This document shows, in pieces, positions 1-64,000 of a stretch of 64,000 bases of DNA (position 1 is its first letter; every line of letters starts with the position of its first letter). A model generated the notes under the pieces. That model was given only the letters and a program-made list of their open reading frames with translations, searched no databases and was not told the origin of the DNA. The stretch is from positions 108,879 to 172,878 of IMG/VR virus record IMGVR_UViG_3300005613_000006; one strand, 5' to 3'. A program made the position numbers and the translations under genes. Origin of the DNA: a virus.

Positions 1-21
1 TCGTCCTCTTTCTTATCCAGA

Positions 22-420
22 CTACTCTTCTTCGTCGTCGTCCAGTCCCTCAATCTCAATCTCTGGATGCTCCGCTGCCTCTTCCAGAGAGTCGATAACT
101 TCATCCACCCTGCGCTGTTGCAGGTTGGTTTCAATGGCCTCGTCGGTCTCTGGAGCCTCCGCTATTTCTGGCTCTTGCTGTTCATCGTCGTCGTCGTCAA
201 ACACAAGGGGATTCTTGTGGAGTTCAAGCAAGTCTCTTTGGACGCCCTTCACCACACGCTTGTCTTTGAAGTACAGATTGGCATATCCATCGGCACATAT
301 CCCTACTTTGTCTACCCGATGTAGTTCTCCAAAGCCGAAAAACTGGTTGCGAACTATGCCGTCTGGACAGTCTACGTCCAGATACATATTCGCCATGAAT
401 CTTACTCTTCCATTGCTCAT
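22..420 (-). CDS. hypothetical protein with acidic tail
   Basis: A 132-residue protein of unknown function. The N-terminal half (to about residue 75) looks folded. It is followed by an Asp run and a Glu/Asp-rich C-terminal half ending in DDDEEE, which is probably disordered. Its start overlaps the stop of the upstream gene (417-710) by 4 bases, so the two are likely translationally coupled. No family recognised. Confidence 0.75.
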   Translation of the reverse strand: MSNGRVRFMANMYLDVDCPDGIVRNQFFGFGELHRVDKVGICADGYANLYFKDKRVVKGVQRDLLELHKNPLVFDDDDDEQQEPEIAEAPETDEAIETNLQQRRVDEVIDSLEEAAEHPEIEIEGLDDDEEE

Positions 421-710
421 TTTGGTCTCCCTTTACCGCAGCCTCCACAGCCAGCTTTTGCTGGGGGAGCGCCCGGCGGTTGCATAGTTTCTACGAGGTC
501 TTTACTTAGATTGTGAACAACCCCGCGTATATGTCCTACGTTGTCGGGGAATTCAATGTCAACGGTTGTTGCTGATGGGGTGATGGCTTTGACAGGATAG
601 CTTTGGCCGAATTCAATATGATATTGATTCTCGCGAGTGCGCATCTTGCCCTTGTCTAGGTATGTCTCAATGGTAAACAGGACAAACTGTTGAACAAACC
701 GAACATTCAT
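417..710 (-). CDS. hypothetical protein, C-terminal GCGGCG tail
   Basis: A 97-residue protein of unknown function. The last 20 residues are Pro/Ala/Gly-rich and contain a CGGC pair that could bind metal or form a disulfide. It overlaps the methyltransferase gene upstream by 4 bases and the next gene downstream by 4 bases, so it belongs to that small operon. No family recognised. Confidence 0.7.
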   Translation of the reverse strand: MNVRFVQQFVLFTIETYLDKGKMRTRENQYHIEFGQSYPVKAITPSATTVDIEFPDNVGHIRGVVHNLSKDLVETMQPPGAPPAKAGCGGCGKGRPK

Positions 711-1372
711 TGTCGAACCGCCAAGTAGTTGTTGGTGTGCCTGTGTTTGGTATAGTCTGTCAACGGTGGACCAAACTTGCCTCCCTTATGCATCATACCA
801 AGTTCAAAGCCATGCTCCTCAAGCAACTGTTGAATCATTTCCCATGTGTATCCGCTGTCCTCTGAGGTATATCCGTACTCAAACTGAATCACGTCGATGT
901 TGCGTTTGAGAAGCTGAAAGGTAGCCCCCTGCATTACTGGGTATTCATATCCCTCTACATCAATCTTCAAGAAATGTATGTGGTTAATGTTGTTGTTAAT
1001 GCAGTAGGCGTCAATAGTAGTCATTGGAACTTCGACTGTTCCATTCTTGACTATTTTGGGGGCGGTCTTCTGTCGTGGATTGAGGCAGCTTGTGCCAAAG
1101 AAACGCTTCTTAGTTCCCAGGATATACAAGGTGCGCTTTCCTGGTACGTCTAAGACACCCACGTTGTTGGTGGTAACATTGACCTTTGCAGCGAACGTCT
1201 TCTCCAACTGTGGATAGGTGTGAGGAGAAGGCTCGAACGCATGTACGGTCACCGCTGGAAAATTTTGTGTGACCTTAGCCGACCATTCACCGATACAAGC
1301 CCCGACATCAAACACAGTTTGACCGGGGCGAATGTACTTCTCAATGGCCATGACTTCAAACGGGTCGTTCAT
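707..1372 (-). CDS. FkbM-family methyltransferase
   Basis: Predicted S-adenosylmethionine-dependent O-methyltransferase, 221 residues, class I Rossmann fold. The SAM motif VFDVGACIGEW lies at about residues 20-30 and the later FLKIDVEGYEYPV block is typical of FkbM. FkbM proteins commonly methylate sugar hydroxyls, which fits the sugar-modification cluster at 12.6-25.6 kb. I chose the ATG at 1372 (after GGGAG) because longer starts would run through the tRNA-Leu gene just upstream. The exact substrate is unknown. Confidence 0.85.
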   Translation of the reverse strand: MNDPFEVMAIEKYIRPGQTVFDVGACIGEWSAKVTQNFPAVTVHAFEPSPHTYPQLEKTFAAKVNVTTNNVGVLDVPGKRTLYILGTKKRFFGTSCLNPRQKTAPKIVKNGTVEVPMTTIDAYCINNNINHIHFLKIDVEGYEYPVMQGATFQLLKRNIDVIQFEYGYTSEDSGYTWEMIQQLLEEHGFELGMMHKGGKFGPPLTDYTKHRHTNNYLAVRQ

Positions 1373-1386
1373 CACAACTCCCTCAG

Positions 1387-1468
1387 TAGCCGCCGCGAGA
1401 GTCGAACTCGCACGCCTCGAAGGCACCACTTTTTGAGAGTGGCGTGTATACCATTTCACCAGACGGCC
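1387..1468 (-). tRNA. tRNA-Leu(CAA), long variable arm
   Basis: 82 nt. It folds with a 7-bp acceptor (1:72 G-U), anticodon stem CCACU/AGUGG with loop CUCAAAA, variable arm GCCU/AGGC, and T arm GCGAG/CUCGC with loop UUCGACU. Discriminator A, as expected for Leu. It is the last tRNA of the 1.4-2.65 kb run. Confidence 0.9.
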
Positions 1469-1472
1469 ATGT

Positions 1473-1484
1473 TTGGTGTATAAT
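1473..1484 (+). promoter_or_regulatory. TTGGTGTATAAT promoter for the HNH gene
   Basis: Extended -10 type element with no TTGACA at the right distance. It lies 44 bases upstream of the plus-strand HNH start. The same sequence precedes most homing-type endonucleases in the window. Confidence 0.6.
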
Positions 1485-1527
1485 AAAGGTAGACAAGTTC
1501 ATTGAACCACACCAAGGAGTCTACCCC

Positions 1528-2040
1528 ATGTCTCGCAAACGAAATTGGACTGACCAACAACTACGCCAAGCGGTTGGTGTATCACATTCTGTTGCACAAG
1601 TTCTATCTGCTTTGGGCTTACAAGCCAACGGCGGAAACTACAAGTCGTTCTATCATCATTGTAATAGACTGGGCCTTGACTATAATCACTTTACAGGACA
1701 AGGACATTTGAAGGGCCGAACTCACCATTGGAAACCTCGCATTCCGTTACAGGAGGTTATGGTTGCCGACTCTTCATATCGCAATTTAACCAGTCTCAAA
1801 AAACGAATAGTTGAAAGCGGTTTGATAGATTACGTGTGTTCTGAATGTGGACAGGAACCGATATGGAATAACAAGCCTCTGGTGTTAATACTAGACCACA
1901 TCAATGGCATCAACAACGACCATCGACTTGAAAACCTGCGATTTCTATGTCCAAATTGTAATGCTCAACAACCAACTTTTGCTGGTCGCAACAAAGGCAA
2001 AGCATCCCCACGGGGAATCGAACCCCGGTCACTAGTCTGA
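1528..2040 (+). CDS. HNH homing endonuclease
   Basis: A 170-residue HNH nuclease. The N-terminal third looks like a helix-turn-helix DNA-binding segment (WTDQQLRQAV...). The Zn/HNH core has CSECG, LILDHINGINNDHRLENLRFLCPNCN. AGGAG lies before the ATG at 1528. The last 12 or so codons are the antisense of tRNA-Glu, so the gene probably reads into its insertion flank. It is a free-standing selfish gene on the strand opposite to the tRNA array. Confidence 0.85.
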   Translation: MSRKRNWTDQQLRQAVGVSHSVAQVLSALGLQANGGNYKSFYHHCNRLGLDYNHFTGQGHLKGRTHHWKPRIPLQEVMVADSSYRNLTSLKKRIVESGLIDYVCSECGQEPIWNNKPLVLILDHINGINNDHRLENLRFLCPNCNAQQPTFAGRNKGKASPRGIEPRSLV

Positions 2041-2074
2041 GAAACTAGTATCCTAGCCGCTAGAAGATGGGGAC
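2003..2074 (-). tRNA. tRNA-Glu(CUC)
   Basis: 72 nt. Anticodon stem CUAGU/ACUAG with loop UUCUCAG; T arm CGGGG/CCCCG with loop UUCGAUU; discriminator G typical of Glu. Its 3' half overlaps the 3' end of the plus-strand HNH gene in antisense. Confidence 0.9.
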
Positions 2075-2076
2075 GT

Positions 2077-2138
2077 AAAAAAAGCGGCAGTATGCTTCAA
2101 CCATGTGGGAAGCGCGCGAACTAACCAACTGCCGCTTT
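2077..2138 (-). other. tRNA-like stem-loop without T arm, U-tract at 3' side
   Basis: On the minus strand a 10-bp stem AAAGCGGCAG/CTGCCGCTTT closes a 38-nt loop that holds a D-arm-like GTTGGTTAGT and a GCTTC/GAAGC hairpin. Seven T residues follow. It could be an intrinsic terminator, or a tRNA-like gene lacking the T arm. I cannot decide between these. Confidence 0.4.
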
Positions 2139-2143
2139 ACGGT

Positions 2144-2180
2144 GCTTTTCGGTTCACTCGCCTAAACGAGCCGGAAAAGC
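2144..2180 (-). other. perfect 7-bp stem with inner hairpin
   Basis: GCTTTTC/GAAAAGC encloses a CTCG/CGAG hairpin. Upstream on the same RNA, ACTAACC (about 2194-2200) can pair with GGTTAGT in the neighbouring tRNA-like element. The segment lies between tRNA-Met and tRNA-Glu and codes for nothing. Confidence 0.3.
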
Positions 2181-2207
2181 CACTGTCAAAACTGGTTAGT
2201 CCCAGAG

Positions 2208-2277
2208 TAGCGATGGAGGAAATCGAATCCTCTTGGTGTCCGTATGAAAGACACTGAGTTACCAAACACACATCGCT
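2208..2277 (-). tRNA. tRNA-Met(CAU), elongator-like
   Basis: 70 nt. Acceptor AGCGAUG/CAUCGCU, anticodon loop UUCAUAC, T arm GAGGA/UCCUC with UUCGAUU, discriminator A. The D stem is weak. It lacks the initiator features seen in the tRNA at 12070-12142; a lysidine-modified Ile tRNA cannot be excluded. Confidence 0.8.
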
Positions 2278-2280
2278 ATG

Positions 2281-2353
2281 GTCGCGCGACAGGTTTCGAC
2301 GCTGTATCGCCGGTCTAATCAGGACCAGAGTGTTGCCATTACACCACGCGCGC
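2281..2353 (-). tRNA. tRNA-Ile(GAU), copy 1
   Basis: 73 nt. Anticodon stem UGGUC/GACCG with loop CUGAUUA. The acceptor has a G1xA72 mismatch, and the T stem has a C-C mismatch at the loop-closing pair (53:61), normally an invariant G-C. The stop of the upstream small gene lies in its D arm. Confidence 0.75.
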
Positions 2354-2509
2354 TTTTACAACACCGTCTTTAATCAGACGTTGCATATGAACGCTATTGC
2401 CTTTTGGGTAATCACAAGCAATACAACGATACCTCATGCCTCCACGTAGGGCTGGATGAAAATATCGGCATTGTGGTGGATGGCCACAAGGTAATAGTTT
2501 ATCGTTCAT
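2339..2509 (-). CDS. small zinc-ribbon-like protein
   Basis: A 56-residue protein with CGH...C...C..C (LPCGHPP, YRCIACDY), probably binding one zinc. Start chosen at 2509 because GGAG lies 6-7 bases upstream. The gene ends inside the tRNA-Ile gene on the same strand, the TAA being part of the D arm. Function unknown. Confidence 0.6.
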   Translation of the reverse strand: MNDKLLPCGHPPQCRYFHPALRGGMRYRCIACDYPKGNSVHMQRLIKDGVVKARVV

Positions 2510-2546
2510 AGAGTCCTCCATACGGAATCGAACTGTTTATACCTTT

Positions 2547-2558
2547 TTGGTGTATAAT
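2547..2558 (+). promoter_or_regulatory. TTGGTGTATAAT promoter for the HNH gene
   Basis: Same extended -10 element as at 1473. It would transcribe through the antisense of tRNA-Thr into the HNH gene at 2654. Confidence 0.55.
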
Positions 2559-2579
2559 AAAATACGGCTCGATTCAAAG

Positions 2580-2647
2580 AGCCTCACCGGGGAATCGAAC
2601 CCCGTTATCTCGGGTACAAACCGAAACTTAGACCCATCTAGCAAGGC
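2580..2647 (-). tRNA. tRNA-Thr(UGU)
   Basis: 68 nt. Acceptor GCCUUGC/GUGAGGC, anticodon loop UUUGUAC, T arm CGGGG/CCCCG with UUCGAUU, discriminator U (shared by the other Thr tRNAs here). It is the first tRNA downstream of the promoter at 3218-3245. Confidence 0.85.
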
Positions 2648-2653
2648 AAAGTT

Positions 2654-3151
2654 ATGTATCAATGTTTACACTGCGGCAAAGACACCAACAATCCTAAGTT
2701 TTGTTCAAGGTCATGTTCTGTTTCTTACAATAACAAAACCACAAAGCGAAAACATTCCCAACAACAATGTCCTAATTGTTCAAAATCAATTGAAAGCAGG
2801 GCCACCTATTGTTCTATGCAATGTTGTCACGAACATAAGCGCAAATTGCGTTTTCGAGAGATAGAAAAAGTTCAAGCAGTTAATGTGCGAGACCCAAGAC
2901 GTTGGGCCAAACTTTATCTATTCCACATTTATGGAGACAGATGCCAAATTTGCGGCATTGAAACTTGGCAAAGCAAACCAATCATTAAAATCTTAGACCA
3001 TATTGATGGCAATGCTGACAACTGGAAGCTGTCTAATCTTCGTTTGGTCTGCTCAAACTGTGACTCGCAACTGCCAACTTATAAGTCCAAAAATAGAGGC
3101 AACGGAAGACATCTCAGGCGTCAACGCTATGCCGAAGGCCAAAGTTACTAA
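2654..3151 (+). CDS. HNH homing endonuclease with zinc fingers
   Basis: 165 residues. Two N-terminal CxxC zinc-finger pairs (CLHCG, CSRSC; CPNCS, CSMQC) are followed by the HNH core CQICG...ILDHIDGNADNWKLSNLRLVCSNCD. The gene is convergent to, and antisense of, the RNA made from the minus promoter at 3218-3245. A free-standing mobile gene inserted beside the tRNA cluster. Confidence 0.85.
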   Translation: MYQCLHCGKDTNNPKFCSRSCSVSYNNKTTKRKHSQQQCPNCSKSIESRATYCSMQCCHEHKRKLRFREIEKVQAVNVRDPRRWAKLYLFHIYGDRCQICGIETWQSKPIIKILDHIDGNADNWKLSNLRLVCSNCDSQLPTYKSKNRGNGRHLRRQRYAEGQSY

Positions 3152-3217
3152 AGCAAAACAAATACGGGATGCAAAATCTCCGAGAACGCATTCGCGGAGG
3201 GCCGCGTCCGTACCTCT

Positions 3218-3245
3218 ATTATACACCGAAAATCGGTCTCGTCAA
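3218..3245 (-). promoter_or_regulatory. sigma70-type promoter for the 1.4-2.65 kb tRNAs
   Basis: On the minus strand TTGACG, 16 bases, TATAAT, with GGTG just before the -10. It points into the tRNA-Thr/Ile/Met/Glu/Leu run. A CTCCG/CGGAG hairpin lies just downstream of the expected start. Confidence 0.75.
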
Positions 3246-3247
3246 CC

Positions 3248-3916
3248 TCACCAGTCACATTTTAACGTGAAAAGATAATTCAACAGGTGAGACTTGGCGA
3301 GGTCGCCGGGCTCCATCCGGTTGTCAGAACGGTTCGGCATGAGGTCGTAGCCGCAGCCCAGGTTAAACGAAGCTGCCACGGCGGTCGAACACACCGGGTA
3401 CACGTCGTTTATTTCCTTGGGCCTGTCGTCAATCGCCTCGTCGGTCACATACCACAGTCGAGCCCCCAAAAGGTGGTGCTTTGCTAACCACCACAAGCGG
3501 GACCAACCGTAGGGAAGGCCAGTCATTTTTCTCATGCAGTTGGTGACAGCCTTGGGGTTCAAGTGCATCGGCAGTTTGACTACCGAGTATGAATCCTCCA
3601 GGTGTACCAGCTTCAACACGTTGGTAGACGGCAAAGGACGATAAATGTCAATCTGTTCATCGTACTTCTCAACCTGTCTACTAAGGTTGCTGATGCGGCC
3701 TCCGCAACTTCCCTCACGAAATTCAATACACTCCAAAATGGGGGGTTCGTCGCTGCCGTTGTGCCACGATGCCATAGCGGCATGGCTGTAACGGCTTCCA
3801 CTGAATCGTTGGATGAGGCCCGAAATTATTCCCGTTCCTCGAAAAATCATCACGTCGGCTTCTTGAATTAAGTCGCGACCGATTGTCTTGTATGGAAGCA
3901 TAACAGGTTCTATCAT
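3248..3916 (-). CDS. YiiX-like permuted papain-fold hydrolase
   Basis: 222 residues. The order His (RYSHAAM, about residue 43) before Cys (YPVCSTAVA, about residue 175) is that of the permuted NlpC/P60 or YiiX group of cysteine amidases/proteases. In phages such enzymes may act on peptidoglycan or lipids; the substrate here is unknown. It starts 3 bases after the stop of the membrane protein gene (3919-4269), suggesting an envelope-related pair. A related but shorter protein is encoded at 27507-27944. Confidence 0.7.
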   Translation of the reverse strand: MIEPVMLPYKTIGRDLIQEADVMIFRGTGIISGLIQRFSGSRYSHAAMASWHNGSDEPPILECIEFREGSCGGRISNLSRQVEKYDEQIDIYRPLPSTNVLKLVHLEDSYSVVKLPMHLNPKAVTNCMRKMTGLPYGWSRLWWLAKHHLLGARLWYVTDEAIDDRPKEINDVYPVCSTAVAASFNLGCGYDLMPNRSDNRMEPGDLAKSHLLNYLFTLKCDW

Positions 3917-3918
3917 AG

Positions 3919-4269
3919 CTAAGCCTCCCCATGATGTCTGCGGTCAATTCTATCCATAGTGTTACCCATGCGCTCCATCGTTTCAGCCAACTTTTCTTGA
4001 GTGTGCGAAATTGATTGCACAGCCTCCAAGATTTCTTTCTGGGTTGATACCCATGAACGTGGCACATACCAAATGGGTGTACCGTCAGCGTCGTATTTGT
4101 TGTGCATTTCGTGCATCTTTACACACAATAGTTCTATGTTCTGGAGCTTAACCTTTTCGGCCATAGTTTCAGGATTGGCTTTCTTCAAGATGAACTCTAT
4201 GAGCCACTTGATAATTTCTACCAATCCCAACACGACAGCCACTACGGCCCCGATTTCAAAAATGCCCAT
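3919..4269 (-). CDS. single-span membrane protein with coiled-coil tail
   Basis: 116 residues. One hydrophobic helix lies at about residues 4-28 (GAVVAVVLGLVEIIKWLIEF), then a helical, charged C-terminal region (TQEKLAETMERMGNTMDRI). Start chosen at 4269 because AGAGGG is well spaced upstream. It could be holin-like or a phage envelope factor; no family recognised. Confidence 0.65.
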   Translation of the reverse strand: MGIFEIGAVVAVVLGLVEIIKWLIEFILKKANPETMAEKVKLQNIELLCVKMHEMHNKYDADGTPIWYVPRSWVSTQKEILEAVQSISHTQEKLAETMERMGNTMDRIDRRHHGEA

Positions 4270-4282
4270 AGTTTCCCTCTTA

Positions 4283-4327
4283 GTGAAAAAGGGGTCGGCC
4301 ACCGGCTAAACCGATAACGCGACCCCA
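4283..4327 (-). terminator. intrinsic terminator
   Basis: Minus strand: GGGGTCG/CGACCCC stem with an inner CCG stem, followed by TTTTT. It lies after the gene at 4354-4905. Confidence 0.7.
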
Positions 4328-4353
4328 GATTGTACAATTCGTACCGCGAACGC

Positions 4354-4905
4354 TTAGCCAGTCTTCGCTTCGTACTCAAGAGATTCAGGCAACTTACCTG
4401 TCCAGAGTTCTACGAGTTGACCAGGAACCGCTCTTGTTGGAATGACTGGACCAGCCGCGTTGTCGTCACCAAATTGGTCTTCCGTTTCCTTTGGTACGTC
4501 ATAGGTTGGTACGCCAGTGGCATAGTCCCACGAAAGGATATGCACAGTCCAACGGCTGTTAAGGAAGTGGATGCTTTGACGTTGGCCAAAGTCGCTGCCG
4601 CCGCTCTTGAGAACGCGCGTTGCAACTCCACCCGCGAGGGTCTCAGCCACTCTACGAATCATCCATTCTTCTGGATTCATACGTGCCCAGATGCCAGCAG
4701 TGATAACCTTCTGGTTGCCGAGTACAGCACTCTCAACTGGACGGGGTTGCTCTCTGCGGCCAGCGCCTAGAATCTGAGCGCCGGGGGCGTTGGTAACGGC
4801 ATTGGCTGGTTGCCCAATAGATGGGGTAGTGTTTACGTTGCCGCCACCCAAAACGGTTCCACCATTGTTTCGTGGACCACCGCTTGTAACTGGTTGTGTA
4901 GACAT
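4354..4905 (-). CDS. hypothetical protein with Gly/Asn-rich N-terminus
   Basis: 183 residues. About 60 N-terminal residues are low complexity (Gly, Asn, Pro, Thr), then a compact domain with several Trp. It has its own TTGGTGTATAAT promoter and is followed by a terminator, so it is a single-gene unit, consistent with high expression. It might be a virion protein, but no family is recognised. Confidence 0.65.
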   Translation of the reverse strand: MSTQPVTSGGPRNNGGTVLGGGNVNTTPSIGQPANAVTNAPGAQILGAGRREQPRPVESAVLGNQKVITAGIWARMNPEEWMIRRVAETLAGGVATRVLKSGGSDFGQRQSIHFLNSRWTVHILSWDYATGVPTYDVPKETEDQFGDDNAAGPVIPTRAVPGQLVELWTGKLPESLEYEAKTG

Positions 4906-4982
4906 TGCTTTTTCTTTCTTAATGGCTACAAAACGAGTTCCTTTATTGTTCCTACCACTTTTATCCTAAGTCCTTCTACAGT

Positions 4983-4994
4983 ATTATACACCAA
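4983..4994 (-). promoter_or_regulatory. TTGGTGTATAAT promoter
   Basis: Embedded in the last codons of the sigma-factor gene (the TAA stop is part of the -10). It drives 4354-4905. Confidence 0.6.
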
Positions 4995-5499
4995 CATCCA
5001 CTTCTCGTAGCTCTTTCAGGGCTTTATTTATGATATATTGGATGCCCGGTGCGGTATAGCCGTACATGTCAGCTATTTCCTGCAAAGTGTGGTTGGATAT
5101 GTAGCGGTCTCGCAGTATTTGGCGAGGCATTTCATCCAGGTATTCCAGCAGTTCTTCCACCAATATGGCATTCTGAACCGCAGAATCGTCAGCGGGTATG
5201 TCGCCACGTAAAGGCCCTGCTTGAATACGGTCGCCGTACTTAGCTCGCGCGGCGTTGTTGCATTCCCATTTGACAAATTTGAACAGAGAGGTAGTGAATT
5301 TTCGTTTGAAGCTGGGATTATGTGATTGAAGGGCTCGCCATAAGGCGTCTAGCCCGCATTGCTTGAGTTCATCGGAGGATAGGCTTGCCATATAATTGGT
5401 ACATGCCGCGTGAATAATCTTCTGGTTATCTATGTTGTCTAGCGCTTCTTGAAACTCCTCATCTGTTATATGTCTCTTTCTACTCTTCCTCTTCTTCAT
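4984..5499 (-). CDS. sigma-70-like RNA polymerase sigma factor
   Basis: 171 residues. Region 2-like helices (about residues 55-85, SLFKFVKWECNNAAR) and a region 4 helix-turn-helix (about 130-165, PRQILRDRYISNHTLQEIADMYGY). It has the size of an ECF-type sigma. It would redirect host RNA polymerase to phage promoters. It overlaps the ClpP-like gene by 20 bases. Two more sigma-like genes lie at 8582 and 57124. Confidence 0.75.
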   Translation of the reverse strand: MKKRKSRKRHITDEEFQEALDNIDNQKIIHAACTNYMASLSSDELKQCGLDALWRALQSHNPSFKRKFTTSLFKFVKWECNNAARAKYGDRIQAGPLRGDIPADDSAVQNAILVEELLEYLDEMPRQILRDRYISNHTLQEIADMYGYTAPGIQYIINKALKELREVDVGV

Positions 5500-6181
5500 A
5501 GTCTACCTTTAACATCTTGATAGTCTCGAACCCCTCATCGCCAAGCACGGCGTCCATGAGGCCCCATTCGACCGCCTCCCGCGCGGTCAAGTACACGTCG
5601 TCTTTGTATGCAATCTGCTTCTCAATCTCAGCCCGTATTTTCTCCTCAGTCCAGTTTTGAAACTTCTTGCCAGCCTTACACTTCTCCACGTATATGTCTA
5701 TCATACGTGGATTCGCTACGTTCTTGTAGAAGTCCACCCCACTGAACACAGTCTTGACATTACCACTATCTCCATACTCACCATCGTGCATCATAAAATA
5801 GGAAGTGGGCATAATAACCCGGTACTTCGCCGCTTGGGGAATGATGCTCGACATAGAGCGGGCGTGGGCGTAAGACAAGGTGGACACGTTGGCCAGCTTC
5901 GGGTCGGCATTGCTATGCTCGATGGCGTCGTAGATGCCCATTGCATAGTCCCAAGAGCCACCACAAGTGATAAGGTGGACTAGGATGGGTTCTTTGCTGA
6001 TGCTGTTGAGTATTTGTAGGTTGATAAGAAACTGTCGCGTGGTGTCCCAGTCAATCATCAGCGTTTCTTCGCTAGGCGAAATGAAGATTTCTCTCGTATC
6101 CAATATGAAGCCAAAGTTGTGGGCATCATAAATCATTTCAGAGCGTTGACTTATTGTGCGACGTTTTACAGTAGCGGGCAT
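5480..6181 (-). CDS. ClpP-like serine protease
   Basis: 233 residues of ClpP/crotonase fold. Likely nucleophile Ser109 in HARSMSS and base His132 in MMHDG; HLITCGG at about 69-75 corresponds to the oxyanion Gly-Gly. Ends in an acidic tail (YEEEEE). Phage ClpP-like enzymes often act as prohead or scaffold proteases, but no capsid gene is adjacent, so a regulatory or Clp-partner role is equally possible. Its start abuts the stop of an inserted HNH gene (TAATG). Confidence 0.8.
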   Translation of the reverse strand: MPATVKRRTISQRSEMIYDAHNFGFILDTREIFISPSEETLMIDWDTTRQFLINLQILNSISKEPILVHLITCGGSWDYAMGIYDAIEHSNADPKLANVSTLSYAHARSMSSIIPQAAKYRVIMPTSYFMMHDGEYGDSGNVKTVFSGVDFYKNVANPRMIDIYVEKCKAGKKFQNWTEEKIRAEIEKQIAYKDDVYLTAREAVEWGLMDAVLGDEGFETIKMLKVDYEEEEE

Positions 6182-6744
6182 TATTCATTACCTCTTGGTA
6201 TCGAATGTTGTTTTAACCTCTCTATCCATTGTAAAAAATCTTTATATGATTGTTTTCTTTTGGCAAAATTACATTGATGACAACACGGAACACAATTATC
6301 AATTTGATAGCCCAACGCATTATCTTTTCTATCAATGCCATTAACAATGATATTTCCATTCAATTTACCATTATTAGAACCTTTGGGAAAAATTGTTTGG
6401 GGTTGAATACCACAATAATGACAACAAGATTGAGTCAGACGCTTAAATTCTGACAGAGATAACTGAAATGATAAATGTCTATTTTGTGCCCCTCGTTGAT
6501 AAGCATTGTAATACGCATTATATGCTGCAACTCCAACATCTTTGAGATTAGCTTCTCTCGCTCTATCTCTTTGTAAACAACCACAGCTTTGAGTATTGTT
6601 TCGTGTTAAAGAAGTGCCACGTACAATAACTTTATTTCCACAGTCGCATCGACATTTCCACATTGCATTTCTTTTTTGAACACCTATATATTCAATCACA
6701 ATTAAGCGACCAAAAGTTTGTCCAAGTAAATTTTTTACAGACAT
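6181..6744 (-). CDS. HNH endonuclease with N-terminal zinc ribbon
   Basis: 187 residues. N-terminal domain GQTFGRLIVIEYIG...CRCDCGN...SCGC is the zinc ribbon common in phage HNH proteins. The HNH core is CHYCG...NGIDRKDNALGYQIDNCVPCCHQCN. AT-rich compared with its neighbours and with its own promoter, it appears inserted between the genes at 5480 and 6818. Confidence 0.85.
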   Translation of the reverse strand: MSVKNLLGQTFGRLIVIEYIGVQKRNAMWKCRCDCGNKVIVRGTSLTRNNTQSCGCLQRDRAREANLKDVGVAAYNAYYNAYQRGAQNRHLSFQLSLSEFKRLTQSCCHYCGIQPQTIFPKGSNNGKLNGNIIVNGIDRKDNALGYQIDNCVPCCHQCNFAKRKQSYKDFLQWIERLKQHSIPRGNE

Positions 6745-6785
6745 ATTACAACCTCTTGTTTGAATTAGATTGCATCATATATTAT

Positions 6786-6797
6786 ATTATACACCAA
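6786..6797 (-). promoter_or_regulatory. TTGGTGTATAAT promoter for HNH gene
   Basis: Lies 42 bases upstream of the HNH start at 6744. Confidence 0.6.
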
Positions 6798-6817
6798 AAG
6801 AAGATTTATGATGCACC

Positions 6818-7429
6818 TTATTCAGAACTCAATACCTGACCTCCTACAAGCTGTTGTGCAGCCTCAAATACGCGAAGCTGTTCCATGAATTGGGGGTAGT
6901 CTGACTGCTTTTTGGCTGTAACGATACTGATATTGCCATTCGGCAGCACATAAATTCCCCAGTAGTCGGCAGTACGAGATAAGTCCTTACATGCTTCCAA
7001 GGCCCTGGACACTACGTCAGCATCAAAGACGATGAGTTTGTTGACGTAGTGCTTTTGGTCGGAGTCAATAAGGATTTCTTCTATGTGCTTGCGCACTGTC
7101 GCAACATCAAAAAGTCCTGAGCGTGGAAATCCTATTCTCATACGATACCGGGTAAACACTTCAAGTGTTTCTACCCCAGGCACCGTATCTATAAGCCGCT
7201 CTGTCTCTTCCGTTATGTCAAAGTTGGTATGTAGTACCCAAAAGTCGAAGCGATTGGATGCCTTGTTGTGTTCGTTTAGCATTAGGAAACCGAAGGGCGT
7301 GTGAACCATAGGCCCCCCAGTTTTGATGTAATCGTCGTCGTTATCGTGGAAGGGTAGCTTGTCGTATTGATTTATCTCTTCGGGGCTTATTGGGTCGTGC
7401 CACGGCTCCCATACAAATTGCTTTCTCAT
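6818..7429 (-). CDS. hypothetical protein
   Basis: 203 residues, no family recognised. Soluble, mixed alpha/beta composition, rich in aromatic residues near the N-terminus. Overlaps the next upstream gene by 4 bases (ATGA), so it belongs to the 6.8-9.2 kb operon that includes a sigma factor. Confidence 0.7.
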   Translation of the reverse strand: MRKQFVWEPWHDPISPEEINQYDKLPFHDNDDDYIKTGGPMVHTPFGFLMLNEHNKASNRFDFWVLHTNFDITEETERLIDTVPGVETLEVFTRYRMRIGFPRSGLFDVATVRKHIEEILIDSDQKHYVNKLIVFDADVVSRALEACKDLSRTADYWGIYVLPNGNISIVTAKKQSDYPQFMEQLRVFEAAQQLVGGQVLSSE

Positions 7430-7803
7430 TGGTCAAAAACCTCACTAGGTTTGATGTATGAGGTACGGGCTTCTTTCATTTGTTGTCTAGTGTGAGCGCA
7501 ATGTGTCAGCACATGCTGTGTTAACGCTCTGCGGTCATGTTCCATGCCAAATCGACGCACGGCGTCGGTGACGTGTAAATCTAAGGCACCGGCAGAAACA
7601 GCCGCCAACAACCCACCCATTACATCAGTGACAACGTGTGGAGATTCATTGACGGGCCAATCCACTTCTACATGAACATCATTTCTCTCATCCACACTGA
7701 AAGTAACACTGTATGGATAGCTTGAGCTAGAATGCAAGTGTTTCTCTAAACACCCTGAAATGCTCTTTTCTAATTCGCTTTTGAGCGAGTCGAAGTTCTT
7801 CAT
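7426..7803 (-). CDS. hypothetical protein
   Basis: 125 residues, no family recognised. Its start lies inside the end of the next gene (77-base overlap), which is long for this genome. An in-frame later start is possible. Confidence 0.55.
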   Translation of the reverse strand: MKNFDSLKSELEKSISGCLEKHLHSSSSYPYSVTFSVDERNDVHVEVDWPVNESPHVVTDVMGGLLAAVSAGALDLHVTDAVRRFGMEHDRRALTQHVLTHCAHTRQQMKEARTSYIKPSEVFDQ

Positions 7804-8122
7804 AGCTAAACCATTGAATGCCTTTTCTCAGTCTCACAGTTTGTGGTATGGTGGCCTTGAAGACCAGCACGATTTCACGCCCTTCCGGCAGGGACATATC
7901 ATAAAATCGCACCGGCCCAATAGTTATCCAGTTAAGGTCAGCCATGATATACCGACCGGCCAACTCGACGCAGGCCCCATACGCGGTTGTCTCGTTATCT
8001 ATGTATCGTTCTGGAAGGCCCAATATATTCTCTTCCTCGATGAATGCAAACCGCATTTTTTCCTGGTCGAGGGGGTCCACCGACATAATCATCAGATTAA
8101 CGGCTACTTGAAATGTTTCCAT
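7727..8122 (-). CDS. hypothetical protein, possibly Nudix-like fold
   Basis: 131 residues. The C-terminal half (GREIVLVFKATIP...IQWFSYEEL) resembles the end of Nudix domains, but I see no Nudix box GX5EX7REUXEEXGU, so catalysis is doubtful. Overlaps 8104-8601 by 19 bases. Confidence 0.5.
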   Translation of the reverse strand: METFQVAVNLMIMSVDPLDQEKMRFAFIEEENILGLPERYIDNETTAYGACVELAGRYIMADLNWITIGPVRFYDMSLPEGREIVLVFKATIPQTVRLRKGIQWFSYEELRLAQKRIRKEHFRVFRETLAF

Positions 8123-8601
8123 ACCAATTCCCTAAGTTTCTTGGGGGATATGTCATCAATACGCACGAATGCTCTTGGTAGTATTACGTCACGTTGGAAT
8201 AGTAGGATAGTGGCATTGCCGTCGCCGCCCTTCTCTATCGTGCGAAGAGGAGGGGTCTCATCTACAAACCTGCGGAGTTCTTCCACAGGTGTGAGCCAGA
8301 CCGAATCCTGTAGTACATGACACCAAAAATCAGCCCGAGTGATGCTAAGACCACTTGGCCGATTGCTTTTGGGGTTCCATGTTTCTATTGCAATGTTACC
8401 CGAACGGGTTGCGTACAAGTCATATTTGACTTCCGTAGTGAATACCAGTGGCGCGGTGACGGTTTCAATATCATAGTATCGTCGCACGTCTTTGTCTTTG
8501 GGGTCAACCTTGTCGCAACCCCAACCACACGCTTTGTACAATTCAACTACTCTATCTTCCCCATTATCTCCGTTCGCTCTGTCACGTACAAATTTGCTCA
8601 T
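8104..8601 (-). CDS. PD-(D/E)XK-type nuclease-like protein
   Basis: 165 residues. GEDRVVELYKACGW near the N-terminus, then TTEVKYD and SGNIAIE give an E...EVK...E pattern seen in restriction-like and Holliday-junction-type nucleases. Start set at 8601 (MSKFVRD); the longer frame would lie wholly within the sigma gene. It may process phage DNA or recombination intermediates. Confidence 0.55.
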   Translation of the reverse strand: MSKFVRDRANGDNGEDRVVELYKACGWGCDKVDPKDKDVRRYYDIETVTAPLVFTTEVKYDLYATRSGNIAIETWNPKSNRPSGLSITRADFWCHVLQDSVWLTPVEELRRFVDETPPLRTIEKGGDGNATILLFQRDVILPRAFVRIDDISPKKLRELVWKHFK

Positions 8602-9205
8602 TGACTGCAACCCGTATTTTTTCGAGTCCATTTTTGATGCAATGATGCACAGCTTGACGGCTGATACCCAGTTGGGCAGCAATGTCCGTTTGAGACACGC
8701 CTTCAAGGTAATGCCACTCCAAACACTGGCGCTGATGGTCTGTCAATGTGCTGACATCCAAGCACTCACGGGCTTGTTCCATCACTTCACGCATACGCTC
8801 TTGTTCTTTGTGTCGAGCGTCTTCCGTGACTTCGTACAACTGCATTCGTCCGTCACCACGGTTTTGTAGGTTCAATGATATTGGTGGGTCTTTCGACTGC
8901 TGCTTGTTCCACGTAGCTATCCAACGGTGAATAGCCCATGAAGCACACTGCTTCAAGTATCCACGATGGTTGCCTCGCCCGTCCCAACGAGTCGTGCCCT
9001 CCATGAGACAGTGCATAACGTGAGCGATAGCGTCTTCGTCACGCAGCATGATGCGAGCAACAGGACCAGCGACCAACGTACCAATACATTGCTTAGCAAT
9101 GCTTTCGTACTCTTCCAAACTCAGCATCTTTGCTTCAAGTTCGGGGCTAGTCTCCAAGTAGTTGTTTTCCCTCTTGTGAACATGAATGTCGTAGAGGTTA
9201 ACCAT
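8582..9205 (-). CDS. sigma-70-like sigma factor
   Basis: 207 residues. A C-terminal region 4 helix-turn-helix is clear (LTDHQRQCLEWHYLEG, TDIAAQLGISRQAVHH, about 155-195), and the region upstream has the helical, charged look of region 2/3. GGGAG lies 7 bases before the ATG at 9205. Second of three sigma-like proteins in the window. Confidence 0.75.
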   Translation of the reverse strand: MVNLYDIHVHKRENNYLETSPELEAKMLSLEEYESIAKQCIGTLVAGPVARIMLRDEDAIAHVMHCLMEGTTRWDGRGNHRGYLKQCASWAIHRWIATWNKQQSKDPPISLNLQNRGDGRMQLYEVTEDARHKEQERMREVMEQARECLDVSTLTDHQRQCLEWHYLEGVSQTDIAAQLGISRQAVHHCIKNGLEKIRVAVNEQICT

Positions 9206-9311
9206 AGCAATCTCCCAATCAATGTGTCTCCAAAAATAACAAACCACTGATTCGTCCAGGCTGGCTCAGTGGGAAGCCTTTATGGGAGCTATCGCCGCTG
9301 GCGTAGCTCAG

Positions 9312-9383
9312 TAGCCCATCAGGGTTCCGCCCCCCGTCTAACGGTTCCGAAGACCGTTGTGCTGTCTATCACACTCATGGGCC
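9312..9383 (-). tRNA. tRNA-Arg(UCG), odd T loop
   Basis: 72 nt. Acceptor GGCCCAU/AUGGGCU, anticodon stem ACGGU/ACCGU with loop CUUCGGA. T stem CGGGG/CCCUG closes a GGCGGAA loop in place of the usual UUCRANY. Confidence 0.75.
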
Positions 9384-9583
9384 TTAATGCAACAGGTCAA
9401 TCTTACCCTTGCCTAACACTTGTTTCAGGCTGGCAGTTTTACCTGGACGATAGAGCGCAGCCGGTTTGTTGTTGTCCAAATGTTCTCCTAAGCGTGGGGT
9501 GGGAACGGCAGTCTCGCACTGCTATCTGTGGCGTTTTCGTTTTCTCGAACCGCTCTCGCTACGCGGAACCTCACCCACCCAAG
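9384..9583 (-). other. non-coding spacer between two Arg tRNAs
   Basis: No plausible gene. GGGTGGG near 9572-9580 can pair with CCCACCC near 9498-9505 on the minus-strand RNA, enclosing a GCAG/CTGC hairpin. It may be a decayed tRNA or a structured spacer of the tRNA precursor. Confidence 0.3.
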
Positions 9584-9655
9584 CAGGCCATCGAGGTTAC
9601 GCTCCCCGTCTAAACGCTTAGAAGGCGCTTGTGCTGTCTATCACACTCATGGCCC
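9584..9655 (-). tRNA. tRNA-Arg(UCU), odd T loop
   Basis: 72 nt. Acceptor GGGCCAU/AUGGCCU, anticodon loop CUUCUAA. T stem CGGGG/CCUCG closes AGCGUAA, again without the T54-T55 pattern. Clearly a paralog of the tRNA-Arg(UCG) at 9312: the D arms are identical. Confidence 0.75.
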
Positions 9656-9678
9656 GAATTACTCGAACCTGGGAAAAA

Positions 9679-9689
9679 TGGTGTATAAT
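9679..9689 (+). promoter_or_regulatory. TGGTGTATAAT promoter for HNH gene
   Basis: Plus-strand extended -10 element 40 bases upstream of the HNH start at 9729. Confidence 0.6.
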
Positions 9690-9728
9690 ATACTGAGGTT
9701 CCATTCTTTCAACAGTAGGAGATTACCG

Positions 9729-10178
9729 ATGAAATGCCTAAATTGCCTCAAGGAAACACCAAATCCCAAGTTTTGTTCTCGTAGTTGCGCCGCTACCTAC
9801 AACAATCGTAAACACCCAAAGCGCAAACCCGAGCATAAATGTACTATTTGTGGCGAACGCATAACCGCTGGTCGCTCACGATGCTCCCAACATCGTATTG
9901 GTCGTGACATGACCCTAGCGGAAGCAATCTACACCCAACATCATCGCAGCAGTGCCTTTGCGTTGGTACGTTCCAGAGCTAGAAAAGTTGCCCTGCAACT
10001 CGGTCGTACTACCTGTCAACACTGCGGTTACAATTTACATGTTGAAGTTTGTCATCGTAAACCTATTGCAGACTTTCCAGAGGACACATTATTGAGTGTT
10101 GTCAATCATCCTGACAATCTAATAGTTCTGTGTCCAAATCACCATTGGGAGTTTGACAACGGTTTATTACAACTGTAG
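9729..10178 (+). CDS. HNH endonuclease with zinc fingers
   Basis: 149 residues. N-terminal CLNCLK...CSRSC and CTICG zinc-finger pairs, closely like the gene at 2654, then an HNH core CQHCGYNLHVEVCHRKPIADF...LIVLCPNHHWEFDNG. It opposes the tRNA array and ends one base before tRNA-Arg(ACG). Confidence 0.85.
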   Translation: MKCLNCLKETPNPKFCSRSCAATYNNRKHPKRKPEHKCTICGERITAGRSRCSQHRIGRDMTLAEAIYTQHHRSSAFALVRSRARKVALQLGRTTCQHCGYNLHVEVCHRKPIADFPEDTLLSVVNHPDNLIVLCPNHHWEFDNGLLQL

Positions 10179-10250
10179 TAGCCCTTGGGGGAATCGAACC
10201 CAACCCATCCAGGTTTCGTAGACCCGGTGCTAAATCCATTAGAAAGGCTA
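10179..10250 (-). tRNA. tRNA-Arg(ACG)
   Basis: 72 nt. Anticodon stem CGGGU/ACCUG with loop CUACGAA, discriminator A. The T stem UUGGG/CCCCC has only three pairs next to the loop, a defect shared with several Ser tRNAs here. Confidence 0.75.
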
Positions 10251-10279
10251 TAGTAAATCAGAATGTTTTCGTAGAAAAT

Positions 10280-10389
10280 GGCGACTAGGTTCGGAAAGAC
10301 GGCGTATGTTGCACCAGCATTCTAGGCGGGGAATTGAACCCCGAACAATTCTTTTATAGAGAACATGTAGTCTTATCCAGGCATTCGCC
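10280..10389 (-). ncRNA. candidate Y-like RNA 1 (tRNA-like, closed by GGCGA/TCGCC)
   Basis: 110 nt. 5' GGCGAATG, then GACTACATG, a T-arm copy CGGGG/CCCCG with loop TTCAATT, small hairpins, and 3' CTAGTCGCC. The ends pair as GGCGA/TCGCC, and GACTA can pair with TAGTC. It has no acceptor stem around the T arm, so it is not a usable tRNA. One of five relatives in the window. It sits between tRNA-Ile and tRNA-Arg. Confidence 0.55.
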
Positions 10390-10391
10390 AG

Positions 10392-10464
10392 TGGTACATC
10401 GAGGAGTCGAACCTACGCACAACTGCCTTATCAGGGCGGTTCGCACAACCGGCGCGCATGTACC
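10392..10464 (-). tRNA. tRNA-Ile(GAU), copy 2
   Basis: 73 nt. Acceptor GGUACAU/AUGUACC, D stem GCGC/GUGC, anticodon loop CUGAUAA, T loop UUCGACU. The two outer T-stem positions are mismatched. Discriminator A. Confidence 0.8.
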
Positions 10465-11135
10465 ATAGTACGCACAACAGGTTGCACGTACTGTATAATA
10501 AATAGTGCCTATCACAAGTTCTCGGCAAAATCCGCGAGTGACTGGAGGTTTAGTATAGCGACAGTATTTCATGTACTCCATCTGTGAACACGGTAGTGAA
10601 CCGCTTCACCCGCTTTGTCCCTGTTGTTGGGCGCTACCCCTCGCAACAGCACGACACTAGAGTGACACCTGTTCTGGGGTTCTCTCAGTGTAGTTGCAAG
10701 CTACCCTTGAGTCACTCCACACAATCCTGCCACCCTCGGGCGGTAGCCGGTCTGTGTCCCTTTCGGGTTGGCGGTCTCGCCTTTCGGCTTGACCCGTAGA
10801 CACTTCCAGTTGTCACACCCGCATTTTAGGGGTTACCCCCATTTCCCGAGACTTGTTTATCTATTGCATAAATAGTCTGTAATCCGGTACTTCTGATAAA
10901 TACGGAAAATCCACTATTCCTTCCAGTAGTATTCCATGAAAGGCCATGACTCTTACGTTCCGGCTACTCGGGCATTTCGTGGCACCCATACCACTTATCA
11001 CCCACGCTACACGTTCCGTTGCCTGGGGTGTAACCCAGCCGTCAGAAACACGCTCTCGCATATTGGTCGGCAAGCCGACCGCCGTTCGCCCCGGTTAGGC
11101 AGAACAGTTTGAAAACCCTGCGACAAAGGGTTTAG
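10465..11135 (-). ncRNA. large structured non-coding region in the tRNA operon
   Basis: About 670 bases between tRNA-Cys and tRNA-Ile, with no convincing gene. The only long frame (70 codons, 10861-11073) has no ribosome site and no family look. The minus-strand RNA is full of short GC stems and GAAA-type loops, for example GGGGG TAA CCCC, GCC GAAA GGC and CCC GAAA GGG. Large ornate phage RNAs (GOLLD, ROOL) are known to lie beside tRNAs; membership is a guess from context. Confidence 0.5.
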
Positions 11136-11206
11136 AGACAGCAGGGGGAATCGAACCCTCAAGTTACGGTGTTGCAGACCGCACGCCCGCCATGAGCATC
11201 ACTGTC
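11136..11206 (-). tRNA. tRNA-Cys(GCA)
   Basis: 71 nt. Acceptor GACAGUG/UGCUGUC, anticodon stem GCGGU/ACCGU with loop CUGCAAC, discriminator U as required by CysRS. Confidence 0.9.
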
Positions 11207-11235
11207 TTATTCTTTCAGGCAGCTTTGCTGCCCAG

Positions 11236-11306
11236 TACGGGTACTCGGAATTGCACCGAGACCAACAGCTTGGAAGGCTGTCGTGCTGCTATTACACCAC
11301 ACCCGC
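11236..11306 (-). tRNA. tRNA-Gly(UCC)
   Basis: 71 nt. Acceptor GCGGGUG/UACCCGU, anticodon stem ACAGC/GCUGU with loop CUUCCAA, T loop UGCAAUU (G at position 55). Discriminator A rather than the U seen in the other two Gly tRNAs. Confidence 0.85.
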
Positions 11307-11411
11307 ATATTGCCTACTTTCCAAGACCTAACACTGGATAAGGGTATTTCACCTTACCCAGGGTTTGCCCGAACATGCGTCGCTTATGTACCTTAGCGTA
11401 GAAAGTAAGAG
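11307..11411 (-). other. structured spacer with 10-bp hairpin
   Basis: CTGGGTAAGG/CCTTATCCAG forms a 10-bp hairpin (about 11333-11362), flanked by CTTTC/GAAAG. It lies between tRNA-Gly and tRNA-Lys. No gene. Confidence 0.35.
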
Positions 11412-11483
11412 TGGCTCCCTTCGGACTTGAACCGAAACCTAACGCCTTAAGAGGGCGCAATGCTACATTGACACCAGAGAGCC
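11412..11483 (-). tRNA. tRNA-Lys(CUU)
   Basis: 72 nt. Acceptor GGCUCUC/GGGAGCC, anticodon stem GCGCC/GGCGU with loop CUCUUAA, T arm UUCGG/CCGAA, discriminator A. The HNH gene upstream ends inside its 5' end. Confidence 0.92.
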
Positions 11484-11930
11484 TTTGATTTTACATAAAT
11501 GTTTTTTGTATACCTTTACCAATCCAGCGTGGACTTTACGATGACAGTTAGCACAAATAACTGCGCACTTTCTGATTTCATCAAACACCTTGGGGCTTTT
11601 GTTGCGTGTCATTCGAGACACGCTTTGTTCCTTTTTGGTACTGTCTAGGTGATGAAAGTCTAAACATACAGGCTCGTTCTCACCACATAAACAACAAGTA
11701 TTATCTTGTTTGATGTCGTTGATTCGCTGCACAAACTTTTGCCGTTGTTTAGCAGCCCGAAGCGATGCTCTCTTGTCTTGTTTTTCCAAACGCTGATAAG
11801 AAGCGATAGCACCTTGCTTGGCACAAATTTTACAGTACGAATGTCGGCCATCTTTGGTCGAGGCATTTTTATAGAATTCCGTTAAGGGCTTGGTTGCCCC
11901 ACATTTGCGGCATTGTTTTGATGTTGTCAT
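11463..11930 (-). CDS. HNH homing endonuclease
   Basis: 155 residues. N-terminal zinc finger CRKCG...CKICAKQ, coiled segment, then CCLCGENEPVCLDFHHLDSTKKE...VICANCHRKVH. This CxxC-FHHxD-CANCH arrangement is also found at 32683, 33887, 37760 and 47296. Own TTGGTGTATAAT-type promoter. Overlaps tRNA-Lys(CUU) by 21 bases. Confidence 0.88.
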   Translation of the reverse strand: MTTSKQCRKCGATKPLTEFYKNASTKDGRHSYCKICAKQGAIASYQRLEKQDKRASLRAAKQRQKFVQRINDIKQDNTCCLCGENEPVCLDFHHLDSTKKEQSVSRMTRNKSPKVFDEIRKCAVICANCHRKVHAGLVKVYKKHLCKIKGSLVSM

Positions 11931-11953
11931 AGTAGAATCTTCTTTCTACTATA

Positions 11954-11965
11954 ATTATACACCAA
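11954..11965 (-). promoter_or_regulatory. TTGGTGTATAAT promoter for HNH gene
   Basis: 24 bases upstream of the HNH start at 11930, just downstream of tRNA-Lys(UUU). Confidence 0.6.
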
Positions 11966-11995
11966 AAATGTTAAAAGCCTCAACAAAATTCTAAG

Positions 11996-12068
11996 TGGAC
12001 CCACTCGGAGTCGAACCGAGATACCTTGATTAAAAGTCAAGAATGTTAACCATTGACATTATAGGTCC
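11996..12068 (-). tRNA. tRNA-Lys(UUU)
   Basis: 73 nt. Acceptor GGACCUA/UGGGUCC, anticodon stem CUUGA/UCAAG with loop CUUUUAA, T arm CUCGG/CCGAG, discriminator A. Confidence 0.92.
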
Positions 12069-12069
12069 G

Positions 12070-12142
12070 AGGCGGGTACAGGAGTCGAGCCTGTGGCTCA
12101 GGGTTATGAACCCTGCATGTTTACTACCTACACTAACCCGCT
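12070..12142 (-). tRNA. tRNA-fMet(CAU), initiator
   Basis: 73 nt. A1xC72 mismatch at the acceptor end and three consecutive G-C pairs in the anticodon stem (CAGGG/CCCUG, loop UUCAUAA) are initiator hallmarks. Discriminator is U, unusual for an initiator. Confidence 0.8.
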
Positions 12143-12147
12143 TCAAG

Positions 12148-12220
12148 TAGGTCGTCAGGGAGTCGAACCCCGCCCTTGAAACCTTATAAGAGTTTCTGGC
12201 ACCACCGATGCCCACGACCC
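12148..12220 (-). tRNA. tRNA-Ile(UAU)
   Basis: 73 nt. Acceptor GGGUCGU/ACGACCU, anticodon stem AAACU/GGUUU with loop CUUAUAA, T arm CGGGG/CCCUG. Reads AUA without lysidine. Position 8 is G instead of U. Confidence 0.85.
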
Positions 12221-12482
12221 ATACGCACACGCTAAACTCTACGTCCCAATGGATTACGAACGCAAAACCGTGTGCGTCGATGGCATTCGCCATCCAAAGA
12301 GTCCTGACTGGTTCGCCTTCTGTGTTTATCCCTTGCAGCAACCCATAGGTGTCGCTTCAACTGCAAGGCCCAGTATCTCTCACCGTACATCTCAGGGCTG
12401 TTGCCAACCACGTTCGTCAGCTTACACCCAGGCTTTCGAGGCCCCCATCGGAAGACTACGGACTGCCGTTTTCTGGACTCAG
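12221..12482 (-). ncRNA. structured non-coding segment in tRNA operon
   Basis: About 260 bases between tRNA-Ala and tRNA-Ile with no gene. ACGCACAC pairs with GTGTGCGT (8 bp) near the 3' end, and GATGGC-GAAT-GCCATC is a perfect hairpin. Overlapping open frames run into both tRNAs and lack ribosome sites, so I reject them. Function unknown. Confidence 0.45.
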
Positions 12483-12550
12483 TGGAGCGACGGGGACTCG
12501 AACCCCGCCTCCGACCGTGCAAAGGTCAGGTCTAGCCCTCTAGCCACCCC
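12483..12550 (-). tRNA. tRNA-Ala(UGC), copy 1
   Basis: 68 nt. G3-U70 (the Ala identity pair) is present; anticodon stem UGACC/GGUCG with loop UUUGCAC; T arm CGGGG/CCCCG; discriminator A. First RNA after the promoter at 12572. Confidence 0.88.
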
Positions 12551-12571
12551 TTTTTGCTCGTCGTACAAGGT

Positions 12572-12599
12572 ATTATACACCGGGAATTCGGTTTGTCAA
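12572..12599 (-). promoter_or_regulatory. sigma70-type promoter of the main tRNA operon
   Basis: TTGACA, 16 bases ending GGTG, TATAAT on the minus strand. Expected start is about 15 bases before tRNA-Ala. It probably serves the 9.3-12.5 kb tRNA/structured-RNA array. It overlaps the end of the methyltransferase gene at 12596. Confidence 0.85.
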
Positions 12600-13225
12600 C
12601 CAACTTTTTGAAGATTTTCATGGACAAACCAAGCATCCCAGCCAACTTCCCTCATCCAGGTGTATCCCTTATCCCTCAGAAAAGTGGTAATATCCTCCAA
12701 ATACTTGCGGTCTCGCCCCTCATGGCAGTTGTGTTCCACGGTGATAATTCCAAACACCCAGGTCCAGTCGTAGGATTTCAGAATGTCTAGCTCCGAGCCC
12801 TCTGTGTCGATGGACAGGTAGTTAACGTAGGAAGGAGCGCCGTGTTCGGCCAGGAGGTCATGTAACGTGACGCACGGAATCTCCACTTCCCTCCCAAACT
12901 GCTGTCTTTCTTTCTGATACGGCTGGTCGAGGTCAACAAACTCTGAAATGGTGGAGCAAACACCACCAGAAAAATCAACCTCGGTGAACTTCACGGTTCC
13001 GTTGTGGGTCCACACAGCCCGCTTGTCCCTCTTGCATGTACGCCCGAACTTGTCGTATTGTTCGTCGTTTATCAACGGGTCCACGCAAATTCCTTGCCAC
13101 CCCGCCTCGTCTAACAAAAACGAGTTGCTGAAATGCTCCGCATGGCTTGCGCCGACCTCCACATAGAAGCCCTCGTTCCCTACTTTCTCCAACACGAACT
13201 TGTCCTGTCCTAACTGACTAGGCAT
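12596..13225 (-). CDS. FkbM-family methyltransferase
   Basis: 209 residues. GFYVEVGASHAEHFSNSF at about 19-36 is the SAM loop and YLSIDTEGSELDILKSYD a typical FkbM block. Likely methylates a sugar on a glycan. Overlaps the sulfotransferase gene by 8 bases, so both probably modify the same glycan. Confidence 0.82.
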   Translation of the reverse strand: MPSQLGQDKFVLEKVGNEGFYVEVGASHAEHFSNSFLLDEAGWQGICVDPLINDEQYDKFGRTCKRDKRAVWTHNGTVKFTEVDFSGGVCSTISEFVDLDQPYQKERQQFGREVEIPCVTLHDLLAEHGAPSYVNYLSIDTEGSELDILKSYDWTWVFGIITVEHNCHEGRDRKYLEDITTFLRDKGYTWMREVGWDAWFVHENLQKVG

Positions 13226-13841
13226 AACCCTTCTCCTTTAACCAAGGTCCAAAGGTGTCTTCAATCTGTTCTATCAACTTAGGGCTTAGAACTTCCTTGT
13301 AGTACCCAGGCACTCGCTTGGTGAAGTGTTGATGATGCAGCAAGTTCGTACTGTCATAGGTCGCGCTTGAATACTTGGAATGTTCCATGTCTTGCACAGC
13401 CCTCGCTATTGCCTGCGGTTCACACCACAAGCCCATAACTTCGGCAATACTTTCAATCAACGAAACAGGCTCTCCTATCAGAAGTCGATACTCAAACTCG
13501 AACGTAGACAGGGGCCTGTAGTATTCGTATCCCTCAACAGCGCTGTGTAATGCCCCTATTACATTGCTGGCGTTTACCCACTTCTTGAGCATGAGCGAGG
13601 CCGCAACGTCCCTCAAGTCGCGATAGCAAGTAAAAATGACCGAACCCTCTACCAACTTAGGGGTCTTGTCATGCACCTTGATTACAGCCGCCTCAAAGTT
13701 TGCGCGCCAATCTGCCTGGAAACTGGTGACGTATCCAACATGCACTGGGTCATAATGCTGCTCTGTCAACAGCCTCACGACGTTGTACAACCAAGTGCTG
13801 CCGCTTCGCGACATGCCAGCACATAGATACATTGGTTTCAT
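13218..13841 (-). CDS. sulfotransferase-like protein
   Basis: 207 residues. SRSGSTWLYN at about residues 11-20 matches the 5'-phosphosulfate-binding loop of PAPS-dependent sulfotransferases, and FTCYRDLRDVAASL resembles the 3'-phosphate-binding segment. It would transfer sulfate from PAPS to a sugar or other acceptor. Start at 13841 lies 3 bases from tRNA-Arg(CCU). Confidence 0.72.
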   Translation of the reverse strand: MKPMYLCAGMSRSGSTWLYNVVRLLTEQHYDPVHVGYVTSFQADWRANFEAAVIKVHDKTPKLVEGSVIFTCYRDLRDVAASLMLKKWVNASNVIGALHSAVEGYEYYRPLSTFEFEYRLLIGEPVSLIESIAEVMGLWCEPQAIARAVQDMEHSKYSSATYDSTNLLHHQHFTKRVPGYYKEVLSPKLIEQIEDTFGPWLKEKGYA

Positions 13842-13844
13842 AAG

Positions 13845-13917
13845 TACCCCGAGCAGGACTCGAACCTGCGGTCTTCGGATTAGGAATCCGCTGCGTTATC
13901 CTCTACGCCACCGGGGC
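13845..13917 (-). tRNA. tRNA-Arg(CCU)
   Basis: 73 nt. Acceptor GCCCCGG/UCGGGGU, anticodon loop UUCCUAA, T arm GCAGG/CCUGC, discriminator A. The upstream protein gene reads into it and stops at the UAA in the anticodon loop. Confidence 0.9.
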
Positions 13918-14155
13918 GTTGGTTTTTCAGAAGTTCTTTCATCTGTCTGTCTGCTTCCAGAGACATAACAAGGTCTACCGCGCTCTGGTAGATTTCATCT
14001 CCATACGTCTTACGAAGTATGTCATGCAAAATTCCACCGGCCTTGCCGAGAAATTCGGCATGAGTCCACATACTGGTCCCGCCGTTGTTGTCGATAACAT
14101 GCGTCTTAGTTACCGTCAGCGTTCCGTGTTTCGTGTGCCAAATCTGTGGTTTCAT
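13880..14155 (-). CDS. hypothetical protein ending inside tRNA-Arg
   Basis: 91 residues, no family recognised. The final 13 or so codons are the 5' half of tRNA-Arg(CCU), so the real protein may once have ended earlier. Overlaps the glycosyltransferase gene by 50 bases. Confidence 0.55.
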   Translation of the reverse strand: MKPQIWHTKHGTLTVTKTHVIDNNGGTSMWTHAEFLGKAGGILHDILRKTYGDEIYQSAVDLVMSLEADRQMKELLKNQRPGGVEDNAADS

Positions 14156-14990
14156 TTTGCAACATCCTGAGAATGTGGTTATACGTTGCTTCTAGTGTGA
14201 AGTATTCCGGCCACACTTCTCTCACCCTCTCTTGCTTGCGAGCAATGTCGGCGCTGGTATGACTCCTCAATATGTCAGGCAGCCTGTCAATATCATCTAT
14301 GTGACATTGAACACTGAACTCGCACCAATTCAAAACGTCAGCGTAAGGAAGCCATAACACATCGTAGATGTAAACTGGTATAGCTCCGTAGGCCAGTGCC
14401 TCGCATATACGAAATGAAGTTCTTCCATATCCGCGTGGGCACAGCGCGAAAATACACTTGCCCATTCTGTGCAAGGGGTCATGCTTAGTATCTTTGATGG
14501 AGAAATCTGAGAGCCCCTTCAACGCCTCGTTCATGCGCCCCCGAACACCAGTCCGGTTGTTAGGAGGGTTTTTGATATGTCCAGCAAAGTAAGCAAATAC
14601 ATCTCGGTCTCCTTTAACCGGGACGGTAACGATGTTGTACGTCAGAGGAATCGGTATATCCCCTTTGCCACCAGCTCCAAAAACCAACAAGTTTTCTGGG
14701 GGCTCCTCATACAAACCATCATCGGCTTGTACTATAGTGAACGATGGTTCTGTGACCTGTTCGTTCATAAACTTTTGAAGTTCTCGACTGTACTCCTTGT
14801 TGGACCCAGGCCCAATGCCATACTTGCAGTACACATGTGTCCAAAAGATTGGTAAGTAGTGACGCCGAATGTTGTCGGGCGGATTGTTCAGCCATCGCTC
14901 GTAGAAATAGTCTTCTATCTTTGGACCCACCTTTGGGTATCCTCGACACATACGAGACAATTCACGAAATCTGCCCAATGTATCAATCAT
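14106..14990 (-). CDS. exostosin-like (GT47-type) glycosyltransferase
   Basis: 294 residues. The block CIFALCPRGYGRTSFRICEA...AIPVYIYDVLWLPY (about 186-220) is the nucleotide-sugar-binding signature of exostosin/GT47 proteins. Expected to transfer a sugar to a glycan. Part of the 12.6-25.6 kb sugar cluster. Confidence 0.78.
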   Translation of the reverse strand: MIDTLGRFRELSRMCRGYPKVGPKIEDYFYERWLNNPPDNIRRHYLPIFWTHVYCKYGIGPGSNKEYSRELQKFMNEQVTEPSFTIVQADDGLYEEPPENLLVFGAGGKGDIPIPLTYNIVTVPVKGDRDVFAYFAGHIKNPPNNRTGVRGRMNEALKGLSDFSIKDTKHDPLHRMGKCIFALCPRGYGRTSFRICEALAYGAIPVYIYDVLWLPYADVLNWCEFSVQCHIDDIDRLPDILRSHTSADIARKQERVREVWPEYFTLEATYNHILRMLQNETTDLAHETRNADGN

Positions 14991-15027
14991 AGTAATCTCC
15001 TATAGCCGGGATTCTGTGGTAGCTACG

Positions 15028-15240
15028 CTACCGCTCAACATTTATCTTAGCACCTACCCGAGCATCATCGGCCTGTTCATCGCCTAGCTCTGTTTGGCTT
15101 GCACCCTCGGTAGTGCAGTCGGATGCTGGATGGCGTAACAAGAACATTTCTTTAGCAGCTTCTTCGTCGTACCCCCCTCCGAAACAATCGTCAAAAGAGT
15201 CTTCCAACATGTCAGCAAGTTTACATCTTGATAATGCCAT
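15028..15240 (-). CDS. small acidic protein
   Basis: 70 residues, acidic, with DSFDDCFGGGYDEEAA near the N-terminus. AGGAGG lies 7 bases before the ATG at 15240. No family recognised. Confidence 0.6.
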   Translation of the reverse strand: MALSRCKLADMLEDSFDDCFGGGYDEEAAKEMFLLRHPASDCTTEGASQTELGDEQADDARVGAKINVER

Positions 15241-15312
15241 CAGCATCCTCCTACCTTAAACAGTGGTGTCCTGAGCTTCCTGTAGGGCTACGCCCCACCG
15301 TTGAGCCAGAGA

Positions 15313-15621
15313 TTATCTGCGTGGTTGTGCCTGTTGTCTGTACTGCCACTTCCACCATCGCGCTCTCGCATACGGTCTCCAAACTGGTGGCGCGTATGGA
15401 TAGCGTGGTACTACCTGTGGTGGCACCGGCCCAGGCTGGTAGAGCCAGGGTCGAATCCACGGACGGTATGGGTATGGGGCCACGTATGGCTGCGCGTATG
15501 GCTGGCCGTAGTATGGTCCCGGCTGTGGGCCTTGCGGAGCCTGTGGCTCTTGTGCGTCAACAACGCCACATAGCCCAATGCAAAGCAGCACGGCTGCTAC
15601 GATTGCTAGAATGTTTTTCAT
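15313..15621 (-). CDS. exported Pro/Tyr-rich protein
   Basis: 102 residues. A signal peptide (about 1-23, ending VDAQ) precedes a Pro/Tyr/Gln/Arg-rich low-complexity chain (PYYGQPYAQPYVAPYPYR). Very like the protein at 30405. Probably secreted or periplasmic; role unknown. Confidence 0.65.
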   Translation of the reverse strand: MKNILAIVAAVLLCIGLCGVVDAQEPQAPQGPQPGPYYGQPYAQPYVAPYPYRPWIRPWLYQPGPVPPQVVPRYPYAPPVWRPYARARWWKWQYRQQAQPRR

Positions 15622-15833
15622 GGGTTCTTACTCCGTTCAAACTGTGTAATACAATCTTCTATTGTCGGTCCTATAAAGCTACGCACTTCTGCGCATTGAT
15701 ATGTGCCATCTGGTCGCCTAATAGGTTTAGGCAGATTGCGCCAGATGCGCAACATCATATCGTTTCCTTGGGTCGGTGGGTCGTAGAAGATTCCCCACGA
15801 CCATCCTTTTGGTACTTGTATCTTGATACTCAT
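15618..15833 (-). CDS. hypothetical protein
   Basis: 71 residues, no family recognised. Overlaps the exported protein gene by 4 bases (ATGA), and its start is 3 bases from tRNA-Leu(GAG). Confidence 0.6.
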   Translation of the reverse strand: MSIKIQVPKGWSWGIFYDPPTQGNDMMLRIWRNLPKPIRRPDGTYQCAEVRSFIGPTIEDCITQFERSKNP

Positions 15834-15835
15834 AG

Positions 15836-15919
<84 letters not shown>

Positions 15920-15921
15920 AT

Positions 15922-16536
15922 TCACTTCGCTCTAACTAGATTGTCAATATCTCCATGTTTCCCAGGCAAAATGTAGATTACACCACGACGCCTACCAATA
16001 GCTTTGTCGTTATAATAGTGTGTGAAATTTTCTCCATAAATACCAACAACACTATCTCTGATATAGTGCCAATCTAAGCGACACTGCTTTTGTGCGCGAG
16101 GACATCTGTGTGCATCAAAGCCAAATCCACGGTATGGATTATGTATATCGTGTATTACTATAACTGAGTTGTCTTCTTTGTGCTTAGCAATCACATCTAG
16201 TTCATCTAACAAGGGCCAATCTGTTCGGTCGTGTGCGTCCAAGTAAAACAAAACAGGACGCTGGGTCTTCTCGTCAGACAAGATTTGCCCCAAAACAAAT
16301 TGAGATGAGCCATGTTCAGCATTGATGTTTTTATGGCCAAGGTCGTTGAAAAACTTTTGGGCCTCACAAAAATATCCCCTGTGCTTTTCAATGGTACACA
16401 CCACAGGAACCATCTTTGCTAAGGCAACTGCGGTATGTCCTTTATCAGTTCCAGTTTCAACAATAGTTTGAATATCGAACTGGCAAACTAGCTTTTCAAT
16501 GCTGTATCCTATGTGTGTGTCATCTTCAAATGCCAT
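15922..16536 (-). CDS. class I SAM-methyltransferase-like protein
   Basis: 204 residues. IVETGTDKGHTAVALAK (about 26-42) is a glycine-rich Rossmann loop, and FYLDAHDR matches the Methyltransf_24/cephalosporin-hydroxylase-like group. Substrate unknown; the context suggests sugar or lipid modification. Overlaps the gene fragment upstream by 11 bases. Confidence 0.65.
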   Translation of the reverse strand: MAFEDDTHIGYSIEKLVCQFDIQTIVETGTDKGHTAVALAKMVPVVCTIEKHRGYFCEAQKFFNDLGHKNINAEHGSSQFVLGQILSDEKTQRPVLFYLDAHDRTDWPLLDELDVIAKHKEDNSVIVIHDIHNPYRGFGFDAHRCPRAQKQCRLDWHYIRDSVVGIYGENFTHYYNDKAIGRRRGVIYILPGKHGDIDNLVRAK

Positions 16537-16717
16537 TTTGCGGCCCTTCTTTGATTGTATAATTAGAGATTTTTGTACACGAAATAAACTCGCGAACTTG
16601 TTCTAGTGTGAGTTGGTAGTCTTTGTTGTCGAGTCTTATTGATGTATTGACGCAATGAGGACACCTACACTGACATGCTGAACACACCTCAAACTTCATG
16701 TTGGGAATAACGCACAT
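16526..16717 (-). pseudogene. radical-SAM N-terminal fragment
   Basis: 63 residues. CQCRCPHC at about residues 15-22 is the CxxxCxxC cluster ligand of radical SAM enzymes, and the LTLEQVREFI that follows is typical. The barrel is missing: the frame stops and the next gene is a methyltransferase. Start at 16717 follows GGAG. Probably a deletion remnant; a functional mini-protein is less likely. Confidence 0.55.
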
Positions 16718-16733
16718 TGCAATCTCCAATCAG

Positions 16734-16808
16734 TGGGCCATACTGGATTTGAACCAGCGACTTCCGCGATGTCAACGCGACACTCTAACCGGACTGAGTT
16801 AACGGCCC
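16734..16808 (-). tRNA. tRNA-Val(GAC)
   Basis: 75 nt. Acceptor GGGCCGU/AUGGCCC, anticodon loop UUGACAU, T arm GCUGG/CCAGU, discriminator A. Its first G is the last base of the upstream gene's TAG stop. Confidence 0.92.
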
Positions 16809-17611
16809 TACTGTACCCCTAATATACTCTTACACCATTCTTTCCCGAAATGTGACCGGCAGAAGGCTCTCAGATTAGCCCCGTCTGGGCTCTGTCGCAG
16901 CCGTCCGAGCGTTTCTTTGGCAAATGAGGGGTTAATTACCTTGGAGCCCTGCGCTTTTAATAGAAGGGCTCTGGCGCGTTCACAGTGCCAGCGTATAAAA
17001 GTGGTCAACTCGGGGTCTTTACCCCCCTCTAGCTGGGTAAGGACCAGAGCATAGTTGGTGAACTGAACCATCTTCTCAAGGTCGTGCCCGTAGCTCCGGT
17101 CGCCTCGTCGTAGCAATCCCTTCTCTTCCAGGTCAAGTATCGCAGCCACTCCGTTGGTGTACGACACCCATTCATCCAACACATACAGAGGCTCGTTGTT
17201 CCAATACTGCGTCTGTTGTCTAAGGTACAGGTTGTATCCATTCCCTCGTAGTGAAGCCGGAACCTTTCCAGCTATCTGATTCAGTGTCATCTGAGGATGC
17301 GTCAACACACAAAGACGACCCTTCAAAACGTAGAGACAGGCTTTGCCTTGGAAATACTGCCTCCATTTACTGTTCAATCCATGTGTTGTTTCGTGTGTCC
17401 AGGTAATCTGGTCGCTGTCGGTATAGATATGCCCGCGCGGCATCCGACTCTCTACGTCCCCAAGGACGGCCCCGAGATTCTCCGAAACTTTCCGGCTCGG
17501 TTCTATATTATACCAGCCCGTTTGCTTTTGTCCAGTGGCTCCTACGAAAATAAAGCCAAGTAGAACTAGGAGCAACAATGCTCCAAGATAGGTTGTACGG
17601 CGTTCTCCCAT
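16808..17611 (-). CDS. membrane-anchored HExxH metallopeptidase-like protein
   Basis: 267 residues. A membrane helix lies at about 8-26 (YLGALLLLVLLGFIFVGA), then an exported domain with HETTH at about 74-78, the zinc site of gluzincin-type peptidases. Several Cys suggest disulfides. Probably acts at the cell envelope. Overlaps the glycosyltransferase gene by 46 bases. Confidence 0.6.
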   Translation of the reverse strand: MGERRTTYLGALLLLVLLGFIFVGATGQKQTGWYNIEPSRKVSENLGAVLGDVESRMPRGHIYTDSDQITWTHETTHGLNSKWRQYFQGKACLYVLKGRLCVLTHPQMTLNQIAGKVPASLRGNGYNLYLRQQTQYWNNEPLYVLDEWVSYTNGVAAILDLEEKGLLRRGDRSYGHDLEKMVQFTNYALVLTQLEGGKDPELTTFIRWHCERARALLLKAQGSKVINPSFAKETLGRLRQSPDGANLRAFCRSHFGKEWCKSILGVQ

Positions 17612-18654
17612 GAAAATGTCTCCGCTATGTCGATGCCCCGCTCATTGGGGGCAAGTTCTCTCTCCTGCTTTTGCCTATGTAGCTCCCTCATGTGAACTAC
17701 CAACTGCTCAATCTCGGCCTCTCCTAGCTCGGCCCAGTTTCCACCACCACCCTTGAAGAATACTCCATCGAACGCTTCTTCTTTGTTGGGGGTATCTATA
17801 CATCGACATACAGAGTCATCAATGAAATCCATGTGTGCTGTGTTGAACGTGGCGATAGCATTCTTGCCACACGCCAGCATTTCCAGCAACTCCAAGTTCC
17901 AACCTTCGGCGCGAGCGGGCCACACGCCCACATCAGCCTCTCGCATCTTCTTCGCTATGTCTACCTGTGTGCGTTGGCGTGGGAATATCTGAACCTTGCC
18001 AGCCCGGCCCATCTTGGACTTCATGTACATGTCTTCCCACTCTGCCGTTTGCTCCTTGGTCAGGAACGGATTGCTGGGAATCATCCACAGTCGCACTCGG
18101 TCCTTGGGTTCAAATGCCCTGTTGAAGGCGTCAATCAGAACGTCGTGTCCCTTCCGAACCTCCCACTTCCCTATATTCAAAAACACCGTGTATGAGTACG
18201 GGTTCAATTCTGCCGGGAAGAAGATGGAGCGGTCCACGCCGAGCCCAGTGGTCACCACCAACGGGCAGTCGTCGCCAAGTTCGTTGCATACCGTATCAAA
18301 CGCCCAGTTAGAACACACGAACAACACATCCTGGTTACGTAGATGATGCTTCTCTTCATCGGTGAACTGGTCTAGCTCAAAGATGGGGAAGACACATCGC
18401 TTGCCAGTCCCACAGTGGTGGGCGAGGTCGTGCTGATGCCAGATTCTCAGGCTGTTGCCCTCGGGATAGAACGGTCGGTCCAAGCAGCGTTGCACCAGGG
18501 CAACGTCCTCTTGTGGGGGGTCAGTCTTGATACCATGAAAGACCGGCAAGTAAGACGGCTTCTTACCAGCCTTCACCAGTTGCTTCAAGACGTTCAGTCC
18601 AACTATGCCGTAGCCTAGCTGGTTAATCGGCGCTGTTAGGTTTATCATCGCCAT
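17566..18654 (-). CDS. GT4-family glycosyltransferase
   Basis: 362 residues, GT-B fold. NIGKWEVRKGHDVLIDAFNR and ADVGVWPARAEGWNLELLEML (the E-x7-E region) are characteristic of GT4. Retaining transfer of a sugar from a nucleotide donor. Central member of the sugar cluster. Confidence 0.85.
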   Translation of the reverse strand: MAMINLTAPINQLGYGIVGLNVLKQLVKAGKKPSYLPVFHGIKTDPPQEDVALVQRCLDRPFYPEGNSLRIWHQHDLAHHCGTGKRCVFPIFELDQFTDEEKHHLRNQDVLFVCSNWAFDTVCNELGDDCPLVVTTGLGVDRSIFFPAELNPYSYTVFLNIGKWEVRKGHDVLIDAFNRAFEPKDRVRLWMIPSNPFLTKEQTAEWEDMYMKSKMGRAGKVQIFPRQRTQVDIAKKMREADVGVWPARAEGWNLELLEMLACGKNAIATFNTAHMDFIDDSVCRCIDTPNKEEAFDGVFFKGGGGNWAELGEAEIEQLVVHMRELHRQKQERELAPNERGIDIAETFSWENAVQPILEHCCS

Positions 18655-18958
18655 CCTGCCTTGCCTCCTCTATCCTTTTGCGTGTAAAATCCAACGCCAT
18701 TCGTTCTGCCAGCGACAAGCCGACAACCTCGGCCAGAATCGTGAGTTCTTCTAGCGTACTCTCTGAGTCTAATCCAAAGTCATGCATATCACCCTTGGTT
18801 ATTGCTTCCTCGCCCTCACCGGCCTTGGCAGCAAACTTCTTCGGACCCTCAATGACGATACCTTGTTTGATGGCCTTCTTCTTCGCGCCTGGGCCAGTGT
18901 AACACTTGCCTTCTTTGCCCCAGCGCCAGCCACCCTCTCCGCATCTCTGTAATGGCAT
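18623..18958 (-). CDS. phage protein with GWRWG...KCYTGPGAKKKA motif
   Basis: 111 residues. The first 34 residues (EGGWRWGKEGKCYTG) match a short motif I know from small phage proteins; the rest is helical. Function unknown. Overlaps the GT4 gene by 32 bases. Confidence 0.65.
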   Translation of the reverse strand: MPLQRCGEGGWRWGKEGKCYTGPGAKKKAIKQGIVIEGPKKFAAKAGEGEEAITKGDMHDFGLDSESTLEELTILAEVVGLSLAERMALDFTRKRIEEARQDGDDKPNSAD

Positions 18959-18959
18959 G

Positions 18960-19781
18960 TTATGCCTCCTCTTGTTTCAGTACGATTCTCTTGATGCCAC
19001 CCATGTACTCAGCCACTTCGCTGAAACTACTTGGGCCTGCCAGGATGTATTGGCATCTGCTAAGCAAGTGCATTTCTACAGCGGCATCTTGAACAGGCAA
19101 ATCATTGTCCGTGCGAAAGTCAGAACAGCCGTAGTGAATCACTCTGCCTGGATACTTTGCCTTGAAGCTATTAATGACGGCTGGACCGTTGGTTGCTAGG
19201 AGTATCGGTCTGTCTTCGTCTTGCAGGGCTTCGTGATACTGGTCTTCGTTTACCCATCTGTCCTTCCACTGTGGCCTACCAATATCTCCACGTCGGACAT
19301 GAACCCCGACACACTCTCTGAGCGGATAGGTTTCAGCAAACCCTCTTACCTTGTCAACAATGTAGGGGTGCCACTGCATCTTGTTTTTCAAGATAGCTCC
19401 GTACTTCTTGCGGAAGTGGCGGCGCTTGCCTCCTACCTCGTCTTCGTCGCCCAGGTAACCCCAACACCAGATATTGTACACAACAACATCAACATCAACA
19501 AACTGTTCTCTCAACACGGTCGAATTGGTAATCTCTGATACGGGCCAGCCCTCATACTTCTTGGTGAAGTAATCCAAGGCCCCGTCTTTGTGTGCCGACT
19601 CGTAGACCGAGAAGCCGTTGTTGATAAACAGAGAGTTGAATGCGGCTCCCATCTTGTTGTAGCGGGTCCAGTATATGTCAAGGTAGCGGTCGAGGTCTTG
19701 TGCAATATGAATGCTGGTTGCCAGTGAACGCAAGCGATTACCCAAGCCCCCCTTTGCTACATATCCTAGAACTTTCTTCAT
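18960..19781 (-). CDS. fucosyltransferase-like glycosyltransferase
   Basis: 273 residues. VGVHVRRGDIG is the HxRRxD donor-site motif of alpha-fucosyltransferases (GT11/GT23/NodZ-like). Start at 19781 gives a 4-base overlap with the next gene. Homologs of the same type are encoded at 22560 and 31752. Confidence 0.75.
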   Translation of the reverse strand: MKKVLGYVAKGGLGNRLRSLATSIHIAQDLDRYLDIYWTRYNKMGAAFNSLFINNGFSVYESAHKDGALDYFTKKYEGWPVSEITNSTVLREQFVDVDVVVYNIWCWGYLGDEDEVGGKRRHFRKKYGAILKNKMQWHPYIVDKVRGFAETYPLRECVGVHVRRGDIGRPQWKDRWVNEDQYHEALQDEDRPILLATNGPAVINSFKAKYPGRVIHYGCSDFRTDNDLPVQDAAVEMHLLSRCQYILAGPSSFSEVAEYMGGIKRIVLKQEEA

Positions 19782-20839
19782 GTGTCTTCCTCGCGATTGA
19801 CAAAGAACTCTTTCACCCACTGTTTGAACGCCTGACCGTCTTTGGACAGCTTGTACAAACCGTTGGCCTTCTTCGTCAAGTCCCTTGTCGGGTCAAAGTC
19901 TAGCTCGCGAAACTTGAGTAGTCTGGTGCCATGTTGTCGAGCATCGCGAGAGCCATGATACAGGTGAAACACTTCCCCTTCAACATGGGCAAAACTGTGT
20001 CGAATGTAGCGTTGGCATTCTTCGGCCCAGGAGTAGTACATCCTACTGTGGGTGCCGCTATACTCTTGCTTGGCGTTAAGTTGTTCCTCTATCACCATCT
20101 TGGCTATCAACATATCTCCGCTGCCGATAACACACGTATCCAATAGTCCCCCTATCCGCAGAAGCACGTCTTTTCTAAACGCACAGGCATAACCTGGGTG
20201 GCCATACTCGGCATCTTGGCCATAGATGCGGTCCACATACTCTTTTATGAAGCCCTTGATTTCATCACAGTCTCCAGTGTGTGCTGGAATATCGGTCAGC
20301 CCTGGCGGCATTCGGTAGCCATAGCTATACGGTTGTACAACCATGTAGCTGTGCAATAGCTCTGACGTTTGCTCAACCCAATCATCTTGCTGGAACATCA
20401 CGTCGCAGTCTACCCAACACACCTTGTCACAGTCTTCGGGTAGGTGTTGCACACCGATATTCAGCAACGCCTCTTTTTGCCAGAGTATCTCGTCGTCGTC
20501 AGTAATCTGTAAGAGGTTGTGTGGCCTAAGATACTTCTGCAAGCGAAGCTGCTCTGGTCGCCCCGCCAATTCTACAATCAGGGTATCGGGACACTGCGTA
20601 ATAAACCTATCGTAGAAACGCAGGAAGTTCGTCAGTCTACTATCAAAACCCATAGGATTGAAGTAACAACTAACACCCCACAATGACCCACGGGATTCAG
20701 TCGGAATCCTTGTGGGCATCCTTGGTGTCCAATCTTTTATCGAAACAGGAGCCTCTTTGACTGGCGCTGTCTGTCGCTTTGGCTTTGGCCCACTAGGTTT
20801 CTTTGCTTTAGCTGTGATGTTCGTGATGCGCATTGGCAT
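19778..20839 (-). CDS. GT-A glycosyltransferase
   Basis: 353 residues. A Pro/Lys-rich leader (about 50 residues) precedes a GT-A domain with the metal-binding VCWVDCDVMF. Overlaps the neighbouring transferases at both ends. Acceptor unknown. Confidence 0.75.
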   Translation of the reverse strand: MPMRITNITAKAKKPSGPKPKRQTAPVKEAPVSIKDWTPRMPTRIPTESRGSLWGVSCYFNPMGFDSRLTNFLRFYDRFITQCPDTLIVELAGRPEQLRLQKYLRPHNLLQITDDDEILWQKEALLNIGVQHLPEDCDKVCWVDCDVMFQQDDWVEQTSELLHSYMVVQPYSYGYRMPPGLTDIPAHTGDCDEIKGFIKEYVDRIYGQDAEYGHPGYACAFRKDVLLRIGGLLDTCVIGSGDMLIAKMVIEEQLNAKQEYSGTHSRMYYSWAEECQRYIRHSFAHVEGEVFHLYHGSRDARQHGTRLLKFRELDFDPTRDLTKKANGLYKLSKDGQAFKQWVKEFFVNREEDT

Positions 20840-21491
20840 TGCTATATTTCTCGTATGCGCGGGTTAGTTTTTTCGGTCCTTTAAGGTCATGGATTGATAC
20901 TGCGTCTACTTCTGTATCAAAGTGTTCAACGGTGTTAAAATGATGGCACCCAGGTAAGTGCGTTGGGAAAATTTCTAACTTAGACAACATATCAGACAAC
21001 CAACAGTCTTCATGGAATGTGATTTCTAAAGCAGGCAGACGACGCAAAAAAGTTGTCAGCTTGTGCAAACACGAACGACTCAAAAAAACCGCCCCTCCTC
21101 CAATCCATTTGATGGGTTGGCGACTAGACCCAAAATGCTTGATGACGTTATCAATGTCTCCCATATACAAAGGCTCATCTATGTCATATTGAGACAGAGC
21201 CTTTAACATGGCGTCAACAAATAGGCATGAATCATCATCAACCTTTACAAACCACTTCTTATCACCATGATAAGCTCTCATATATTGAAGTGTCATAAAG
21301 GTCTTTATGCTTAATTGGTTCCGGTAAATCACTCCTAGATTGATGCAGTTTGGCAAATCCGAACAGTTTTCGTCCGATATGAAGTAGACATTTGACAATC
21401 CCCGTGCCCATGTGTCGCGTATAGCCAAGGCCAATTTACGTCGTTTCTTACACGTACTAACGTAGATTACAACATCGTCTATGGTTAACAT
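20808..21491 (-). CDS. fringe/beta-3-galactosyltransferase-like protein (GT31-type)
   Basis: 227 residues. IRDTWARG near residue 24, WFVKVDDDSCLFVDAML (DxD-type motif) and WIGGGAVFLSR match GT31/fringe proteins. GGGGAG lies before the ATG at 21491. Sugar transfer to a glycan or glycoprotein. Confidence 0.75.
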   Translation of the reverse strand: MLTIDDVVIYVSTCKKRRKLALAIRDTWARGLSNVYFISDENCSDLPNCINLGVIYRNQLSIKTFMTLQYMRAYHGDKKWFVKVDDDSCLFVDAMLKALSQYDIDEPLYMGDIDNVIKHFGSSRQPIKWIGGGAVFLSRSCLHKLTTFLRRLPALEITFHEDCWLSDMLSKLEIFPTHLPGCHHFNTVEHFDTEVDAVSIHDLKGPKKLTRAYEKYSNANAHHEHHS

Positions 21492-21507
21492 TTGTTCTCC
21501 CCTCAAG

Positions 21508-21588
21508 CGGAAGGCAAGGGACTCGAACCCTCAACCCTTTCGGGCACCCCGGTTCCAACGGGGCTCCTAGCCAATTCGGATACCTTCC
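21508..21588 (-). tRNA. tRNA-Ser(GGA), long variable arm
   Basis: 81 nt. Acceptor GGAAGGU/GCCUUCC, anticodon stem CCCCG/CGGGG with loop UUGGAAC, variable arm CCC-GAAA-GGG, discriminator G as in Ser tRNAs. Confidence 0.92.
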
Positions 21589-21626
21589 AGTTCCCGTTCG
21601 GACATATCTTACTTCTTATGGGGGGT

Positions 21627-22004
21627 CTAAGTGTTGCAAAATGATGCAATTTCAGACCTGATATTCCCGTTCGGGTCAATGGCAACAAGGCACCCATCAA
21701 TCTCAGCACGGCGTCTGATTCCTAACAAAGAATAGATTGCCAGCAAAATCTCGATGAAATCCTGACGGCGGGTGACGGTCCACTCATAGAGTGGCTTGTG
21801 GTTACGGTCAGGGTCTCCTTCAACAGGGCCTCGAATATGCCCTATGTCGAACATCATACAACGTCTTACCACATCCTCGTCGGTCATTCGGATACGAAAA
21901 AACACTTTGTTTTTACCGATGTAACCTTCACCCTCCGCTAAACCAGCTAGCCATGCTAGATTGATGGGTGTCCAATGCTGCTTGTCAATGTGTCGATATT
22001 TCAT
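21627..22004 (-). CDS. LAGLIDADG-type endonuclease, single motif
   Basis: 125 residues. LAWLAGLAEGEGYIG at about 17-31 is the LAGLIDADG helix and catalytic acidic residue; only one copy, so it would act as a homodimer. Preceded by the TTTGGTGTATAAT promoter type used by the HNH genes. Confidence 0.75.
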   Translation of the reverse strand: MKYRHIDKQHWTPINLAWLAGLAEGEGYIGKNKVFFRIRMTDEDVVRRCMMFDIGHIRGPVEGDPDRNHKPLYEWTVTRRQDFIEILLAIYSLLGIRRRAEIDGCLVAIDPNGNIRSEIASFCNT

Positions 22005-22022
22005 GGCGTATTCCTCCTAGAG

Positions 22023-22034
22023 ATTATACACCAA
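22023..22034 (-). promoter_or_regulatory. TTTGGTGTATAAT promoter
   Basis: 19 bases upstream of the LAGLIDADG gene start at 22004. Confidence 0.6.
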
Positions 22035-22059
22035 ATGTTACCGCACAGTGACATTTCAG

Positions 22060-22485
22060 CTAGAACGGCACTTCGCCGTCCTTACCACCTTCACTCTTTC
22101 CGCTGGATTCGGGCTGTGAAGCTGGGGCACCACCGCCCCCGCCGCCACCGCCGCCGCCCTTTCGGTCGAGCATTTGCATACGCTCCCCGATGACTTTCAG
22201 CTTGGAGCGCTTGGCACCATCATCGGTTTCCCAAGTGTCCAGTTTGAGGCGACCCTCAATCAAAACACATGAGCCCTTTTTCAGGTACTCACCAGCAACT
22301 TCGGCTGTACGAGCCCACAATGTCACATCGACAAAGGTAACCTCGTCTTCCCATTTGTCGTTACGCTTGATGCGGTCGTTAATCGCCAAGCCCAAATCGC
22401 ACACGGCGGTGCCACTTGGAATGTAACGTACTTCTGGGTCTCGGGTAACATTCCCAACCAAAACAACGCGGTTGAAACTAGCCAT
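22060..22485 (-). CDS. ssb: single-stranded DNA-binding protein
   Basis: 141 residues. OB fold ([22 protein letters not shown] ... [11 protein letters not shown], about 4-108), Gly-rich linker, and acidic tip DGEVPF equivalent to the DDIPF partner-recruiting tail. Bacterial-type tetrameric SSB for phage replication and recombination. Confidence 0.95.
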
Positions 22486-22559
22486 AACACAAACTCCTTC
22501 TTCAAAAAAGTAATGAGAGATGCAGCGCCAAGCTGCACCGAACTAAAGTAAGGACTGAT

Positions 22560-23408
22560 TCAGTCCTTGATATACTGTGTCGCCTTTCCACGGTCTGACA
22601 AAATCGTTAGAGGAATGTTTCCCATTAGACAGGCCGCTTGGTTGAAATTGCTTTTGCCAGCAATAATTTGTTTGCACCTCGACATTATCAACAGTTCAAT
22701 CATAGCGTATTCAATAGCTCCGGCATGGCGACCATATTGTTGCCCTTGGTGTTTGAGCCTCAATACTTCTCCATATTGTTTTTCAAACTCTTCAATCGCT
22801 TGGTCGCCCTCTGCAAACAACGCAATGCTGTTAGTCAAGTTGTTGTCTTCAATGTACTGAAAGTAAGTGTTGTTTGACACGAATCTACAATGATGTGGGG
22901 CTCCTGGGCGCTCTATGTCACCGCGTCTAATATGGACTGCTGTTTTGTCGGACAGGTCGTGTTCTTGGCAAAAATCATCTGCTGCTTTCCAAACATGGTA
23001 ATTCCATTCTATAAGGTTGTTAGCAACATAACTGAGTTCACTACGCCATGTCTTCAACTCCTCATTTGGAAAACGCCAGGGCCACATAACTGGAAACTTG
23101 CAGTAAATTGCAGTTTCCTTAATGTCTTCCACGTTAACTCCAGGGAGTGGATTGACAATGCGATAAACACTATCTCCAAACAGCCTCTCTATTTCATCTT
23201 CTCCGTGGTTGCGGGCGGGGTTTAAGGGTTGTATCAATCTATTGGGGCAAACAACCCTTCGCATTGGAACACGACAGTGGTTGGGCTTCTCAGTCCAACA
23301 ACACAAGTGCTTCAAACCATAAACATGGGCCATTCTAGCAGCAATGACCAAATGCACTACTCTTGCCCCCAATCCATCTCCACGATTGGTTATAACGTAC
23401 TCTGCCAT
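22560..23408 (-). CDS. fucosyltransferase-like glycosyltransferase
   Basis: 282 residues. AVHIRRGDIERPG carries the HxRRxD motif; N-terminal TNRGDGLGARVVHLVIA resembles the GGLGNR loop of the paralog at 18960. Start at 23408. Probably adds fucose or a related sugar. Confidence 0.72.
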   Translation of the reverse strand: MAEYVITNRGDGLGARVVHLVIAARMAHVYGLKHLCCWTEKPNHCRVPMRRVVCPNRLIQPLNPARNHGEDEIERLFGDSVYRIVNPLPGVNVEDIKETAIYCKFPVMWPWRFPNEELKTWRSELSYVANNLIEWNYHVWKAADDFCQEHDLSDKTAVHIRRGDIERPGAPHHCRFVSNNTYFQYIEDNNLTNSIALFAEGDQAIEEFEKQYGEVLRLKHQGQQYGRHAGAIEYAMIELLIMSRCKQIIAGKSNFNQAACLMGNIPLTILSDRGKATQYIKD

Positions 23409-23421
23409 AATTCCCTCCAAG

Positions 23422-23492
23422 AGCGGCTACGGGGAATCGAACCCCGATGTTCGGCTTGGGAAGCCGTTGCACTGCCATTGTGCTATAGCCGC
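23422..23492 (-). tRNA. tRNA-Gly(CCC)
   Basis: 71 nt. Acceptor GCGGCUA/UAGCCGC, anticodon stem ACGGC/GCCGA with loop UUCCCAA, T arm CGGGG/CCCCG, discriminator U. Confidence 0.92.
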
Positions 23493-23820
23493 GCTAGCGC
23501 GGGCAATACGTGCAAGTGACAGAAATAGCTGCGCCATTAACACACGTTTCCCGCGTAGTTCGAGAAGTAGGCGGCGGCAGTCCCAAGTTAAGGTGGCTCA
23601 CAAATAGAACCATGATAGCCTCACCGGCTTGTCGCCCGCTCAACCCTCTGCTTGTTTTTTAGGAGGTTTGCAAGCGCCTCACAGAATTCATTATCATATT
23701 CTAATAATTGTAATTACGAGCAGCTTGTACCCGTCGCGTAAACTCAAGCCCCTATTTGACGATAGGCTCTATTGTCCGTACCGCGTTCACGGCTGTCACG
23801 CAGCCTAAGCTAGCAACTAC
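23493..23820 (-). other. 328-base region without a gene
   Basis: No credible gene on either strand. The minus RNA has paired segments such as CTTAGGCTGCGTGACAGCCG and AGAGGGTTGAGCGGGCGACAAG, and it lies directly between a glycosyltransferase gene and tRNA-Gly. It may be a structured RNA or leader of the tRNA. I see no tmRNA or RNase P signature. Confidence 0.35.
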
Positions 23821-24516
23821 TTAGGCCCCAGCCTCTTCCACTTTACTTTGTTCTATCACGCCTTTCACGTATTGCAACATGGCTATCTTGTTAGGTACGC
23901 CCATTGTCCAATTTGCGTGGTGCATCAATATGTTGCGCGGAACATTCAACCCATGTCCTGGCTTCCATATACGTCTAGGACACCAAAATTGTTTTGCGTC
24001 AAGCAGCTTCCATCTAAACAAAGAGTTGTGATTATTAACGGCGTCTTGGTCATTGCCTTGGAAGATGCCTCTGCATTCATTAACAGCGTCTTGGTCTCCA
24101 TATCTACGACCTTTGCTTCGCTCCATCAGTTCAATACACTTTTTGAAAACCTCTTTCATTGTGTCATTAGCTCGACAAATGAAAAACCCAGTACATAATG
24201 TAGAACCACTGTCTTTTTGTGCCGCAAGGTCACAATCATCTATGGCTTCCAATAGTATAGCTTTCGTGGGTCCAAAGAATTGTATGTCACAGTCTGAAAA
24301 CACAAAATATCCGCCATAGTTTTCATCAATGGCGTCGAGTAGAATGTTAAACGTATGAGTGACGGTCTCTGCAAAACCAGGGGTCATAAATGTTCCGCTG
24401 CCTATTTGAGGAAACTGCTTCACGGTTAACAGATACTCATTAGGTATCAACGACGGCAAGAAGTAGTCGTACATCATTTGCCGATGAGACTCAGTGAACA
24501 TAGTGTACATTCGCAT
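23821..24516 (-). CDS. GT77-like nucleotide-sugar transferase
   Basis: 231 residues, GT-A fold. YFVFSDCDIQFFGP (DxD), GFFICRAND and DQDAVN match the Nucleotid_trans (GT77-like) family. Sugar cluster member. Confidence 0.75.
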   Translation of the reverse strand: MRMYTMFTESHRQMMYDYFLPSLIPNEYLLTVKQFPQIGSGTFMTPGFAETVTHTFNILLDAIDENYGGYFVFSDCDIQFFGPTKAILLEAIDDCDLAAQKDSGSTLCTGFFICRANDTMKEVFKKCIELMERSKGRRYGDQDAVNECRGIFQGNDQDAVNNHNSLFRWKLLDAKQFWCPRRIWKPGHGLNVPRNILMHHANWTMGVPNKIAMLQYVKGVIEQSKVEEAGA

Positions 24517-24518
24517 TG

Positions 24519-24857
24519 TTATGCTTTCTCCGCAAAACCACAGGCTATCAAGGTCTCCGACAGATTGTTTCCGTTAATCCAAATCTCCCCCAATATCCTC
24601 TCAAAGCTGTGTATGTCTCCCAGTTGTAGATTGCTGCGCCCCGGCGGAACAAACAGGAGAACCTTGCCTTCGTAGGTGTCGAGTAGTTGAGTCACATGTT
24701 TGAAAGCCTTGGCGCTTATCTCTTTGTCTCTGTCGGGCACATTGCAGCCGAGCAGTCGAATCTTGACGGTGCGCTTAACTTCAACCTCAAGTGTGTCGGC
24801 ATCAATTACCCGCACTACCTTTGCTTCGGTGGCTACGCCTTTTCTTGGTTCATTCAT
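24519..24857 (-). CDS. staphylococcal-nuclease-like domain
   Basis: 112 residues. VVRVIDADTLEVEV...IRLLGCNVPD (about 14-43) is the SNase OB-fold core with the Asp that binds calcium. No signal peptide, and the family's later Arg/Glu are not obvious, so catalysis is uncertain. Overlaps the next gene by 8 bases. Confidence 0.7.
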   Translation of the reverse strand: MNEPRKGVATEAKVVRVIDADTLEVEVKRTVKIRLLGCNVPDRDKEISAKAFKHVTQLLDTYEGKVLLFVPPGRSNLQLGDIHSFERILGEIWINGNNLSETLIACGFAEKA

Positions 24858-25560
24858 GTGTGCTTACTTTCTGTAGTTCTTCCAGGTCGCAGCCCTTGCC
24901 ATACCCCCACGTTTTCTCGCCACTCTTTAAGTCTGATGGGCTAACCTTAACGTAGTGTTGTTCACAGCCAAGTCTGTCTCTGTGGGGACTATACGTTTTG
25001 AACTTAACTCGATGCACATGTGTGGCTTTGACAGTATGACATGGATTAAACAATCTCAGCCCGGCCCTATGAGCCCAGCTAGCTATCAAATTGTCGCAGC
25101 CAGGCTTGCCCAAGTAAAAGTCCGTGTTCTCCAGCAATACCGGATGGGCTGGTGCTACAAATACCCAGGCGTCTTGCGTTCGGTGTGGGTTTGGTATTCG
25201 CACCAACGGCTCGCCTTCATATTTCTCCCAGCGAGATAGACACACAAAGTAGTGGGGGTTATGAAACTGTTCTAGCTCCGCAATGGATTCGTCAAACGCT
25301 ATGTCAGCATTGACAATACAACACAGCGTATTTGGTAACAGTTGCTCGGTGGCATATTGGAACAGCGTCTTAAAAGTCGGTCTCTCGTCCAACTCTTTCA
25401 ACACCAGTTTTTGATGCTCACGTATCTGAGCCCCTTTATCCGCCAGCGATATAACTGCATCTATGTGGGGATTCTCCAGGTTTCGACACAGCGCCTCGGC
25501 ATATTCCTCGTTGCGTTGTTCACTTGAAACACATGGCGAATTGATAATCAAGGTAATCAT
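24850..25560 (-). CDS. glycosyltransferase-like protein
   Basis: 236 residues. LCCIVNADIAFD resembles a GT-A DxD strand, and ATHVHRVKFKTYSPHRD near the C-terminus is reminiscent of phage and bacterial glycan-processing proteins. Family assignment is tentative. Last transferase of the cluster. Confidence 0.55.
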   Translation of the reverse strand: MITLIINSPCVSSEQRNEEYAEALCRNLENPHIDAVISLADKGAQIREHQKLVLKELDERPTFKTLFQYATEQLLPNTLCCIVNADIAFDESIAELEQFHNPHYFVCLSRWEKYEGEPLVRIPNPHRTQDAWVFVAPAHPVLLENTDFYLGKPGCDNLIASWAHRAGLRLFNPCHTVKATHVHRVKFKTYSPHRDRLGCEQHYVKVSPSDLKSGEKTWGYGKGCDLEELQKVSTHE

Positions 25561-25973
25561 TTGTCGCCTGGGATACGTCCACAGTTAGGAACAACGTAGG
25601 GAACAAACTCTTTGGGTTGGTCATTCATCGGAATATCCAACGGGAACACTGGAGGGTCTGGAAGTTGGGGAAGTTTCTGCCCCGAGCCATCGCCCTCTAG
25701 TTCTGGTCCCCAGATTATGTCCATCATTCCTGGGCTGTCGCTTTGTAGCAAGTCACTTAGATGCCCGCTTCCGTTTACGCATGGGTGGTATTCCCAGCCT
25801 ATACACGGGTCGAAAAGCAGCGGCCCCTTCATCGCTATGTGTCGATAGTCGTTGTCATAGTCTCGTTCCTCTGGCTCTGGCAGTTTGTCGCGCGGCTCTG
25901 TTATGGCCTTAGCCGCCGCCAGTGGAGCTAGGGCTATCCCAATCCACGTTGCCATAAATCCTCGTCTGTCCAT
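25557..25973 (-). CDS. exported protein with Tat-type leader
   Basis: 138 residues. MDRRGFMATWIGIALAPLAA is a twin-arginine signal (RRxFM then hydrophobic stretch). The mature part is Pro/Asp-rich with DPCIGWEYHPC. A TatA gene lies at 43167. Function unknown. Overlaps 24850-25560 by 4 bases. Confidence 0.65.
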   Translation of the reverse strand: MDRRGFMATWIGIALAPLAAAKAITEPRDKLPEPEERDYDNDYRHIAMKGPLLFDPCIGWEYHPCVNGSGHLSDLLQSDSPGMMDIIWGPELEGDGSGQKLPQLPDPPVFPLDIPMNDQPKEFVPYVVPNCGRIPGDK

Positions 25974-25983
25974 CCTTCTCTCC

Positions 25984-26196
25984 CTACATTAAACAAAGCA
26001 GTAGCATTAGCACACAGCCACTACATGTTAGAAATGTGCGATACTCTACTCCTTCGGGAGCAAGTCCCTCGGGTGTAAATGCGTCTTCCGCAGCCCGATA
26101 CTCTTCTATGGTACGGTACTGCTCTGGCTTTGGTGGGTTGTCGCGAATCTTCTGAGCCGCAATCTCACCCGCACTTTTCTTTTTTCTTCCAAACAT
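25984..26196 (-). CDS. small C-terminally anchored membrane protein
   Basis: 70 residues. Basic N-terminus (FGRKKK), then a hydrophobic Cys-containing tail (LTCSGCVLMLLLCLM). Function unknown. Confidence 0.6.
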   Translation of the reverse strand: MFGRKKKSAGEIAAQKIRDNPPKPEQYRTIEEYRAAEDAFTPEGLAPEGVEYRTFLTCSGCVLMLLLCLM

Positions 26197-26211
26197 TGCT
26201 TGTCCTCTCAG

Positions 26212-26280
26212 TGGAGCGTAAGGGAATCGAACCCTTCTGCCTTCGGTGCGAGCGAAAGCCCTAGCCCACTACGACGCCCC
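26212..26280 (-). tRNA. tRNA-Ala(CGC)
   Basis: 69 nt. G3-U70 present, anticodon stem UUUCG/CGAAG with loop CUCGCAC, T arm AAGGG/CCCUU, discriminator A. Confidence 0.88.
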
Positions 26281-26432
26281 AGTAGTGGCGAATTTGTAGA
26301 ACAGATTGCAACGCTGTCTGACGATGAACTGGTTGCGAATGGTTCTACTGGCCGAGTCACGGTTGCTATTGTATGCTTCGTCATGTGCAGGGACAATGTG
26401 AGAGCCGAGAGTCGTCGCCACTAACCATGTCT
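26281..26432 (-). other. non-coding segment closed by a 9-bp inverted repeat
   Basis: TAGTGGCGA near 26413-26421 can pair with TCGCCACTA near 26282-26290, enclosing about 120 bases without a gene. It lies between a protease gene and tRNA-Ala. It may be a structured RNA or leader. Confidence 0.35.
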
Positions 26433-27383
26433 CTAGTCATCTTCCGAATGACCGTCATGCACTTTCTGCCCACATTCGTCACAGTTGTCGGGCTTGTAGA
26501 GGTAGAATTGATTCTTCCCCTTGGGTTTGCTGACTTTGCCCTCGGCGTCGTCTTCGGTTGCAGCCGCGCCTTCAATGTTCAGCTTCTTTAGTTCTTCCCA
26601 CGTTGGGGGTTTCACCTTGGGGTCAAACAACCAGCTAACACCAGCCTCTTCACCCCACTTCACAAGTTCCCTAACTGGAACCACAAAGTTAAAGGTTTCA
26701 CCGATGCCCTGTGTTAGCATACCCATGTACTGCGGCGTCTGATTCTTCTTCTCAGGGATAATCCAAACCCCGCCGCCTGAGCTACCGGGAAACGCTGGCA
26801 CGGCAGTTTGGTCGAACACTTGTTCGTCAAGGATGCGGCCCACTTGCGACAGTGGCCCCTTGGTGATACTGTTCGCACCGATTTGACCTTGCAAAGAACC
26901 ACAGTGAATCAAGTCAGTACCGGCCTCTGGAATCTTGTCTCCCAGATAGAACTCGGCGCTACCCTCACCAAAATTCTTCTTCAAAATCAACAGAACGGTA
27001 ACATCCCTCTCGTTGTCTGCGTCTGAGTATTTGATGACCTTACAAATCATCTTCTGCTCACCAACAGACCGCCCATCTTCTCGTTCCTCTTTCACAAGAC
27101 CAAGTTCATCGAACTCAACCACCTTGAATTCCTTCCCCTTGATGATGACAGTTCGCACATTGCGCTGGCCGTCTACAACGTGAGCGGCAGAAAGAATGAA
27201 TGTGGTCGGGCGTTTCGTGCCATCCTTCATAGGGATGTCGCGCTTGATAAGAACACCAGACCCCGACCCGCTATCGGTCTTTACCATGACCGAAACCTGT
27301 TGGCAATGTACGGACGCCTCGTCGGCAACCGCCATACCCACTAGTGCTACTAGCACCAGCATTACTCCTAGCAATCTCCTCAT
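26433..27383 (-). CDS. exported trypsin-like serine protease
   Basis: 316 residues. Signal peptide about 1-20 (LGVMLVLVALVGMAVA). His in LSAAHVV, Asp in NERDVTVL and Ser in FPGSSGGG form the chymotrypsin-fold triad. The C-terminus has a CDECGQKVHDGH tail that could bind zinc. Would act outside the cytoplasm, so perhaps on envelope proteins. A second, larger protease is at 39229. Confidence 0.8.
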   Translation of the reverse strand: MRRLLGVMLVLVALVGMAVADEASVHCQQVSVMVKTDSGSGSGVLIKRDIPMKDGTKRPTTFILSAAHVVDGQRNVRTVIIKGKEFKVVEFDELGLVKEEREDGRSVGEQKMICKVIKYSDADNERDVTVLLILKKNFGEGSAEFYLGDKIPEAGTDLIHCGSLQGQIGANSITKGPLSQVGRILDEQVFDQTAVPAFPGSSGGGVWIIPEKKNQTPQYMGMLTQGIGETFNFVVPVRELVKWGEEAGVSWLFDPKVKPPTWEELKKLNIEGAAATEDDAEGKVSKPKGKNQFYLYKPDNCDECGQKVHDGHSEDD

Positions 27384-27423
27384 ATCAAACTCCTTGTTGA
27401 GAAAATCCAGTAACTAGTTACAG

Positions 27424-27507
27424 TGCCGAAGGAGAGACTCGAACTCTCACGGGATTACTCCCACCACGTTCTGAGCGTGGCGCGTCTGCCAATTCCGCCA
27501 CAACGGC
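27424..27507 (-). tRNA. tRNA-Leu(CAG), long variable arm
   Basis: 84 nt. Anticodon stem CCACG/CGUGG with loop CUCAGAA, variable arm GGGAGUAAUCCC, T arm GAGAG/CUCUC, discriminator A. Two U-U mismatches in the acceptor. Its first G is the last base of the upstream TAG stop. Confidence 0.88.
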
Positions 27508-27944
27508 TACTCTTTTTTCATCACCACCCGCAAATTGGGGTCATCAAATACATCATCCGGCTTCTTCCACCGAGGGTCAAAGCCGGTTGCTTGCTTGAAC
27601 GCTTTACGCACTGTGCTAACACAGTTCTCCCCCTTGAGAGAGGTGCGCATCCACCGGAAAATCGAGGCATACTTCCGGTACATAGCGCCGACCAAGGTTC
27701 GGGCATTTGTCGCCATTTTATTCCGCACTTCCGCCGGATAATAGCTGCGAAGCACAAGAATTTCGCCATAGCGATGGTAAAAAGTAGGCCAGTCCACGGT
27801 GAGTACCGCGTCTGGCCCTGCTTGTGCCTCTATTATTGTGTCATCGCCCACGAACATGGCTGCGTGATTCCAGTGACCAGGGCTGGTGTTCTTAGCCTCG
27901 TCAGCGTGTCTCGTCAGCAGTATGTCGCCTACTTCCAAACTCAT
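27507..27944 (-). CDS. YiiX-like permuted papain-fold hydrolase
   Basis: 145 residues. LEVGDILLTRH, WNHAAMFVGDDTIIEAQ (His) and GENCVSTVRKAF (Cys) match the permuted NlpC/P60 family. Start placed at 27944, since earlier ATG lies in tRNA-Thr; the GGGGGCU at the tRNA 3' end then sits where a ribosome site would be. Paralog of 3248-3916. Confidence 0.7.
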   Translation of the reverse strand: MSLEVGDILLTRHADEAKNTSPGHWNHAAMFVGDDTIIEAQAGPDAVLTVDWPTFYHRYGEILVLRSYYPAEVRNKMATNARTLVGAMYRKYASIFRWMRTSLKGENCVSTVRKAFKQATGFDPRWKKPDDVFDDPNLRVVMKKE

Positions 27945-27947
27945 AAG

Positions 27948-28020
27948 AGCCCCCATAGGGAATCGAACCCTATTCTCGTCCTTACCAAGGACGCATGTTA
28001 ACCTTTAGCACCACAGGGGC
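27948..28020 (-). tRNA. tRNA-Thr(GGU)
   Basis: 73 nt. Acceptor GCCCCUG/UGGGGGC, anticodon stem CGUCC/GGACG with loop UUGGUAA, T arm UAGGG/CCCUA, discriminator U. Confidence 0.9.
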
Positions 28021-28225
28021 TATTCATTTGCTTGATGGCTTGTTCAATGCTCTGCGTTGGCTTTGGTCGTTCGGCCTTTGCCATCTGCTCCATTGTCTTC
28101 TTCACCATCAACTTCCGCGCCTTCTTGAGGGCTTTCGCCGTAGGCCGGTTGGCGTTCAGCTTGCCCCACTCTTTCATGTGGCGCTCATTCTCTTTGCGCT
28201 TCTTCTTGTTTGCTTTGCTTCCCAT
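27998..28225 (-). CDS. small basic protein
   Basis: 75 residues, Lys/Arg-rich (SKANKKKRKENERH), likely nucleic-acid binding. The gene ends in the D loop of tRNA-Thr(GGU). AGGAG precedes its ATG. Function unknown. Confidence 0.55.
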   Translation of the reverse strand: MGSKANKKKRKENERHMKEWGKLNANRPTAKALKKARKLMVKKTMEQMAKAERPKPTQSIEQAIKQMNSPCGAKG

Positions 28226-28251
28226 TACAATCTCCTGGTTGAAAAAGCAAA

Positions 28252-28361
28252 GGGTGACGAGTAGAATGCAGGACGATGGGAACCTTCTTCCCTTACTTAT
28301 GAGGAGTCGAACCTCATCAAAACAATTTGGAGTTTCATGTAGTCCTAGCTTGCATTCACCC
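28252..28361 (-). ncRNA. candidate Y-like RNA 2
   Basis: 110 nt. 5' GGGTGAATGCA, GGACTACATG, T-arm copy TGAGG/CCTCA with loop TTCGACT, GGGAA-TTCCC hairpin, and 3' TGCATTC...GTCACCC. Both GGGTGA/TCACCC and GAATGCA/TGCATTC can pair, giving a long closing stem. A CTCCAAA loop resembles a Trp anticodon loop but no acceptor stem exists. Lies just downstream of tRNA-Ala(GGC). Confidence 0.55.
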
Positions 28362-28371
28362 TTTGTCTTAG

Positions 28372-28443
28372 TGGAGCCGAGGGGAATCGAACCCCCAGTC
28401 TGCTGGCTGCCAGCCAGATATGTTCCCGTTACACCACAGCCCC
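28372..28443 (-). tRNA. tRNA-Ala(GGC)
   Basis: 72 nt. G3-U70 present, anticodon loop CUGGCAG, T arm GGGGG/CCCCU, discriminator A. Confidence 0.9.
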
Positions 28444-28445
28444 AG

Positions 28446-28766
28446 TTATCGCTGTTTCTTACCTCTAACCAAACTTCCTGCCATCAGCGGCATGATTTTG
28501 TTTCCTTTGCAGACTTCACAGATGACCCAAGTGTGGTCGTTATGAGGTCCGTATCCCTCTTTCACCTTTCCTCGTCCCTTACATTCCTTACAGGTACGGT
28601 CCAACGCTACAATCGCTACGCTGTGTTGAACGCGCGCCGCAAGACATGAATTACACAAATCTGCAAAGCCGTTGCCTTCACCCTTGATTGCTACTTGGTT
28701 TGTCTGCTCTTTTGATAGCAACTGTTTGCAGTCGTCACAAGTAATCTCAACTATGGTCTTCCTCAT
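28446..28766 (-). CDS. DnaJ-type zinc-finger protein
   Basis: 106 residues. Two CxxCxGxG-like repeats: CKECKGRGKV and CEVCKGNK, plus N-terminal CDDC...CNSC. Resembles the zinc-binding domain of DnaJ without a J domain. Possibly a chaperone-like or regulatory factor. Overlaps the next gene by 4 bases. Confidence 0.65.
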   Translation of the reverse strand: MRKTIVEITCDDCKQLLSKEQTNQVAIKGEGNGFADLCNSCLAARVQHSVAIVALDRTCKECKGRGKVKEGYGPHNDHTWVICEVCKGNKIMPLMAGSLVRGKKQR

Positions 28767-29248
28767 TTGAAAGCCTCGTCCAACAGTAGGTCAACTAGTC
28801 CTTTGATTTCCTTATAGACGGTACTCTGCACCGTCATGTCAAACTTCTTCGTAGCCTTTGTCTTAATCCATTCCCGAAGGTCGTTGCCAAACTCTGCACT
28901 TCGCGCGGCCCAATCACAAACCAGTTCTGCGAGATACACTCTGGGCATCTTGTGTATGCCGCCCTCCCAGTATTCAGGATGGTGCCCATTTGTGTGTATG
29001 TGCTGATAGGTCGCGCCTTCAAACGCTTTGGGATTGTTTTCCTTCACGTCGCCGTGAAGATACTCCCATTCAACTCCATGAAACTTGGAGTTGTCGTGCA
29101 ACTGGCCGTTCGCAATCAGCCGATGCCCCAGTTTGAGTTCGCCTTTCTCTATCAGACGTTCACCTAGAACCTGACAGTTCTTCCTTACGTTGTCAATGTG
29201 TCTCAACAAAACCTTGCGCCGTTTCGCATACGACTCTGGTTCGTTCAT
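28763..29248 (-). CDS. DUF5662-type phage protein
   Basis: 161 residues. LHDNSKFHGVEWEYL, HHPEYWEGG and LAELVCDWAARSAEFG match the all-helical DUF5662 proteins of phages, whose His/Asp residues suggest a metal site. Start at 29248 with AAGGGA upstream. Function unknown. Confidence 0.75.
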   Translation of the reverse strand: MNEPESYAKRRKVLLRHIDNVRKNCQVLGERLIEKGELKLGHRLIANGQLHDNSKFHGVEWEYLHGDVKENNPKAFEGATYQHIHTNGHHPEYWEGGIHKMPRVYLAELVCDWAARSAEFGNDLREWIKTKATKKFDMTVQSTVYKEIKGLVDLLLDEAFK

Positions 29249-29283
29249 TGGAATCCCTTCTACATAGGGTATCAAATCTCAAG

Positions 29284-29361
29284 AGCCCACGCCGAGAATC
29301 GAACTCGGAACCGTTCTTTACGGGAGAACAGTAAGTCCCAACTTTACGCGGGCAAGTGGGC
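29284..29361 (-). tRNA. tRNA-Thr(CGU), C33
   Basis: 78 nt. Anticodon stem GUUCU/AGAAC with loop CCCGUAA, so position 33 is C rather than the near-universal U. D stem is only CCC/GGG around a long loop. T arm CCGAG/CUCGG, discriminator U. Confidence 0.75.
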
Positions 29362-29390
29362 CTGGAGGCGCTCGCATCCTCCTCCATGAG

Positions 29391-29463
29391 TGGAAGCCCT
29401 CGGAATCGAACCGAATCCTGTGGCTTTTCAGACCACCGTACAGACCACTTATACAAGACCTCC
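29391..29463 (-). tRNA. tRNA-Phe(GAA)
   Basis: 73 nt. Anticodon stem GUGGU/GCCAC with loop CUGAAAA, T arm UUCGG/CCGAG, discriminator A. Confidence 0.9.
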
Positions 29464-29468
29464 AAAGG

Positions 29469-29554
29469 CGGAAGTGGGGGGAATCGAACCCTAACCGACC
29501 GTTTTACCGGCGACTGTTTTCAGGACAGTTTAGCACCCAACTGCACTCACTTCC
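29469..29554 (-). tRNA. tRNA-Ser(UGA), C33
   Basis: 86 nt. Acceptor GGAAGUG/CACUUCC, anticodon stem ACUGU/ACAGU with loop CCUGAAA (C33), variable arm CCG/CGG, discriminator G. T stem has only three good pairs (UAGGG/CCCCC). Confidence 0.82.
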
Positions 29555-29930
29555 GTAGTTTGTGTGATTCAAATTTATTGAGTCGCACTTCGTTTTTGGT
29601 TGTTATCTCTGCCCGAGGGATAGAGTAACAATCTCCGTTGTCACAAAGAACAAACAGTAGGTCGCATCCATGACCAAAGGTGGTGATTTTGTTCTCTGTC
29701 TTGTTTGGTCTCACAGTCTTAACCTGAACAACATAGTGTTCATTGCGTTTATACTTGGTCGTTTTCACCTGGACGCGGAGAAACTCTTCATCCTTTTCAA
29801 CTACCAAATCGTATTCCTGATTGTCAATCAGCGGGACCAGGACTGTGAAGCCCAATCTTTGGTACTGAAAGATGGCCGCAGCCATGCCAACAGCGCCTTG
29901 TTCAACCGTGGTTTTTATGTGTTCAAACAT
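29547..29930 (-). CDS. PD-(D/E)XK homing-type endonuclease
   Basis: 127 residues. EQGAVGMAAAIFQYQRLGFTV then YDLVVEKDEEFLRVQVKTTK is the D...E-x-K catalytic core; it resembles the I-Ssp6803I type of homing enzymes. Its stop overlaps tRNA-Ser by 8 bases. Paralogs at 35524 and 36888. Confidence 0.78.
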   Translation of the reverse strand: MFEHIKTTVEQGAVGMAAAIFQYQRLGFTVLVPLIDNQEYDLVVEKDEEFLRVQVKTTKYKRNEHYVVQVKTVRPNKTENKITTFGHGCDLLFVLCDNGDCYSIPRAEITTKNEVRLNKFESHKLRK

Positions 29931-29950
29931 AGCAGTTTCCTTTTTACTAT

Positions 29951-29962
29951 ATTATACACCAA
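29951..29962 (-). promoter_or_regulatory. TTTGGTGTATAAT promoter
   Basis: 21 bases upstream of the endonuclease at 29547-29930. The extended TATAATATAGTA context is shared with the promoters at 34376, 37315 and 41450. Confidence 0.6.
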
Positions 29963-29991
29963 AAGGCGGTTTAGACTACCGTTTTCACCCT

Positions 29992-30231
29992 TCAAACCCA
30001 CTCACTACCATCATCGCTCTTTTTGCGTTTTGGCTTTGGCTTTGGCTTACACAAACACTTTGGCAACTTTACATCAATGTCAATCTCCATATTCATTTCC
30101 AGAGATTGGGTTTGTGTGTTATATCGAAGGTTGTCATCCTTCTTTGCCATTTCTTCCAGCGTCTTAGCGCTAAAGGAATCACCAGTGCATGTCAAGACAC
30201 CGGCTTTCAAAATCACAGTCCACACGTTCAT
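29992..30231 (-). CDS. hypothetical protein
   Basis: 79 residues with a Lys/Pro tail (KPKPKPKRKK). No family recognised. Confidence 0.55.
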   Translation of the reverse strand: MNVWTVILKAGVLTCTGDSFSAKTLEEMAKKDDNLRYNTQTQSLEMNMEIDIDVKLPKCLCKPKPKPKRKKSDDGSEWV

Positions 30232-30251
30232 GCGTTATCCTTTCTATTGAG

Positions 30252-30336
30252 CGGAAGATGGGGGAATCGAACCCGACCGACCGTTTTACCGGCAACTGTT
30301 TTCGAGACAGCTTAGCACCCAACTGCATTATCTTCC
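30252..30336 (-). tRNA. tRNA-Ser(CGA)
   Basis: 85 nt. Acceptor GGAAGAU/AUCUUCC, anticodon loop CUCGAAA, variable arm CCG/CGG, discriminator G. Paralog of tRNA-Ser(UGA) at 29469; outer T-stem positions are again unpaired (UCGGG/CCCCC). Confidence 0.88.
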
Positions 30337-30404
30337 ACAGAACCGTTTTTGATATGGATGAACGGCAACACCCTATGCGCAGCGTCTAACTTCTGCGTCT
30401 GTAC

Positions 30405-30704
30405 TTATAGTCCAAATTGGAAATTCCATCCATTGCGGCCTCGGTATTGAAAATACCAGTTGTACCTACCGTAGTACGGATTGTAGTAATACTGGTATCT
30501 GTAGTCGTATGGTTGATACGGCATCCGGTAGTAGTACGTTGGCGGCACCACGATTGGCGGATACATATATGGCTGCGGTTGCACATGAGCGTGTGGGTTT
30601 GGACAAGGCGGTGCCTTGTGACCATGCCCAGGTTGTTGGGCAAGCGCCATCCCACTAAGGCAGACTACTAGTATCATCGCAGCTATCGCTGTAAGCAATC
30701 TCAT
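30405..30704 (-). CDS. exported Tyr/Pro-rich protein
   Basis: 99 residues. Signal peptide about 1-22 (cleavage after ALAQ-type site), His/Pro segment, then a Tyr-rich chain (YYYRMPYQPYDYRYQYYYNP). Same design as 15313-15621. Overlaps the thioredoxin-fold gene by 4 bases. Confidence 0.65.
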   Translation of the reverse strand: MRLLTAIAAMILVVCLSGMALAQQPGHGHKAPPCPNPHAHVQPQPYMYPPIVVPPTYYYRMPYQPYDYRYQYYYNPYYGRYNWYFQYRGRNGWNFQFGL

Positions 30705-31156
30705 TCGTTCTTCCTCTTATACAGACCATTGTGCCACTTGACAAACTCACTCTTCGTCATGTAGCCGCTAGTTTGCCCCTTGATTGTTTGTTGTACCTTT
30801 TCGTCCCACTGTGTCACGTAGATGGTAGGAACGTCTCCATCCCAAAGTTTGGCCTTCTTGTATGAATCGGCCACGGGCCTCTCTTTATCTATGTCCACAT
30901 AGTAGACGATGTATCTTTCTCTCAGCTTCGGAAGTAGTGGAGCAATCTCTTTCTTGAGTTGCTTACACGGTGTACACCAGTCAGCAGTCAACAGAATCAG
31001 CATCGGCTTCTTCTGTTCGTAGGCCGTCGCCCACGCCTTGCCGTAACTCTCTTGTTCATTCACCTTATCCGCGCTAAGCGCTATCATAATGCCCGCAAAT
31101 AAAACGAGAGCTAACCAAGTTGTAAGGCCGACCCAAAAGTTAACTCTGTTTCTCAT
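30701..31156 (-). CDS. membrane-anchored thioredoxin-like protein
   Basis: 151 residues. Membrane helix about 7-29, then a thioredoxin fold with ADWCTPCK at about 67-74. The CTPC pair indicates redox activity outside the cytoplasm. May help the Cys-containing exported phage proteins fold. Confidence 0.8.
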   Translation of the reverse strand: MRNRVNFWVGLTTWLALVLFAGIMIALSADKVNEQESYGKAWATAYEQKKPMLILLTADWCTPCKQLKKEIAPLLPKLRERYIVYYVDIDKERPVADSYKKAKLWDGDVPTIYVTQWDEKVQQTIKGQTSGYMTKSEFVKWHNGLYKRKNE

Positions 31157-31178
31157 GTTTCCCCTTTTGAAAAACGAT

Positions 31179-31310
31179 GGCGACAAGGGGTAAAAGGACT
31201 AGTTTTACGCGCTCTGCCAGTTAAGCTACCCCCTGTCGAAGTCAGGGGAGTGGGACTCGGACCCACATCTTCGGGTTATCAAGACCATGTAATCCTAAAC
31301 GTCATTCGCC
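31179..31310 (-). ncRNA. candidate Y-like RNA 3 with circularly permuted tRNA body
   Basis: 132 nt. 5' GGCGAATG, GGATTACATG, then in order: T arm GUGGG/CCCAC (loop UCCGAGU), acceptor-like UCCCCUG, short loop, acceptor-like CAGGGGG, U8-A9, and a consensus D arm (GCUUAACUGGCAGAGC), hairpin GUAAAA/UUUUAC, 3' CTTGTCGCC. Thus the tRNA 3' half precedes its 5' half. Ends pair GGCGA/TCGCC. Bacterial YrlA RNAs combine a terminal Ro60-binding stem with a tRNA mimic. The 5' end overlaps the stop of the gene at 31302. Confidence 0.6.
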
Positions 31311-31658
31311 GTCGTTTGGTTCGTATCGGTAATCGGGGTCGTCACTTGGATAGCGTAGTTCTATCACCCTGCGACCCTCACGAAGTTTTTTCAGCAACGT
31401 CGCAATAGTTGCCTGGGCCACTGGTCCAAGTCCTACTTCTGCTTCCTCTGCCAAATCATCCAACAGTCTCGTATCAATCGCAACGTGCAACTCTTCAAAC
31501 TCGGGACCAGTCCCGTCGTCTGGAAGGTCCACAATATCCCATTCCAGGTTGTTGTGGTCTACCATGCTCTTGACTTGATTCCTTCCTTCAAGCACCGCAT
31601 GGTGCCGACTATGCACCATGAACGATGTAGCGAAAGGAAACAGTCTGATACGATACAT
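31302..31658 (-). CDS. hypothetical protein
   Basis: 118 residues, no family recognised. Middle part helical (LLDDLAEEAEVGLG...TLLKKLREG), acidic C-terminus. Its TGA stop lies inside the 5' GGCGAATGA of Y-like RNA 3. Confidence 0.6.
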   Translation of the reverse strand: MYRIRLFPFATSFMVHSRHHAVLEGRNQVKSMVDHNNLEWDIVDLPDDGTGPEFEELHVAIDTRLLDDLAEEAEVGLGPVAQATIATLLKKLREGRRVIELRYPSDDPDYRYEPNDGE

Positions 31659-31675
31659 GTTCTTACCTCCAAGGG

Positions 31676-31747
31676 GTGACCGAGGGGATTTGAACCCCGC
31701 TCTTGCTGATTCACAGTCAGCCGTGCAACCGTTACACTACGGCCACC
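31676..31747 (-). tRNA. tRNA-His(GUG)
   Basis: 72 nt with encoded extra 5' G (position -1) facing C73, the His identity feature. Anticodon stem GCUGA/UCAGC with loop CUGUGAA, T loop UUCAAAU. Confidence 0.93.
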
Positions 31748-31751
31748 ATAT

Positions 31752-32525
31752 TTAACACTTAGCGTTTACCCATCGTTCACCTGGCCAATCCCCAATATCT
31801 ATGCCGTCTGCCTCTGGATTCATCCACAAACTAAACACACTCAAGTTCGACGCCGCGCGAATTATCATACGACACTTGCTCAATGCGTAAGCATCAGCCA
31901 AACACTCTACTCCATGTCGATGTTTGTCGAGGCGGTCGTCGTAGTGTAGACCTATTGGCGACGAAAGACCTTCATTATTTCGCTGTACATTTAACGCCTG
32001 CACTTTTGACCCATATATCTGTTGTAATTGACTTAGAGCCTCCAGGCTGTCAGACGCCACAAATATGTTGTCATAGTTATCTATGACTTTATCAATCTCA
32101 GCGATATATCTCTTCATGTGCGGGTTGAAGGCTATCTTGTCAGTAAATCTTATGTGTACACCCAATGTGTTGTTTAGATTCAACTGTCTTAGACAAGTCT
32201 GAATGTAGTCATTAACTTTGGGTTGCAAAGTCACGTTTTCTTTGTAAAGAGTCCTCATTACTTTGCGGTTGACTTCTTGCATCCCATCCCAACCATAAAA
32301 TCGTGGACGCCCAGGATTAACATGCTCAAAATCTATCCCAGTATAGATTGGTTTGAAGAACTGCTCCCAGCCATTTGGGGTGTGCTTATCCCAGTATTGA
32401 AACCCACCACGCCAAAAAGGAACTGGCATCAAGTTTTCACGTCTTGCACACTGAATTCCGTTTAATACAGAGTGCAGTTCTGAAAAAAAGCCTGATTGAC
32501 GATTGGTGATAAACACTGGTTGCAT
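31752..32525 (-). CDS. fucosyltransferase-like glycosyltransferase
   Basis: 257 residues. LGVHIRFTDK is a variant of the HxRRxD motif (second Arg replaced by Phe), and LSKCRMIIRAASNLSVFSLWM resembles the C-terminal part of this family. Start at 32525, since the longer frame runs through tRNA-Trp. Confidence 0.65.
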   Translation of the reverse strand: MQPVFITNRQSGFFSELHSVLNGIQCARRENLMPVPFWRGGFQYWDKHTPNGWEQFFKPIYTGIDFEHVNPGRPRFYGWDGMQEVNRKVMRTLYKENVTLQPKVNDYIQTCLRQLNLNNTLGVHIRFTDKIAFNPHMKRYIAEIDKVIDNYDNIFVASDSLEALSQLQQIYGSKVQALNVQRNNEGLSSPIGLHYDDRLDKHRHGVECLADAYALSKCRMIIRAASNLSVFSLWMNPEADGIDIGDWPGERWVNAKC

Positions 32526-32541
32526 GGCTTCCCCCCACAAG

Positions 32542-32614
32542 CATACGCCCGATGAATCGAACCCCGCCACGGAGATTTGGAGTCTCTGTCGCCTGCCTTG
32601 GAACATTGGCGTAT
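32542..32614 (-). tRNA. tRNA-Trp(CCA)
   Basis: 73 nt. Acceptor AUACGCC/GGCGUAU, anticodon loop CUCCAAA, discriminator G as in Trp tRNAs. T stem CGGGG/CAUCG has a G-A mismatch. Position 8 is A. Confidence 0.85.
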
Positions 32615-32682
32615 GTAAAACGTCGTTTGCTTGCATTCGCAGATTTGTTTTTGCCCCAGGTTTTTCGTGGTCTGCTTTCTTA

Positions 32683-33051
32683 CTATTTTCGTTTGTGTTT
32701 TGCGCGGTCGTCGTCCCACACGTTGCCGTCGTGAATTACCAGATGGCAGTTGGCGCACACTACGTCGCACTTATCAATCTCTGTTTGGATGCGCTGAATA
32801 GATGACCTGTTGTTGACTAAGTGACTAATTTTGTCGTCTTTCTTAGAAGCATCCCGATGATGAAACTGCAAACATTGCCAGCGACCTTCGCCGCACTGCG
32901 TACACTTCACATCATCGCGCTGTTTGTAGGACCGCACATATTGTCTGTTGCGTTCCAATCTGGCCTTGTCACGGGCCTTGTACTCAGCTTTGTTGGCATC
33001 ATAATGACGCCGTTGGGCACTCTTCTGCTCATTTTTGTTTTTGAATGGCAT
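32683..33051 (-). CDS. HNH homing endonuclease
   Basis: 122 residues. Basic N-terminus, then CTQCGEGRWQCLQFHHRDASKKD...VVCANCHLVIH. Start at 33051 follows GGAGG; an upstream ATG would overlap the promoter. Near twin of 47296-47628. Confidence 0.88.
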   Translation of the reverse strand: MPFKNKNEQKSAQRRHYDANKAEYKARDKARLERNRQYVRSYKQRDDVKCTQCGEGRWQCLQFHHRDASKKDDKISHLVNNRSSIQRIQTEIDKCDVVCANCHLVIHDGNVWDDDRAKHKRK

Positions 33052-33069
33052 GGCATATTCCTCCAAGAG

Positions 33070-33081
33070 ATTATACACCAA
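33070..33081 (-). promoter_or_regulatory. TTTGGTGTATAAT promoter for HNH gene
   Basis: 19 bases upstream of the start at 33051. Confidence 0.6.
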
Positions 33082-33117
33082 ATTCAGGATTGAGCGGCAG
33101 AAAATCGCTCAAACCTA

Positions 33118-33188
33118 CGAGACCGAGGGGATTTGAACCCCCACTAAAGGATAGACAGTCCATCGTGCTACCATTACACTACGGCCCC
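33118..33188 (-). tRNA. tRNA-Asp(GUC)
   Basis: 71 nt. Acceptor GGGGCCG/CGGUCUC, anticodon loop CUGUCUA, T arm GGGGG/CCCCU with UUCAAAU, discriminator G as in Asp. Confidence 0.9.
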
Positions 33189-33204
33189 AATTTACCAATC
33201 CAAG

Positions 33205-33277
33205 TAGCGAGAGTGGGACTCGAACCCACAGCATCCCAGTGTTTGAAACTAGGTGGTCTGCCGTTGCCTATCTCGCC
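33205..33277 (-). tRNA. tRNA with CAA anticodon (Leu), short variable loop
   Basis: 73 nt. Acceptor GGCGAGA/UCUCGCU, anticodon stem CUAGU/ACUGG with loop UUCAAAC, T arm GUGGG/CCCAC, discriminator A. Variable loop only about 5 nt, whereas Leu tRNAs of bacteria normally have a long arm. Confidence 0.8.
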
Positions 33278-33309
33278 GTGGGCAGGATTACAAGTCCTGC
33301 CGTGTCTGC

Positions 33310-33549
33310 TTATACAGGAGGTTCTTCCTCAATAGCAATCTGCACCAAGTCAGCTTCAACTTGCGTCAACTCTGCCTCCGCTTTCAACTGCTCTCTAGCC
33401 TTCTGGCTTTCAAGGTTGCGAATATGAGCCTCAAGTTGGGCTTTGCGAGTTGTTAGTTGTTCAGCGCTAACATAGCGAATATCGCCATCGTCAGCCGTAA
33501 CCTTCCACTTGCCGTGTTCTGGTCGTTCATCAACCCAAACGTCTGCCAT
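33310..33549 (-). CDS. small coiled-coil protein
   Basis: 79 residues. N-terminal strand-rich part (VWVDERPEHGKWKVTADDGD), then a helix about 28-72 with heptad-like Leu/Ala spacing. Ends in acidic EEEPPV. Function unknown. Confidence 0.6.
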   Translation of the reverse strand: MADVWVDERPEHGKWKVTADDGDIRYVSAEQLTTRKAQLEAHIRNLESQKAREQLKAEAELTQVEADLVQIAIEEEPPV

Positions 33550-33595
33550 AGTAATCTCTCTCTCTGTTACGAATTTGGAAATTGCAATTCACCAG

Positions 33596-33668
33596 TAGCG
33601 TCGGTGAGACTCGAACTCACAGCATTCCTGGGTTTAAGCCTGGATGGTCTGCCATTGCCTACGACGCC
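33596..33668 (-). tRNA. tRNA with UAA anticodon (Leu), short variable loop
   Basis: 73 nt. Acceptor GGCGUCG/CGACGCU, loop CUUAAAC, anticodon stem with one A-A mismatch, T arm GUGAG/CUCAC, discriminator A. Paralog of the tRNA at 33205. Confidence 0.8.
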
Positions 33669-33674
33669 GCAAAG

Positions 33675-33749
33675 TAGTGAGGATGGGACTCGAACCCACA
33701 CTGTCTAGTTCCTAAGACTAGTGCCTCCTGCCAATTGGGCTACCTCACC
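33675..33749 (-). tRNA. tRNA with UAG anticodon (Leu, reads CUA), short variable loop
   Basis: 75 nt. Acceptor GGUGAGG/CCUCACU, anticodon stem CUAGU/ACUAG with loop CUUAGGA, T arm GUGGG/CCCAU, discriminator A. Third Leu-anticodon tRNA with a type I body. Confidence 0.82.
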
Positions 33750-33753
33750 GTGC

Positions 33754-33808
33754 GACCAGCGCGCGCAGTACCATACCGTGGCGGGAATCGAACCCGCTTT
33801 TACTGGTC
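33754..33808 (-). pseudogene. tRNA remnant: T arm inside a GACCAG/CTGGTC stem
   Basis: 55 nt between tRNA-Pro and tRNA-Leu. A perfect T arm GCGGG/CCCGC (loop UUCGAUU) is flanked by a 6-bp closing stem, but there is no D or anticodon arm. Either a decayed tRNA or a minimal tRNA-like RNA. Confidence 0.45.
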
Positions 33809-33811
33809 AAG

Positions 33812-33885
33812 TCGGGGAGGTCAGATTTGAACTGACGATTTCCTGCTCCCAAAGCAGGCGGGATACCAGACTTCCCCACACCCCG
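33812..33885 (-). tRNA. tRNA-Pro(UGG)
   Basis: 74 nt. Acceptor CGGGGUG/CUCCCCG, D stem GGGA/UCCC, anticodon stem CCUGC/GCAGG with loop UUUGGGA, T arm GUCAG/CUGAC, discriminator A. First RNA after the promoter at 33886. Confidence 0.92.
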
Positions 33886-33913
33886 ATTATACACCGCATT
33901 GAGGATAATGCAA
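33886..33913 (-). promoter_or_regulatory. promoter of the 33.1-33.9 kb tRNAs
   Basis: TTGCAT, 16 bases ending GCGGTG, TATAAT. It sits on the last codons of the HNH gene; the -10 is one base from tRNA-Pro. Confidence 0.65.
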
Positions 33914-34354
33914 CTCAGCATGACAATTCTTGCATACTAAATCACACTTATCCAACTCCCTTAGTATTGTTTCAAACTTTCTATGTCTCAGCAATTTCCA
34001 GTCAGGGTCTTTCTTTTGCGGGTCACGATGATGAAAGTCCAACGCCGCGATATTCTTGTTGTAGCCGCAATGAATACACTCGCCCCCTTTGTATTCGATA
34101 GCCTTTTGCTTATAGCTAATGTATCTATCAACCTGTCTGCGAGACCGGCATTTCTTACAAGAAGTAAATCTACCCGCACTAAACTTGGATTTTCTGGTTT
34201 CTCCACAGTGTCGGCATTGATACTTCTTGCGTGTTGTTAACTCAAACTTATTGAGCCAATACCTAATAGTCGTTTGTGAAACGCCGAGAGTTTGTGCAAT
34301 TTGTCTCTGTGTTAAACCCTCTTCTACTAGTTGAGCCAACGTATCTTTGTGCAT
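33887..34354 (-). CDS. HTH-HNH homing endonuclease
   Basis: 155 residues. N-terminal helix-turn-helix (LAQLVEEGLTQRQIAQTLG), zinc finger CRHCG...CKKC, then CIHCGYNKNIAALDFHHRDP...LVCKNCHAELH. Start at 34354; an ATG further upstream would sit in the promoter. Confidence 0.88.
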   Translation of the reverse strand: MHKDTLAQLVEEGLTQRQIAQTLGVSQTTIRYWLNKFELTTRKKYQCRHCGETRKSKFSAGRFTSCKKCRSRRQVDRYISYKQKAIEYKGGECIHCGYNKNIAALDFHHRDPQKKDPDWKLLRHRKFETILRELDKCDLVCKNCHAELHYPQCGV

Positions 34355-34375
34355 AACATAGCTCCTTTCTACTAT

Positions 34376-34387
34376 ATTATACACCAT
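34376..34387 (-). promoter_or_regulatory. TGGTGTATAAT promoter for HNH gene
   Basis: 22 bases upstream of 34354, with the shared TATAATATAGTAG downstream context. Confidence 0.6.
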
Positions 34388-34425
34388 ATTTCATTTGGAA
34401 ATCAAGTAAATTTTCCAAAATGAGC

Positions 34426-34453
34426 TAAAACGCCACTGTTTGCGGCAAGTGGC
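34426..34453 (-). terminator. intrinsic terminator
   Basis: Minus strand GCCACT/AGTGGC stem followed by GTTTT. Lies 33 bases beyond the stop of 34487-35095. A GCCTC/GAGGC hairpin precedes it. Confidence 0.5.
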
Positions 34454-34486
34454 CAGCCGTCCTTGTCGATGCCTCCTGCACAGAGG

Positions 34487-35095
34487 CTACTGCTTACGCA
34501 GTATGTGGCTTACGCCAATGTCTTTATCGGACCACCAGACTACCTCGGTCCCTTCGGCAACAAACACCCACCATTCCCTTGGCTTGTCCCACTTCTTAAT
34601 CTTCCATCCATAGATGGGACGGCGAACCGTGTAATACTCCGTGGTAGTCTTTCGTTTATTCCCACTGCCCTTTCGGACCTTACGTTCTTTTACAACGACC
34701 TTCCAACCAGTAATCGTATAGACTTTCTGATAGGTTTGGACTCGTTTCTCACGATGGCCTAGTGACCGGACTCGATGTGGGATATTGTGTTCTTCTAGGT
34801 AGTCTTCCAAAAGCTGTTCGTCTTCGCGAAACCTCCAACTCCATCGTGGCCAAGGGCGAACCGGAAACACCATTCGGTGTTTCTTGCCTCGACCGCCGCA
34901 GCGGTATTGTTTTGCTCGTTTCACCTTCCAGGTCTTCTGGTGACAGCATGGGTAGTCGTCCCAAGGGTCAGGAAGCATCGCTGGGCGGCGTCTGCCGCGA
35001 ACGTAGGGAAGATGCTCGGGGTCGCTGTTTGCCCGGCGTTCGGGCGTGGTCTTAACCCCTCTGTACCACTTCTGAAACTTCGTTTTGTCGCGCAT
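34487..35095 (-). CDS. basic hypothetical protein
   Basis: 202 residues, rich in Arg, Lys and Trp (WPRWSWRFRED, RKVRKGSGNKRKTTTEYYTVRR), suggesting nucleic-acid binding. A CCC..C zinc site is possible (YPCCHQKTW). GGAGG precedes the ATG, overlapped by the hairpin at 35102. No family recognised. Confidence 0.65.
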   Translation of the reverse strand: MRDKTKFQKWYRGVKTTPERRANSDPEHLPYVRGRRRPAMLPDPWDDYPCCHQKTWKVKRAKQYRCGGRGKKHRMVFPVRPWPRWSWRFREDEQLLEDYLEEHNIPHRVRSLGHREKRVQTYQKVYTITGWKVVVKERKVRKGSGNKRKTTTEYYTVRRPIYGWKIKKWDKPREWWVFVAEGTEVVWWSDKDIGVSHILRKQ

Positions 35096-35101
35096 GTTTC
35101 C

Positions 35102-35150
35102 TCCACAAGTAAGGTTTTGTTAGAACATACTAACGCCTGTTACTTGTGGA
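35102..35150 (-). promoter_or_regulatory. 5' leader hairpin touching the ribosome site
   Basis: CCACAAGTAA and TTACTTGTGG form a perfect 10-bp stem whose 3' strand ends on the first bases of the GGAGG of the gene at 34487-35095. It could control translation or protect the mRNA 5' end. Confidence 0.45.
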
Positions 35151-35185
35151 AATAATGGATTGACTGGTCATGCTTTCGCTCCAGA

Positions 35186-35527
35186 CTATGGTGGTAGTAC
35201 CAACTTCTTCGACGGCTTGACGATTTGTTTCTCGCCCCAGCACCGTTCTTTGTACCCCTTCGCTAGTCCCTCTTTGGCCGTTGCCACGTACAGCACCTTG
35301 TCAGCGCCGATAGTCACTTGGTCTTCCTCGGTCAGTGCGATGAAGTCTATCAGGCCGCATTCCCCAGATTGTGGATTCACGAATACAATCTGTGGTTTGA
35401 TAAGCGTGATAGAGTCGTCAGCATCCGAGGGGTCAACTTTGGCAATGACCTCTTCGCCGCTCACCAGCTTGACAATCGCTATAAATGGTTCCGCCACGAT
35501 TACATCCTCTCTGCTGTCTTTCCTCAT
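35186..35527 (-). CDS. LSm-like phage protein
   Basis: 113 residues. AIVKLVSGEEVIAKVDPSDADDSITLIKP looks like the Sm1 strand pattern of LSm/Hfq-like proteins found in phages, but the match is by eye only. Starts by a 4-base overlap with the endonuclease gene upstream. Confidence 0.5.
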   Translation of the reverse strand: MRKDSREDVIVAEPFIAIVKLVSGEEVIAKVDPSDADDSITLIKPQIVFVNPQSGECGLIDFIALTEEDQVTIGADKVLYVATAKEGLAKGYKERCWGEKQIVKPSKKLVLPP

Positions 35528-36129
35528 TGATTTTGTTTCGACCAATATCCGCGCGGTGGCTTGTTTATACCATACGTCTTACACCACTTTTCAATCGCCT
35601 TATCACTCACACCCAAGTTTTTAGCTAGTTGAGATGTGGGTCTTTGCCACACTAATTTTTCCAGTTCTTGTTTAGTTGGTCTATCAACTTTTCTGGTGTT
35701 TGGTCTTGGTTTAGAAGAAATCCTTTTGCCAAGTTCTTGTGGAGTCTTTTTGGTTGCGTAGTCAGTAAAATTTAGAAAATCTTCATACCACCAAAAGGAA
35801 CATGCGTTATCAGGAATTGTTGTTTGTAGTGTTATTCCGCCCAGAAGTATTGACGGATATGCTACTTTGTCTACTGTTGGTAAATATACAGCATAATAAT
35901 CAAAATCATTACTATTGTATGTATATTTGCCTTTGCGGGTCATAGAATAATTTCTCACAATGCCATTGCTAGCGTATTTTACCTGTAATCTCCACACTGT
36001 TTCTTGTAAGCATAATAAGTCTGCCTTGGGGTGGTCGTTAATTGGCAAGTATACTTCATAATGTTTGCCAATCAAGTCAGCAATCACTTTTGCTAATGCA
36101 ATGTCGCCCTTGGTATTTGTGTCGTTCAT
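35524..36129 (-). CDS. PD-(D/E)XK homing endonuclease with HTH
   Basis: 201 residues. N-terminal nuclease core (KGDIALAKVIADLIGKHYEVYLPINDHPKADLLC...WRLQVKYA) and a C-terminal helix-turn-helix (ELEKLVWQRPTSQLAKNLGVSDKAIEKWC). AT-rich compared with neighbours. Confidence 0.75.
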   Translation of the reverse strand: MNDTNTKGDIALAKVIADLIGKHYEVYLPINDHPKADLLCLQETVWRLQVKYASNGIVRNYSMTRKGKYTYNSNDFDYYAVYLPTVDKVAYPSILLGGITLQTTIPDNACSFWWYEDFLNFTDYATKKTPQELGKRISSKPRPNTRKVDRPTKQELEKLVWQRPTSQLAKNLGVSDKAIEKWCKTYGINKPPRGYWSKQNQ

Positions 36130-36151
36130 TTGAACCTACCTTTCTGTATAC

Positions 36152-36163
36152 ATTATACACCAA
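36152..36163 (-). promoter_or_regulatory. TTTGGTGTATAAT promoter
   Basis: 23 bases upstream of the endonuclease start at 36129. Confidence 0.6.
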
Positions 36164-36175
36164 AGTAAGTTCGAG

Positions 36176-36247
36176 AGCGCCTAGAGGAAATCGAATCCTT
36201 CTCTTCAACCATGGCAAGGTTGCGTGCGACCATCACACTGTAGGCGC
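36176..36247 (-). tRNA. tRNA-Gly(GCC)
   Basis: 72 nt. Acceptor GCGCCUA/UAGGCGC, anticodon stem CAACC/GGUUG with loop UUGCCAU, discriminator U. Starts one base after the stop of the small membrane protein gene. Confidence 0.9.
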
Positions 36248-36400
36248 TTATAGTCCAAGGAATGATAGCAGTCCAAAGATTTTCAACAATACTATCAGGC
36301 TAAATAATGCACCTAAGCCAGAAGTAATCGTCCGTATCAATTCCATAAAATGATTGTGCTTATCTAACCATAGTTCTGTTCGGCTTCGTCTTCGTTGCAT
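36248..36400 (-). CDS. small membrane protein
   Basis: 50 residues. Arg-rich N-terminus (QRRRSRTELW), then a hydrophobic helix (TSGLGALFSLIVLLKIFGLL) reaching the C-terminus. The stop TAA abuts tRNA-Gly, as for other genes here. Function unknown. Confidence 0.55.
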   Translation of the reverse strand: MQRRRSRTELWLDKHNHFMELIRTITSGLGALFSLIVLLKIFGLLSFLGL

Positions 36401-36417
36401 GATAGACTACTCCGAAG

Positions 36418-36508
36418 CGGAAGAGGGGGGAATCGAACCCAAACCGTCCCGATTTTACGGGAACTGCATTAGCGGTGCAGCAGGGCTACCAACAGCCGTG
36501 ACTCTTCC
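36418..36508 (-). tRNA. tRNA-Ser(GCU), C33
   Basis: 91 nt. Acceptor GGAAGAG/CUCUUCC, anticodon stem CUGCA/UGCAG with loop CCGCUAA (C33), variable arm UCCCG/CGGGA, discriminator G. Confidence 0.82.
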
Positions 36509-36530
36509 GAATCAAATGTATGAAGTTTAG

Positions 36531-36602
36531 TGGGCGAACAGGGAATCGAACCCCGGTTTGTTGGGTGTAAACCAACTGCACTGGCCATTGTACTACACGC
36601 CC
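36531..36602 (-). tRNA. tRNA-Val(UAC)
   Basis: 72 nt. Anticodon stem GUUGG/CCAAC with loop UUUACAC, T arm CGGGG/CCCUG, discriminator A. One U-U mismatch in the acceptor. Confidence 0.9.
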
Positions 36603-36608
36603 GTGGTG

Positions 36609-36706
36609 AGACCCGACCGGGAGTTGAACCCGGCTCTAGCCACCATGTTGTAATAGACGGACTCGAACCGCCTGCTAGGGGGAGCTACCCCATCTCCAAG
36701 CAAGTC
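36609..36706 (-). tRNA. tRNA-like gene with insertion around the anticodon arm
   Basis: 98 nt. Acceptor GACUUGC/UCGGGUC (one mismatch), a normal D arm GGAG/CUCC, and a normal T arm CCGGG/CCCGG. Between them CUAGC/GCUAG encloses a hairpin GGCGG-UUCGAGU-CCGUC plus a 15-nt tail. If that hairpin is the anticodon arm, the anticodon is CGA; it could equally be an insert. Identity left open. Confidence 0.5.
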
Positions 36707-36711
36707 TCAAG

Positions 36712-36811
36712 TGGGGAGCGGGGGAATCGAACCGCCACGGCGTCCTCCATGTTTGTATTATGCCAACAAGGGTACTATGGCGCGCTTGCCTTGTCACATG
36801 GAACACACCCC
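36712..36811 (-). tRNA. tRNA-like gene, D arm replaced by CCAUGU/ACAUGG pairing
   Basis: 100 nt. Acceptor GGGGUGU/GCUCCCC and T arm GGCGG/CCCCC are present, discriminator A. After the acceptor only 10 nt precede a hairpin ACAAGG/CCUUGU with a 17-nt loop. A UGGC/GCC variable stem carries ACAUGG, which can pair with CCAUGU in the 10-nt segment. Same layout as tRNA-Tyr next to it. Anticodon cannot be assigned. Confidence 0.5.
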
Positions 36812-36820
36812 ATTCTCAAG

Positions 36821-36909
36821 TGGGAGATAAGGGAATTGAACCCCCTGGCCGACCACCTAGCATCTTATAAGGCCATCTGATTTACAGTCAGACGCTAGGA
36901 ATACCTCCC
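36821..36909 (-). tRNA. tRNA-Tyr(GUA) without a D hairpin
   Basis: 89 nt. Acceptor GGGAGGU/AUCUCCC, anticodon stem UCUGA/UCAGA with loop CUGUAAA, long variable arm UGGCC/GGCCA, discriminator A. Only 10 nt separate acceptor and anticodon arm, so no D hairpin fits; CCUAGC there is complementary to GCUAGG in the variable-arm loop. Confidence 0.75.
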
Positions 36910-37295
36910 GTTTTATATTGTTGATACTTCTTGCCTAGATTGATGCGATTTACACATTTTACAATACTTGTCGGTATTGAATATGAATCACCATTATCAC
37001 ATAAAACAAAAAGTAGGTCAACTTGTTTTGGGTTGAACTTCTTGACTACTCCACCCCAACTTTGATTGCCTCCGCAGACCCTCAAGCCCGCTGAGTATAC
37101 TCCGTATGGAGTTTGTGATGCCGTAGACTTGACTTGCACCTTGTTAAGTTTCTTACCGTCGTCAACAATCAAGTCATAGTCTTGGCTATCAGTGAGAGGA
37201 ATACACACTGTATAACCTTGTTGGGTGTAGTATGCAATCGCAGCACCTAACCCAACGTCACCTTGCTGCTTACTGTTTTTGGTATTCTCAAACAT
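36888..37295 (-). CDS. PD-(D/E)XK homing-type endonuclease
   Basis: 135 residues. QGDVGLGAAIAYYTQQGYTVCIPLTDSQDYDLIVDDGKKLNKVQVKST gives the catalytic D...QVK core. Paralog of 29547-29930. The last seven codons lie in tRNA-Tyr. Confidence 0.78.
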   Translation of the reverse strand: MFENTKNSKQQGDVGLGAAIAYYTQQGYTVCIPLTDSQDYDLIVDDGKKLNKVQVKSTASQTPYGVYSAGLRVCGGNQSWGGVVKKFNPKQVDLLFVLCDNGDSYSIPTSIVKCVNRINLGKKYQQYKTGGIPSV

Positions 37296-37314
37296 AGTAG
37301 TTTCCTCCTACTAT

Positions 37315-37326
37315 ATTATACACCAA
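37315..37326 (-). promoter_or_regulatory. TTTGGTGTATAAT promoter
   Basis: 20 bases upstream of the endonuclease start at 37295. Confidence 0.6.
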
Positions 37327-37352
37327 ACAGCGGAGTAATACACTCTTCTAGG

Positions 37353-37422
37353 TGGACACGTCGGGACTCGAACCCGTCATTCTCGGTGCAAACGAGACAT
37401 GCTCCCATTACATCAACGGCCC
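37353..37422 (-). tRNA. tRNA-Ala(UGC), copy 2, degenerate acceptor
   Basis: 70 nt. Anticodon stem UCUCG/CGAGA with loop UUUGCAC, discriminator A, G3-U70 kept. The lower three acceptor pairs are mismatched (GGGCCGU/CGUGUCC), so it may be decaying. Confidence 0.7.
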
Positions 37423-37562
37423 ATCGTAGCCCGTAACGTGGGCTAATCGGGGGACGACTCAAGAGCCGCCTTCACCACCAACTTTTGACAGAAGTTGGAA
37501 ACTGGGAGGGTAGCCGAAGCCACTCCCACCGCCACCAGTTCTTTATGGAAACTGGAAACCAG
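37423..37562 (-). other. cluster of hairpins without a gene
   Basis: Minus-strand RNA: UAGCCC/GGGCUA, CCAACUU/AAGUUGG (7-nt loop CUGUCAA), GGGAG/CUCCC with an inner UUCG loop, and CCAGUU/AACUGG in 140 bases between tRNA-Glu and tRNA-Ala. Probably structured RNA; role unknown. Confidence 0.4.
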
Positions 37563-37635
37563 CGACCCTAGCGGGAATTGAACCCGCGTCGAGAGGTTGA
37601 AAGCCTCACATCCTAGTCCACTAGAAGATAGGGCC
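37563..37635 (-). tRNA. tRNA-Glu(UUC)
   Basis: 73 nt. Acceptor GGCCCUA/UAGGGUC, anticodon loop CUUUCAA, T arm GCGGG/CCCGC, discriminator G. Confidence 0.9.
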
Positions 37636-37701
37636 ATGTTTTGGATGGTAGCCCTTTCAATGCTACTTTTAGGGTACGGCCTCACGGCAGGCACATCCAA
37701 G

Positions 37702-37774
37702 CACCGGGTAGAGGACTCGAACCTCAAACTAGCGGTTTAACAGACAGCCGTGCTACCTATTACACCAGCCCGGT
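37702..37774 (-). tRNA. tRNA-Asn(GUU)
   Basis: 73 nt. Acceptor ACCGGGC/ACCCGGU, anticodon loop CUGUUAA, T arm with UUCGAGU, discriminator G as in Asn. Between it and tRNA-Glu a UUGGAUG/CAUCCAA stem closes a 66-nt spacer. Confidence 0.88.
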
Positions 37775-38185
37775 ATGTTTTTTCACTCTGTCAATCAATT
37801 TCTGAGGGACTTCCACTATACCCTCTTCAACTTCCGCATGGTAGTTGCTACAGACTAAGATGCACTTCCTAGCTTCTGCTAATGCTCTGTCCCAACCTCG
37901 GGTCTGCCCTCCCATTGACAATCCAAACTCTTTTGTCTCTGGAAAAACGTGATGAAACCCCAACGCCCGCTCACATTTATCATAGCCACATAGTTCGCAT
38001 TGTCCCCCAAAGTGTTTAACCAGCTTCGGCTTGAGATTCTTGCGATACCGAGCAACCTTTTCCACCCGACACTTCTTGCAACGAAAGGTGCTTCCCTCTG
38101 CCACATGCTCAGTCAGGCCGTGCTTCTTACATTGGAAAAAAGGCGACAAGTTAGTTGGCCGACATTTCTTGATATTTGGAATCAT
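37760..38185 (-). CDS. HNH homing endonuclease
   Basis: 141 residues. CKKHGLTEHVAEGSTFRCKKCRVEKVARYRK zinc domain, CELCGYDKCERALGFHHVFPETKEFG...ILVCSNYHAEV HNH core; the usual second Cys of CxxC..H is Tyr here (CSNYH). Overlaps tRNA-Asn at its 3' end and Y-like RNA 4 at its 5' end. Confidence 0.82.
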   Translation of the reverse strand: MIPNIKKCRPTNLSPFFQCKKHGLTEHVAEGSTFRCKKCRVEKVARYRKNLKPKLVKHFGGQCELCGYDKCERALGFHHVFPETKEFGLSMGGQTRGWDRALAEARKCILVCSNYHAEVEEGIVEVPQKLIDRVKKHTGLV

Positions 38186-38207
38186 GTAGTCGTGCCTTGC
38201 ATTCGCC
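38142..38207 (-). ncRNA. candidate Y-like RNA 4 (short form)
   Basis: 66 nt. Begins GGCGAATGCAAG, has GACTACATG, ends CTTGTCGCC followed by six T. GGCGA/TCGCC and CAAG/CTTG pair, leaving ATG bulged. The predicted start of the sigma70 promoter at 38213 is the first G. It overlaps the HNH reading frame start (ATG of TACATG), so it may instead be a structured leader. Confidence 0.5.
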
Positions 38208-38212
38208 GTTAT

Positions 38213-38240
38213 ATTATAGCCTGAGAATTGGTTTTGTCAA
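38213..38240 (-). promoter_or_regulatory. sigma70-type promoter
   Basis: TTGACA, 16 bases, TATAAT; 5 bases then separate it from GGCGAATG of Y-like RNA 4. Confidence 0.82.
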
Positions 38241-38284
38241 CCACCTTCTCAGAATTTTTTCACCATTCGCTTGGTGCATACTAG

Positions 38285-38312
38285 ATTATACACCGCAAAT
38301 CGCTGTTGTCAA
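38285..38312 (-). promoter_or_regulatory. sigma70-type promoter
   Basis: TTGACA, 16 bases ending GGTG, TATAAT, placed just after the terminator at 38316. A tandem partner of the promoter at 38213. Confidence 0.82.
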
Positions 38313-38315
38313 CCC

Positions 38316-38354
38316 AAAAAAAACGGGCGGTCGGAAATTTCTCCCGCCGCCCGT
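38316..38354 (-). terminator. strong intrinsic terminator
   Basis: ACGGGCGG/CCGCCCGT 8-bp stem followed by T8 on the minus strand, ending the gene at 38389-39186. Confidence 0.9.
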
Positions 38355-38388
38355 GAATAGTGGTCGTTCTAAACGAGGATTCGTCCTC

Positions 38389-39186
38389 TTACTGCACTAT
38401 TGGGGGTTGCGGTCGAACAGCGTTCTCGCTGGCTTCGCCTGGGGATACGCCACCGGCACCATCAGGAGTGATACCATCACCAACTGGTACGGATGGGGTA
38501 GACACGTCACGCAAGCGGTCTTCGGTGAAGAACGCATTGTATGGATGGTCTAGCCACTCATACACTGGAATGCTGGCGCTTGGGTTGTAGCCCGTAAAGT
38601 CTTCTGGCTTCAACAGGAAGTCAGGAGCCTTCGCTAGTTCCAAGTCGGCATTGAACAGTTCCACAGCCATCAAACGATAGGCTTCGCGGAACGGTTTCTT
38701 CATTTCGGTCGCGCTAACGGTCGTCCAGTCGTTTGTCCAGGTATTGGCTTCGGCCATCTGAACCAGATTGCCAAGACCATACAAGTACAACTCAATCCAA
38801 CGCTTGCACCAGCGGTTCTTCACGTCGAAGTAACGCACTGGGTAACGTCGGAACTTACGTCGAACCGGCGTAATGTGAGCGAAGTCCAATCGACTCTCAT
38901 TGTCTTCTTTCGTTCGTGCGTCGATGAAACGATTCAATCGCACAAACATGTTGTGATGCGCCTTGACACAATCAATACTTGGTGGATTGTGTACGAAGAA
39001 ATCGCGCATGTTGGACAGAGTAAGCATGTGACGGTTCACTGTCTCAAACAGTTCTGCCATAGCAGCGTTCTCTGTTTCCACGTTATCACCCAGGTTTACA
39101 ATCGCCCAGGTAATGCCCTCGTATGGGTAAGGCAAAATTGCATCATGCAATGCGATACCTGGGGCAACTACTACACTCTCAGCCAT
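38389..39186 (-). CDS. hypothetical protein
   Basis: 265 residues, largely helical, with a Pro/Gly-rich C-terminal 40 residues. Followed by the strongest terminator in the window. No family recognised; could be a structural or abundant early protein. Confidence 0.65.
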   Translation of the reverse strand: MAESVVVAPGIALHDAILPYPYEGITWAIVNLGDNVETENAAMAELFETVNRHMLTLSNMRDFFVHNPPSIDCVKAHHNMFVRLNRFIDARTKEDNESRLDFAHITPVRRKFRRYPVRYFDVKNRWCKRWIELYLYGLGNLVQMAEANTWTNDWTTVSATEMKKPFREAYRLMAVELFNADLELAKAPDFLLKPEDFTGYNPSASIPVYEWLDHPYNAFFTEDRLRDVSTPSVPVGDGITPDGAGGVSPGEASENAVRPQPPIVQ

Positions 39187-39228
39187 AACACTCTCTCCTA
39201 CTAGTAAAAAAACAGGTTAACCTTTGTC

Positions 39229-41415
39229 TTATTGTCTGCGTGGTTCACCCAAAATCTGCCGCACCAACTGAGGTACGCAGCTAAATCGTGCATCGTCTGG
39301 ATGCCTCTTTGCAACTTCATCGACTGCATTCAACACTGCTTGGGCGTCGTACAGGCGACCTGGAAATTCTGGAGGCACCGGGCCTTGACCTTGTTTAGGG
39401 TCATAATTCGCCATAACGTATGCTATTGGCATAGGCTCTATTGGCGGTGGCGGCTGTCGATAATCAGGATGCATTATTGGTGTCGGCTCTGGGGTTGGCA
39501 CCGGCACTGGCGCTGGCTCACTGGTTGGTAGTGGCGGTGGAGTTGCTTTATGTTCTGGGAATCTCTTGTTAAAGAGCCCCACCAGAATGGCCTCAACCTT
39601 CTCTGCAATGTCGCGAGCCGCGTCACCATCGAGGCCAGCCTTGTCGGATGCTCCCTCGATTACGTCTTGAACTTTGTCAATCTTGGCCTTGCCTCGACGC
39701 TTGTACCAACATCGTCCTACATAAGATAATACACCGATTCCCAGGATTCCGAGCAGTCCAGTGGCCACATTTCTATGATTTGTGACCGTTTTGGTCTTCA
39801 ATTCTAGCTTATTCTTGGCTAAAATGACCACTCTAGCCTTGTCAACAATTTCTTCCATGTCCTTGCTTTGCTTGGTCACCAGACCCTTGAATTTGTCAAC
39901 CAAGGCTCCAGATTCGGCCAATTTGCTCTGGGTCGCATTGAACTCGCCAACCAACACGTCGTATTGTTGACGGGCCTCCATAAGTTTCTTATGCGATTCG
40001 CCGTACTTGTCTTTCCACTCAAGGGAATTCTCATACTTCTTAGCCAAGTCTTCAATCTCAGCCTTCAAAAGCATCAGTACAAACGCTTGTGCCTTAACCT
40101 TTCTCAAAGCCTCGTCGCGTTCCTCAATAGTTGACTGCAATTCTGCTTCCAGATTGGGATTGGCATACGGAGGCAATGTCTCTGGTGTTGGCTCTGGGGT
40201 TGTCTCGGGTTCTGGGTCCACTGGTCCAGGGATTGGCAGTGGCGCTGGATTGTCTGGCACTGGTAACTGCGGGTCTGGTCTTGGTGGAGCCGGTGTCGGC
40301 GTCTTGTCGTCTGGCAATGGTATTGGAATTGGCGCTGGCCCTGGTATGTTGGGCTGCGGCGCGGGCGCGGGCGCGGGCGCGGGCGCTGGCCCTGGATTAA
40401 ACGGTCGAATTGGGTCGCAAGGATACGGGTTGCGTGGTCCTGGTTGACAATAGGGCCGCACAGGAACGAGTGGTCGTCTTGGTGCGTGCCTGGGAATTAT
40501 GACGCCTGGACGGGCCTGCCAGATACGGCGCAAGAACCAACACTTAATCGTGGTGCCCACTGGCACGTTAACAGAGCCGTCAAGATTCTTGAGGTAAAAT
40601 CTACCGTCCCCACCCAACACATACGCATCCAAGAATGGTCTACCATCTGGGGCACATAGTTTGTCGGCGTTTGCTGGCAAACATACGTTGCAGTTCATAA
40701 AGTTGCTTGGGATGGCGCGTGGTCGATAAGGCTTCCCGGCCATAACCGTTCTAATCACCTTAATTGGAATAACCCCACCCAAGACATACTTCTTGGACTG
40801 CTTGTTCATAGAAATACGCCAAGTGATGATGCCTCCAACCCTAGTTTGTAGTTCGCCCTGCCTGTCTCTTACGTTAATCAACACCCCACTTCCGCTCTGA
40901 CCCGGCAACACTTCTGAAATGTAGAAGCGCCAGTTCTCGGTGGCATACACGCGGCCTTTTCTTACCAGAGCATCGAGCCCCATTGGGCAAGTCCCGGTCA
41001 TAAAGAACGTGTCTCTCTTTATCTCTGCATTCTCATCTGCTAAGGGAATTATGCGAGGCTTGAAGTACCCAAGGTCTTTCTTCGGCACGGTAAGCAAAGC
41101 AAAGTCTACGTTGGTATTTGGAGTGAAACTCTTCCATACTAGCGTGGCGTTTGTGCCCTTGCTACGGTATCCGTTGCGGAAGAAGTACGTCTTGAACGCA
41201 CGGTTGTTGTTTACAACATGACCATTGGTAAATATCCAATACTTATCTGGGTCATCAGCAATACAAGTACCAGTCCCGGTAGACCACTTACCATCTGGCC
41301 TCTGGGCCGCAACTCGACAGGTTCCCTCCAAGACTTGCTCCATCGTCAATGGCTTAGCGTTTACAGCCGTAGCCACTGCAAAAATCAGGCACAAGGCCAT
41401 AAGTAAGCGTTTCAT
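39229..41415 (-). CDS. exported trypsin-like protease with Pro-rich, coiled-coil and membrane regions
   Basis: 728 residues. Signal peptide 1-20; chymotrypsin-fold domain (His in FTNGHVV, about 66; Asp in TNVDFALL; Ser in PGQSGSG, about 172); long Pro/Ala repeats (about 315-400); coiled coil (about 415-530, LEAELQSTIEERDEAL); membrane helix (VATGLLGILGIGVLSYV); Pro-rich C-terminal domain. Probably an envelope-anchored protease. Purpose in infection unknown. Confidence 0.78.
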   Translation of the reverse strand: MKRLLMALCLIFAVATAVNAKPLTMEQVLEGTCRVAAQRPDGKWSTGTGTCIADDPDKYWIFTNGHVVNNNRAFKTYFFRNGYRSKGTNATLVWKSFTPNTNVDFALLTVPKKDLGYFKPRIIPLADENAEIKRDTFFMTGTCPMGLDALVRKGRVYATENWRFYISEVLPGQSGSGVLINVRDRQGELQTRVGGIITWRISMNKQSKKYVLGGVIPIKVIRTVMAGKPYRPRAIPSNFMNCNVCLPANADKLCAPDGRPFLDAYVLGGDGRFYLKNLDGSVNVPVGTTIKCWFLRRIWQARPGVIIPRHAPRRPLVPVRPYCQPGPRNPYPCDPIRPFNPGPAPAPAPAPAPQPNIPGPAPIPIPLPDDKTPTPAPPRPDPQLPVPDNPAPLPIPGPVDPEPETTPEPTPETLPPYANPNLEAELQSTIEERDEALRKVKAQAFVLMLLKAEIEDLAKKYENSLEWKDKYGESHKKLMEARQQYDVLVGEFNATQSKLAESGALVDKFKGLVTKQSKDMEEIVDKARVVILAKNKLELKTKTVTNHRNVATGLLGILGIGVLSYVGRCWYKRRGKAKIDKVQDVIEGASDKAGLDGDAARDIAEKVEAILVGLFNKRFPEHKATPPPLPTSEPAPVPVPTPEPTPIMHPDYRQPPPPIEPMPIAYVMANYDPKQGQGPVPPEFPGRLYDAQAVLNAVDEVAKRHPDDARFSCVPQLVRQILGEPRRQ

Positions 41416-41449
41416 ATTACCACCTTTGATTTGGTTCTCTCTCTACTAT

Positions 41450-41461
41450 ATTATACACCAA
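41450..41461 (-). promoter_or_regulatory. TTTGGTGTATAAT promoter
   Basis: 35 bases upstream of the protease gene; one of the few copies of this element not serving an endonuclease. Confidence 0.6.
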
Positions 41462-41495
41462 AAAAAGTCACCATATAAGGAAGGAAATGGCAACT

Positions 41496-41777
41496 TTAGG
41501 CAAGTGGTCGGACCTGGAAGGTGTCTCGAATCATCAGAATGAAGTCTTCGTGAAGCCCTCGGGCCTCTGCTTCCAGCGATGCCATAACAGGATAGTCAGG
41601 CAAGAACATAAGAACAGCGGCTAGATTTTCAGCCGCTTCATGTTTACCACTTCTCTCAAAATCCCTGATAGCCGCTCTTATCCCTTTGATAATCTTGCGT
41701 CCATCAACACACGAACAGGCCACGGTTGTGTCTCCCTGTTTAATGTAGCCCTTGCCTCCGCAAAATGGGCAGTTCAT
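41496..41777 (-). CDS. small zinc-binding protein
   Basis: 93 residues. N-terminal CPFCGGKGYI...CSCVDG zinc knuckle, then a helical segment. Start at 41777 (MNCPF), because the longer frame runs through the tmRNA 3' end. Function unknown. Confidence 0.65.
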   Translation of the reverse strand: MNCPFCGGKGYIKQGDTTVACSCVDGRKIIKGIRAAIRDFERSGKHEAAENLAAVLMFLPDYPVMASLEAEARGLHEDFILMIRDTFQVRPLA

Positions 41778-42022
41778 AGTCTCTCTCTTTGAGGTAGGAG
41801 TCAGTGGACGGCGCGGGAATTGAACCCGCGTCCTGCGATACCTCCAAAGCAAACGTCTACGTGTGTAGTTTGTTGTTAGGCTGCACAACAAACAAAGCTG
41901 TCTCGATGGTGGATATGCCTCTTGTTTTTTTAGGCACAAGAATAAGCCGTCCCGCGCTTGCCGTTAGGCTGCGCAGGCCAGAATGCCGTTATACTCGGCA
42001 GTTAAATTTGGTAGTCGATTTT

Positions 42023-42517
42023 TTATACACGATTCGCTTTTAAGTATTGGATTGCATTTTGTAGCAGGGCAATATCGTCCTGTAAAAAACCAATCCCGCG
42101 ATTGCATTTGTTACACAACAGACCTCGTATTTGTCCAGTCTGGTGGCAATGGTCTATTGCTAGTTTGCAATCTTTACCATGTCCAACTTCAACTCCACAG
42201 ATTTGACATTGTTCACCGAATTTTGAAACAAGTTCTTCATATTGCGCAAGCGACTGAGCATCTAAGTGTATGCAATGATTACATTGATACTTGCCGTTGC
42301 TCAATAATTGTGGAAAGTTTGACAATGGTAATAGTTTGCCACAGTTTTTACATGTGGCCTTGCCGTTTTTTGTATTCTTGGTTTTCGGTTTGTGCAAACC
42401 AAGATTAACGGCTTTGTAACGCAAGGTGGTATAGTTCATGCCAAGCTGACGAGCAGCTTTTCTTAAAGACATTCCACTTTTCACCAAGTTTACAATCTGT
42501 TGTTCAACTTCGGTCAT
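42023..42517 (-). CDS. endonuclease VII-like homing nuclease inside tmRNA
   Basis: 164 residues. N-terminal helix-turn-helix (MSLRKAARQLGMNYTTLRY), zinc finger CKNCG...CNHC, then CQICGVEVGHGKDCKLAIDHCHQTGQIRGLLCNKCNRGIG, the recombination endonuclease VII motif. Start at 42517 after GGAGG. Its 3' codons include one arm of the inverted repeat. Paralog at 55588. Confidence 0.85.
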   Translation of the reverse strand: MTEVEQQIVNLVKSGMSLRKAARQLGMNYTTLRYKAVNLGLHKPKTKNTKNGKATCKNCGKLLPLSNFPQLLSNGKYQCNHCIHLDAQSLAQYEELVSKFGEQCQICGVEVGHGKDCKLAIDHCHQTGQIRGLLCNKCNRGIGFLQDDIALLQNAIQYLKANRV

Positions 42518-42535
42518 TGGTGTTTCCTCCCTATT

Positions 42536-42545
42536 ATTATACACC
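42536..42545 (-). promoter_or_regulatory. TGGTGTATAAT promoter
   Basis: 19 bases upstream of the tmRNA-resident endonuclease start. Confidence 0.55.
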
Positions 42546-42659
42546 AGAACTGACCAAAATCGACCAATGCTTAAAAGCGAATCGTGTAACCGTGGCCCTT
42601 CGACCAACCACGACACGCGGTTCACAGCATCAGCACCCAGTCGAAACCTAAATGCCGCC

Positions 42660-42992
42660 CTAAACACTGTCTAACAAAGCAGCGACTTCCTCAACTGTCG
42701 CCTCGGCTCCTGTATGTAAGATTGCGTCAACAACCTTGCCTCCATGTAGTCTAAACTCACGGAAGCCCATTTCTCGCCTAACACGACGAGCTAACGCCCG
42801 CTTCTCCAACCATGTTGGATTTTGTGCCATGAAAGATACCTCTTCTGAGGACTTACGGCAGCGGTCGCGAATCAGTGGAATCAAACCAATAGCAACTTCG
42901 GTAAGCAATAGCAAGAGCGCGGCGCTCAGTGCCACATTTTGCTCACCCGGTAGATTCAGAACTGTTCTCTCAGCAAAGTCTTCTGGTGTCAT
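42660..42992 (-). CDS. hypothetical protein with one membrane helix
   Basis: 110 residues. Hydrophobic segment at about 19-40 (VALSAALLLLLTEVAIGLIP), basic middle, helical end. Its TAG stop shares its G with the tmRNA 5' end. Confidence 0.6.
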   Translation of the reverse strand: MTPEDFAERTVLNLPGEQNVALSAALLLLLTEVAIGLIPLIRDRCRKSSEEVSFMAQNPTWLEKRALARRVRREMGFREFRLHGGKVVDAILHTGAEATVEEVAALLDSV

Positions 42993-43019
42993 TGCTCTCT
43001 CTCTTTCTTTTCTAAACAG

Positions 43020-43093
43020 TCGGAATGACAGGATTTGAACCTGCGGCCTTCCGCCCCCCAGACGGACGCGCTACCAAGCTGCGCTACATTCCG
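43020..43093 (-). tRNA. tRNA-Pro(GGG)
   Basis: 74 nt. Fully canonical: acceptor CGGAAUG/CAUUCCG, D arm GCGC/GCGC, anticodon loop CUGGGGG, T arm GCAGG/CCUGU, discriminator A. Confidence 0.94.
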
Positions 43094-43149
43094 TTATAAT
43101 CTATATGCAGACGCCCACTTACAAAGTTTGGTCTGAACCTCCTACTATT

Positions 43150-43160
43150 ATTATACACCG
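43150..43160 (-). promoter_or_regulatory. GCGGTGTATAAT promoter
   Basis: -10 element with GGTG upstream, 57 bases before tRNA-Pro(GGG), overlapping the region after the tatA stop. -35 weak. Confidence 0.5.
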
Positions 43161-43166
43161 CGACTG

Positions 43167-43364
43167 CTAATCCTTCTGGATTTCGCTGCCGATTTCCTTT
43201 ACTTCATCCTCGACTTCCTTGAACCCCTTCTTGAAGGAGGGTATCGCCTGCCCCACTGAACGGGCAACTTTTGGAAGCTGCGAGCCGAACAAGAGGACGG
43301 CCACGATGCCGATAATGACAAGTTCAAAGGGTCCAGGGGTGAAAAAAGCAAACAGACTACTCAT
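43167..43364 (-). CDS. tatA: TatA-like twin-arginine translocase subunit
   Basis: 65 residues. N-terminal membrane helix (FELVIIGIVAVLLFG, about 11-25), the FGSQLPKVARSVG hinge, and an amphipathic helix with acidic Lys-rich tail (FKKGFKEVEDEVKEI). All TatA hallmarks. No TatC in the window, so it would work with the host TatC, possibly to export the RR-leader protein at 25557. Confidence 0.9.
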   Translation of the reverse strand: MSSLFAFFTPGPFELVIIGIVAVLLFGSQLPKVARSVGQAIPSFKKGFKEVEDEVKEIGSEIQKD

Positions 43365-43962
43365 TGGATACCTCCCAATCGGGAACATAGTTCATGGACT
43401 CTTCGACGGTGACCTTTGGCACCATTTGAGTATAATCGAAGAACATCCAACGTCTTAATGTATCGCACTCTGGTGCTGTGTGTACCAAGTATAGATACGT
43501 CTTGATTTCATCCCAACTACCAAAAAGGTGGCAGTGTGGAAATGTCCCAACCAACCAGTCGGGAACTTGTTTCTTTCCTCCCTCAATATGAATCAGCGTC
43601 GGGTTCTTTAAGCGATTGCCCCAGAACGCTTCTTCATACGTACCACAGGCATGAACCTCAGGGTCAATGTTGACTATCAGGAAGTCAGACATATCCACCA
43701 TGCGAAGGTCTACAACTCGTAGTAACTTGATTTCTTTAGCAAGTGTTTCCCACTGGCCTATTTCCTTTAGGTGCCGCCTACGGTTTCTGTCCTCAATTCC
43801 CTCAAGTCCAATACTAATAGGCTTTCTGGTTGGGTCTAAAACCACAATACCCAACTTATCCAAAAAAGGTGTTATGTCTCGTCGCCATCCTACGCCGTGG
43901 TCAAGAGCCCGGTCCATTGCTCCGATGAGGTAGCAGCGCATCCCCCAAAGTCTGTGATTCAT
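43357..43962 (-). CDS. nucleoside 2-deoxyribosyltransferase-like protein
   Basis: 201 residues. CYLIGAMDRALDHGVGWRRDI, DMSDFLIVNIDPEVHACGTYEEAFWG and the following strand match the nucleoside deoxyribosyltransferase-like fold common in phages, probably acting on nucleotides. Overlaps tatA by 8 bases. Confidence 0.7.
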   Translation of the reverse strand: MNHRLWGMRCYLIGAMDRALDHGVGWRRDITPFLDKLGIVVLDPTRKPISIGLEGIEDRNRRRHLKEIGQWETLAKEIKLLRVVDLRMVDMSDFLIVNIDPEVHACGTYEEAFWGNRLKNPTLIHIEGGKKQVPDWLVGTFPHCHLFGSWDEIKTYLYLVHTAPECDTLRRWMFFDYTQMVPKVTVEESMNYVPDWEVSNE

Positions 43963-43963
43963 C

Positions 43964-44143
43964 TTACAACTCCCGAAAGGCTTTTTTCAACGCTGTCCAA
44001 AAGACGCTGAACCTACTTGGTCCTGTACATTTCCCAATTTCTTCATAAATACGCTTCGGACAGTCTGGGGTACACCCTCTGTATTGAGTGCTACAACCGC
44101 TAGCGTGAAATCTCCAAAACTTGTATGGAACACGCCACTTCAT
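43964..44143 (-). CDS. small Cys-containing protein
   Basis: 59 residues, basic and aromatic, with CSTQYRGCTPDC and a later Cys. Start overlaps the stop of the upstream gene by 4 bases and its stop is one base before the next gene. Function unknown. Confidence 0.6.
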   Translation of the reverse strand: MKWRVPYKFWRFHASGCSTQYRGCTPDCPKRIYEEIGKCTGPSRFSVFWTALKKAFREL

Positions 44144-44394
44144 ACAACGTCATCCTTTCTTTCTAAATGGGTAATTCGGTCTTCTAGCTTCTCCCACAGG
44201 GTAATAAGCTGGTTTACGGTGTCCGTACACTCTGCATATCGTCGGCGCATAAACTGTATGACCAACATCGCGTCCGTGATACGGCCCTCAAGCCGATTTA
44301 TCCGGTCTCGATAGCCCTGTAGATAGGCATGGAGTACCTCCATTTGACTATCACTGAGCATCAGGCCCAGATTTTCAAGTTCTTCTGGTCCCAT
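44140..44394 (-). CDS. helical coiled-coil protein
   Basis: 84 residues, nearly all helix (QLITLWEKLEDRITHLERK). The ATG at 44394 lies only 3 bases after the -10 of the promoter at 44398, so it would be leaderless or the real start is a later ATG. Function unknown. Confidence 0.55.
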   Translation of the reverse strand: MGPEELENLGLMLSDSQMEVLHAYLQGYRDRINRLEGRITDAMLVIQFMRRRYAECTDTVNQLITLWEKLEDRITHLERKDDVV

Positions 44395-44397
44395 TGT

Positions 44398-44425
44398 ATT
44401 ATAGCACACGAATTGAGTTTGTCAA
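44398..44425 (-). promoter_or_regulatory. sigma70-type promoter
   Basis: TTGACA, 16 bases ending GTGC, TATAAT. Serves the 43.2-44.4 kb operon (tatA etc.). Confidence 0.85.
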
Positions 44426-44430
44426 CCTCG

Positions 44431-45612
44431 TTAGTCTCTTATTCCCATCCTTCGTAGCGGAGCATATGGGATGGCTTCGCGTTTTCCGCAGAAACCTATA
44501 ACCGATTTGGGGTTAAGGTCGCCTGGCACAAGAGGAATCTCTGCCAACACATGGTTCAAATCCCAGGCTCCGGTTTTGAGATAGTAAACTACCAGATTAG
44601 TCTTCACGTTCTCCAAAATAGCAAACGAACACTCATTGGTTTTTTCTACAAGTAGGTCAACATCAATGTTGCTAACCACTTCCTCATGCCAACTCTCTAT
44701 CAATCGTCGTCGTAAATCTTCGGTTGGCAAGTCAAAGTGTATAACCTCGTCAATGCGACCAGGACGTTTGAACGCTGGGTCGAGATTTTGAATGTCTTCA
44801 TTGGTGGTGAAGATGCGAACCACCGCGCCCTTATTCTCCCCTATGCCATCGAGCGCCGATAGCAACGCGCAGGCCATGCGTCCATCGCCCCCTGCTTTGC
44901 GATTCAGGTAGGCTGTGTCAATATCATCGAAGAAAAGTACATCAGCCGAGTTAACCACGTACTGTAAACTGTCTCCAGAAAAACCTTCTTCCAAAGCCGA
45001 TGCTGACACGGTATCGTAGGTCTTGTTGTGTAATCCACACAAGCCCTTGATGTAGTTACACAACATCGTCTTACCGTTCCCAGGAGGCCCAGTAAATAAT
45101 AGCCCGCGCCCCGCCCTAACAGCATATTGCTTTAAGCGGCGGCGGTTTTGTAGGAAGCGGATTGAATTGTCCAACGCGGTCTCCAACACCCCATCTGCCA
45201 AAACGGGTTTGAGTATGTTCGCCTTGACATACTGCTGACGTGACAGTTGATGATGCTTGATTATCGCCCTGAGTTTGCCTCGCTTGTAGACCAGAAATGT
45301 GTATAGGTAGTTGTAACCCGTTGGGTCGAGCAGAGTGACTATCAAGTATTGGGCTTCGCCTGCCTGATACTTGGCCACTCCAAAAATCTTAGTCCCCTGC
45401 TTCATAATCGGCAAGTCTCCCAACTGAGTGATTGAAACACGCCGGTCGTTGTAGTTCTCTGTCCTGTTGTGTTTGTAATAGTCGGAACCCAACCAGTCAC
45501 TAGTTCGGTCGGGAGTCATAAGGATACACAAGTCTTCTTCCTTACATTCCAACTCTTGGGCAAACTGGGGTAAGTATTCATTCAGTCGTATCTTGTGTTC
45601 CATTTTGTTCAT
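44431..45612 (-). CDS. AAA+ ATPase
   Basis: 393 residues. Walker A GPPGNGKTM (about 175), Walker B VLFFDDID, and the second-region-of-homology FTTNEDIQNLDPAFKRPGRID with arginine finger. Resembles BCS1/FtsH-type AAA domains, without a protease domain. GGAG precedes the ATG. Possibly a remodelling or chaperone ATPase. Confidence 0.85.
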   Translation of the reverse strand: MNKMEHKIRLNEYLPQFAQELECKEEDLCILMTPDRTSDWLGSDYYKHNRTENYNDRRVSITQLGDLPIMKQGTKIFGVAKYQAGEAQYLIVTLLDPTGYNYLYTFLVYKRGKLRAIIKHHQLSRQQYVKANILKPVLADGVLETALDNSIRFLQNRRRLKQYAVRAGRGLLFTGPPGNGKTMLCNYIKGLCGLHNKTYDTVSASALEEGFSGDSLQYVVNSADVLFFDDIDTAYLNRKAGGDGRMACALLSALDGIGENKGAVVRIFTTNEDIQNLDPAFKRPGRIDEVIHFDLPTEDLRRRLIESWHEEVVSNIDVDLLVEKTNECSFAILENVKTNLVVYYLKTGAWDLNHVLAEIPLVPGDLNPKSVIGFCGKREAIPYAPLRRMGIRD

Positions 45613-45614
45613 GG

Positions 45615-46046
45615 TCAGTCTCCTGTTGAACCAAATCCACCTATTCCGCGTTCGGTTTCATCTAAGGAAGTGACTTCTTGGATTTGTACGATTGGCACCG
45701 GGACAACAATACCCTGTACGATTTTGTCACCGCGTTCTATGACGCGACCGTTCTGGTCGAGGTTAATCAAACACACCTTCCACTCGCCTCGATAATCACA
45801 GTCAATGACTCCCGCAATGACATGTAGACCACCAGTAACGGCCATACCGCTCCGGTCGCAAAGCAACACTCCAAACCCCGGTGTGATTGCTGTCTCAATG
45901 CCAAGTGAAATGAGTTCTCGCTTGCGCGGCCAGATTTTCTTGGTCTCGGCGGCAAAGAAGTCGATACCAAAATCGTTCTCATGCGCCTTCACTGGTAACT
46001 TACTGTGTTCCCACAGTCGTTTCACTTTCATATCTACAAGCATCAA
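45615..46046 (-). CDS. dut: dUTPase
   Basis: 143 residues, trimeric type. Motifs: DFGIDFFA, DRSGMAVTGGLHVIAGVIDCDYRGEW, and C-terminal RGIGGFGSTG. Hydrolyses dUTP to dUMP, keeping uracil out of phage DNA. Confidence 0.93.
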   Translation of the reverse strand: MMLVDMKVKRLWEHSKLPVKAHENDFGIDFFAAETKKIWPRKRELISLGIETAITPGFGVLLCDRSGMAVTGGLHVIAGVIDCDYRGEWKVCLINLDQNGRVIERGDKIVQGIVVPVPIVQIQEVTSLDETERGIGGFGSTGD

Positions 46047-46546
46047 AGACTCCTGATAAATGTTAGCGTTTCAGTAAAGTCTGCGTATTGCTTTTTCAAC
46101 CGCTTTGCTTTGTTTTCAACGCTGGCTACGTTGACATTCAACTCCCATTCTTTGATGAGATTTCTCAACTGGTCGTTAGAAAGGTAAGTACATCGCAAAC
46201 GAATTTCCCCATCATCAAACATTAGTTCAGCAGAGGCGTCACCTTCTGACCATATCTGATAGTTACCGTAGAAGTGGCCACACGAACTTACGTCAAAAAG
46301 TTTGGCGATGGCATCACACTTTGAATCGTTAAGATGAGTGTTTGCTTCAAAAGTGGTAACCATATTGGTGTGTTCTGCTAGATTCCACACCAACACCTTG
46401 AATATACCACGTTCTTTTGCTAGGGCTGCGCGTATGTTATTCCTGCGCTGTATCACCGTTGCTTGTTCGGCATAAAGTTGTTCCTGCTTCTTCTCTATGT
46501 CTATAAGTTGGATGTTCCTGAGCCCAAGTTCTTCCTCCAAGTGCAT
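46043..46546 (-). CDS. hypothetical protein
   Basis: 167 residues, mostly helical with a central strand-rich part. Start at 46546 (MHLEEELGL) fits directly after the stop of the GP88-like gene. Overlaps dut by 4 bases. No family recognised. Confidence 0.6.
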   Translation of the reverse strand: MHLEEELGLRNIQLIDIEKKQEQLYAEQATVIQRRNNIRAALAKERGIFKVLVWNLAEHTNMVTTFEANTHLNDSKCDAIAKLFDVSSCGHFYGNYQIWSEGDASAELMFDDGEIRLRCTYLSNDQLRNLIKEWELNVNVASVENKAKRLKKQYADFTETLTFIRSL

Positions 46547-46547
46547 G

Positions 46548-47144
46548 TCAAAACTCCTCAAAGATTTCGTCTTTGTCCATTTCTTCCCAACATCTATGTC
46601 CACACACTTCACAGTTGTCAGGACACATGATATGCTTCCGGCGCTTGTCTACTTTGACGCCAGCCGAGGCTACTCGCAGCCGCGTTCGCGGCCTGGGTAT
46701 CGACGGGTCGATAGATTCGCGGATACTGACGTTGGGTAGCCCGTTGAGTCGATATAAGGCCCCTACGAGGTCCACACTGCGCGTTGTGGTGCGGAATAGG
46801 ACTTCGGGGCAGGCTCGCGCGATTCTAAACCACTTGTTGACGTATGGCTCAGAGTAGAAGTCCCCGCTCACATGAATACGAAAGTAGCGAACGCCACTCT
46901 TCTTGATTTCAGCTATCATGCGGGTTTCAAAGTCGCTTTGCTTGCTTGCCTCGTACCGGCGCTCGAAAGATGCTACGACATTGGGCCACGTTAGCCGCCC
47001 ACGTAACGCATAGCAGCGAGGCTTACCAGCTTTGCCCTTCAAACACCACTTGGACGGCCTACAAGTCTTGACTGGCGGCAGACTAAACGTAGCGACGTTC
47101 GGCCCCATTTTCTGGTTGCCGATTCCAATGAGTTTGTTTGACAT
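46548..47144 (-). CDS. GP88-like phage protein
   Basis: 198 residues. ATFSLPPVKTCRPSKWCLKGKAGKPRCYALRG and the later CPDNCEVCGHRCW are typical of the phage Gene product 88 family (several conserved Cys, possibly a metal cluster). Function unknown. Confidence 0.72.
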   Translation of the reverse strand: MSNKLIGIGNQKMGPNVATFSLPPVKTCRPSKWCLKGKAGKPRCYALRGRLTWPNVVASFERRYEASKQSDFETRMIAEIKKSGVRYFRIHVSGDFYSEPYVNKWFRIARACPEVLFRTTTRSVDLVGALYRLNGLPNVSIRESIDPSIPRPRTRLRVASAGVKVDKRRKHIMCPDNCEVCGHRCWEEMDKDEIFEEF

Positions 47145-47156
47145 GACTTCCTCTCA

Positions 47157-47197
47157 TAAAAAAGACCCTACGGCATCAACCACAGACACCGTAGGGC
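47157..47197 (-). terminator. intrinsic terminator
   Basis: CCCTACGG/CCGTAGGG stem followed by TCTTTTTT on the minus strand, separating the HNH gene at 47296 from the GP88-like gene. Confidence 0.85.
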
Positions 47198-47295
47198 CGT
47201 TCTCCGAACCTCATCACGGGAGATTACCATGCGCAACCACGGTGTTCACCTATGCTTCAAAAAAACGATGTTTCTCAAAATCCAACTGACCACTT

Positions 47296-47628
47296 TTAGT
47301 TGTCGGCTTCATGGTGTAGTTTGGCGTGGCAGTTTAAGCAGTACACGTCACACTTCGCTATCTCAGCAAGGATACGTTCGATGCTGAAACACCTATTTAC
47401 CATTACTGCGATTCCCATTTCCTTTTGAGCCGGGTCTCGATGGTGAAAGCACAAGCACGCTGGATGGTTTTCGCCACATTCCTTACATTGCTTGTCTTTC
47501 TTGTATTCTCTCAACCACGCCCACTTCTTTTTCCTCAGTTTGGCTTTATTGGTGGCGTAGTTGGTCTTGTTGGCCTCATAGTGCTTCTTGCTTAATTCTC
47601 GGCGCTTCTCAGGGTCTTTGTATGGCAT
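47296..47628 (-). CDS. HNH homing endonuclease
   Basis: 110 residues. Basic helical N-terminus, CKECGENHPACLCFHHRDPAQKEMG...VYCLNCHAKLH. Near twin of 32683-33051. Own promoter at 47657 and terminator at 47157: a complete cassette. Confidence 0.88.
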   Translation of the reverse strand: MPYKDPEKRRELSKKHYEANKTNYATNKAKLRKKKWAWLREYKKDKQCKECGENHPACLCFHHRDPAQKEMGIAVMVNRCFSIERILAEIAKCDVYCLNCHAKLHHEADN

Positions 47629-47656
47629 CGGAGCCTCCTGATTTGGGGTACACTAC

Positions 47657-47668
47657 ATTATACACCAA
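47657..47668 (-). promoter_or_regulatory. TTTGGTGTATAAT promoter
   Basis: 29 bases upstream of the HNH start at 47628. Confidence 0.6.
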
Positions 47669-47712
47669 ATCAGACTGCAAAGAAGTCTTGAACCCCTAAG
47701 TTTCTAAAAAGG

Positions 47713-47785
47713 CCCGCCGAAAGGGTGTCGAACCCCTCACCACGACTCGCGCGTTGTGGTGGTGTGTCCACGCTACACTCGACGG
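47713..47785 (-). tRNA. tRNA-like gene with a 12-nt anticodon loop
   Basis: 73 nt. Acceptor CCGUCGA/UCGGCGG, D arm GUGU/ACAC, T arm AGGGG/CCCUU with loop UUCGACA. The anticodon stem CACCAC/GUGGUG closes a 12-nt loop AACGCGCGAGUC and almost no variable loop remains. Anticodon not assignable. Lies downstream of the Ro60/Y RNA locus. Confidence 0.5.
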
Positions 47786-47888
47786 TTGTGACACTAGGGA
47801 AGACGTGCGCCCGCCTCCCCTAGTGTTTGATTCACTGCGCTTGTCCAGCTATTCCAAAAAAAGCGATTCAATTACGCAAAGCATTAAA
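47786..47888 (-). other. spacer with 9-bp hairpin
   Basis: ACACTAGGG/CCCTAGTGT hairpin at about 47787-47822 and a T7 run near 47860. No gene. Lies between the Y-like RNA and the tRNA-like gene; part may end transcription. Confidence 0.35.
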
Positions 47889-47988
47889 GACGACAAAACG
47901 ATGCTGGGAAGTGTGCTTAAACCTCCTTCGGTTTTGCTGGATTCGCGACTCTTTTCGTCATTTGCATGTAATCCCAACTACATTCGCC
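47889..47988 (-). ncRNA. candidate Y-like RNA 5, next to the Ro60 gene
   Basis: 100 nt. 5' GGCGAATG, GGGATTACATG, AACC/GGTT hairpin, 3' TTTTGTCGTC. Ends pair GGCGA/TCGTC; GGATT can pair with AATCC. It begins 57 bases downstream of the Ro60 stop on the same strand, with a CCCTGG/CCAGGG hairpin between. Bacterial Ro60 genes are usually linked to their Y RNA, which supports the call. Confidence 0.6.
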
Positions 47989-48044
47989 TGCCCGCTACCC
48001 TGGTCGGCTTGAATCTACCGGCCAGGGCGACAATATGCGGGCGA

Positions 48045-49616
48045 TTAGTCTCCTGAGTAGTTTTCCACGATGGAAACAAAGTCTTCGCCGCTTTCACGGT
48101 TGAAGAAGTCGTCCATCACGGTGAATACGGCATCGCTGAAACCACCCACGTTCAACACAACGCCTTCGCGTTCTGGTGTCTGCGTGGTAGTGTTTGGCGT
48201 AATGTCGATGTTCACCAACTTACTCTTTGGGTTTCTACTGTGGAACTCAGTCCACTCTTGGGCCGTACCGCCTCGACCACCATGACGACCAAACCAACTT
48301 TCGTTGTCCGATACGTAGATGATGTTCTCAGCCTTGGCTCTTGTGTTGTTCAAGTGTCGTAGTGGAACCGAGCAGTCGGTTCCCCCACCACCAAAGCTGC
48401 GCAAGGTCTGCGCATTGGTCATAACACTGTCAAACGGGTTCAAGTGTGCATTGTACAAACGGTTGTCGAATGGCATGATGCTGGCGTTCTTGTTTTGACG
48501 GAGTACGCACACTGCGAACAGGGCGGCTACGTCAACACACTTGGTAACGCTGTACGAACCAGTACGACGGCCCATTGCAACCCAACTCATTGAGCTTGAC
48601 ACGTCCACACCAACCACAGTGCGGCCTCGGAAGGTCGGCACGTTTTCCGTAGCAATTTCCATAGCTTCCTGCAAGGCGTTACTGATACGGCTGTCGATGG
48701 TCACGTTTTGGTACGTGGTCAACAGTTGGTATGGGAAGACGTTGCACTGGCGAACCAATTCTGGATTGGCCAACTTCGCGGCCACTTCGTCCACAAATGC
48801 GCTGCTACCGAACACACCACGCTTTTCGAGCATGTTCAAGTTCATACGCAAAGTGTTCCAGGGCATGTTGCGAGCAATGTCACGCCATGCGTTGACACCC
48901 AACTTCAAGTTCGTCAAAGCGCGAAATGGAACGTCTGGGATTTCGTACTCATCTGGCACGTCACCCATTTCCTTCAACGCTTCAAACTGTTGAATGTCTT
49001 CTGGTAGGTACTGGTAGTTTTCGTCGCTCAACTTACCAATCAAGTACGAGAACATAGCTTGCTGTTCTCTACCCACTGGACGTGGGTGTACCATCTTGAT
49101 AGCATCGGCAAGCGACGGGTTGCTGTGACCTACGCTGGCGATGTACAGCTTGTACGCACTGCGGTCTTGCAGCCATCGCTGGATGCAACGCTTTACGGCA
49201 GTACCAAAGCTACGTCGGCCAACGGCACCACTACGAATCAAGTGCATGAAGTTCAACAGCATCTTGCTGTTGTTACACACACGATTGAAGATGGTCTTGA
49301 CCAACTCGGTTTCGCCTCTGGCGGCTAGAGTAGCCAACAGGTAAGCAGGAACGTCCTTCATTCGACCAACCTCACGGCTGTAGACCGCTAGCTTGGCCAA
49401 AAACTCTGACGAACATTCGTTTGCCAGCGCTTGGATTTCCTTGACTTGTTCACCGGCGCTGACATAGAAGGTGTTGCTGAACGTACCAGTTACGGCGTAC
49501 TGTGCCAGGGCATGTTCGTTGGTCTTGCTGTACGCAAGGCCACCAGCGTGATTTCGCGTGTCTGGACGAGGCGTGTTACGCGAACGACAACGGTTTCTGA
49601 AAAGATTCTTGTTCAT
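48045..49616 (-). CDS. Ro60 (TROVE-vWA) RNA-binding protein
   Basis: 523 residues. Helical TROVE repeats (LAVYSREVGRMKDVPAYLLATLA, about 60 onward) form the RNA-binding ring; the C-terminal von Willebrand A domain has the MIDAS DVSSSMSW. Ro60/Rsr binds Y RNAs and misfolded RNAs and can link to exoribonucleases for RNA quality control. GGGAG precedes ATG 49616. It may protect or sort the many phage tRNAs. Confidence 0.93.
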   Translation of the reverse strand: MNKNLFRNRCRSRNTPRPDTRNHAGGLAYSKTNEHALAQYAVTGTFSNTFYVSAGEQVKEIQALANECSSEFLAKLAVYSREVGRMKDVPAYLLATLAARGETELVKTIFNRVCNNSKMLLNFMHLIRSGAVGRRSFGTAVKRCIQRWLQDRSAYKLYIASVGHSNPSLADAIKMVHPRPVGREQQAMFSYLIGKLSDENYQYLPEDIQQFEALKEMGDVPDEYEIPDVPFRALTNLKLGVNAWRDIARNMPWNTLRMNLNMLEKRGVFGSSAFVDEVAAKLANPELVRQCNVFPYQLLTTYQNVTIDSRISNALQEAMEIATENVPTFRGRTVVGVDVSSSMSWVAMGRRTGSYSVTKCVDVAALFAVCVLRQNKNASIMPFDNRLYNAHLNPFDSVMTNAQTLRSFGGGGTDCSVPLRHLNNTRAKAENIIYVSDNESWFGRHGGRGGTAQEWTEFHSRNPKSKLVNIDITPNTTTQTPEREGVVLNVGGFSDAVFTVMDDFFNRESGEDFVSIVENYSGD

Positions 49617-49681
49617 AGGATTTCTCCCTTCATTCAGCAAAAGTCTGACAAAATTTCCTGGGCCTAAAAGCCCAACATTAT

Positions 49682-49710
49682 AGTATACACCGAGCAGAGC
49701 CGTTTGTCAA
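49682..49710 (-). promoter_or_regulatory. sigma70-type promoter of the Ro60 gene
   Basis: TTGACA, 17 bases ending GGTG, TATACT; 66 bases upstream of the Ro60 start. Confidence 0.8.
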
Positions 49711-49711
49711 C

Positions 49712-49897
49712 TTACCGGCCAGTAATATCGTCCAAATAGTTCCGCTGCCACTTGTGACCCCAGTAAGTGGAGCTTTTTGAGGGATTTTCCTGCTCATCTT
49801 TTTCCTCTTCACGTACTTTCAGCCATCCGAGGACGACTCCGACCGCGATTACGAGTAGAAAAACGATGTAGGCTCCGTATCCAAGTTGAGGGTCCAT
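49712..49897 (-). CDS. small membrane protein
   Basis: 61 residues. One membrane helix (AYIVFLLVIAVGVVLGWL, about 9-26), then a charged cytoplasmic tail. Function unknown. Confidence 0.65.
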   Translation of the reverse strand: MDPQLGYGAYIVFLLVIAVGVVLGWLKVREEEKDEQENPSKSSTYWGHKWQRNYLDDITGR

Positions 49898-49898
49898 G

Positions 49899-50300
49899 TT
49901 ACACCTGTGTGGTTACTAAGTGTTTGATAAACTCGTCCATGTCCCCACCGAAAGCGCCATCATGGAGCGCCCGCTTGATTTTCTTCACGGCTTCCGGCTT
50001 TTTGAAGCCCAGGCCCATCAGGGCGTCGATTGCGGGCTCAAATTCGACCAAATCGGCCTTTTTTGGAGCCACTGGCGCAACTACGGCGACCGGAACGGCC
50101 TTCGGCGCGGCCTTGGCCTCTTTTTTGTAGACTACCTTGCCTTTGATACACTCAATGAGGTCAAAATCCAAGATTTGTCCACATTCACACACGCCTTTGT
50201 CAATAATTTGAACTTCTCGCATCGACCGCCACGTTTCAGCGTTGCATTTTGGGCAGAAGTAGACAAAATCGTGTTCAACTCGCTTTGGTTTAAGTCCCAC
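49899..50300 (-). CDS. zinc-ribbon protein with RuvA-C-like helical end
   Basis: 133 residues. CPKC...CECG zinc ribbon at about 16-42, Ala/Pro/Val linker, and a C-terminal FEPAIDALMGLGFKKPEAVKKIKRAL module resembling UBA/RuvA domain III. Probably DNA or partner binding. Confidence 0.62.
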   Translation of the reverse strand: MGLKPKRVEHDFVYFCPKCNAETWRSMREVQIIDKGVCECGQILDFDLIECIKGKVVYKKEAKAAPKAVPVAVVAPVAPKKADLVEFEPAIDALMGLGFKKPEAVKKIKRALHDGAFGGDMDEFIKHLVTTQV

Positions 50301-50815
50301 TAGTCCGACTCCTGTTCAGCAACCTTCTTTTTCTGTTGTTCTTCCAATCGGGTCTTCGCATTCTGCTGCCTCCACCAAATCATGTACTTGATGGCGGCTG
50401 GCAGTGTTCTAAACCGATGCCGACCGGGACATAAATCCCAACTGCCGTCCCTACATTTCATCATCAGTGCGTATGGCGGTGATTGAGGGTTAATCCCCAT
50501 GAAGGTCTCACCGTGCCGAATGCGGAAGTTCCCACAAGTGCTGTCCCACGACTCGGATTCGAGGCCATAGTATTTTTCTCGGCTTTGAATCTCCACAGGG
50601 TCAGTACACTCTGAGATAAACTGCATCAGATACGGCAAATTCTCGGATTTTGCAGAGATAGACCGGGCTTCTTTGGGTGAGACAAGGGTAGCAGGGTTAA
50701 TGTCAGGATAGGCTATGCCTTGAATGATGAAACCAGCACCACATGCTGGGCAATGTCTTGACCTGGGGCCTACAGCGTGCCCACATTTCTTACAGTTTTT
50801 GTGTCCTTTTGGCAT
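50300..50815 (-). CDS. zinc-ribbon protein
   Basis: 171 residues. CKKCGHAVGPRSRHCPACG double CxxC ribbon at about 8-26, then an aromatic-rich domain and a Gln/Lys helix. Start at 50815; its ATG overlaps the ATG of the plus-strand HNH gene (CATG). Function unknown. Confidence 0.62.
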   Translation of the reverse strand: MPKGHKNCKKCGHAVGPRSRHCPACGAGFIIQGIAYPDINPATLVSPKEARSISAKSENLPYLMQFISECTDPVEIQSREKYYGLESESWDSTCGNFRIRHGETFMGINPQSPPYALMMKCRDGSWDLCPGRHRFRTLPAAIKYMIWWRQQNAKTRLEEQQKKKVAEQESD

Positions 50816-51437
50816 GCTAAATAAGCTCAAAAAGTGGCAAATTCCTATCAGGACTAATTCTCGCAAAGGTCGTCCAAATACCCATCCAGCATCGGCTAAA
50901 AGCGGTCTACTGGGTTCTATATTCGGTTCTTTGACTGTTGTATCTTACGTACATGGTGGATGTTTGTGTCGTTGTGCTTGTGGTCAAGACAAAATTGTAA
51001 CACCAGCAAGGTTGTTGAATGGTAGTTACAAATCTTGTGGATGTGCCAAATTTCGACGTGGCCCTGACAGCCCACAATGGAAAGGTTACAAAACTATTCC
51101 CAAACAATACTTTCTATCTCTCAAACACGATGCAGCACGTCGCAAACTGTTGTTTGAAATTACCATTGAAGATATTGGAAACCTACTAGAAAACCAACAA
51201 TATACATGTTGCCTTTCTGGTGTATCAATTTCGATGGAAGAAAAAACCGCATCACTAGACCGAATAAACTCTTCTAGTGGATACGAGGTAGACAACATTC
51301 AGTGGGTTCACAAAATTGTTAATGAAATGAAGTGGGACTATAACCAACAAGAGTTCATTGAATGGTGCAATCATATAGCCAACCATGTTGGCAAAACCAG
51401 GGCGGCGGGCTGCTTGGCATCCTACCGCCCCGGTTAG
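50814..51437 (+). CDS. HNH endonuclease with N-terminal zinc ribbon
   Basis: 207 residues if started at 50814. GSIFGSLTVVSYVHGGCLCRCACGQ...SCGC zinc ribbon, then CCLSGVSISMEEKTASLDRINSSSGYEVDNIQWVHKIVNEMK, the T4-I-Tev/phage HNH core. No clear ribosome site, so the start is uncertain. Inserted between the rIIB-like and zinc-ribbon genes on the opposite strand. Confidence 0.75.
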   Translation: MLNKLKKWQIPIRTNSRKGRPNTHPASAKSGLLGSIFGSLTVVSYVHGGCLCRCACGQDKIVTPARLLNGSYKSCGCAKFRRGPDSPQWKGYKTIPKQYFLSLKHDAARRKLLFEITIEDIGNLLENQQYTCCLSGVSISMEEKTASLDRINSSSGYEVDNIQWVHKIVNEMKWDYNQQEFIEWCNHIANHVGKTRAAGCLASYRPG

Positions 51438-51451
51438 GAGGGAGACTATTT

Positions 51452-52468
51452 CTAGTATGGGAAGTCGTCGTCGTCTTCCTCATAGTCGTAGTCGTCGTAA
51501 TCGTCAGCCTCGTCACAGTAGCAATCCCCAGCGGGTTCGCCACAGTCAGGGCGGGGGTCTTCCTCTTCCTCATAATCTGGCTCTGACAAGTCACTGGCCA
51601 AATTCCAGTGGTCGGCGGTGTCGTGGTCGAACTGGCCACCTTCGCGAACCTCGGTCGGCTCAACCTTGCGGCCCTGAGCGGTGTAGAGACCACCTTCCAT
51701 AACACCAAAGTTTTCCCGGCCTTCCATGTCGCGGATAACCTCGTAGGTGTTGACACGAACCTTTCCGGCGTCAACGTGCGGAACACATACGATGTCGGCG
51801 GGGTCTACCTTGCAGACGATGTAGCGGTCACTGGCGTCGCCGAAACCCTCAACAAACTGTTTGGTTCCAACGTGGTAGCCATAGCTGCAAGCATCTTGCG
51901 GGTCATCGTCCACCTTGTTGCGAGACATGAAGGGCTTCGCGCCAACGTGGTTATCCACCTTTCCACTGCGCTTGTCGGTGTAGTCGTCGCGCACGGCCTT
52001 GTAGCACAGGACAAAACCCTCGGGCGTGATGGGCAGACTGTTATCCGCCACAAACTTGTAGGCTTGCTCCGTGCTGCGCTTCGACGGGTTTGCCATCAGG
52101 CGGTCACAGAACTTGACGAACGCCTTGAAGCCTTCGCTGCCGTAACCATCCCGCATGAGGTCGCGCATCCGGTCCCGTAGCGAGGCTGGCAGTTCCTCGT
52201 CGCCGTAGCGAATCAGGCCAGTCTCGGGGTTGACGGTAATCTTGCCGTCCGAATACGGCTCAATGACCTGGACGATTTCCTCGGTCACCGCTTCCTCGGA
52301 ACTGAGGCCCATCAGACGCCGGATTTCATTGGCATCCTGTTCGGGCTTCCGAAGGTGTCTCAGCAAAAGCCGGTGGTTGTAGTGCCCACAAGGCACCGTA
52401 TGGGTGTTCCCATTCATTACGAGGTTGATAACCCCGCTTCTTGAAACGATAAAAGCAATCTTACTCAT
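51452..52468 (-). CDS. rIIB-like protein
   Basis: 338 residues. The central part (EGFKAFVKFCDRLMANPSKRS, LPITPEGFVLCYKAVRDDYTDKRSG, SYGYHVGTKQFVEGFGD) matches phage rIIB proteins. Long acidic tail (DDYDDYDYEEDDDDF). GGGGAG before ATG 52468. In T4, rIIB works with rIIA against host exclusion systems. Confidence 0.85.
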   Translation of the reverse strand: MSKIAFIVSRSGVINLVMNGNTHTVPCGHYNHRLLLRHLRKPEQDANEIRRLMGLSSEEAVTEEIVQVIEPYSDGKITVNPETGLIRYGDEELPASLRDRMRDLMRDGYGSEGFKAFVKFCDRLMANPSKRSTEQAYKFVADNSLPITPEGFVLCYKAVRDDYTDKRSGKVDNHVGAKPFMSRNKVDDDPQDACSYGYHVGTKQFVEGFGDASDRYIVCKVDPADIVCVPHVDAGKVRVNTYEVIRDMEGRENFGVMEGGLYTAQGRKVEPTEVREGGQFDHDTADHWNLASDLSEPDYEEEEDPRPDCGEPAGDCYCDEADDYDDYDYEEDDDDFPY

Positions 52469-52529
52469 GGTATTCTCCCCATTGTGATGATTGGAGTTTG
52501 TGTGGTTGAGCCTCACACGTAGTTGTGGT

Positions 52530-53228
52530 TTATCCGCCGAAGATGCCCGCGATGCCAGCACCACCCAATTCGGCAACGATTTCCGGTACGTCGGCGTTGG
52601 GCACTTCCTCGCCGTTTCTCAAGACCGTTTGTTGGCCCCGATTGTCCATTTCGATATGGAGGGTTTTGTCACCGATACGGGCGTCGATTTCCCCAACGAC
52701 CTTACGCTCTGGCATCCTGATAACGAGTTCGCCCGTTTCTGCGTCGAAAGCCACGCGGGCCGAGCGCAGGTTCGACATGATGTTGAGGTAATAGTAAGCG
52801 AGGTCTTCGCCTTCGGCTTCATTGATGGCATCGACAATCTCTTGACGAGCCTTGACGAAGTTGACGCGAGTTTCCTCCATCGGGCCTTCGTCGGACACCG
52901 GGAGACCGAGCATACGCATCATGTCACGCACACTGGGGTCGTCGGCAATTTCCGGTAGACACGGCGATTCGCAGTCGCACGCGACCTCGGCGGGAACGGG
53001 AACCGGGGCTTCCTCAACAACCTGCACGGCCTGTGCGTTGTCGGGCTTGTATTGACGATAGTTGTTGTCTTCGGGTTGGTTCAGGTCGTAACCATGAACT
53101 CTGCCATCCTCAACCTTGTCCACCTTCACGTTGCGGTAGCCAGGGGTATGGGGGGTGCTGCCCCCTCGGTAGAGGAAGCGAATCTCTTGCCCAGGTTGGG
53201 CGTCGGTCAAAGTGTTGAGTGGTCTCAT
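52530..53228 (-). CDS. hypothetical protein between rIIB and rIIA
   Basis: 232 residues. N-terminal beta-rich domain (GQEIRFLYRGG...YRNVKVDKVEDGRVHGYDL) followed by a Cys pair (CDCESPC) and helical region. Sits between rIIB- and rIIA-like genes with its own promoter at 53266, so probably linked to their role. No family name recognised. Confidence 0.65.
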   Translation of the reverse strand: MRPLNTLTDAQPGQEIRFLYRGGSTPHTPGYRNVKVDKVEDGRVHGYDLNQPEDNNYRQYKPDNAQAVQVVEEAPVPVPAEVACDCESPCLPEIADDPSVRDMMRMLGLPVSDEGPMEETRVNFVKARQEIVDAINEAEGEDLAYYYLNIMSNLRSARVAFDAETGELVIRMPERKVVGEIDARIGDKTLHIEMDNRGQQTVLRNGEEVPNADVPEIVAELGGAGIAGIFGG

Positions 53229-53265
53229 TCTGAGAACCTCCTGTAAAAAAAGTGATTGTTCACAT

Positions 53266-53293
53266 AGTATAGCACGAAATCAGGGTTTGTCAA
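53266..53293 (-). promoter_or_regulatory. sigma70-type promoter
   Basis: TTGACA, 16 bases ending GTGC, TATACT. Drives the 52530 gene and rIIB. Confidence 0.82.
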
Positions 53294-53313
53294 CCCACTT
53301 TTCTGGATTTTTT

Positions 53314-55587
53314 CTAAACTGGTCCTGCGCCGTGCTTGTCTACCAATTTGATGTACTGAACAACAGCCGGGGTTTCCTTCCTAGAAATATCGTCACTGCT
53401 ATAATGGTTCTCTTTGGAGGCAATGAATGACTCCCAGAAGGGATAGTCCTTCTTGATTGCTTTTTCCAAAGCTACTAGGTCATGGTCACGCTTGCCAGCC
53501 GTCAGCTTGTAGTTGACCAGACCGGCCAAGTCAGTGTAAGCTGAATAGTTCGGGGTTTTCTTACCCGAGTCCCGTACTTGCTTCAACTTGTCCAGAAAAG
53601 CCTTCATCACAGACGTGGGGTCAGTAATCTTGTCAATTAGTAGCGTGTAATATGCACGTCGCCCAAATCGGTTCATTTCCTCCGCATTGGAAATATGGCG
53701 GGCAAGGTCGCGCTTCACAGCGTCGGCCCGCAGCACTTCCTTCGCATAGGTCCAAATGTCAACCCAATCGTCGCTCTTGCGGAACTTCTTGGCTACGCCA
53801 GGGCGCACACCGATAACCTCTGGCACTTCGTACCCACAGGCTTTTAGTCGGCTCATAATCTGACCCACTTCACGCGGGTGGATGATGCGACCATCGCGCC
53901 GTGCTTGATAGCGACAAATCTCACAGTAGACACCACCATCGGCAAGGTCAACCGCATCCTCAGACCAGTAGTCATAGAAGCGGTCCAGGTAATCCGTCGA
54001 ACCATCGTGCGAAAACACTTGCGACGTGCAACTGTGAAACACACCACGGTTGGCAGGAAGCTTCGGCAAGGTCGAGGTCGGCGTTAGTTCGCTGCCGTCC
54101 ATGCCCATCTTTTCCAAGAAGGACGCTTTGGCTTCGGCAGTCTCGAACTTCACCAGACATACTCGCCTTACTTTTCGTTCTTCCAGTAATGCCCGGCATC
54201 GCGAGAAGCTACCGCGAGGAATGTCAACCTCGTAGAACCCAACATTCCGGTTCGTCGGAGCAAACTGTTGAACCTTGTGCTTTTTGATGGTGCCCTTGCG
54301 GTCGATTTCATCTTCGGTGTACCAGCTATGGCGGCGGGATTCACGCTTGTATTCCCATGCTTCGATACCACCGATTTCCGAGAATGCCTGGATGGGCGTA
54401 CCAATCGGAGTGCCCTGCCATTCCAGCAGCGGAACGTCGGCCAATCGACCGAGCGTACCCAACTTGGCACTGTTACCCAGGTACATATCGTTGGCGAGAC
54501 ACCGGGCTTCCCACAGCGTTTTGCATTCGACAAACTGCTTCTCAACCTCTGCGTTGACCTCCACCAGAATCTCTTCCAGTTTGGCCACGATGGCAGCCTG
54601 AGTCGCTTTACCGTAGGACAGTTGTTCACGCGATGGCGTAATGTCCAGGGCACCAACCGGGAACTTGATTTCAATGTCGTTCTTCAACAGGCGAGAACAC
54701 TTGTCGGACAAGTCTTTGATTTTGCTACCATTCAATGGGTAACAGATATTCCCCATGATGGCCTTGGCACCGCTATACTGAGGCTCAGACGAGTAGATGC
54801 CCCAATCACCCTTTTGCAGGATGAACGTGGTGTTCGGAATGGTCAGTTCCTTGCCAGTGAACTCAGGGCGGTGTGAGAAGTGTCGGTAGACCTGGGCAAT
54901 CTTCTGTTGGAACTCATTGCAATCATAGCTTCGCACGGCAAATTTTACGAACAGACCGTTCGGTTCATCCGTTTCTTCATCCTGGTCTTTCAGGTGGTCA
55001 ACTTCGGGCAGGCGTTCCTCGTTCAAGAAACACAGGTAGTGCCGCTTGATGCCGTTGAAGTAGGACACAACAGTGAACGTGTCCGTTACCGCCAGTGGTG
55101 ACTTGGAACCCAGACCAAGCTGGCCAACGAAGTCATTGGACTTGGTTTTGGTTGACAGGAAATAGGTCGTGTAGATTGTGTGTACCTCGTCTACGACTTT
55201 CACTGACTCGGGACAGCCACGAGACTTCCAGTACACTTCACATTCGTCCAGTTGAGCCGGGCCGTAGACTACATTGCTGTAATCGGGGGCAATCTTATCA
55301 CCCTCATATACGATGTATCCAAGGCCGGGGCCAAAGTCACGACCGCTGAACCAAGGTTCACTGCTGGTGGGAACGTGGACGATAGGTGGTTTGTGAAGAG
55401 TGTTCGCCGCCACATGGGCGTCGTACATATTGGTGCCTAACTCACGGGCAGCCGCAGTAGGCTTGTCCGAATAAAGTCCATCGCTCAAAATTCTAAAGGC
55501 TTCCGCTGTAGCCATTATATCAAAACCAGTTGATTCGCCTAGACCAGATTTCCTTACTGATACTTTATCAACAGTCGCAACAGCCAT
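53314..55587 (-). CDS. rIIA-like GHKL ATPase
   Basis: 757 residues. Bergerat-fold motifs: N box AARELGTNMYDAH (about 47), G1 RDFGPGLG, G2 GQLGLGSKSP, then a long helical C-terminal part. Matches phage rIIA proteins, implicated with rIIB in resisting RexAB-type exclusion and toxin systems. Confidence 0.88.
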   Translation of the reverse strand: MAVATVDKVSVRKSGLGESTGFDIMATAEAFRILSDGLYSDKPTAAARELGTNMYDAHVAANTLHKPPIVHVPTSSEPWFSGRDFGPGLGYIVYEGDKIAPDYSNVVYGPAQLDECEVYWKSRGCPESVKVVDEVHTIYTTYFLSTKTKSNDFVGQLGLGSKSPLAVTDTFTVVSYFNGIKRHYLCFLNEERLPEVDHLKDQDEETDEPNGLFVKFAVRSYDCNEFQQKIAQVYRHFSHRPEFTGKELTIPNTTFILQKGDWGIYSSEPQYSGAKAIMGNICYPLNGSKIKDLSDKCSRLLKNDIEIKFPVGALDITPSREQLSYGKATQAAIVAKLEEILVEVNAEVEKQFVECKTLWEARCLANDMYLGNSAKLGTLGRLADVPLLEWQGTPIGTPIQAFSEIGGIEAWEYKRESRRHSWYTEDEIDRKGTIKKHKVQQFAPTNRNVGFYEVDIPRGSFSRCRALLEERKVRRVCLVKFETAEAKASFLEKMGMDGSELTPTSTLPKLPANRGVFHSCTSQVFSHDGSTDYLDRFYDYWSEDAVDLADGGVYCEICRYQARRDGRIIHPREVGQIMSRLKACGYEVPEVIGVRPGVAKKFRKSDDWVDIWTYAKEVLRADAVKRDLARHISNAEEMNRFGRRAYYTLLIDKITDPTSVMKAFLDKLKQVRDSGKKTPNYSAYTDLAGLVNYKLTAGKRDHDLVALEKAIKKDYPFWESFIASKENHYSSDDISRKETPAVVQYIKLVDKHGAGPV

Positions 55588-56211
55588 TTAATCTTCCTCC
55601 AAATAATCAATAAGTTTTTGCAATATATCACTATCATCATTACAATGACCCAGTGTTACATTACATCTAAAACAGAGCAAGCCTCTTATTTTACCAGTTT
55701 GGTGTGAATGGTCCACAGCAAATCTTGTTCGATTGTTACCTGGATTATTGGCCCCACAACATGCACATTTGCCATTTTGCCGTTTTAACAGATTTTCGTA
55801 CTCTCGTAGGGTAATGCCAAATTCATGTTGTAATTGTATATCCGTCTTACAATCTTTACAACAAGCATGAAGACCATCTTTGGTATATCTATCCTTACCA
55901 AACATATCCACCGTTTTCATTTCAAGACACCTAGAACATTTTTTGAAACCATTACTTGCCAAAGTTCCTTTTCTAAATCTAACTTTGACCAGCTTCTTCA
56001 ATAAACATCCACATGATTGAATTCTTCCTTGTTTGACTTCATAACAACCAAGTTCTTTTAGATTACCACATTCACATCGAAACATGGCATGTTGTAATCT
56101 CCGATTGGTGTCCTTGTATCTCACATAAAATGGTTCACCTTCTACTGTAAGCATTCCAAACTTGTCGCCGGGGTGTACTGACCATCGTTCTTTCGGTATA
56201 GGTTCTGACAT
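55588..56211 (-). CDS. endonuclease VII-like nuclease
   Basis: 207 residues. N-terminal zinc-ribbon (FRCECGN...SCGC), second zinc pair (CSRC...CKDC), then CACCGANNPGNNRTRFAVDHSHQTGKIRGLLCFRCNVTLG, the endonuclease VII core as at 42023. AT-rich, own promoter; ends one base before the rIIA start, so apparently inserted ahead of rIIA. Confidence 0.85.
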   Translation of the reverse strand: MSEPIPKERWSVHPGDKFGMLTVEGEPFYVRYKDTNRRLQHAMFRCECGNLKELGCYEVKQGRIQSCGCLLKKLVKVRFRKGTLASNGFKKCSRCLEMKTVDMFGKDRYTKDGLHACCKDCKTDIQLQHEFGITLREYENLLKRQNGKCACCGANNPGNNRTRFAVDHSHQTGKIRGLLCFRCNVTLGHCNDDSDILQKLIDYLEED

Positions 56212-56252
56212 GAAAAAATCTCCTCAACTTTGATGTTAATACTGACTAATGT

Positions 56253-56264
56253 ATTATACACCAA
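56253..56264 (-). promoter_or_regulatory. TTTGGTGTATAAT promoter
   Basis: 42 bases upstream of the endonuclease start at 56211. Confidence 0.6.
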
Positions 56265-56282
56265 AATTTAGAAGATTATCAG

Positions 56283-56435
56283 AAAAAATCTATTTTCGTC
56301 CAAAATACGAAAGTCATATCTCCATCCTTCCGACTAGAGTTCGGAATGGGGCGAGCAGCCGAAAAACAGACAGGGGTGGCCACTCGCCCCTAAGTCAAAA
56401 ATTCTGGGCGAATCAAGTCGCCCGCCTGCAATGAG
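56283..56435 (-). ncRNA. stand-alone structured small RNA
   Basis: About 153 nt with its own promoter (56441) and terminator (TTTCGT/ACGAAA stem then T6). Hairpins in order: GGGCGA/TCGCCC, GGGGCGAG/CTCGCCCC, TTCCGA/TCGGAA, terminator. No open frame. Contains CCCCATTCCGAACTC, which recalls a piece of 5S rRNA, but the overall fold does not match 5S. Function unknown. Confidence 0.65.
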
Positions 56436-56440
56436 TCCTT

Positions 56441-56468
56441 AGTATAGCACGGCGTTTGAAAAAGTCAA
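56441..56468 (-). promoter_or_regulatory. sigma70-type promoter of the small RNA
   Basis: TTGACT, 16 bases ending GTGC, TATACT; overlaps the stop of 56465-56833. Confidence 0.8.
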
Positions 56469-56833
56469 GCTGGTTTTCGAGAAATTCTTTCGCGGTTTTC
56501 GTCCCACTCTCGCTTAGTATACCCGAGCCCCACCATCGTGGCATTCAACGCTTTGACACACTTGGCCTTCGTCTGTTCATCTTCCCAGTGTTCAATCGAC
56601 GGATACTTCCGTATTCCTGGCGCGTTGCGTTTGAACTCTGTGATGGCGTCGTCAAGGTCGCGCCGGTCGGCCATGCCCCACTCTGGTTCTTTCAGGAACA
56701 GATGGAGCAGCCAACCAAAGGCGGTTCGTTTGCCGTCCTTCTCATAGTTGTCGGAGTCAATCAGAATATGGTCCTGCTTGAACACCGGCACCGTGGCAGG
56801 CCAGCTATTCCTCGTCTTCTTCTTCTTTGCCAT
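56465..56833 (-). CDS. hypothetical protein
   Basis: 122 residues with a Lys-rich start (AKKKKTRNSW). Start at 56833 follows GAAGGG. Overlaps the next gene by 29 bases. No family recognised. Confidence 0.62.
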   Translation of the reverse strand: MAKKKKTRNSWPATVPVFKQDHILIDSDNYEKDGKRTAFGWLLHLFLKEPEWGMADRRDLDDAITEFKRNAPGIRKYPSIEHWEDEQTKAKCVKALNATMVGLGYTKREWDENRERISRKPA

Positions 56834-57134
56834 CATCCCTTCTCTTACTGGTCTTCCAGGAACAGTTGTAATTATAAACATCCATGCTGATTACCTCGAT
56901 TGGTTTGCCTCGGTAGGTCACCGTAAACTCAAGGTCTTCGGCCAGGGTTTCTTGCGGCCCTGCGTCTGTCTCGAAACACTCAAGATGTACATGAAGACAG
57001 GCTTCGTTGACGGTATCCTTACGACCAAGGGCACGTCGAGTAATGTCTTTGATAGTGCTGCCATCGGCTTTATCATCATTTGCCCGCTCAACAATCTCTT
57101 CCAATAACTCTGTCATAACTGCTTTAGTTGGCAT
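56805..57134 (-). CDS. hypothetical protein, acidic C-terminus
   Basis: 109 residues. Helical N-terminal half, beta-like middle (LEFTVTYRGKPIEVISMDV), acidic tail (KEEEDEE). No family recognised. Overlaps the sigma gene by 11 bases. Confidence 0.62.
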   Translation of the reverse strand: MPTKAVMTELLEEIVERANDDKADGSTIKDITRRALGRKDTVNEACLHVHLECFETDAGPQETLAEDLEFTVTYRGKPIEVISMDVYNYNCSWKTSKRRDDGKEEEDEE

Positions 57135-57615
57135 GTGTTTTTTCCAACTGATGTTTCAGGTGGGCTTTGCCACGGTACACCCGCGACAACACCGTACCCA
57201 AGGGTATGTTCAATCTGTCTGCTGTCTCCTGATGCGTGTAGCCATCGACCACAACCGACCACACGCACTCCCTTATTTCTGGTGTTAAAGCGTCCAGAGC
57301 CGCCTTCATGTCGTCCCCATACGGCTCTCGCGGCACATGAACCACGGCGACGTAGTGTCTATCCATTTCGCCGGTCGCCGTCGTCTTCTCCCTTACGTTA
57401 TATGGCTTTCGCCAGTAGTCAACCCAGCGACGATACACCACCTTTTGCACGAATGCCCGCCACACCGTCCCATCAATCTTGGTAGGAACTCTTATCAGAG
57501 ATAGCATTGCGTCCTGAGCTAGGTCTTCCGCCAACTGGACTCGGCCTTTGGTCAGGCCCAAGGCATATTGATATGCGTATACACGCATCTGCTCCCATTG
57601 TTCTTCACTTGTCAT
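57124..57615 (-). CDS. ECF-type sigma factor
   Basis: 163 residues. Region 2 (YALGLTKGRVQLAEDLAQDAMLSLI...FVQKVVYRRWVDYWRK) and region 4 (LTPEIRECVWSVVVDGYTHQETADRLNIPLGTVLSRVYRGK) are both clear. Best-defined of the three sigma-like proteins. Start at 57615. Confidence 0.85.
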   Translation of the reverse strand: MTSEEQWEQMRVYAYQYALGLTKGRVQLAEDLAQDAMLSLIRVPTKIDGTVWRAFVQKVVYRRWVDYWRKPYNVREKTTATGEMDRHYVAVVHVPREPYGDDMKAALDALTPEIRECVWSVVVDGYTHQETADRLNIPLGTVLSRVYRGKAHLKHQLEKTHAN

Positions 57616-58006
57616 TTTTCCACTTTTTGTAAAGCTCCACCAGCTTCTCGGTAGCATCACATTGATATTCTACTGTGAATGGTTTCCCATGTACTGGATA
57701 GCATGTTATCACGGTGTTGTCTGCGGGCTCATACTCTTCCCCACACTCAGAGTTGTAATGGTCCCAGTATTCTCTCTGGTGATGATACGTACCAATGAAG
57801 GCCCAATAGTCAATCCTTGCTCTCTCGCTGTGTTGTCGCAACTCGACAGTGGCCCACTTAGTTTCTGTGGCTCCATGTGCATACCACTCGCCGTTCTCAT
57901 TGTGCAAGTCAAACTCTTGATAGTCTGACATGCCTTCTCGAACACACGTTTCGGACTTGCTAGGCTGTGCTAGTAGGACGGCCATTGCCAGTATTGCTAC
58001 GTTCAT
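57605..58006 (-). CDS. exported Cys-containing protein
   Basis: 133 residues. Short signal peptide (MNVAILAMAVLLAQPSKS), then a domain with four Cys (C21, C88, C102, C116 approx.) likely disulfide-bonded. Function unknown. Confidence 0.6.
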   Translation of the reverse strand: MNVAILAMAVLLAQPSKSETCVREGMSDYQEFDLHNENGEWYAHGATETKWATVELRQHSERARIDYWAFIGTYHHQREYWDHYNSECGEEYEPADNTVITCYPVHGKPFTVEYQCDATEKLVELYKKWKNDK

Positions 58007-58175
58007 TTACTTCCTCCAAAACTAAAAGGCTACTTTCCTGCCCGTTCATTTCGTACAGCCAATCAATGTACTTGTCTGCTTTGTCTTCCGGCAACACAAG
58101 GTCACAACCGTTTGTATCTTTGATGTAGCTGGTGCTACCACCGCGTCCATGTCGCACAATTCGGAAGAGTTGCAT
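57960..58175 (-). CDS. hypothetical protein
   Basis: 71 residues. Start at 58175 after GGAGG. Overlaps the exported protein gene by 47 bases. No family recognised. Confidence 0.55.
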   Translation of the reverse strand: MQLFRIVRHGRGGSTSYIKDTNGCDLVLPEDKADKYIDWLYEMNGQESSLLVLEEVNERSNTGNGRPTSTA

Positions 58176-58186
58176 ACGTACCTCCA

Positions 58187-58369
58187 TTACGAAAAAGGTC
58201 TCACTTCCAATTCGTCAGTCAACCCATAGATTTGGATAACTAACTCCGCATCTTCCTCTGTCTTATACACAGCAAAACTGCTGTATATCAGTTCTTGTTC
58301 TCCAGTCAAGTCCCCAATGCGCATCCACGCACCAAGTCTCTTATGCCATAGGCCGTAATCGTTAGACAT
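58187..58369 (-). CDS. hypothetical small protein
   Basis: 60 residues, no family recognised. Its start overlaps the stop of the membrane peptide upstream by 8 bases. Confidence 0.55.
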   Translation of the reverse strand: MSNDYGLWHKRLGAWMRIGDLTGEQELIYSSFAVYKTEEDAELVIQIYGLTDELEVRPFS

Positions 58370-58508
58370 ATTTGTACCACAGTATCAAGTAGATGCCGCT
58401 CAGCATTGCAACGCCGAGTCCAGCATAGGGATTTCCGATTGTAATGAAGATGGTAACTCCTGCAAGTAGCAGCGGAACCGACCATCGTTCGTTTAATACG
58501 TGTCTCAT
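58362..58508 (-). CDS. small membrane protein, two helices
   Basis: 48 residues. Two hydrophobic spans (VPLLLAGVTIFITIG and LGVAMLSGIYLILWY). ATGA overlap with the upstream gene. Function unknown. Confidence 0.6.
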   Translation of the reverse strand: MRHVLNERWSVPLLLAGVTIFITIGNPYAGLGVAMLSGIYLILWYKYV

Positions 58509-58756
58509 ACCGTCACCAACTCCTGTCGCAAGGCTTCACCTTCTTCGGTCAAGAAGAACACGGCTTCACGGGCGTCGTGGGGGTCAGGTTCATAATCCAC
58601 GATTCCTTCTTCGGCCATCAGAGCCAAGTCGTCACAATATACCCTTGTTCCATCTTCAAAGGTGGCCCACTCGCTTAGTGTTTCAACTAATCGTTGACCG
58701 TCACCCAGTTTGGTGATTACATCCTGCCACGGTTGCGGTAATTCTTTAGCATTCAT
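58505..58756 (-). CDS. hypothetical protein
   Basis: 83 residues (MNAKELPQPWQDV). Acidic, winged-helix-like composition but unassigned. Overlaps the permuted hydrolase gene by 11 bases. Confidence 0.55.
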   Translation of the reverse strand: MNAKELPQPWQDVITKLGDGQRLVETLSEWATFEDGTRVYCDDLALMAEEGIVDYEPDPHDAREAVFFLTEEGEALRQELVTV

Positions 58757-59318
58757 GTTGCTGTAATACCTCATTGATTCGTGGGATGATACAATCTGCG
58801 CCGAGAATGGGCAGTGCCGGTTTGGGCTCAGCAGCCCAGAAAAAGTCGTTCTGAACGTCAACAATCATAAATGCTGTATTGTAGGGAAGGGCAATGTGGG
58901 AAGGGATGTCGCCAGAGTGTTGAACGTGAGCCCCTTTACTCATCAGTTCGTTGAGGATTGGATACACTTTCTCTTGGTCGGCTGCAAAGCAGCAGTCCAG
59001 TATGATGATGGGTGTCAGTTCGTTTTTCAGTGCGTCAATCACAGTTTCTCTAACACAGAATTCCAAACACACACCCATGATTACCAAGTCTGTAATCTGA
59101 TAGTCGTGGAGTAGCTCCAACAGGTCGTCGTCTTCAAATGCGGAGAAGCCATCTGTGTCGAGTCTGTGGCCCTTGTGGACATACCGAGCGCCTTTAGCTC
59201 TGTATAGGTCTGGTCTCAACTGTGCCCCCCAACTGTCAGCAACGCAGTGTTCGGAGAACTTGTCGAACGATGGGTGGCCGGGCCGATGCTCGTCCATTGT
59301 GTAGATGGTCATACTCAT
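58746..59318 (-). CDS. circularly permuted nicotinamidase/isochorismatase-like hydrolase
   Basis: 190 residues. Family order is normally VDVQNDF (catalytic Asp), then TxDxHxP (metal), K, and CxxxxCV (nucleophile Cys). Here the chain starts at MDEHRPGHPSF, runs through HCVADSWGAQL, VHKGH (Lys) and GVCLEFCVRETVIDAL (Cys), and only then gives AFMIVDVQNDFF about 35 residues from the C-terminus. All key residues are kept, so it may be active on nicotinamide or a related amide. Start at 59318 is fixed by an ATGA overlap. Confidence 0.75.
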   Translation of the reverse strand: MSMTIYTMDEHRPGHPSFDKFSEHCVADSWGAQLRPDLYRAKGARYVHKGHRLDTDGFSAFEDDDLLELLHDYQITDLVIMGVCLEFCVRETVIDALKNELTPIIILDCCFAADQEKVYPILNELMSKGAHVQHSGDIPSHIALPYNTAFMIVDVQNDFFWAAEPKPALPILGADCIIPRINEVLQQHEC

Positions 59319-59434
59319 TTCTTTCGTTTCCTTTTTATTGAAGCGTCGTAGCCCATGAGTATCAACTGCCAGATTACCCAAACGAGAATCACCATCTTAA
59401 AGACGACGGCAAGGGCTCGCCAACAACTAATCAT
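59315..59434 (-). CDS. 39-residue membrane peptide
   Basis: One hydrophobic span (VVFKMVILVWVIWQLILMG) and a basic tail (KRKRKK). Overlaps both neighbours, which supports translation. Function unknown. Confidence 0.5.
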   Translation of the reverse strand: MISCWRALAVVFKMVILVWVIWQLILMGYDASIKRKRKK

Positions 59435-59600
59435 CTTCGCCTCCAAGCCAATCGAGAACCAGCAGGAGCCCGGCTACCAGGGCGAGCCCGGCCCACCAGA
59501 GCCCGTTGTCCAACTGTATGTCTTCGCAAAGAAACCGCCCGTATAGAACGGACCCGACAATTACGGTGATGCCTGCGATGGCGATACACAATCTTCGCAT
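59427..59600 (-). CDS. 57-residue membrane protein, two helices
   Basis: Hydrophobic spans at about 4-21 (LCIAIAGITVIVGSVLYG) and 34-50 (WWAGLALVAGLLLVLDW), acidic end. First gene after the promoter at 59618. Function unknown. Confidence 0.6.
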   Translation of the reverse strand: MRRLCIAIAGITVIVGSVLYGRFLCEDIQLDNGLWWAGLALVAGLLLVLDWLGGEDD

Positions 59601-59617
59601 TTGGATTCTCCTACTTT

Positions 59618-59645
59618 AGTATAGCACAGAAATCGAAACTGTCAA
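59618..59645 (-). promoter_or_regulatory. sigma70-type promoter
   Basis: TTGACA, 16 bases ending GTGC, TATACT; starts the 57.1-59.6 kb small-gene operon that includes the sigma factor. Confidence 0.82.
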
Positions 59646-59693
59646 GAGCGCCGTCCTGATTTCGCCCAGGCTCGTAGGTCAACAAGCGGGTGG

Positions 59694-59774
59694 TCAAGCG
59701 GGTTGCGAGTTCCAGAGGTCATAATCAAGTTCTCCTACGAGAACCTCAATCATCTTTGCAATCAATTCTCTCAT
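59694..59774 (-). CDS. 26-residue peptide
   Basis: MRELIAKMIEVLVGELDYD..., amphipathic helix. Its ATG overlaps the TGA of the upstream gene (ATGA). Short, so uncertain. Confidence 0.35.
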   Translation of the reverse strand: MRELIAKMIEVLVGELDYDLWNSQPA

Positions 59775-60073
59775 GGCTTCTCCTTCTTTCCATGCCAGTA
59801 AAGTCCACATACCTTGCACTCGGTCTCAGAATCGTTGTTACCCGAGGCGTCGGGGTGAAACACTGTCAAAGGATGGTTACAGGTCTTTTGTAACGCGCGC
59901 ATTTCCTCTTCTTTCGTTTGTATGGCCTTGGCTGAATATGTTCTCAAGTCATCAATCTCTTTCAGCAAAGCTTTGCGCGCTTTGATAATGTCTAAGTAGC
60001 TATCAATCTTAGCTATTAGACCTTCATCGCCAATTAGTTTTCGCAGCAGTTGTCTGTCAAGTTCGGTACTCAT
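59771..60073 (-). CDS. coiled-coil zinc protein
   Basis: 100 residues. Helix to about residue 62, then CNHPLTVFHPDASGNNDSETECKVCG, a CH..CC zinc site. ATGA overlap with 60070. Function unknown. Confidence 0.62.
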   Translation of the reverse strand: MSTELDRQLLRKLIGDEGLIAKIDSYLDIIKARKALLKEIDDLRTYSAKAIQTKEEEMRALQKTCNHPLTVFHPDASGNNDSETECKVCGLYWHGKKEKP

Positions 60074-60333
60074 GTGTACAAATCCTCTTCTAGTATCTCG
60101 TCAATGTACTTCTGGAAGTTGGCGACGGCCAACGCCGCTCTGTCTTCAATCTCTCTTTTGTCCATTAGGTAGACGCCTATCTTCACGGTTACATCGTGGA
60201 AGTTAAACACCAGCTTGCCAATGTGGCCTTCCTCGCCTTCGGTGCGTATTGCAGGCGGGCCGTGGAACCACAGTTGCTTGCGGAACCATAGCTTCTCTGC
60301 TATATCAATCGGTCTTATCCACTCCATCTTCAT
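60070..60333 (-). CDS. hypothetical protein
   Basis: 87 residues (MKMEWIRPIDIAEKL). Starts within the acidic tail codons of the upstream gene. No family recognised. Confidence 0.58.
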   Translation of the reverse strand: MKMEWIRPIDIAEKLWFRKQLWFHGPPAIRTEGEEGHIGKLVFNFHDVTVKIGVYLMDKREIEDRAALAVANFQKYIDEILEEDLYT

Positions 60334-60835
60334 CGTCTTTATCCTTTTCCAGTCCCGGCCATCGCACTCCAAGGTACTTGTTACACAGCCACTCCCAGTT
60401 TTTCTCAACTCTCTTCATTTGCTTCTCATTTTTGTCCCACCATCCAATCCTCTCAGCCCATGCCACCAGCTTATTAGCCAACCGCATGAACTCAAGGTCT
60501 TCACACCACAAGACAGTCTGAGGGTCGTACACAGAAGGGTCGCCCTCAATCAACAACTGTCCACCTGGGAAGTATTCCTCATTCTTCCACACTTGCCGAG
60601 CGCGAAATATCAACTCATCCATCGTGAAGAAGCGACTCGATTCCTCTCCCTTGTCGTATGCCCCAAAGCTACCAGGACGAACATTATCTAACTTGTTTAT
60701 CCTGGCAGCCTGCGAAGCGGTCATAGGGTACTTGAGTTCTTTGCGTACCTTGCCGCATTGCAAGTGGGCATAGTAGTGTGTAGCCCCGATGGACATTCCC
60801 ACCCAGCTTCGTATGTCGAGAAAGACGGTCTTCAT
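60305..60835 (-). CDS. hypothetical protein
   Basis: 176 residues, rich in Trp/Tyr with an acidic C-terminus (KDKDDEDG). MKTVFLDIRSWVG start. No family recognised. Confidence 0.65.
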   Translation of the reverse strand: MKTVFLDIRSWVGMSIGATHYYAHLQCGKVRKELKYPMTASQAARINKLDNVRPGSFGAYDKGEESSRFFTMDELIFRARQVWKNEEYFPGGQLLIEGDPSVYDPQTVLWCEDLEFMRLANKLVAWAERIGWWDKNEKQMKRVEKNWEWLCNKYLGVRWPGLEKDKDDEDGVDKTD

Positions 60836-60853
60836 GGCGATTTCTCAGGGTGG

Positions 60854-61537
60854 TTAAGGTGATACAGGTATCCTGCCCGGCTCGGGAAGAACAAAACCGC
60901 TGTTGCCATTCCATCCTTTTGGAATCATGTTCTGAAAGTTTGCTCCTGGGTCTTCGGCTTCACACAGGGCGGTTGCACAAAACAGCTTGCCACCTTTCAG
61001 TGCAACGTCTGGTGAGAAACCACCTTCCTCGCGGTGTATACCAGCGGTCTCATGGTTGGCACATGATTTGTTGAACTTACACGCCACCATACACACGGCA
61101 GAGCCGCTTTCCAAATTGGCAACCTCAAGTCTACGGAGTGGAGCAACGTGTTGCACCGGCACAGGCTCGTTGAAGAGGCCATAGACGTTGTAGCCCTTGG
61201 CCCAGTCTTCGTACAACTGCATGTCGGTTACATCCAGTTCCAACTTGATGGTCTTCAACTGTGCGAAGATTTCGGGGGCGGCGCTGACCTTCATGTAATC
61301 ACGGCCACCATCAATAAAGATGCTGCCACAAGTACAACCATGAAAGTCATGGCGAGCCCGACTGTAAATGGTATCACCACACTTGGGACAACAGATTGCA
61401 TTAACAGTAAGCATGGGCTTCTTTCCTTTCATAAAAATCTGTCGTGCTTCTTCCGACATTTCGTTAAATGTGGCAACCTTACACGTCCTACCGTTGCCAC
61501 CTTGCACAATGTCGTCTGGTTGTGGGTTTTCAAACAC
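60854..61537 (-). CDS. zinc-ribbon protein, two domains
   Basis: 227 residues. CCPKCGDTIYSRARHDFHGCTCGSIFIDGG (about 49-78) is a zinc ribbon seen in phage proteins. The second half has five more Cys (CMVACKFNKSC, CATALC). Overlaps the DUF4326 gene by 8 bases. Function unknown. Confidence 0.62.
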   Translation of the reverse strand: MFENPQPDDIVQGGNGRTCKVATFNEMSEEARQIFMKGKKPMLTVNAICCPKCGDTIYSRARHDFHGCTCGSIFIDGGRDYMKVSAAPEIFAQLKTIKLELDVTDMQLYEDWAKGYNVYGLFNEPVPVQHVAPLRRLEVANLESGSAVCMVACKFNKSCANHETAGIHREEGGFSPDVALKGGKLFCATALCEAEDPGANFQNMIPKGWNGNSGFVLPEPGRIPVSP

Positions 61538-62144
61538 TACTCGTTCCCCCGAATTCCTCTATGAGTCTAAGTAACGTGTCTCCGTGACACGCCTTCGGTT
61601 TGCACCAACAACCTAGAACTTTACCCTTGAGAGTATGAAGCTGTGCCAACAGCTTCGGTTGTTTGCGAATCCACGCCTCATGTTTCTCAATGACTTCTTC
61701 TCTCGTTCCATCTTTCCCAATGTGGAATTTGTTGTACCAAATGCTCGTCTTGCCTGTCCGAGGACACTTACCTCGACCTATGTACACGTCATACGGTTCT
61801 CGTTTGCAGTGGACAACTTTACCTTTTTGTGCGCTTCGCGTGTCCGGTAATGGCCGGGTTGTGTCCGGTACCATTTCGTTAGAGCCTATACGTATAACTT
61901 CGCAATCATTAGCACCGTGGTCATGTTTTTGTCCGGTGGTGTCCTGCTTTATTGCCGTTTTATGTTTTGCAATCAGGTCATCCAGCGGCTCAATTCTGTC
62001 GGGCTTGCACCACCCAATCAGGTTACTGAACCTCTGTCCACGAAAACTGCTTCGCACAATGGGAGCGCCATCCCTGATGATGCCGTCAACATCAACCTCC
62101 ACCATGCCGGTGAATATCCGACAGCTTACCCAGTATTTGGTCAC
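61530..62144 (-). CDS. DUF4326-domain protein
   Basis: 204 residues. C-terminal VVHCKREPYDVYIGRGKCPRTGKTSIWYNKFHIGKDG...LGCWCKPKACHGDTLLRLI matches DUF4326, common in phages, with two Cys/His clusters. The N-terminal 100 residues are unassigned. Confidence 0.75.
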   Translation of the reverse strand: MTKYWVSCRIFTGMVEVDVDGIIRDGAPIVRSSFRGQRFSNLIGWCKPDRIEPLDDLIAKHKTAIKQDTTGQKHDHGANDCEVIRIGSNEMVPDTTRPLPDTRSAQKGKVVHCKREPYDVYIGRGKCPRTGKTSIWYNKFHIGKDGTREEVIEKHEAWIRKQPKLLAQLHTLKGKVLGCWCKPKACHGDTLLRLIEEFGGTSSV

Positions 62145-62437
62145 TGTACCTTAATCTCAATCTTCTGTGTCATCAATTCAAAATAGGCATCGTCACCGAG
62201 CCGGTCGCCCTTACTATCGGAGCGCGACTTGATGACTTTACCTATGTCGTTGTCATCCAACAAGTAGTGGGTGGCGTCGGCTAACATTTGTGCGCCGTCT
62301 TTCGGCAAGCACTCGTCGTTGGACACGGTTACGGTTAGCATTTGGTATTCCCCATTGTTATGTGCTGCATGAAGTATCCTTCCCGCAACGGTTTCAATCC
62401 TAGTTGTACCCGCACTGCCATTAGTTCCGGCGACCAT
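62141..62437 (-). CDS. hypothetical protein
   Basis: 98 residues. ATGA overlap with the DUF4326 gene. No family recognised. Confidence 0.55.
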   Translation of the reverse strand: MVAGTNGSAGTTRIETVAGRILHAAHNNGEYQMLTVTVSNDECLPKDGAQMLADATHYLLDDNDIGKVIKSRSDSKGDRLGDDAYFELMTQKIEIKVQ

Positions 62438-62448
62438 GCGTCGAAGAA

Positions 62449-62731
62449 CTAGTAGACGCTGGCACGTTGTAGAGTATCATCGTAGGCGACCTCGATTAGT
62501 TCTCCATCGCGAGGCTTCAACGTCCACAACTCAGGAACAGGCATGTCTTCCTTCTCTAGGCGAAGCACTGTAACGTGCGGGTCGTATCGTTGTGGTTGTA
62601 TGTCCCACGCCTTTGGGGGCGAGCGCCATCTTCAACCGACGTATCTCCAACCACGCCTCACGCGGCTGCATATAGGCCACCACCCACCTACTGTGGTACT
62701 TTATCCTCGCTTGTGCTAGTTGTAGACCCAT
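62449..62731 (-). pseudogene. frameshifted 2H-phosphoesterase-like gene
   Basis: Frame 1 from ATG 62731 (GLQLAQARIKYHSRWVVAYM) passes, near a CCCCC run at about 62615, into another frame giving WDIQPQRYDPHVTVLRLEKE and ending at TAG 62449. Joined, the product (about 94 residues) has an HVTVL motif like one half of 2'-5' RNA ligase-type enzymes. A +1 shift is needed: mutation, sequencing error in the C run, or recoding. Confidence 0.5.
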
Positions 62732-62829
62732 CTTGACACCAACAAATGAACTTCCAAAACAGGCTGGTCACGAAGGCCCCGAGGCCGATGCCTCAACTGG
62801 CGAAAACAATCCAGAACGCTACTTCCCAC

Positions 62830-62857
62830 ATTATATCACACATATCGGACCTGTCAA
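62830..62857 (-). promoter_or_regulatory. sigma70-type promoter
   Basis: TTGACA, 16 bases, TATAAT. Starts the 59.7-62.7 kb operon. About 95 leader bases follow before ATG 62731. Confidence 0.8.
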
Positions 62858-62865
62858 GTTGAGGG

Positions 62866-63261
62866 TCAGTAAAACTTCCACATTTTCTTCTTGAACTCTT
62901 TGGCGACCGACTCCATCCTTCGATAGAACGCCCGACTAGCGGGATGGTGTGGGAACACCTTAATGGTCTTGGTATTGACACGCCGACACGCAAGGCGAAA
63001 GAGACCGCGACCCAGGCCGCGATTCCGATACCTGATGTTGATGAACACGTAGAACGTAGTGGTGGTACGGTTCTCTCGTAACAGAGCCCATCCTACTATC
63101 TCCCCATCATCCAACGCCAATAGTATCCTATCTCTACCTTCTTGGTAGTCGAGATAGTCTTCCCGTATGTAGTCAGACCCACGCCAACTCAGCGACATTA
63201 GCTGCCGCTTCTGGTGGGTGGTTAGCTTACGCTTTGTTGTTGTTCTGTAGCTTATCATCAT
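62866..63261 (-). CDS. GNAT-family acetyltransferase
   Basis: 131 residues. GEIVGWALL and VFINIRYRNRGLGRGLFRLA (motif A, R-x-x-G-x-G) bind acetyl-CoA. Could acetylate a host protein, sugar or small molecule; no clue to substrate. Overlaps the next gene by 4 bases. Confidence 0.82.
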   Translation of the reverse strand: MMISYRTTTKRKLTTHQKRQLMSLSWRGSDYIREDYLDYQEGRDRILLALDDGEIVGWALLRENRTTTTFYVFINIRYRNRGLGRGLFRLACRRVNTKTIKVFPHHPASRAFYRRMESVAKEFKKKMWKFY

Positions 63262-63719
63262 TCTATCTCTAAAATGGTTTCCTTAAACCACCACCATCCA
63301 TCTTCCACTAGCCCTTGGAGCCTCATCCAATAATGCTCCAACACATTGGCAACCCTGCCAAATCTGGACGGCTGGTTAGGCATCATGTAATACCAAGTCA
63401 CCGGCCACAACTCCATATCCCACTCGCGCTCACTATCCTTGTAATGGAAGTACACCTTGTAGTCATGCTTGGGGTCGTAGTTTAGCACGGTCAGCCGCAC
63501 GTCTTTGTAACAGAACGTAAAGCCATCGTCACAGTACCAAAGTTCCTCGGCCTCTTCAATGCGCCACCATTCCAGAAATTTCTCCCATACGTCGTTGGGT
63601 ATCTTGCGTTGCCAGTAAATGGCCTTGAGGATACAGCCTAGAGCAAAGTAGGTGTACCCATCTACATCACCCCACACGTAGAGTTTCTCGGGATTACTGG
63701 TGCTGCGTATGTATGACAT
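63258..63719 (-). CDS. hypothetical Trp-rich protein
   Basis: 153 residues, many Trp and Tyr. Start at 63719 (MSYIRSTSN) directly follows the small membrane gene stop. No family recognised. Confidence 0.62.
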   Translation of the reverse strand: MSYIRSTSNPEKLYVWGDVDGYTYFALGCILKAIYWQRKIPNDVWEKFLEWWRIEEAEELWYCDDGFTFCYKDVRLTVLNYDPKHDYKVYFHYKDSEREWDMELWPVTWYYMMPNQPSRFGRVANVLEHYWMRLQGLVEDGWWWFKETILEIE

Positions 63720-63721
63720 GG

Positions 63722-63835
63722 CTAGTCTCCGTACTTGAACAACGCCCAGAATGCAAGGGCGGCGGCAAAGGCAATGCCAACAACAGCAAAAGCCTCGGGC
63801 CAACTTATGGTTTCAGCGAGTAGTAAATTTATCAT
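63722..63835 (-). CDS. 37-residue membrane peptide
   Basis: One hydrophobic span (WPEAFAVVGIAFAAALAFWALF). ATGA overlap with the gene upstream. Function unknown. Confidence 0.55.
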   Translation of the reverse strand: MINLLLAETISWPEAFAVVGIAFAAALAFWALFKYGD

Positions 63836-64000
63836 TTCTTCTTATCTCTTTCTATCGCCTTCTTGTAAAGCCTATCCACGTCTTGTGGCGACAACGCTCC
63901 ATAGGGCATTGGAGCCGGTTTGGTTTCTCTAGGTTCTGGCGGGTCAATCCCTTCATACGTTGATTCTACCAACCAGTGAAGACCGTTTAGAGGGGCAAAG
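63832..64000 (-). CDS. C-terminal part of a gene cut by the window edge
   Basis: At least 55 residues ending ...DRLYKKAIERDKKK; the 5' end lies beyond the window. Pro-rich middle. Function unknown. Confidence 0.6.
   Translation of the reverse strand, partial: FAPLNGLHWLVESTYEGIDPPEPRETKPAPMPYGALSPQDVDRLYKKAIERDKKK

What the first reader, a model, noticed from the sequence alone, without database searches (positions are those of the whole stretch)
41805..42660. Phage tmRNA gene split by an endonuclease VII-like gene
Seen: a tmRNA 5' signature (GGTTTCGACTGGG after GGGCGGC) at 42660 and a matching tmRNA 3' end at 41805 pair as one acceptor stem with G3-U70, yet a complete promoter-plus-endonuclease cassette lies between them. 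An 18-base inverted repeat (ACACGATTCGCTTTTAAG) flanks the cassette, and the tag frame AEYNGILACAA starts just after it. Known: tmRNAs occur in some phages and can be naturally two-piece in some bacteria. Inference: either the repeat folds the insert away and an RNase makes a two-piece tmRNA, or the insert is an unusual intervening element in an essential-type RNA.
Basis: partly seen in the sequence, partly recalled or inferred. Interest (0 to 1): 0.92.

Follow-up and report, generated by a model that had tools for sequence, protein, structure and literature searches.

The report
Phage tmRNA split by endonuclease gene
A bacterial virus carries a complete gene for tmRNA (the RNA that rescues stalled ribosomes), but a selfish DNA-cutting-enzyme gene sits inside one loop of it, sealed off by a 25-base stem, so the RNA probably works in two pieces; this arrangement is not among the tmRNA gene forms described in the literature I could search.

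Summary
A real tmRNA lies on the minus strand at 42660-41805 of a 172.9-kb phage record. Acceptor stem with G3-U70, T-arm, pseudoknot 1, an 11-codon tag and the 3' end are all present. ARAGORN finds nothing in the intact sequence and a tmRNA once the insert is left out. The insert (42588-42026) sits in the third loop of pseudoknot 1, which is a short A-rich linker (usually TTAAAA) in every relative read: roughly 60 phage and 60 bacterial tmRNAs, none interrupted. It holds a phage-type promoter motif and an intact Endonuclease VII-type (DHHRN) homing-endonuclease ORF with an HTH domain. It is closed by a 25-nt inverted repeat (24 pairs), the strongest in the window; 23 other endonuclease cassettes have nothing like it. 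The 3' arm is the ORF's own last codons, so the 5' arm was probably gained afterwards to seal the insert. No intron core was found. Best reading: an intervening-sequence-like homing-gene insertion, as in 23S rRNA, leaving the tmRNA usable, most likely as two pieces after RNase III cleavage (inferred). A 2025 catalogue of 97,179 tmRNAs names only standard, T-loop-intron and permuted forms (PMC11915505). New variant of a known kind.

The parts
42589..42660 (-). tmRNA 5' half: acceptor 5' strand 42660-42654, GGTTTCGACTGGG, P2 5' strand, PK1 S1 5' (42612-42608), S2 5' (42605-42600), S1 3' (42595-42591)
42564..42588 (-). 5' arm of the 25-nt inverted repeat closing the insert (TACACGATTCGCTTTTAAGCATTGG)
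42536..42545 (-). promoter-like motif GGTGTATAAT of the insert, one of 21 copies in the window; no -35 match found by the consensus scan
42023..42517 (-). ORF of 164 aa: N-terminal HTH plus C-terminal Endonuclease VII (DHHRN) domain; intact CQIC, DHCH, R, CNKC-N motif
42026..42050 (-). 3' arm of the inverted repeat (CCAATACTTAAAAGCGAATCGTGTA), which is also the coding end of the ORF
41805..42025 (-). tmRNA 3' half: A-run, PK1 S2 3' strand (42018-42013), tag, further pseudoknots, P2 3' strand, T-arm, acceptor 3' strand 41812-41806, discriminator A41805 (CCA not encoded)
41964..41999 (-). tag reading frame AEYNGILACAA*

Best explanation
Shown: a structurally intact phage tmRNA gene carries, in the connecting loop between the 3' strands of pseudoknot 1, an insertion of about 560 nt made of a promoter-like motif and a DHHRN (Endonuclease VII-type) homing-endonuclease-like gene, closed at its base by a 25-bp stem. 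Inferred: the endonuclease gene moved into this loop by intronless homing or transposition. The 5' arm then became complementary to the gene's own 3' end, so the insert is extruded as a hairpin and pseudoknot 1, P2 and the tRNA-like domain can still form. Host RNase III most likely cuts the stem, as it does in 23S rRNA intervening sequences, leaving a two-piece tmRNA held by the acceptor stem, P2 and pseudoknot 1; an uncut RNA with a large side hairpin is the fallback. The ORF is translated from its own promoter.
For: tmRNA identity: ARAGORN on joined sequence, 0/300 shuffles. Joined alignment with 16 phage tmRNAs: 98.3% of cells in P2d, PK1 S1, S2 and T-stem paired, 27 cells changed on both sides against 7.1 expected. 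Acceptor columns 4 and 424 both changed in the window in a way that restores pairing. Insertion site: third PK1 loop is a short A-rich linker, usually TTAAAA, in all relatives read. Stem: (z -7.9). Specific to this copy: 23 other endonuclease cassettes have best inverted-repeat scores of 6-12, this one 22. Homologue L005 ends ...LLQNAIQYLKNANAR and this ORF ends LLQNAIQYLKANRV, so the 3' arm is ordinary coding sequence and the 5' arm is probably the added one. Insert is 39.6% G+C against 61% and 49% for the tmRNA halves. No Rfam intron. Mechanism precedent: Coxiella 23S IVS with a 28-bp terminal stem and ORF cut by RNase III (PMC4990558). PK1 can be a hairpin or single strand in E. coli with tagging retained (PMC4236655). 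Phage genes split by homing endonucleases keep function (PMC2988022).
Against: No transcript data, so neither cleavage nor function is shown. A single genome: no close relative of this phage was found, so selection on either half or on the stem cannot be measured. In the full-length minimum-energy fold without pseudoknots, PK1 S1 does not form (probability 0). The phage encodes no SmpB or RNase III that could be found, so host proteins would be needed. Endonuclease activity is inferred from motifs only.
Confidence: 0.6

Rival explanations
1. The insert is never removed: tmRNA works as one RNA of about 860 nt with the endonuclease gene as a large side hairpin on pseudoknot 1.
For: The stem leaves an effective loop of about 9 nt (GT + TAAAAAA) against 6 in relatives, so pseudoknot 1 could form. 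E. coli tmRNA tolerates drastic change of PK1 (PMC4236655).
Against: A 25-bp near-perfect stem is a typical RNase III substrate, and ribosomes translating the ORF would keep opening the stem and blocking the RNA.
Confidence: 0.2
2. The tmRNA gene was killed by a recent endonuclease insertion; the remaining signals are relics that have not yet decayed.
For: Host tmRNA would serve anyway; insert has its own promoter motif and different base composition. Single genome, so constraint cannot be measured.
Against: All key tmRNA features intact and one compensatory acceptor pair. The seal stem is absent from 23 other endonuclease cassettes; a dead gene would not need it.
Confidence: 0.17
3. The insert is an unrecognised intron or is religated by an RNA ligase, giving a one-piece mature tmRNA.
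For: Group I introns with homing endonuclease genes do occur in tmRNA genes, always in the T-loop (PMC11915505).
Against: No group I or II match; only 71 nt of the insert lie before the ORF; different site; no RNA ligase (PF09414) or RtcB found in this record, the PF09511 search being uninformative.
Confidence: 0.05
4. The inverted repeat is a by-product of DNA repair (template switching) with no RNA role. This concerns the stem only and could be true together with the readings above.
For: The 5' arm copies the ORF's 3' end in reverse complement, which template switching can do.
Against: It lies exactly at the two edges of the loop in which the insert sits and reseals that loop; other cassettes have none.
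Confidence: 0.15

Closest known systems
23S rRNA intervening sequence (IVS), e.g. Coxiella burnetii, Salmonella, Leptospira
   Same: ORF-carrying insert of 400-600 nt in a peripheral loop of an essential structured RNA, with a terminal stem of 25-28 bp with one mismatch; no intron core.
   Different: Host RNA is a phage tmRNA, not rRNA; the ORF is an Endonuclease VII-type endonuclease with its own promoter motif and ribosome-binding site, not S23p. RNase III cleavage not shown here.
tmRNA genes with group I introns (some with LAGLIDADG genes)
   Same: tmRNA gene interrupted by an element that can carry a homing endonuclease gene.
   Different: Those sit in the T-loop and self-splice; here the site is pseudoknot 1 loop 3 and no intron is present.
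Permuted (two-piece) tmRNA genes
   Same: Would also give two RNA pieces held by base pairing.
   Different: Gene order here is standard 5' to 3', not permuted, and the break lies before the tag, in pseudoknot 1.
Phage genes split by homing endonucleases (Aeh1 nrdA/mobE, T4 gene 60/mobA)
   Same: Homing endonuclease gene inserted in a phage gene, host function likely kept in pieces.
   Different: Those split proteins; this one splits a non-coding RNA and has a sealing stem.
DHHRN / F-CphI family of Endonuclease VII-type homing endonucleases
   Same: C-terminal Endonuclease VII motif with all catalytic residues; F-CphI is a phage free-standing enzyme.
   Different: Has an HTH N-terminus; target and activity untested.

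Membership tests
tmRNA (ssrA) | tRNA-like domain: 7-bp acceptor with G3-U70, TTCGAC 5' motif, T-arm | tested here: met
tmRNA (ssrA) | tag reading frame with resume context and stop | tested here: met
   AEYNGILACAA*
tmRNA (ssrA) | pseudoknot 1 and P2 pairing shared with relatives | tested here: met
tmRNA (ssrA) | Rfam RF00023 above gathering score (a detection threshold for uninterrupted genes) | tested here: inconclusive
   36.3 of 47 bits on the intact (interrupted) sequence, covering only the 3' part; the joined sequence could not be given to the tool
tmRNA with group I intron | group I intron core in the T-loop | tested here: not met
   no intron match; insert is in PK1 loop 3, T-loop intact
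permuted two-piece tmRNA | 3' part encoded before 5' part | tested here: not met
   standard order
rRNA-type intervening sequence (IVS) | insert in a loop that tolerates it, terminal inverted repeats forming a long stem | tested here: met
rRNA-type intervening sequence (IVS) | host RNA is 23S (or 16S) rRNA | tested here: not met
   host RNA is tmRNA, so it works like an IVS but is not filed as one
rRNA-type intervening sequence (IVS) | excised by RNase III without religation | not testable with these tools
   needs RNA
DHHRN (Endonuclease VII-type) homing endonuclease | CX2-4C, DHxH, R, CX2C, N catalytic motif at the C-terminus | tested here: met
   PF02945 E=3.9e-19, sequence, motif definition
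DHHRN (Endonuclease VII-type) homing endonuclease | cleaves the insert-free allele | not testable with these tools
   needs purified protein

The most novel reading that the evidence does not exclude
A fourth tmRNA gene form: a homing endonuclease gene has turned a phage tmRNA into a two-piece RNA by an intervening-sequence mechanism, with the break in pseudoknot 1 before the tag and with possible separate transcription of the 3' half from the endonuclease promoter.
Probability: 0.45. Interest if true: 0.85.

Novelty: new variant of a known kind. Interest (0 to 1): 0.72.

Why it matters
It would show that a selfish endonuclease gene can live inside a small, highly structured, functional RNA without any intron, by growing a stem that seals it off. 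It adds a gene form that ARAGORN misses and that Rfam scores below its cut-off, so more cases may be hidden. It also makes a direct test possible of how much of pseudoknot 1 a natural tmRNA needs, and of how mobile genes become tolerable by RNA folding alone.

Tried and rejected
Close relatives of the phage: protein scans with the AAA ATPase and the phrog_850 protein found none, and the RIIA protein does not match 20 tmRNA-bearing phage records. A tag-based DNA pattern gave one chance hit in a coding gene. Other interrupted tmRNAs: none among the phage and bacterial loci fetched; several loci end too close to the pattern to be read. A self-written search for 5' ends failed because its pattern was too strict; ARAGORN and reading by eye replaced it. 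A second pairing, GTCGATTTT/AAAATCGAC, and the repeated TTGGTCGA suggested an alternative pseudoknot. Rejected: it can hardly coexist with the 25-bp stem on geometric grounds, and 8-9-nt matches of this kind are expected by chance in 900 nt. Intron and ligase ideas: no support (PF09511 uninformative because the control also stayed silent). No covariance model was built, because the joined sequence cannot be searched with it.

Full report
The window is bases 108879-172878 of a 172,878-bp virus record. It is a tRNA-rich phage with RIIA/RIIB homologues and no close relative found in GenBank phages or IMG/VR.

Observation. On the minus strand the tmRNA 5' end starts at 42660, overlapping the stop codon of the upstream ORF by one base, and the 3' end is at 41805. 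The acceptor stem is 7/7 with the G3-U70 pair. The T-arm, the GGTTTCGACTGGG element and a tag AEYNGILACAA* are present. ARAGORN finds no tmRNA in the intact 886 nt and finds one with this tag in every version in which the insert is left out. Shuffled versions are never called (0 of 300). Rfam matches only the 3' part, below its cut-off, and finds no other tmRNA in the record.

Empty site. Three DNA-pattern designs in IMG/VR (widening, widening) and one scan of bacterial genomes gave relatives, most with the same pseudoknot 1. Their consensus is GCGTGTCGTGG-TT-GRTCGN...GGCCACG-TTAAAA-GTCGAYYA. In every one that could be read, the third loop is a short A-rich linker and the gene is uninterrupted. 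The window has GCGTGTCGTGG-TT-GGTCGA-AGGG-CCACG-GT, then 563 nt, then TAAAAAA-TCGACT. So the insert sits in this loop and nowhere else. In the joined alignment, P2d, PK1 S1, S2 and the T-stem pair in 98.3% of cells, with 27 two-sided changes against 7.1 in shuffles. In the window the two changed acceptor columns (4 and 424) restore each other's pairing. The tmRNA is therefore not visibly decayed.

Insert. It contains GGTGTATAAT, a motif found 21 times in the window, mostly before genes (about 0.1 expected by chance, own estimate), a ribosome-binding site, and an ORF of 164 aa. The ORF has an HTH region and an Endonuclease VII domain (PF02945, E=3.9e-19; PHROG endonuclease VII families; Hpy99I as nearest solved chain). 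The catalytic set CX2C, DHxH, R, CX2C-N is complete (sequence), and the motif is C-terminal, as in the endonuclease rather than the resolvase clade of this family (PMC6083498). G+C is 39.6%, against 61% and 49% in the two tmRNA halves.

Seal. The insert is bounded by a 25-nt inverted repeat with 24 pairs (duplex -33.5 kcal/mol). It is the strongest inverted repeat of its kind in the 64 kb. It forms with probability near 1 in the full RNA (outer 18-19 pairs), and the whole RNA folds 7.9 sd better than shuffles. The 3' arm is the normal coding end of the endonuclease: the homologue L005 ends LLQNAIQYLKNANAR, this one LLQNAIQYLKANRV. In 13 homologous cassettes from other phages (several of them near-identical to each other) and 10 other cassettes of this phage, the best comparable repeat scores 6-12 against 22 here. 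The seal is thus particular to the copy inside the structured RNA. I infer that it arose, or was kept, because it lets the tmRNA fold.

Mechanism. The closest working parallel is the 23S rRNA intervening sequence. The Coxiella element is 428-444 nt, carries an ORF, and has a 28-bp terminal stem with one mismatch and a bulge. It is cut by RNase III and leaves a fragmented, functional rRNA (PMC4990558). Pseudoknot 1 is a tolerant place: in E. coli it can be replaced by a hairpin or single strand with tagging retained (PMC4236655). Splitting of phage genes by homing endonucleases with retained function is known for proteins (PMC2988022). I therefore favour RNase III cleavage to a two-piece tmRNA. 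This step is inferred; no RNA data exist. The phage encodes no detectable SmpB, RNase III, RNA ligase of PF09414 or RtcB, so host proteins would act and religation is unlikely.

Known forms. A 2025 survey of 97,179 tmRNA sequences lists standard, T-loop group I intron, and permuted forms (PMC11915505), and notes that its search may have missed introns at other sites. Rickettsial palindromic elements within tmRNA are also reported (PMC2229807). I found no report of an endonuclease cassette in pseudoknot 1; the library holds only open-licence papers. I class this as a new variant of a known kind: a tmRNA carrying an intervening-sequence-like homing gene.

Noticed in passing
window 11463-11930, 32683-33081, 33887-34387, 36888-37295, 37760-38185, 21627-22004: Several HNH-type or similar endonuclease cassettes, most with the GGTGTATAAT motif in front, lie next to or overlap tRNA genes (e.g. 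ORF 11463-11930 overlaps tRNA-Lys 11411-11483; ORF 37760-38185 overlaps tRNA-Asn 37701-37774). tRNA genes may be their homing sites.
   Followed up: partly
window 12482-12894: ARAGORN calls a second tmRNA here (tag GGYYHFSEG), but the 3' part is a tRNA-Ala and RF00023 gives 13.4 bits; probably a false positive.
   Followed up: yes
window 43167-43388: Phage-encoded TatA-like protein (PF02416, E=6e-12), unusual for a phage.
   Followed up: no
window 37464-37563: Match to the wcaG RNA family (RF01761, 47 bits, cut-off 42), between two tRNA genes.
   Followed up: no
L095-L174: Bacteria sharing this PK1 motif are mostly Planctomycetota and Verrucomicrobiota, a weak hint to the kind of host.
   Followed up: partly
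window 55588-56211: A second Endonuclease VII-type gene (89 bits) lies just upstream of rIIA, outside any RNA gene and without a strong inverted repeat.
   Followed up: partly
L059 (contig of 527,112 bp): A very large phage contig carries a standard tmRNA that ARAGORN misses (GTGTAGTGG in place of GTGTCGTGG).
   Followed up: no
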